Shown in pieces: positions 1 to 16,356 of a stretch of 16,356 nucleotides of DNA. The first letter of the stretch is position 1. Each line of letters starts with the position of its first letter. The notes below the pieces were generated by a model that was given only the letters and a program-made list of their open reading frames with translations, had not been told where the DNA came from and searched no databases. Both the position numbers and the translations under genes were made by a program. Source of the stretch: Candidatus Hydrogenedentes bacterium CG07_land_8_20_14_0_80_42_17 (GTDB lineage: Bacteria > UBA8481); assembly GCA_002780065.1 (NCBI GenBank), contig PEWQ01000139.1, forward strand, positions 1 to 16,356, in the 5' to 3' direction.

Positions 1-41
1 TTTGAGGTGGTAAAGATGGTAGTTGACAAAATCTTCATAGC

Positions 42-109
42 AGAACACGGACAGGTGCGTCTGGGAGCGCACGGAAAAATAATTCAAATATTTTTAATCT
101 CCGTGTTCT
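42..109. repeat. Inverted-repeat element downstream of the PRMT gene
   Basis: Perfect 10-bp inverted arms AGAACACGGA (42-51) and TCCGTGTTCT (100-109) flank a 48-bp centre. The centre holds a second small palindrome, GTGCG/CGCAC (55-72). The text just after the right arm (CTGTGAACTCCGTGGT) is of a kind seen as interspersed repeats in many uncultivated bacterial genomes; that comparison is from memory. It lies downstream of the methyltransferase stop and could fold in the 3' end of the minus-strand transcript, but no T-tract makes it an obvious terminator. Bases 1-41 and 110-163 hold nothing else I recognise. Confidence 0.45.
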
Positions 110-163
110 CTGTGAACTCCGTGGTAAATGAAAGTTTTCGGCGACTTGCATGACTCCGCTTAA

Positions 164-1129
164 TTATATTTTATCTAAAAGATTTTCCATTCGCTTTTTT
201 GAAGGAGGCACTGAGAAAAATGTCGAATGAGTTTCTCCATCGAGATTCCACGACCATATCTGCATTGGATGCTTTCCATCATAGACTAGAGTGAAGCCGT
301 AAAATTTATTCGCGATAAATTCTTTTTTTGTTATCGGAAGAAGAGTGCGGTACCAATGCTGTTTTGGCCACTCTTTGCGAGGACCTAAATTTAATTCTTT
401 GTCTTCGCAGAGCTTTGAACTCCACCATAAAAGAATAGAATTTGCAAAGCAATTTTCTCTGACGGAAAGTTTAACTTTATCCTCAAAACATTCATCCGAC
501 ATTTTATAGAGATCTAAATCTTTGAAAAAAGATTCTTCTCCGAGAATTTTAGTTTCTTTGCTGGAATCGGGATAGAAGTCATTCGAGACGTTCTCGATGA
601 AAGCAGAAAAATCAATTCCGTATCGCTCCTGTTTCCAAAAATCGGAGACCTTTTCAAGAAGAGGAGACCATGCTAATGCGGCATGAAACCGTGCAGAGCA
701 GGGAATTAGAACTCCATCAGGTTTGAGAAATCTCTTTCCATTCTTCATCACGGTTATCAGAGTTTCGTCAAGAAGCACGTTACCGAGCATCTCGCTGACG
801 ACAATATCGCAAGGCTCGATAGAACTTGAATCAATATTTGCAATGTCATTTTCGATGAATTCGATTTTGCAGTTGTTTTTTTTCGCGAGTGCTTTGGCGA
901 ACTCGATCATGTCCGTTCGCTCCACAGCGTAAACCTTTGCGCCCATCTTTGCCGCCGCAACAGCAAGAACTCCGGTTCCTGTTCCGATATCCAGCAATAC
1001 TGAATCAGTGTGAATATGTTTTGAAATTGCATCGATAAAAGATTTAGTGCGAGTTTCATCATCTAACAACAAAGCATGATAGGAGAGCATTGACATTGGA
1101 GAGGAGGAATTATTCAGGGCACTAGCCAT
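164..1129 (-). CDS. PRMT-like class I SAM-dependent methyltransferase
   Basis: This 321-residue protein has a protein arginine methyltransferase fold. The N-terminal helix resembles PRMT helix X (LLDDETRTKSF, 21-31). Motif I is LDIGTGTGVL (46-55), followed by acidic E70, which should bind the ribose of S-adenosylmethionine. The double-E loop SEMLGNVLLDE carries E113 and E122, nine residues apart as in eukaryotic PRMTs, where the two glutamates grip the substrate guanidinium. The C-terminal barrel has QHW (257-259), matching the THW loop. It is the last gene of the PqqD/radical-SAM/peptide cassette and its ATG lies inside the 3' end of the peptide gene (16-base overlap). The start is uncertain: no good ribosome binding site is visible and a hairpin abuts the ATG, so it is probably translated by coupling. 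Met12 and Met14 are alternatives. The substrate is unknown; the Arg-rich neighbouring peptide is an obvious candidate. Ribosomal or other cellular protein targets are possible. Confidence 0.85.
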   Translation of the reverse strand: MASALNNSSSPMSMLSYHALLLDDETRTKSFIDAISKHIHTDSVLLDIGTGTGVLAVAAAKMGAKVYAVERTDMIEFAKALAKKNNCKIEFIENDIANIDSSSIEPCDIVVSEMLGNVLLDETLITVMKNGKRFLKPDGVLIPCSARFHAALAWSPLLEKVSDFWKQERYGIDFSAFIENVSNDFYPDSSKETKILGEESFFKDLDLYKMSDECFEDKVKLSVRENCFANSILLWWSSKLCEDKELNLGPRKEWPKQHWYRTLLPITKKEFIANKFYGFTLVYDGKHPMQIWSWNLDGETHSTFFSVPPSKKRMENLLDKI

Positions 1130-1338
1130 GGCGGCAGAGCCGCCGCACCTTCACCACCTGAACACAGATCAGGATTAGTGCACTTAAACGAATTTGTCAC
1201 ACCAGAGGCGACTTGATACTCCTGAACGTCTCCTTTCTTAGGACGATATCTTGTGAGTTCAGGTTTTTTCCAGTCTTTACGACTCCTGTCTTTACGACTC
1301 CAGTCTTTACGGTTTTCAGAAATTTTTGAACTGCCCAT
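1114..1338 (-). CDS. Putative RiPP precursor peptide (74 aa)
   Basis: This small basic peptide lies between the radical SAM and methyltransferase genes. ATG at 1338 is preferred: AAAGGG sits six bases upstream and it lies 31 bases after the radical SAM stop. A TTG 45 bases further upstream stays in frame but overlaps the radical SAM gene. Residues 10-23 are three copies of a pentapeptide (RKDWS, RKDRS, RKDWK). Residues 23-41 (W-x-x-P-x-L, then Gly-Asp-Val) resemble the leader motif Y-x-x-P-x-L-x-x-x-G that PqqD-like recognition elements bind in lasso and related precursors; ELTRY also gives the PqqA-type E-x3-Y spacing. The C-terminal part holds Cys53 and Cys59 (CTNPDLC), then a Gly/Ala-rich and Pro/Trp-containing tail; this is the likely core. 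The core has no Arg; all six Arg lie at residues 10-32. I know of no named family for it. That it is the substrate is inferred from position, size and motif. Confidence 0.72.
   Translation of the reverse strand: MGSSKISENRKDWSRKDRSRKDWKKPELTRYRPKKGDVQEYQVASGVTNSFKCTNPDLCSGGEGAAALPPWLVP
1130..1144 (-). promoter_or_regulatory. Hairpin abutting the methyltransferase start codon
   Basis: On the minus strand GGCGGC-TCT-GCCGCC forms a perfect 6-bp GC stem ending at the base before the methyltransferase ATG, while also encoding part of the C-terminus of the peptide gene. It would block independent initiation, so translating ribosomes from the peptide gene would have to open it. It could equally be the trace of an inserted palindromic repeat. 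Confidence 0.4.
1271..1311 (-). repeat. 15-bp in-frame tandem repeat in the peptide gene
   Basis: Units at 1271-1285, 1286-1300 and 1301-1311 (partial) have period 15; the first two differ by a single base. That base turns the Trp codon TGG into Arg AGG in the middle copy. The near-identity at DNA level points to recent duplication inside the coding frame. Confidence 0.85.
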
Positions 1339-1369
1339 TTTTTCCCTTTGTAATATCCAATATTCATAT

Positions 1370-2401
1370 TCAGAAATTGTCAAGCCCCAACCATGCGGCT
1401 GTTATCTCACAGTGCAGAGGAGACGGTTCTTCATACTTGCCGGTCGATAAATGAAAGAGTCCCATACATCGAAATTTACAGGAGGCTTCCATTTCACAGT
1501 TAGAACATAAATCAATCTTTTCGTTTTTTCTTCTTCTCAACTCGTTCATGCGTTCAGAGTAGCGCCATACCTCGCGAAATGATTTCGTTTTGACTTCGCC
1601 AACCGGTTCTTTGACTTGGGAACAAGGATAGATTTGGCCGTGTGCGTCAATTGCAAAACGATTCCATCCCATGTTGCAGAAGTAAGGCCCGTTTTCGTCG
1701 TGGCAGTTAGAGAACGAGGGCCTGCCGGTCCATTCAGAATAATCGTGTTCACATTGCCGAATCTCTTTCGGAGTCAGCCTGTCTTCGAGAAATTCATTTT
1801 CATTGGAATTGAACCGCGGAATGATGTAGTAGGAAGGTCCGAAGATTGTTCCAATATCTCGACTCCATTTTGCTAAGAGAGATGCATCATGGAAGTTCGA
1901 ATGCATGAGCGACATTTTGATAACTGTTTTCAAACCGAGCTTTACGGCGTATTCGGCTAATAATTTGCAGTGAGTGAATGAACCTGCTGCTCCGACAAAT
2001 TTGTCATGAGTTTCTCCCCATCCGTGCATTGAGATATGAAGTTCGCGGCAGTTGTTTTGTGTTAGAAATTCCGCATCCGCTTCAGTCATTGCGAAACCGT
2101 TTGTCATTATTTCATAACTGAATTTAAGTTTATTTGCTTCCATAATTATTTTGCGCCAGTCTGGATGAAGAAGCGGTTCGCCTCCGGAAAACGTAAGATC
2201 CATACAACCTTCAGTTTTAAATTCTTCGAGCAGTCTTAGCCAATCATATAAAGTTAATTCGTCTCCGATAAGTTTTGAAGCTCGGTAGCAATGAGGGCAA
2301 GAGAATTGGCAACGGTCGGTCAGATAGATATGACCGAGAATTGGAACGCAGAGCGATTCCAGACGGTCGAGAAGAGTATCTAGATTTTTTTCCTGAATCA
2401 A
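1370..2401 (-). CDS. Radical SAM/SPASM peptide-modifying enzyme
   Basis: This 343-residue radical SAM enzyme has the cluster motif C31-x3-C35-x2-C38, the SAM-binding GGEP at 73-76, and a complete C-terminal SPASM domain. The SPASM pattern is exact: C242-x12-G255-x4-C260, a gap, C299-x2-C302-x5-C308-x3-C312, a gap, C331. It should ligate two auxiliary 4Fe-4S clusters besides the SAM cluster. Family members with a PqqD-like partner (PqqE, MftC, sactisynthases, cyclophane synthases) form C-C or thioether bonds on ribosomal peptides. The likely substrate is the peptide encoded 31 bases downstream. Translation appears to start at TTG (2401), overlapping the preceding stop as TTGA; there is no Met before residue 67 in this frame. 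The bond type made cannot be read from the sequence. The enzyme acts in the cytoplasm and is oxygen sensitive by class. Confidence 0.9.
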   Translation of the reverse strand: MIQEKNLDTLLDRLESLCVPILGHIYLTDRCQFSCPHCYRASKLIGDELTLYDWLRLLEEFKTEGCMDLTFSGGEPLLHPDWRKIIMEANKLKFSYEIMTNGFAMTEADAEFLTQNNCRELHISMHGWGETHDKFVGAAGSFTHCKLLAEYAVKLGLKTVIKMSLMHSNFHDASLLAKWSRDIGTIFGPSYYIIPRFNSNENEFLEDRLTPKEIRQCEHDYSEWTGRPSFSNCHDENGPYFCNMGWNRFAIDAHGQIYPCSQVKEPVGEVKTKSFREVWRYSERMNELRRRKNEKIDLCSNCEMEASCKFRCMGLFHLSTGKYEEPSPLHCEITAAWLGLDNF

Positions 2402-2673
2402 GCGGCCGATTCCAGAATGAGCTCTTCGCGGACAAGGTCTGCAATAAGTTCATCCAGATCGTTTGAAGCTGTTGTGTTTTCGACTTCGAACTCTTCAAGT
2501 ATCGACTTTAGAATTTCTTCTCTAGTTTTAGGAGTTTTTTCCATTCTCTTCCAAATAAATGTGCCGATCGGGTCCAGAGAATAATATGTTGTCGTTTTAA
2601 TCTTCAGTATCACAACTTCGTTATCGATGACTCGCCATGCGAGGTCGGGATTAATTGAGTATAAACTTGTCAT
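2398..2673 (-). CDS. PqqD-like RiPP recognition element protein
   Basis: This 91-residue protein has PqqD-family features: an N-terminal beta region (LAWRVIDNEVVIL, 12-24), the typical YYSLDPIGTFIW segment (30-41), and two helices rich in acidic and hydrophobic residues ending in DLDELIADLVREELI. Free-standing PqqD proteins bind the leader of a precursor peptide and present it to a radical SAM partner. Here the partner is the next gene, which starts on this gene's stop codon (TTGA overlap), so the two are translationally coupled. It is the first gene of the cassette. No Shine-Dalgarno sequence precedes the ATG at 2673, and the predicted -10 lies so close that the mRNA may be leaderless. Confidence 0.87.
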   Translation of the reverse strand: MTSLYSINPDLAWRVIDNEVVILKIKTTTYYSLDPIGTFIWKRMEKTPKTREEILKSILEEFEVENTTASNDLDELIADLVREELILESAA

Positions 2674-2679
2674 GATAAT

Positions 2680-2708
2680 ATTTTATGTTTTACATTGTTA
2701 AACTGCAA
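2680..2708 (-). promoter_or_regulatory. Predicted sigma-70-type promoter of the peptide cassette
   Basis: On the minus strand TTGCAG (2708-2703) and TAAAAT (2685-2680) are separated by exactly 17 bases. Only six bases (ATTATC) lie between the -10 and the ATG of the PqqD-like gene, so a start site at the usual distance falls on or beside the start codon. That agrees with the lack of a ribosome binding site there. Confidence 0.5.
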
Positions 2709-2761
2709 TTAATTTAATGCTCTCACTCCTATCCCTTTACCATTGAACGTGTGAAATGATA

Positions 2762-2938
2762 CGTCATGGAGGCACAGGCGCCTCGCGTCAAAGAACGTGT
2801 GAAATAATTGGAAAATGAAAATTGGAAAAATAAAATTTTCAATTTGCACTTTTCAATTTGCAATTTCAAATATTATAACTCGTCATGGAGGCACAGGCGC
2901 CTCGCGTCAATGGACGCCACGCGTCAATGGACGCCACG
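2762..2938. repeat. Mosaic interspersed repeat block
   Basis: This fills most of the gap between the cassette promoter and the SLOG gene. A GC-rich module beginning CGTCATGGAGGCACAGGCGCC occurs twice (2762-2791 and 2881-2910). Between them lies an AT-rich module (2801-2877) whose halves form an imperfect hairpin (2806-2825 with 2840-2858). Residues 2786-2877 match 16265-16356 at 90 of 92 positions. A 17-bp unit, GCGTCAATGGACGCCAC, is repeated perfectly at 2904-2920 and 2921-2937. No open reading frame or transposase is present. It behaves like a non-autonomous or REP/MITE-like element. Confidence 0.8.
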
Positions 2939-2958
2939 CCTGTGCTAGCGGCGCAAGC

Positions 2959-3465
2959 TTATCTCTTTTCCGAAAATGGCGAAATAGCTTTTAGAAGAAA
3001 TTCGTAAGCGTTTGAGTAGATTCCTGGTGATTGACTTTCGCGCGGGCCTGCAATATTCAGTATAGTAATTGAGTTCTTTAAAATCCAATCTGAAACTATC
3101 TTGCAGGAATTAATGCCTTCGTTAAGATCAATTGTCAGCAGTGGCTTAGCTAATTCCTCTGCAACTTTTTTTGTGTATGCGGTTCCGCTCTCCTTTCTTA
3201 TATCTTCCCGAAAAAGTATCAATGTCCCTGAAGAAGTCTGAACATTGAGTCGCGTTCTGACATCGTATCTTTCTGAGCCGGCTTCCCTCAGCGGATATTT
3301 TTTTGGTATTCCTCCGTCTTCGCTCAATCGCCCTTTAGGACACCAACCTCCACAAGGTATTTTCAATTTCAGCGCCACATCGAGCGCGGCTCTGTCTACT
3401 CCGGTCTGCCCTCCGGAAATTATTGCGATCTTCCGAGAAATGGCTTCTGCTATTCCGGTATCCAT
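2959..3465 (-). CDS. SLOG-family (molybdenum carrier-like/YpsA-like) protein
   Basis: This 168-residue protein has the Rossmannoid nucleotide-binding signature SGGQTGVDRAA (17-27), GGWCPKGR (39-46) and EDGGIPKKYPL (49-59), then an RTRLNV segment and a GTLIL strand. These match the family often annotated as putative molybdenum carrier, assigned to the SLOG superfamily with YpsA and LOG proteins, which are thought to bind or process nucleotide-like ligands. ATG at 3465 is chosen because GGAG stands just before it; a TTG four codons upstream is also open. The gene overlaps the 3' end of the upstream cyclase gene by 16 bases, so it should be co-translated with it. A role in sensing or handling the cyclase product is inferred from this linkage only. 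The biochemical activity is unknown. Confidence 0.8.
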   Translation of the reverse strand: MDTGIAEAISRKIAIISGGQTGVDRAALDVALKLKIPCGGWCPKGRLSEDGGIPKKYPLREAGSERYDVRTRLNVQTSSGTLILFREDIRKESGTAYTKKVAEELAKPLLTIDLNEGINSCKIVSDWILKNSITILNIAGPRESQSPGIYSNAYEFLLKAISPFSEKR

Positions 3466-6400
3466 ACTCCATCCCAATCAGTTTCCGGCGGATTTTTCCG
3501 AAGCTCTGCAATGCGCTCTATGTATTTTATCGAAGGCCCGTCTTGAGGTACAATCTTAAGTATCTCACGGAATACTTTTTCTGCTTCGACCCAATTGCGT
3601 TTCAAATAATGTTGTCTTGCCTCTTCAAATTTATCTTTTATGAGCAGATGCTTATCCGATACTTCGCGGAAGGTAGAAAAGTATTCATGAAATGCTTCGG
3701 CACGCTTGCTGTCTCTAAGAGTGCCTAGAAAGATATCTATTTCGTGTCTGATTTTTGAAACCTTGCTGTCGTAGTTTCTCTTCATCTTTTCGATGTCTTC
3801 TGAGTTTTCACGGCATATCAAAGATTTTAAATTATCGGAAAGTTTATTCTCGACTTCGCTTCCCGAAAGATTGCACCTCTTTACAAAACATGCAGTGCGT
3901 TTTTCTAAAGCGTCCAGCCTCTTCATTAAATCGTCGTATTCGTCCTTGCTGAAGGAATCACGAATCTCTTCACAATTTTCGATTACTTTCGAAATTCGCT
4001 TTTTCCATTCATCGAGTTTTATCTTCCATGAGTCCGATTCTATCTTTGCGTGAACATCATTTTTAGTTGCAGTTATAGAAAGTTTTTCTTCAAGACTATT
4101 TATTTCTTTTTCAAAATTGGAAACAAGAATAGAATCTTCCGATTTCATCGCGTCAACCGCATCATTCTTTAATTTTCCAAATAATTCCTGAATTTCTTTT
4201 CCGATTCCGCTTTCGCCTTTCTGAGCGAAGTAATAGTGATACCCTAACAGTTTTTCAGGAGTCATATTTCGCCATCCTTCAAAGAAGAGCGGATGAATCG
4301 GCTTTCCACTCCAAAACGATAAATAAGCGGCTTTAGACCAGCCTAAAGGTTCATACACGCTGATGTGAAGATGAGAAGGCCCCATTGCGGCTACATCCAG
4401 AAGCCGGCATATTACTGAACCTTGAACATTTTTTTCTGTTTCACCGCTGATTGCTATCCACGATTCGTAGAGTTTGTTGATTGGTTCGAGCTCTTCCGCT
4501 AAAGCTACTCCCTCTCCCATTACTGTGTATTGCATTCTGCGCTCTGAACCCATATTGCCTGCAGAAACTATTCCGGAATTTACTCCCATGCGCGCCGTGA
4601 TTTTTACTCCGTATTTCAAAAGAATCATTCGAGCAATTGCAATTAATTCTTCCTGCTGTTCCATTGCCGCAAAGACGCCTTTCAAAGCATGCTGTGAGTC
4701 TGTAATTGGAACCCCGAACTCGGCCTTTATTGCATCACCTTCATATTTGTCCGCGAAGCCGTCGTATTTCATAATGATGTTGGACATTGGAGTCAGATAG
4801 CTGTTCAGTATTCCGGCAAGTTCCTGAGCTGTCACTCCTTCTGAAATTGTCGTAAAGCCGGAAACGTCGGACGAAAACATTGTGGCTTCTTTGCGCTCGC
4901 CGGCGAGTTTGAAGTTGTCGGGATTTTCTTCCATCAATTTGAGAATCGTGGGTGAAATCATCGCTGAAAAAAGTCCGCGCACCTTTCTCTTTTCTTTCTG
5001 CGCCGACCAGTAGTTGTATAATATTCCTGTAAGGTGCGAGAATACGATTGAAATGATCGGAGGTGTAATCGGCAGAACAATTCCATAACGCGCAAAGCCG
5101 CCCCACGCAAGCCCTGCATATCCCAAAACTGAAATAGAGGAAATAATTATCTGCAATAAAGTTCCGAATCGAGTGACTAGAAATACTGTTATCAATGAAT
5201 AAACAAATATCAATGCGTATGTCAGCCATGAAGGAGCTTCATGAATAAATCCGCCGGTCATCACTGTGTTGTAAACTGTCGGTTGAATTCCGAACATTTG
5301 AGATCTTTTTTCATATGGAGTCGGATTCAGCGAATGAAGAGCAGTCGCAGTCAAACCGATGAAAATTGTTTTGCCTTTTAATTGAAGAGGAGACCATTCG
5401 ATTTCTCTGCCATCTATTTGTTTTATCGGAGTTGTTATAAATAGGGGAGGAGTGAGTTGATCGAAATATCCGTGATCATACATATACAGCATCTGCTCGA
5501 AACCTTTGCGAAGAATTATTGAGTCTTTCAATTTCAGCTCGGTCAACAATTTTTTGTAATCAGGTCTTACACCGTTTTGAAGTTCAGAGAGCGCAGAGAT
5601 ATTTAATTTTACAATATTCCATCTCGTGAGACCTATTTGATCAGAGTCTTTGCCTCCGAGATATTCATTGAAAAAATTCTCGTATTCTTTTCCGTTGCGG
5701 ATGAAATATTCTGCAACCTCTCCGTCTATGATCGTCCATGATAAAATTTGAGCTTCCTCTTCGGATACAATTTTAGTATTCATTATTGAATCGTAAACCG
5801 CGCTGAAAAACGGCTGGATATTATCAGGCTCGAATTGCAGTTCCGCAGCTTTGCTTTTTCCTGCAATGAACGCGTAATGTTCCGCAATAACCAAAAATGG
5901 AATGTGGGGTATTCGATAATTGTAAGGACCGACCCAGTTAAGCGCCATTAGGCCGTGCTTATCTATGGGAATATTTACTTTTTTTCCGTCGGAATATCGT
6001 GCACCCTCGAATTCGATCGAATGGCCTGGAACTATTTTAATTCTTTCCTTTGTTATTCCGAATTTTCTCGCCGCAATTGACAACCCGAGATTCAGATACG
6101 CTTTTCCATCGTAAAGGATTATGGCCGGAGTGTGCCTGACTACACCGTCTCCGTCGTGAAGTATTCTATTAAATCCGATTCCTGCCGCAACCTCTGCAAT
6201 CTCCGGTATAGGAGTTTTTACTCGTCTCGCATTAGGCATCAAACCATGAGAGAATATCTCGATTCCAAATCGCTTGATCGATTCTGCGTCTCCGGATGCT
6301 GCAATAGCATCTTGATTTTGAAGTTCTTCTATCTTTTCCGGTATAGAAAAATCGGCGCAGACTTGAACTCTGCCTGCAGATTTCATTGCTGATTTTAAAT

Positions 6401-6899
6401 CTTCGATTGGATGCGGAATTACTCCTGAAATATCTTCTTTCTTCTTCAAAACTTCGTTTATTTTGTCAGAGAGTTGATATGCGGCATCTACTTGCAAAGT
6501 GATAGGATCTTTTTGACTGAAATGATCATCGCTGAATCCAATTGTCTCTGCTCCGAACATCTCTAGCGCTTGAACTAGAGCCGCATGCCGCTCCCACGAC
6601 CATGGCCATCTTCCTAGAGTTTGTATTGAGGTTTCATCCCAGTCGATGGTCATGAGATCCGGATCGACGAGCGGCTCGCAAATTTTATCTCTGGTCAAAA
6701 ATCTTAAATCTTCCAGAAATAAATCGATATCGCGAAAGACTCCAATGAAGTTAAGCAAGGAGATGAAGAAAAAGATAGGAATGCTAAAGAGCAAAGCGCG
6801 TTTCAAAGGCTTTGAAATAGCGTCGAGTAAAAATTCTTTTAACCTAATGAAGTTGACTTCTATCCAGGGCTTGAACGAATCAAATATTCTGGAAATCAT
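3450..6899 (-). CDS. CHASE2 class III cyclase, C1-like (metal-binding) subunit
   Basis: This 1149-residue membrane protein starts with one transmembrane helix (about 35-54). A CHASE2-like extracytoplasmic domain follows (DWDETSIQTLGRWPW at 86-100, extending to about 550), then three membrane segments (about 558-628). The cytoplasmic class III nucleotide cyclase domain spans about 638-855. The tail is a helical, coiled-coil-prone region (about 900-1085), then a TPR-like unit ending in WDGVW, a tail common in this family. In the catalytic domain both metal-binding Asp residues are present (D678 in SSDVSGF, D722 in YEGD), as are K718 and T792 of the purine pocket. The transition-state Asn and Arg are replaced by A799 and E803 (GEGVALAEEL), so a homodimer should not be catalytic. 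The adjacent paralogue has the reverse set. ATG at 6899 has AGGAAG nine bases upstream and lies three bases after the upstream gene. Product nucleotide: probably cAMP from the Lys/Thr pair. Confidence 0.9.
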   Translation of the reverse strand: MISRIFDSFKPWIEVNFIRLKEFLLDAISKPLKRALLFSIPIFFFISLLNFIGVFRDIDLFLEDLRFLTRDKICEPLVDPDLMTIDWDETSIQTLGRWPWSWERHAALVQALEMFGAETIGFSDDHFSQKDPITLQVDAAYQLSDKINEVLKKKEDISGVIPHPIEDLKSAMKSAGRVQVCADFSIPEKIEELQNQDAIAASGDAESIKRFGIEIFSHGLMPNARRVKTPIPEIAEVAAGIGFNRILHDGDGVVRHTPAIILYDGKAYLNLGLSIAARKFGITKERIKIVPGHSIEFEGARYSDGKKVNIPIDKHGLMALNWVGPYNYRIPHIPFLVIAEHYAFIAGKSKAAELQFEPDNIQPFFSAVYDSIMNTKIVSEEEAQILSWTIIDGEVAEYFIRNGKEYENFFNEYLGGKDSDQIGLTRWNIVKLNISALSELQNGVRPDYKKLLTELKLKDSIILRKGFEQMLYMYDHGYFDQLTPPLFITTPIKQIDGREIEWSPLQLKGKTIFIGLTATALHSLNPTPYEKRSQMFGIQPTVYNTVMTGGFIHEAPSWLTYALIFVYSLITVFLVTRFGTLLQIIISSISVLGYAGLAWGGFARYGIVLPITPPIISIVFSHLTGILYNYWSAQKEKRKVRGLFSAMISPTILKLMEENPDNFKLAGERKEATMFSSDVSGFTTISEGVTAQELAGILNSYLTPMSNIIMKYDGFADKYEGDAIKAEFGVPITDSQHALKGVFAAMEQQEELIAIARMILLKYGVKITARMGVNSGIVSAGNMGSERRMQYTVMGEGVALAEELEPINKLYESWIAISGETEKNVQGSVICRLLDVAAMGPSHLHISVYEPLGWSKAAYLSFWSGKPIHPLFFEGWRNMTPEKLLGYHYYFAQKGESGIGKEIQELFGKLKNDAVDAMKSEDSILVSNFEKEINSLEEKLSITATKNDVHAKIESDSWKIKLDEWKKRISKVIENCEEIRDSFSKDEYDDLMKRLDALEKRTACFVKRCNLSGSEVENKLSDNLKSLICRENSEDIEKMKRNYDSKVSKIRHEIDIFLGTLRDSKRAEAFHEYFSTFREVSDKHLLIKDKFEEARQHYLKRNWVEAEKVFREILKIVPQDGPSIKYIERIAELRKNPPETDWDGVWIPE

Positions 6900-6902
6900 A
6901 TC

Positions 6903-9900
6903 TTATTTCTTCCTTTGAATGAATTCGCCCTGCCACTCTGCGCCTGGCGGATTCACTTTATATTCGTCAATTCTCTTTATGAGTTCAGCTGATGGACTGT
7001 CGTTTGACTTGAATTTTAGAGCTTCTTCAAGAAAAGATTTTGATTCGTCCCATTTCCTCTCAAAATAACTCTGCATTGCTTTCTCAAATCGAGTTCTCAT
7101 TTCAATTTCATTTTGAGAAGGCGCGCCGGCTTCGGCTATCGCTTCGTGATATTCATCTTTTCTCAGAGACAGCTTATTGAAAAATGAGGCAACTGAATTT
7201 CGATATAATGTTTGGTTCTTCTTTGCTGTTTCTTCTGCGCCGTGGAACTCCTTGCCCTCCAGTTTTTCGCGCATCGCCGCTAATTTGCGGGCAATAGACT
7301 CTATTCCGGATTTGGGCCGCTTCGGCAGGTTTTCGATTAAGAGCTCTATCTTTCCTTTCATAGTTTCTATTGAAAGAACAAGATTCGACAAAGTTGTGGA
7401 ATCAATATCTGTTTTCTTTTCGGAATTCTTAATCGTATCAATTCGCTCTTTTAAATTCTCTACGCGTTTTAAATATGCCAGAAGTTTTTGCCGCCATACC
7501 GGCTCAGAACTCGATGCAAGAGCATCTTCCGCTTTGTAGTTTTTGTCGTCCAGAACTCTGCATCTCTCCTCTAACTTTTCTAGTTCGCTCTTAAGTCCGT
7601 CAATAGATAAAACTGCAAAATTTACGATTATATTTTCTACAGTGGAAATTTGACTTTCGAAGAAGTCTGCAATCTCTTTAGCAATAGAAATATTTTTTTC
7701 GCGTTCTATTCTGCGCCATAGTTCAATGTATCCGAAAACTTTTTGAGGAGGAGACAAGAGCCATCTTCTTAGAGCAGAATCACTAAGAGGCTTGCCGCGT
7801 TTTTCAGATAAGTATGCCTCTGGTTTCCAGCCCATTACTTCATAGATAGTTGTCGGCTTTGTTTTGCCTTTCAAAAGTATTCTGTCTAAAAGTCTCAATT
7901 CGATTTTATCGCTTACTAACGGTTGCGTGGATTCTCCGGTAATTATCGAGGTGCCGTAAATTCCATTTGCAGGCCTGAATCTCGCCGAAACATTTACTGC
8001 ATCACCCATGACTGTGTATTGCATCTTCTTTTCCGAGCCCATGTTTCCGGCCGATATGTAGCCGCTGTTTATTCCCATTGTCACTTTTACTTCGGCGCCA
8101 TATCGCGCGAGCACAAAGAGCCGAAAGGCTTCTATGTCAAGCTGTTGTTCAATCGCTGAGAAACAACATTTCCACGCATGATCTGTATCGTCGAGCGGAA
8201 CTCCGAAATCGGCCATGATTACATGACCTTCGTATTTGTCGATATACCCGTCGTAATCCATGATTATCTCGCTTGTTGGAGTGAGATAATTTCCGAGAAT
8301 GTGAGTCAGTTCTTCAGGCGCCTCCCGCTTCATTACATCTCCGAAACCTTCTATTGCGGAGAACATTATCGTCGCTTCTTTGCGCTCGCCTGTTAGAGAA
8401 AATCGGTCCGGATGCTCTTCCATCAGTTTTAAAACCCGTGGAGATACCATCGTCGAGAATAAGTTCCGCACTCGTTGCTTTTCGATTATTGCTTTTATTA
8501 AGGCGATTAAAACCTCGCCTGACCATGTGCCGGCAATTCCCATTAGCGGAGCCGCCGCAGGAACCCATTGACCATTTTTATTCCATGCCCATAAAACGAA
8601 AACGATATATCCTCCGGATATAAGTGATGCTCCTATAAAAGATTTTGACGGCGACAGTAAAGCAGAAATAATTCCTACGATTATCGCGAAAAATAATGTC
8701 CAGATGATTTCGTTGTACTTGCCGGGAAATCTGAGAAATTGTTCTGTGAGAATCGTATTCAGCGTGTTCAGATGCAGAGCCACCATGGGACATGCGCTTT
8801 GATATGGAGTCGGATTGAGATCGATTGTTCCTTCGCCGGTAAGCCCGACCATATAAATTCTGCCCTCGAGGTCAACAGGTGAAAAACTTTTTTCTTTGCC
8901 GGAATTGATTACGGAAAAGGGCAAAGGAAAGAAGAGCGGCCGCATTGAATCTGCCATCGAACGCTTGGCAAAAAAATCTATGTTCTTTTTTATCTCTTCA
9001 GTCCATTCTTTTTTTAGAGATGATGAGTTGGCTGAACTATTGCCGTCTGCAATTGAATTCGCATATTCGACAGCGTCTATTATTTCTGAAAGTTCATTTT
9101 TATTCGTTAGTCCGAGTTTTTGAAATTCTTCAAACAAACCTTTCAGAATAGTTTCTTTATTGGAACCGTCTTGCATCATGCCTTCTGCTATGCGAGCTAC
9201 GGTTATTTCAATGGAAATTTTTCTAATTGAATCAGCAGAGCATAAAATTTCGCCGGATAATACAGAATGAATTTTGTTGAATATCGCAGGAACTTTATCA
9301 GGTTCGGCAGGATATAACATTGATAGTTTCTTAGCTGTATTCAGAGCGTAGATCTCTGCAATGTCGCTGTAAGAAACATGAATGCCGTGTTCAAGAAATT
9401 CGCCTGCCCAATTTACAAGCATTTGGCAATTCTCGTTTACAGGTATTTGAATTGTTTTTGTGATAATTTTTTTCGGATCGCTTCGGCTGTTTATTGGAAT
9501 TTTTGCGTTCGGGAACTCGGCATAATGTCCGGGAACGATTTGAATTTTGTTTAGCGGAACTGAAAACATTTTGGAAAGGATAACAATAGACAGAGCAGGA
9601 TACGCCTTGCCGTTGTATTGAATGAAGAGAGGGGAGAGCCGCACTGTTTTGTCCATATCCTCGGTTATCTGAGCGAATCCGATGCCTGCTGATGCTTGGA
9701 CAAATCGCGCGAGAGGCGGAACTACATCGATACAACTGAACAGTTTTTCTTGCATCTCTTTGCCTGCGGGAATTGAGAATTGCTCTGCAATTTCAAGAGC
9801 GGCTTTTTTCTCTTCAGACTGCATTGCAAAAATTCGGTCTACTTCTTTTTGAACTGCGACCTTGTCGCTTCGGATTTCAGGCGGAGCTAAAATCATGAAT

Positions 9901-10379
9901 TCAGGGAGGTAAATGTTGCCTGCGTTTAGAATTGATTCTTCGAGCTCTAAATCATAATCGCGAAAAGCTGTTTCTGCCGACGGCTCCTTGTGATTTGAAG
10001 TATCGGACAAAATTTCATGGATTCTTTGAGGATTAAAAACGATATCGTTTGGCTCGGTAAAGAAGACATCGTATCCGACAACTTTTGCGCCGTACAGACT
10101 CATTGCTTGATTGAGCGCTGTCTCACGATTTCGAGTCCAAGGCCATTTTCCAAAGGTGATGATTGATCTGTCGTCAAAATCGATATATCCGAGATCGTTT
10201 CTGAAATGAATCGGCGGCCTGAATTTATAGTTTAAATCAAGCGCTATAAGTTTGATTCTCGAAAAGGTTTCGGTTTGACTGAAAATTAAAAGAATCAATG
10301 CGACTGCAACACCGAATAACAGTCCGCGAATAGCAATTACAAGTTTGAAGATGGGGATGTTTTTTATTTTGCTTTGCAT
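6903..10379 (-). CDS. CHASE2 class III cyclase, C2-like (metal-site-less) subunit
   Basis: Residue numbers here count from a GTG at 10400 (1165 residues). The better start is the ATG at 10379 (1158 residues), because GGGGAG lies nine bases before it. The layout mirrors its neighbour: N-terminal helix (about 18-42), CHASE2-like sensor region (FDDRSIITFGKWPW, 75-88), three membrane segments (about 564-636), cyclase domain (about 645-855), long helical region, and a TPR-like tail ending in NPPGAEW. The two catalytic Asp positions are lost: A682 in FSAIEGF and H726 in KYEGH (CAT, one base from Asp). The transition-state pair N803 and R807 is intact (GDAVNVSARF), as are K722 and T796. That is the C2-type half of an asymmetric cyclase. 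It should supply purine-binding and transition-state residues to the metal site of the neighbouring subunit. Alone it is predicted to be inactive. It lies 37 bases downstream of a tRNA-Val. Confidence 0.9.
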   Translation of the reverse strand: MQSKIKNIPIFKLVIAIRGLLFGVAVALILLIFSQTETFSRIKLIALDLNYKFRPPIHFRNDLGYIDFDDRSIITFGKWPWTRNRETALNQAMSLYGAKVVGYDVFFTEPNDIVFNPQRIHEILSDTSNHKEPSAETAFRDYDLELEESILNAGNIYLPEFMILAPPEIRSDKVAVQKEVDRIFAMQSEEKKAALEIAEQFSIPAGKEMQEKLFSCIDVVPPLARFVQASAGIGFAQITEDMDKTVRLSPLFIQYNGKAYPALSIVILSKMFSVPLNKIQIVPGHYAEFPNAKIPINSRSDPKKIITKTIQIPVNENCQMLVNWAGEFLEHGIHVSYSDIAEIYALNTAKKLSMLYPAEPDKVPAIFNKIHSVLSGEILCSADSIRKISIEITVARIAEGMMQDGSNKETILKGLFEEFQKLGLTNKNELSEIIDAVEYANSIADGNSSANSSSLKKEWTEEIKKNIDFFAKRSMADSMRPLFFPLPFSVINSGKEKSFSPVDLEGRIYMVGLTGEGTIDLNPTPYQSACPMVALHLNTLNTILTEQFLRFPGKYNEIIWTLFFAIIVGIISALLSPSKSFIGASLISGGYIVFVLWAWNKNGQWVPAAAPLMGIAGTWSGEVLIALIKAIIEKQRVRNLFSTMVSPRVLKLMEEHPDRFSLTGERKEATIMFSAIEGFGDVMKREAPEELTHILGNYLTPTSEIIMDYDGYIDKYEGHVIMADFGVPLDDTDHAWKCCFSAIEQQLDIEAFRLFVLARYGAEVKVTMGINSGYISAGNMGSEKKMQYTVMGDAVNVSARFRPANGIYGTSIITGESTQPLVSDKIELRLLDRILLKGKTKPTTIYEVMGWKPEAYLSEKRGKPLSDSALRRWLLSPPQKVFGYIELWRRIEREKNISIAKEIADFFESQISTVENIIVNFAVLSIDGLKSELEKLEERCRVLDDKNYKAEDALASSSEPVWRQKLLAYLKRVENLKERIDTIKNSEKKTDIDSTTLSNLVLSIETMKGKIELLIENLPKRPKSGIESIARKLAAMREKLEGKEFHGAEETAKKNQTLYRNSVASFFNKLSLRKDEYHEAIAEAGAPSQNEIEMRTRFEKAMQSYFERKWDESKSFLEEALKFKSNDSPSAELIKRIDEYKVNPPGAEWQGEFIQRKK

Positions 10380-10416
10380 TACGATTAACTCCCCACGCAC
10401 TACGCATCATAATCTT

Positions 10417-10489
10417 TGGGCGCGACAGGATTTGAACCTGTGACTTCCACCGTGTGAAGGTGACACTCTAGCCACTGAGTTACGCGCCC
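10417..10489 (-). tRNA. tRNA-Val (anticodon CAC)
   Basis: The 73-base minus-strand cloverleaf is complete. The acceptor stem is GGGCGCG/CGCGCCC with discriminator A. The D-arm is ACTC/GAGT, the anticodon stem TCACC/GGTGG with loop TTCACAC, and the T-arm ACAGG/CCTGT with loop TTCAAAT. The anticodon CAC reads GUG (Val). CCA is not encoded. It lies 37 bases upstream of the cyclase pair on the same strand with no terminator visible between, so read-through into that operon is possible. Confidence 0.93.
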
Positions 10490-10544
10490 TATAACTAAAT
10501 TATTCGTTGAACCTTTTAGCTCTATACGTAAGAATAACTTTACT

Positions 10545-11054
10545 ATGAATTGTTGCTTTCAGTCAATGGTAGCCGCAGGCTTTAGCTTGAGTAAGTTAAG
10601 AACGATAATTGTGACTGTAATATTTTTATTTATTTCCGCTTGTGCTCAGAATAATCCTGCTCCTTCTTTATATGAGCTGGAACTTTCTTGGAACGGTGAT
10701 GCGGATTTGGATCTGGAATTATGGTCGGATGATCCTGATACTTGCTCGTATCTTTTAGGTGCTCAAACAAAATTTGGCGGGCGGGATGAAGTCGGAAATA
10801 AAATCGGAGCGGAAAGAATAAGGCTAGATAAGTTAGAAAAACCGATTATTGTAGGAGCTCACTTTTGGGCGCCTGGAACCTCTAAAGATACTTCTGTCTT
10901 TGCAACTCTTTCGATTTTTAGGAAAGGACAGTTTCTTCAAAAACTTTCAGCTGAGATAAACGACGATTCAGGAGATTTATGGCTTGCCTTTAGAATTGAT
11001 TCGGAAAAAGATACATTTGAAAAAGTGAATAGATTTAGGCATTTGGATTTATGA
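10545..11054 (+). CDS. Lipoprotein with YfaP/DUF2135-like motif
   Basis: This 169-residue protein has a type II signal peptide: basic residues (K17, R19), a hydrophobic stretch 20-30, and lipobox ISAC with the lipidated Cys at 33. The start ATG at 10545 gives a long n-region; Met8 is an alternative, and neither has a strong ribosome binding site. The mature part begins with a beta-strand-like ELSWNGDADLDLELW (46-60), which resembles the start of YfaP/DUF2135 beta-sandwich domains (W-x-x-D-A-D-L-D-L). No catalytic motif is visible. A possible promoter is TTGAAC (10507-10512) with TAAGAA 16 bases on, which is weak. The stop is 13 bases before the next glycosyltransferase gene, so the two probably form one transcript. 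Function unknown; envelope-anchored. Confidence 0.7.
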   Translation: MNCCFQSMVAAGFSLSKLRTIIVTVIFLFISACAQNNPAPSLYELELSWNGDADLDLELWSDDPDTCSYLLGAQTKFGGRDEVGNKIGAERIRLDKLEKPIIVGAHFWAPGTSKDTSVFATLSIFRKGQFLQKLSAEINDDSGDLWLAFRIDSEKDTFEKVNRFRHLDL

Positions 11055-11067
11055 AAAGGCGGGTTCA

Positions 11068-11772
11068 ATGAAAAAAATATCGGTGATTGTTCCAGTTTAC
11101 AATGAGAATGCCACAATCGAAATTGTGCTCGAACGCCTATTGAATGTGAAATTTAAAGATGTAGAGACGGAAATAATTCTTGTTGATGACGGCTCTTCGG
11201 ACGGCACTCAAGATAAAATCAAAGGCTTTTTGACGAAATGCGGCCCTGCAGGAATTAAAGTGTTTTTCTTTGAGCAGAACCGCGGCAAAGGCGCGGCATT
11301 TCGAAAAGGGATCGAGCTTGCTGAAGGCGATATCATTATGATTCAGGATGCTGATTTGGAATATAATCCGAAGGACATTCCCGCGCTTGTAGCGCCGATA
11401 CTTTCAGGCGATGCGGATGTGGTTTACGGTTCGAGATTTCTTAGCGGACCTCACAGGGTGCTCTATTTTTGGCATTATGTCGGCAATACGCTTTTGACTC
11501 TCTTTTCGAATATGTGCACAAATTTAAATTTAACCGACATGGAGACGGGATACAAAGCGTTCAAATCCGATCTCTTGAGAAAACTTAAATTGAAGCAGGA
11601 CAGATTTGGAATTGAACCTGAATTGACGGCTCAAGTTGCAAAGTCCGGCGCGGTTATTTTTGAGGTTCCAATTTCTTATTACGGACGAACTTATGAAGAA
11701 GGCAAGAAGATTACATGGCGCGACGGACTAGCCGCGATTTGGCATATCATTTATCATAATTTTTTCGAGTAG
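11068..11772 (+). CDS. GT2 family glycosyltransferase, DPM1-like
   Basis: This 234-residue GT-A fold enzyme has VIVPVYNE (6-13), VDDGSSDGT (39-47), the metal- and nucleotide-sugar-binding QDAD (93-96), and the DMETGYKAF segment (157-165). These are typical of polyprenyl-phosphate sugar transferases such as dolichyl/undecaprenyl-phosphate mannosyl or glucosyl transferases. It has no C-terminal membrane anchor, so it should act at the inner face of the membrane, making polyprenyl-phosphate sugars that GT-C enzymes use as donors. A GT-C gene lies nearby (14462-15943). AAGGCGGG precedes the ATG. Its stop lies three bases from the stop of the convergent asparagine-synthase-type gene. The specific sugar cannot be read from the sequence. 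Confidence 0.88.
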   Translation: MKKISVIVPVYNENATIEIVLERLLNVKFKDVETEIILVDDGSSDGTQDKIKGFLTKCGPAGIKVFFFEQNRGKGAAFRKGIELAEGDIIMIQDADLEYNPKDIPALVAPILSGDADVVYGSRFLSGPHRVLYFWHYVGNTLLTLFSNMCTNLNLTDMETGYKAFKSDLLRKLKLKQDRFGIEPELTAQVAKSGAVIFEVPISYYGRTYEEGKKITWRDGLAAIWHIIYHNFFE

Positions 11773-11775
11773 GAT

Positions 11776-13686
11776 TTACGCACAACTAATCACTCTCTTC
11801 TCTAATACTTCTCTGTGCCAGAGTTCGAGCATCAAGAGCGCCCAGAGTTTATTCGCATTGTTTTTCATTCCTGATTTGTGCTCGCTAATTAATGTCTCTA
11901 TCGAAGAGCGCTTGAAATAATTTCGGCCTATCGATTTATTATCGAGCAGAACCTCTTTCAAAAATTCATGAAGTTCATTTCTGAACCAGTGAGAGACCGG
12001 CATGCTGAATCCCATTTTTCTCCGAAACATTACTTCGTCAGGTATTATTCCGCGGTGCGCATCCTTCAAAATCTTTTTCGATTGAAACATTCCAACCTTC
12101 CATTCGCGCGGTAGAGACGCCGCAAACTCCATAATCGAAGTATCCAAAAGCGGCGATCGCGCTTCGAGTGAAACAGCCATCGACGCAATATCTACTTTTA
12201 CCAAGAGCGTGTCCGGCAGATACATAAGCGTATCGGCGCGCAATACTTTGTCGATTTCATCCGCTTCAGTCATCGAGTCTGCATTCATGATCTCGAAGAG
12301 ATATCGGTCCGCATTGTATCCATTCAAACGCGTTTGAAATTCGTCGCTGTAAAGTTCTTTTCGCTGATTGAGATCGAAATATTCAAAGAGACTTATGTTG
12401 AATTTATCAGGTTCGAGACGAGCCGCCGCCGCAAATCTTCGTATCTTCCGAGGAATCGAACGATTCATTGAGCCTTCCGGAATGAATTTTGTGGCAGACT
12501 CGAACAGAGAGCGCAGAGGCTCATTGGTCATCGACCTGAAGAGCTTGTAAAAGAGCAATGCACGGTAGCGCTCATACCCGCCGAAAAATTCGTCGCCTCC
12601 GTCTCCGTTTAAAGCAACAGTCACTCTCTGCCGCGTCACCTGACTTACGTAATAAGTCGGCAAAGCCGACGAATCTGCGTAAGGCTGGTCGTAATGCCAA
12701 ACAAGTTTTGGCAATATCGAGATTGCGTTAGGCTCAACAATAAATTCTTCATGTTGAGTTCCGAATTTTTTTGCGATTATTCGCGCGTATTTGGTTTCGT
12801 CAAAATCGGATTGAGGAAATCCTATTGAGAATGTCTTTACCGGCGCATCTGAGACCTCAGCCATCGCGGCGACTACTGCTGATGAATCAACTCCGCCGGA
12901 AAGAAATGCGCCAAGAGGAACATCTGAAATTAATCTGCATTTAACTGCATCTAAAATTAATTCTCTCAGTCTCAGTTTCGCGTCCTCGTAATTCATTTTT
13001 GTTTTTTCAGACCAATTAGCCTCCCAATATTTAGATACCTTTGCGTGACAGTCGGGTTTCCATATCAGCATGTGGCCGGGCGCAAGACGCTTTACTCCGT
13101 CAAATATTGTGTGCTCGCCGGGAATCGATTGATATGCGAGAAATAATTCAATTGAGCGCGGATCAATTTGCCTCGGACAATTTTTAAGAACTAGCAAAGC
13201 TTTAATCTCCGAGGCAAAATAAATTCCTTCGTTGTCTTCGAAATAGTAGAGAGGCTTCTTACCGATTCTATCCCGAGCAAGCAGCAAAACTTTTTTTCGG
13301 GTATTCCATATTCCTAACGCAAACATTCCGCGAAGTCGATTAAGAAGCTCCGCACCTTTTTCTTCGTAAAGATGAACTATAGTCTCCGTGTCGCTTCGCG
13401 TTCTGAATTTGTGACCGAGCGCTTCAAGTTCTAGTTTTAATTCAGGAAAATTGTAGATCTCTCCGTTGAATGTTATCCATACGCTTTCGTCTTCGTTGCT
13501 CATGGGTTGAGCTCCGCATTCGAGATCTATGATCGAAAGCCTGCGATGCCCGAATCCACAGCCGGCAAGCGCAATATTGCCTTCACCGTCAGGCCCGCGG
13601 TGAGCCATGGTATCGCACATTCGACGAATTAATTCTTTGTCCGGAACTTTTCCGTCGCGATATAGAATGCCGGCTATCCCGCACAT
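11776..13686 (-). CDS. asnB: Asparagine synthase-type glutamine amidotransferase
   Basis: This 636-residue two-domain enzyme has an N-terminal class II glutaminase (Cys2 nucleophile in MCGIAGI, R49 in HRRL, FNGEIYN at 73-79, D99). A C-terminal ATP-pyrophosphatase domain follows, with the P-loop SGGVDSS (263-269) and the downstream NGDGGDEFFGGYERY (360-374). All residues expected for glutamine-dependent amidation are present. It starts one base after the upstream GT2 stop, with GGCGGA as ribosome binding site, and is the last gene of a GT-C/GT2/AsnB operon. Homologues in glycan loci often amidate uronic acids or other carboxylates rather than making asparagine. That role is as likely here as asparagine synthesis. 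The length is normal for the family. Confidence 0.92.
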   Translation of the reverse strand: MCGIAGILYRDGKVPDKELIRRMCDTMAHRGPDGEGNIALAGCGFGHRRLSIIDLECGAQPMSNEDESVWITFNGEIYNFPELKLELEALGHKFRTRSDTETIVHLYEEKGAELLNRLRGMFALGIWNTRKKVLLLARDRIGKKPLYYFEDNEGIYFASEIKALLVLKNCPRQIDPRSIELFLAYQSIPGEHTIFDGVKRLAPGHMLIWKPDCHAKVSKYWEANWSEKTKMNYEDAKLRLRELILDAVKCRLISDVPLGAFLSGGVDSSAVVAAMAEVSDAPVKTFSIGFPQSDFDETKYARIIAKKFGTQHEEFIVEPNAISILPKLVWHYDQPYADSSALPTYYVSQVTRQRVTVALNGDGGDEFFGGYERYRALLFYKLFRSMTNEPLRSLFESATKFIPEGSMNRSIPRKIRRFAAAARLEPDKFNISLFEYFDLNQRKELYSDEFQTRLNGYNADRYLFEIMNADSMTEADEIDKVLRADTLMYLPDTLLVKVDIASMAVSLEARSPLLDTSIMEFAASLPREWKVGMFQSKKILKDAHRGIIPDEVMFRRKMGFSMPVSHWFRNELHEFLKEVLLDNKSIGRNYFKRSSIETLISEHKSGMKNNANKLWALLMLELWHREVLEKRVISCA

Positions 13687-13687
13687 C

Positions 13688-14425
13688 TTATCCGCCTATG
13701 CCGTGCCGAAGCGCGAATTTTATGAGCCGCTTAATTATTCCAAGTCCGTATTTTACCGAACGCGTGAAATTAATTTGAGATGCTTCGTCGAAGTAACGCG
13801 TCTCGATTGGTATCTCTACAAATCGCATTCCATTCTCTATTCCCTGCAGAATTATTTCAGTGTCGAATATGAAGTCGTCGGAATTTTTTTCGAGTTCGCA
13901 CGCAAGAAGATACCGTCGCGTGTACGCTCTGAACCCGGAATGTATTTCTGTGAGATAAACTCCGCATACAATGTTGAAAATTGCGGTGAGAGCAACATTG
14001 GCGACGAATTTCCATTTCGGCATTCCACCCTCTTTGAAGCGTCCGCCAAGCATTCTGGAACCGAATGCGGCGTCGGCTCGTCCTTCAAATAAAGGCTTGA
14101 GAAGATCCGGCACCATTCTCGGATCATACTGATGATCAGGATGAACCATTATGATAATGTCTGCTCCGCGGCTTAGCGCAGTGCTGTAGCATGTCTTCTG
14201 ATTTCCACCGTATCCGCGGTTTTTTGGATGGACAATTACTTCGAGCCCGATTCTTTTTGCTGCTTCAACAGTTCTGTCTTTCGAAGCGTCGTCTACTACC
14301 AATACGTGATCAAAATAATCTTTAGGAAGATCGTTGTATGTTCGTTCGATAGTCTTCTCCGCATTGTACGCGGGCATGACTATCCAAACAATTGGCTTTT
14401 TTGTTTCGGTATTTTCTTTCATCAT
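13688..14425 (-). CDS. GT2 family glycosyltransferase
   Basis: This 245-residue GT-A enzyme has VMPAYNAEKTI (16-26), VVDDASKDRT (43-52), KNRGYGGNQKTCY (68-80) and HPDHQYDP (95-102). The last takes the place of the usual DXD-type DADGQ segment and is common in one subgroup of GT2 proteins. A short hydrophobic stretch near 141-158 is probably a membrane-associated helix. It belongs with polyprenyl-phosphate sugar transferases but is distinct from the GT2 encoded on the opposite strand nearby. It lies 36 bases after the GT-C gene and one base before asnB. No clear ribosome binding site precedes the ATG at 14425; a second ATG follows immediately. Donor and acceptor are unknown. Confidence 0.87.
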   Translation of the reverse strand: MMKENTETKKPIVWIVMPAYNAEKTIERTYNDLPKDYFDHVLVVDDASKDRTVEAAKRIGLEVIVHPKNRGYGGNQKTCYSTALSRGADIIIMVHPDHQYDPRMVPDLLKPLFEGRADAAFGSRMLGGRFKEGGMPKWKFVANVALTAIFNIVCGVYLTEIHSGFRAYTRRYLLACELEKNSDDFIFDTEIILQGIENGMRFVEIPIETRYFDEASQINFTRSVKYGLGIIKRLIKFALRHGIGG

Positions 14426-14461
14426 GAAATATTACGTTAACACTGAACTCTGCGCTAGAAA

Positions 14462-15943
14462 TTATTGACTGATATTTTTTACTCGCTCGATTGCAGATTT
14501 TCCGTCGAGTTTAGGAAAGATGAGAACTCTGTCGCCAACATATTCCATTTTGCATTCGACCGGTTCATTGCTTTCTATAAATTCTGATGCGTCGTTGAAT
14601 GTAAGCAATACAGCCGGTCTTTGCGAGCGGCTTACAAGCTCAGTCCAATCAGGCCGTCTGTCGCCAGGATTCAGAGGCGCGATTGCCGCTGTTGGAACGC
14701 AACCCTTTAATTCAAAAGATATCGGATAGCCGAGATCGTAATCGGCTATAAGAGAATCTGCTCCGTAACGCTTTATCTCAACGGCAGATGCGGATATGCG
14801 AGAATCAATCTTTGTCTCTTCAATAAGTTTGATTGAAAACCATCCGCCGATGATGATGAATGCAGAAAATAAAAATATCTGGATCCTTCTATTTAGTCCG
14901 GCCCAGGCCGGAATCGCGGCGAAAAGAAGAATGCACCAGTGACGGCTTCTCGTTAGGTTCCCGGCAAAATTAAAAAGAATAAGTGCAATTACAAATGCGA
15001 ATACAAGTTTGCCGCGGACATCTCTTTTTTTTGTGAGAATGTATGCACCGTATATTACGCTGAAGATAAATATTATTGAGAGAAGAAATCCATAAGGAAA
15101 TGGAAAGGCAAATATTGAATTCAGCCCTATTACGCTTTCACGAACCCAGTCGATAATTCCGCTAATTCTGTTTGTTATGCCTTCGCCTACACTGCCGCTG
15201 CGTTTGACTTCAAGAGCGCGCGCACCAAGCCGCATGAATGTTGCTGCCGGTGCAATAACGAGATTGTAATACAGAAACGGTAAGACTCCGATGAGAAAGC
15301 CTGATGCAAGATGTAAACTTTTTTTTGTAAGGAGAATTTTTTCTGAATAGAGAATATAGATGGCAGAAAGTATGAATGGTATTCCAAGCCACAATATCGA
15401 GAAGGAGAGTCCGCACATTAGCCCAAATAGAAAAAATAGAAAAGCACTTGGCAATTCGATTATTCCAAGAGCGAGTATCCAGATTGCAAAACCTAGAAAA
15501 TATGTCTCGGTATGTCCGCCGTTCGCAGTTACAGAATAGCTTAATAAAACTGGCAGAGGCATTGCTATGTAAAGAGCGGAAAGAGTCCCTGTAATTTCAC
15601 CTTCTTTTTTTCTTTGAGAGATGTAAATAAGCGGAATGAGAAAAATACCGTAAATCAATGTGGTTATTTTTAAAGCAAAAGGAGTTATTCCTGCGAAGAA
15701 CATTACCGGAACGGCAAGATACGAGATTAGAGCCGAAGCATAATGCGCTCCCCAGCAATACAACGGATACTCTTCTCCTCGTCCGATAGAGATTGACATT
15801 AACCCAAAAATAGCTTCATCGCCGTTCAACGATGATTTGAAGACGTAAATAATCCGAACGAAAAGATATATTGAGATGAGTGACAATGCTCGCAAAAAAA
15901 TCGAGATATTATTTTTCAAATTTGTTTTATCAGTATTATTCAT
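14462..15943 (-). CDS. GT-C type integral membrane glycosyltransferase (GT39/PMT-like)
   Basis: This 493-residue, highly hydrophobic protein has about ten predicted membrane segments. An acidic pair in the first extracytoplasmic loop (NGDEAIFG, Asp42-Glu43) matches the catalytic D-E of PMT/ArnT-like GT-C enzymes. These use polyprenyl-phosphate sugars as donors on the outer face of the inner membrane. The C-terminal region (about 385-493) is a smaller soluble domain. ATG at 15943 is chosen, with GGAAAG about nine bases upstream; an in-frame TTG six codons earlier (15961) is the alternative. The first gene of the GT-C/GT2/asnB operon. The acceptor (lipid, glycan or protein) is unknown. Confidence 0.82.
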   Translation of the reverse strand: MNNTDKTNLKNNISIFLRALSLISIYLFVRIIYVFKSSLNGDEAIFGLMSISIGRGEEYPLYCWGAHYASALISYLAVPVMFFAGITPFALKITTLIYGIFLIPLIYISQRKKEGEITGTLSALYIAMPLPVLLSYSVTANGGHTETYFLGFAIWILALGIIELPSAFLFFLFGLMCGLSFSILWLGIPFILSAIYILYSEKILLTKKSLHLASGFLIGVLPFLYYNLVIAPAATFMRLGARALEVKRSGSVGEGITNRISGIIDWVRESVIGLNSIFAFPFPYGFLLSIIFIFSVIYGAYILTKKRDVRGKLVFAFVIALILFNFAGNLTRSRHWCILLFAAIPAWAGLNRRIQIFLFSAFIIIGGWFSIKLIEETKIDSRISASAVEIKRYGADSLIADYDLGYPISFELKGCVPTAAIAPLNPGDRRPDWTELVSRSQRPAVLLTFNDASEFIESNEPVECKMEYVGDRVLIFPKLDGKSAIERVKNISQ

Positions 15944-16025
15944 TTCAAATATTCTTTCCAAACATTTGAATTGCGCAAGATGATTATGAGTTATTCACAG
16001 CCTGCAAAAAAAACATAAATAAATG

Positions 16026-16054
16026 TTGAAATAGAACTAAATTTATGCTATATT
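16026..16054 (+). promoter_or_regulatory. Strong extended -10 promoter for a small transcript
   Basis: TTGAAA (16026-16031), a 17-base spacer and TATATT (16049-16054) form a near-consensus sigma-70 promoter. TGC immediately before the -10 supplies the extended -10 element. It points away from the divergent GT-C gene, with transcription expected to begin near 16061. No coding region follows, only the structured segment described next. Confidence 0.65.
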
Positions 16055-16060
16055 AAAAAT

Positions 16061-16141
16061 ATCAAACTAGCGACCGAGCGGGTGCTCCAAGAGCGAGACC
16101 CGTTTAATGGTTCGGAAGGGGCGGCTTTTAGCTGCCCCTTC
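16061..16141 (+). ncRNA. Candidate structured small RNA, class unknown
   Basis: Nested pairing can be drawn from the predicted transcript start: CCGA (16074-16077) with TCGG (16112-16115), CGGGT (16079-16083) with ACCCG (16098-16102), and GCTC (16084-16087) with GAGC (16091-16094) closing a CAA loop. A GAG bulge sits on the 3' side. An 11-bp terminal hairpin follows. There is no start codon with a ribosome binding site and a useful frame. It matches no riboswitch or small-RNA family I recognise. It could be a free sRNA or the leader of a gene beyond the window, but the following bases are repeats, which favours a free RNA. Confidence 0.45.
16115..16141 (+). terminator. Hairpin ending the small transcript
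   Basis: GAAGGGGCGGC (16115-16125) pairs with GCTGCCCCTTC (16131-16141) over 11 bp including one G-U, with a TTTTA loop. The downstream bases TCCGTT are only weakly T-rich, so termination may be inefficient or need a factor. The outermost pair competes with the CCGA/TCGG stem of the small RNA. Confidence 0.5.
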
Positions 16142-16160
16142 TCCGTTAAACGAGAATCAA

Positions 16161-16356
16161 ATTTTCAATTTGCTTTTTTCAATTTGCAATTTCAAATATA
16201 ATAACTCGTCTTGGAGGCACAGGCGCCACGCGTCAATGGACGCCACGCGTCAAAGGACGCCTCACGTCAAAGAACGTGCGAAATAATTGGAAAATGAAAA
16301 TTGGAAAAATAAAATTTTCAATTTGCACTTTTCAATTTGCAATTTCAAATATAATA
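16161..16356. repeat. Second copy of the mosaic interspersed repeat
   Basis: The same modules as at 2762-2938 occur here in another arrangement: AT-rich module (16161-16203), GC-rich module with GGAGGCACAGGCGCC (16207-16236), then 17-bp units (16230-16246, 16247-16263, 16264-16280) that decay progressively. A second AT-rich module (16280-16356) runs off the window. The 16265-16356 stretch matches 2786-2877 with two mismatches. No gene is present between 16142 and the window end. Confidence 0.8.

Follow-up and report, generated by a model that had tools for sequence, protein, structure and literature searches.

A PqqD-type, SPASM radical SAM, peptide and PRMT-fold gene cassette from Hydrogenedentota as part of a probable six-gene RiPP pathway

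The window, i.e. the whole stretch of 16,356 nucleotides that has been analysed, contains at positions 164-2708 four packed minus-strand genes, which encode a PqqD-type RiPP recognition element (RRE), a SPASM radical SAM enzyme, a 74-aa peptide and a PRMT-fold methyltransferase. These are probably four genes of a six-gene RiPP pathway, whose other two members, an HprK-like kinase and a lasso-type B2 peptidase, are located in the same genome on another contig, C57; in such a pathway, the B1, B2 and kinase parts of lasso biosynthesis would be combined with a SPASM enzyme and a PRMT-fold enzyme that replace the cyclase.

Gene layout and conservation

The enzymes and the RRE are located as follows:
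2398..2673, minus strand: PqqD-type RRE, lasso B1-like, 91 aa (PF05402, 8e-18)
1370..2401, minus strand: radical SAM/SPASM maturase, 343 aa (PF04055 Radical_SAM, 8e-19; PF13186 SPASM, 3e-12)
1409..1678, minus strand: SPASM cysteine cluster region of the maturase, C242-C331, from the cysteine pattern
164..1129, minus strand: PRMT-fold methyltransferase, 321 aa (methyltransferase domain; PRMT_C, 5e-9)
764..793, minus strand: double-E loop of the methyltransferase, E113-E122, SE(113)MLGNVLLDE(122), from the sequence

The four genes are tightly packed and co-directional, as the preliminary description had stated: the stop of the PqqD-like gene and the start of the radical SAM gene overlap by 4 nt, a gap of 31 nt separates the latter from the ATG of the peptide gene, with AAAGGG upstream of this ATG, and the peptide stop and the PRMT start overlap by 16 nt. 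The single promoter that was also described is not upheld, as promoter-like matches are about as frequent as chance predicts (7 against 6.4), the best of them overlapping the PqqD start codon. On the whole, the earlier observations (ORFs, domains, cysteine patterns, double-E loop, peptide conservation) are confirmed; of the interpretation, a RiPP-like pathway with an RRE-presented peptide and a linked PRMT-fold partner stands, but the protease-free cluster and the kinship with PQQ and mycofactocin do not.

All four genes recur in the same order in a Hydrogenedentota genome that belongs to another family, with identities of 59% (PqqD), 48% (radical SAM), 42% (peptide) and 39% (PRMT); this within-phylum comparison comprises two genomes, the window's own and the relative's. 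The relative's locus was found with a two-row alignment of the C-terminal half of the radical SAM protein, while single-protein scans of the genome collection with this protein as query gave no match. Aligned with its orthologue, the peptide reaches a score of 139, far above shuffled sequences (25.3 +/- 4.8, maximum 48 among 2000). Judged by its sequence, the 74-aa ORF is a real gene, because all four genes are conserved in order in a relative of another family. Neither of two outcomes that had been named as counting against the pathway is seen: the peptide, far from being absent or frame-broken beside the enzyme homologues, is linked and in frame in the relative, and the PRMT gene is linked there as well. 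The suggested co-occurrence search has also returned the combination of SPASM enzyme, peptide and PRMT in another phylum.

The kinase and the B2 peptidase

The absence of a protease beside the cassette, from which it had been concluded that maturation relies on genes elsewhere or that the product stays in the cell, is a contig-end artefact: the PRMT gene is followed by 163 bp, after which the contig ends. In the relative, a convergent HprK-like kinase gene and a lasso-type B2 leader peptidase gene come after the PRMT gene; the window's own genome has orthologues of both (about 40% and 43% identity, respectively), which adjoin each other at the start of contig C57. B2 exceeds the cut-off of NCBIfam lasso_biosyn_B2 (NF033537) in both genomes, and is the sole PF13471 match over cut-off in each of them. 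One further element is found at the contig edges:
115..173, no strand assigned: short repeat downstream of the PRMT gene, which recurs at the edge of contig C57, following the HprK gene there, with matches of 15/15 and 27/32 bases

The repeat at both edges is the likely cause of the contig break. The B2 protease and the kinase most likely belong to the window's cluster, with an adjacency to contig C57 that is proposed rather than assembled. The other half of the earlier remark holds, since no exporter is seen beside the cluster; likewise, no exporter or immunity gene is located beside the cluster in the relative's 98-kb contig.

The RRE and the radical SAM enzyme

The assignment of the first gene to the PqqD family is sound. 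Its best NCBIfam match is lasso_PqqD_Bac (1e-13, under the curated cut-off) and its best solved family structure is that of TbiB1, a lasso RRE (2e-12). PQQ and mycofactocin had been cited as known cases of a free PqqD protein serving a SPASM enzyme, but the closest relatives of the PqqD-type protein, the protease, the leader and the kinase are those of lasso peptides.

The radical SAM enzyme has exactly the cysteine patterns reported earlier, both canonical: a CX3CX2C cluster motif (C31xxxC35xxC38) and a seven-cysteine SPASM motif (C242-x12-G-x4-C260, C299xxC302x5C308x3C312x18C331), with the precursor gene adjoining. Its best solved relative is the sactisynthase SkfB (1e-28), its best NCBIfam match is ScmE (under cut-off), and its closest relative found outside the phylum sits in a B1-B2-SPASM-peptide operon that has no cyclase. 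The structure model of the enzyme (pLDDT 45) was too poor for use.

The precursor peptide

The peptide and its parts are located as follows:
1114..1338, minus strand (ATG at 1338, stop ends at 1114): precursor peptide, 74 aa, MGSSKISENRKDWSRKDRSRKDWKKPELTRYRPKKGDVQEYQVASGVTNSFKCTNPDLCSGGEGAAALPPWLVP, with an orthologue at the same place in the relative
1269..1313, minus strand: tandem array of three 15-nt repeats, coding for SRKDW-like units that are rich in Arg and Lys and immediately precede the leader motif
1246..1272, minus strand: leader recognition motif W23-x-x-P-x-L-x-x-Y31 of the lasso YxxPxL type, from alignment with lasso and radical SAM precursors
1117..1221, minus strand: predicted core EYQVASGVTNSFKCTNPDLCSGGEGAAALPPWLVP, after V(-2)Q(-1), from the -17 spacing rule, with a putative cut site

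The leader motif, of which the "WxxPxL segment" of the preliminary description is W23xxP26xL28, reads [YW]xxPx[LIV]xxY across both genomes, with Trp in the window and Tyr in the orthologue; RREs are known to recognise W/Y/LxxP sequences (PMC12710340). Together with the conserved linkage, the motif supports the earlier view of the peptide as the RRE-presented substrate of a RiPP-like pathway.

The -17 leader spacing rule for lasso precursors (PMC10368454) fits 4/4 of the lasso loci compared here, giving T(-2) and Asp8/9, and has replaced our early guess of a core start after A-[S/T]-G. Applied to the cluster peptides, it predicts V/I(-2) and a conserved core of 35-37 aa, EYQ...CxNPDxC...PxWL[VI]P, whose positions 7-9 (GVT or GPV) contain no Asp or Glu that could serve as ring acid. 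The core contains a conserved cysteine pair, C53 and C59 (C-x5-C), which suggests a possible thioether crosslink in the product, and ends in WL[VI]P, the last residue being Pro, not Ser. The N-terminal part of the peptide is rich in Arg and Lys, with R30 and R32 invariant; the predicted core has no Arg in the window and a single one, in GRGFG, in the orthologue.

The PRMT-fold methyltransferase

PRMT-fold proteins are known mainly from eukaryotic gene regulation. The window's protein matches yeast PRMT1/Hmt1 at 2.7e-24, and its structure model matches PRMT structures with an E-value of about 5e-20; it combines a Rossmann SAM domain with the PRMT barrel and, as had been proposed, has both catalytic glutamates (E113, E122). 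It shares with the PRMT1/Hmt1 family the fold, the SAM motif, the two glutamates and the conserved Trp of the THW loop, but this loop is altered, reading QHW in the window's protein and QSW in its orthologue and having a two-residue insertion, and the gene is operonic with those of an RRE and a peptide.

PRMT homologues are located beside RRE/kinase modules at four loci with lasso cyclases, at one further locus with RG-rich peptides, and at another with a second SPASM-peptide pair. The pairing of PRMT and SPASM enzymes that had been singled out is seen again, but the link of PRMT-fold genes to RRE/kinase modules, which has apparently not been described, is broader than this single case; the tree of the homologues is too deep to show whether the pairing arose once. 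On plasmids, the window's PRMT protein has no match, and one homologue, in Tropicibacter, stands outside any RiPP context. In the open-access full-text literature, we have found no paper that joins a PRMT to a RiPP pathway, in agreement with the earlier statement that no described RiPP class is known to pair a SPASM enzyme with a double-E PRMT; reviews of RiPP methyltransferases (PMC11285071) and of lasso modifications (PMC9266682) describe no PRMT.

The role of second tailoring enzyme, as first suggested, is partly retained: the PRMT is a genuine linked partner, but the lack of Arg in the predicted core of the window weakens the reading that it methylates a core Arg. This fact, together with the Arg/Lys-rich N-terminal part, speaks for an enzyme that modifies the leader or N-terminal Arg-rich stretch, or another protein, in a regulatory role; we regard this as somewhat unlikely, given that several phyla have PRMT-fold genes together with RRE/kinase modules and precursor peptides, which in one instance are RG-rich.

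We put forward tentatively, as a serious possibility rather than a probability, that PRMT-fold enzymes form a widespread and so far undescribed family that tailors RiPPs under the guidance of an RRE and accompanies modules with SPASM enzymes, lasso cyclases and kinases in several phyla, whose double-E members would N-methylate the precursor (at Arg in RG-rich cores), and that the window is an example of a new class of RiPP, with methylation and SPASM crosslinking on a lasso-type leader. If the pathway is as proposed, PRMT-fold proteins would be peptide-tailoring partners in bacteria, and lasso-type leader handling (RRE, B2, kinase) would serve a SPASM enzyme where a lasso cyclase is usual. The link also provides a simple mining rule, PRMT_C adjoining PqqD.

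The proposed pathway

We infer that all six proteins act on this peptide, in the following order. The PqqD-type RRE would bind the precursor leader through the W/YxxPx[LIV]xxY motif and, by presenting it, bring the core to the SPASM enzyme, which would install a crosslink. This is most likely to be a thioether that involves either or both cysteines of C-x5-C, or else a C-C bond to the conserved Trp. A precursor nitrogen would be methylated by the PRMT-fold enzyme, the kinase would phosphorylate a Ser or Thr (candidates are S45, which is Thr in the orthologue, and S50), and the B2 protease would cut after V/I(-2)-x(-1), releasing the core. Formation of a macrolactam is not expected, because the lasso cyclase (PF00733) is absent from the relative's locus, the window's cassette and contig C57, and the core lacks a ring acid.

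The peptide could instead be the precursor of a small intracellular redox cofactor or signal, as in PQQ and mycofactocin, rather than of a secreted peptide. The presence of the cluster in both genomes of the phylum compared, the strong conservation of the core between families and the lack of adjacent exporter or immunity genes fit this reading; it is nevertheless unlikely, as there is no adjacent oxidoreductase user or cofactor-specific gene, the peptide ends in WL[VI]P as opposed to the VY of mycofactocin precursors, and the RRE, B2 and leader are of lasso type.

A true lasso peptide, with a cyclase acting from elsewhere in the genome and the radical SAM and PRMT enzymes as tailoring enzymes, would suit the lasso-type B1, B2, kinase and leader, the PF00733 proteins of both genomes and a ring of N/S..D that can be drawn given a later cut (NSFKCTNPD / NSKLCKNPD), but is highly improbable, as neither genome has a cyclase beside the cluster, the PF00733 proteins with a readable N-terminus start with MCGI, like glutamine-dependent Asn synthetases, and positions 7-9 of the predicted core are free of Asp and Glu.

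The Asn synthetase encoded at 11776-13686 was rejected as a lasso cyclase: it is of the glutamine-dependent type (MCGI start, GATase domain) and is located about 9 kb off, between glycosyltransferase-like genes. Anti-phage defence was also rejected, as PADLOC matches only generic radical SAM and methyltransferase parts (viperin, mad2), with their partners missing.

Comparison with known systems

The closest likeness is to lasso clusters with a kinase (paeninodin, pseudomycoidin, BsfA), which share the discrete RRE (B1), the transglutaminase-like B2, the HprK-like kinase and the YxxPxL leader at -17, and, in BsfA, Ile/Val at -2 (PMC10368454, PMC9266682). The present cluster differs in having no macrolactam cyclase and no Asp/Glu acceptor at 7-9, and in having a longer core with a conserved cysteine pair, a SPASM radical SAM enzyme and a PRMT-fold enzyme. 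Paeninodin-type kinases phosphorylate a C-terminal Ser, which is replaced here by Pro.

Sactipeptide and ranthipeptide systems with a discrete RRE (StsB/StsC) likewise combine a SPASM radical SAM enzyme and an RRE on a Cys-containing core, StsC being grouped with the W/Y/LxxP-binding RREs (PMC12710340). The window's enzyme, however, falls far under the curated cut-offs of all these families. To our knowledge, a B2 protease, a kinase and a PRMT are not parts of such clusters.

PQQ and mycofactocin (PqqD/PqqE, MftB/MftC) have in common with the cassette a free RRE and a SPASM enzyme, but here the leader and protease are of lasso type, the C-terminus is different (WLVP), a PRMT and a kinase are added, and the sequence around the cluster contains no PQQ or mycofactocin partner genes. 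The SynChlorMet cassette (ScmD/ScmE) and the HPr-rel-A system share the PqqD, SPASM radical SAM and HprK-like kinase families; all matches to them are under cut-off, and the present cluster has a single radical SAM enzyme together with a PRMT and a B2.

The four-gene cassette and its conservation

The window cassette belongs to a real, conserved RiPP-like pathway, which brings together three lasso-type parts (RRE, B2 peptidase and kinase), a SPASM enzyme, a PRMT-fold enzyme, and a core that is not of lasso type. Its four reading frames are located where the preliminary description had placed them, with their ends overlapping or almost touching:

2398-2673, minus strand, PqqD-type RRE
1370-2401, minus strand, radical SAM enzyme
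1114-1338, minus strand, peptide
164-1129, minus strand, PRMT-fold protein

In the cassette proteins, Pfam recognises PqqD, Radical_SAM with SPASM, and a methyltransferase with a PRMT oligomerisation domain; the reported cysteine patterns are present at canonical spacing (CX3CX2C and seven SPASM cysteines). The single promoter proposed earlier finds no support: promoter-like matches occur at chance level, the best one overlapping the PqqD start codon. Two near-identical 36-nt units (CGTCATGGAGGCACAGGCGCCTCGCGTCAA...) are located upstream of the cassette, at 2762-2797 and 2881-2916; at 3450-10400, two tandem large genes encode membrane proteins of 1149 and 1165 aa, which, judged by reading, we take to resemble CHASE2-type adenylate cyclases.

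The phylum is represented in the search set by two genomes, the window's own and G001 (Candidatus Hydrogenedentota isolate J006, RFFU01000032.1). G001 carries all four genes in unchanged order, with identities of 59% (RRE), 48% (radical SAM), 42% (peptide) and 39% (PRMT); the local alignment score of the two peptides is 139, against 25.3 +/- 4.8 for shuffles. Two regions of the peptide are conserved: a segment [WY]xKP...RYR and, making up its C-terminal half, EYQxA[ST]GxxNSxxCxNPDxCxxG...PxWL[VI]P. Since the order is kept and the peptide score exceeds the shuffles, the cassette has withstood both checks named beforehand: in G001 the peptide frame is in place beside the enzyme homologues, and the PRMT gene is linked to the other three.

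Probable further genes beyond the contig end

The window spans the whole of contig C150, which stops 163 bp beyond the PRMT stop codon. In G001, the gene next after PRMT is a convergent HprK-like kinase, upstream of which, on the same strand, a 146-aa protein exceeds the curated cut-off for lasso B2 peptidase. Orthologues of the kinase (41%) and of B2 (43%) are adjacent at the extreme start of another contig of the window's genome, C57. The same short element occurs at the edges of C150 and C57, downstream of the edge gene (15/15 and 27/32 bases), with no further copy in the scanned stretches of that genome; a repeat there would explain the assembly break. We infer that the two contigs are neighbours; given the gene order of G001, the start of C57 and the common element, the earlier claim that no protease accompanies the cassette most likely reflects a contig-end artefact.

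Lasso-type leader handling

The best solved relative of the RRE family is the lasso RRE TbiB1; among NCBIfam models, lasso_PqqD_Bac matches it best, at a score below cut-off. B2 is of lasso type in both genomes, being the sole PF13471 protein over cut-off in each. The peptide motif, [YW]xxPx[LIV]xxY, is also found in four lasso precursors adjoining PRMT homologues; RREs are known to target W/Y/LxxP (PMC12710340). In the literature YxxPxL is located at -17 to -12, and some phosphorylated lasso precursors are described with Ile/Val at -2 (PMC10368454).

The same motif occurs in a second conserved pair in both genomes, a SPASM radical SAM enzyme followed by a Cys-rich peptide (L028:2970-4224 on C53 of the window's genome; L007:977-2313 on C58 of G001), with leader YxKPxLxxY and nine Cys in the predicted core. 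As no PqqD gene is seen in these two stretches, the second pair may rely on the main cluster for its RRE and B2.

The radical SAM enzyme

The radical SAM enzyme has the sactisynthase SkfB as its nearest solved relative (1e-28), and it falls far short of the cut-off for each of the named families, of which ScmE matches best. Outside the phylum, the closest relative found is that of genome G133, where one operon encodes it together with an RRE, a B2-like protease (slightly below the Pfam cut-off) and a 66-aa peptide (L029:5452-7355). This operon, which has neither PRMT nor cyclase, is a simpler counterpart to the window cassette, so that there are two instances of a SPASM enzyme served by an RRE/protease pair of lasso type. 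The enzyme probably installs a thioether involving the two conserved Cys (C-x5-C), or a carbon-carbon bond to the conserved Trp.

The PRMT-fold partner and its possible target

The PRMT-fold protein matches yeast Hmt1/PRMT1 over residues 17-263 (2.7e-24), and the best solved-structure matches of its AlphaFold model (mean pLDDT 65) are all PRMTs; both catalytic glutamates, E113 and E122, are kept, as had been stated. Relatives of this type occur in 9 of 290 sampled genomes, with a PqqD gene adjoining PRMT in six (the window's own, G001, G002, G039, G055 and G214). G039, from a different phylum, has an RRE, two radical SAM proteins (one of SPASM-maturase type), a 54-aa peptide, HprK-like kinase, PRMT, signal peptidase and NTP_transf_5; four further loci combine RRE, a lasso-cyclase-like PF00733 protein, kinase and PRMT, B2 being visible in two. 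Most PRMT homologues from the phylum of G055 belong to RRE-kinase-PRMT modules embedded in exopolysaccharide-looking loci (L046, L086-L095); the second glutamate is gone from almost all of them, and they are possibly pseudoenzymes.

In G214 (L044:1626-2283), two tandem RG-rich peptides (GRGVARGRG...) adjoin RRE, HprK-like kinase and a PRMT that keeps both glutamates, its gene being truncated where the contig ends. PRMT1 has RG repeats as its classic substrate. Peptides beside a PRMT with intact glutamates tend to contain arginine (many in G214, two each in G851 and G039, one in G001), and those beside one with lost glutamates tend to contain none (G002, G653 and G539); the counter-case is G753, in which the peptide has a single Arg and the enzyme lacks the double E. 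The window departs most from this trend, having both glutamates and zero Arg in the predicted core, where the core Arg of G001 (GRGFG) is replaced by Glu. The target may lie in the Arg-rich N-terminal part of the peptide, in which R30 and R32 do not vary; alternatively, methylation may fall on a different nitrogen, or cleavage may occur at a different position.

Comparison with known systems

We have found no open-access paper that joins an arginine methyltransferase with RiPPs in the present sense; PRMT is absent from a review of RiPP methyltransferases (PMC11285071), and arginine methylation from the passages found of a review of lasso modification (PMC9266682). With subscription-only work and preprints outside the search, novelty stays short of proof.

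Applied to each of the four lasso loci, the lasso -17 rule, which predicts the cut site from the leader motif, yields T(-2) and an Asp at position 8 or 9. For the window and G001 it yields V(-2) and I(-2), respectively, and the predicted core starts exactly at the onset of strong conservation (EYQ), with no acid at 7-9. The cluster has no cyclase as a neighbour. Among PF00733 proteins of the two genomes, those with a readable N-terminus, which leaves aside some in G001, begin MCGI, the usual start of glutamine-dependent asparagine synthetases. The pathway thus resembles the lasso pathway in its leader handling, and differs from it in two defining features, the ring acid at 7-9 and the cyclase in the cluster.
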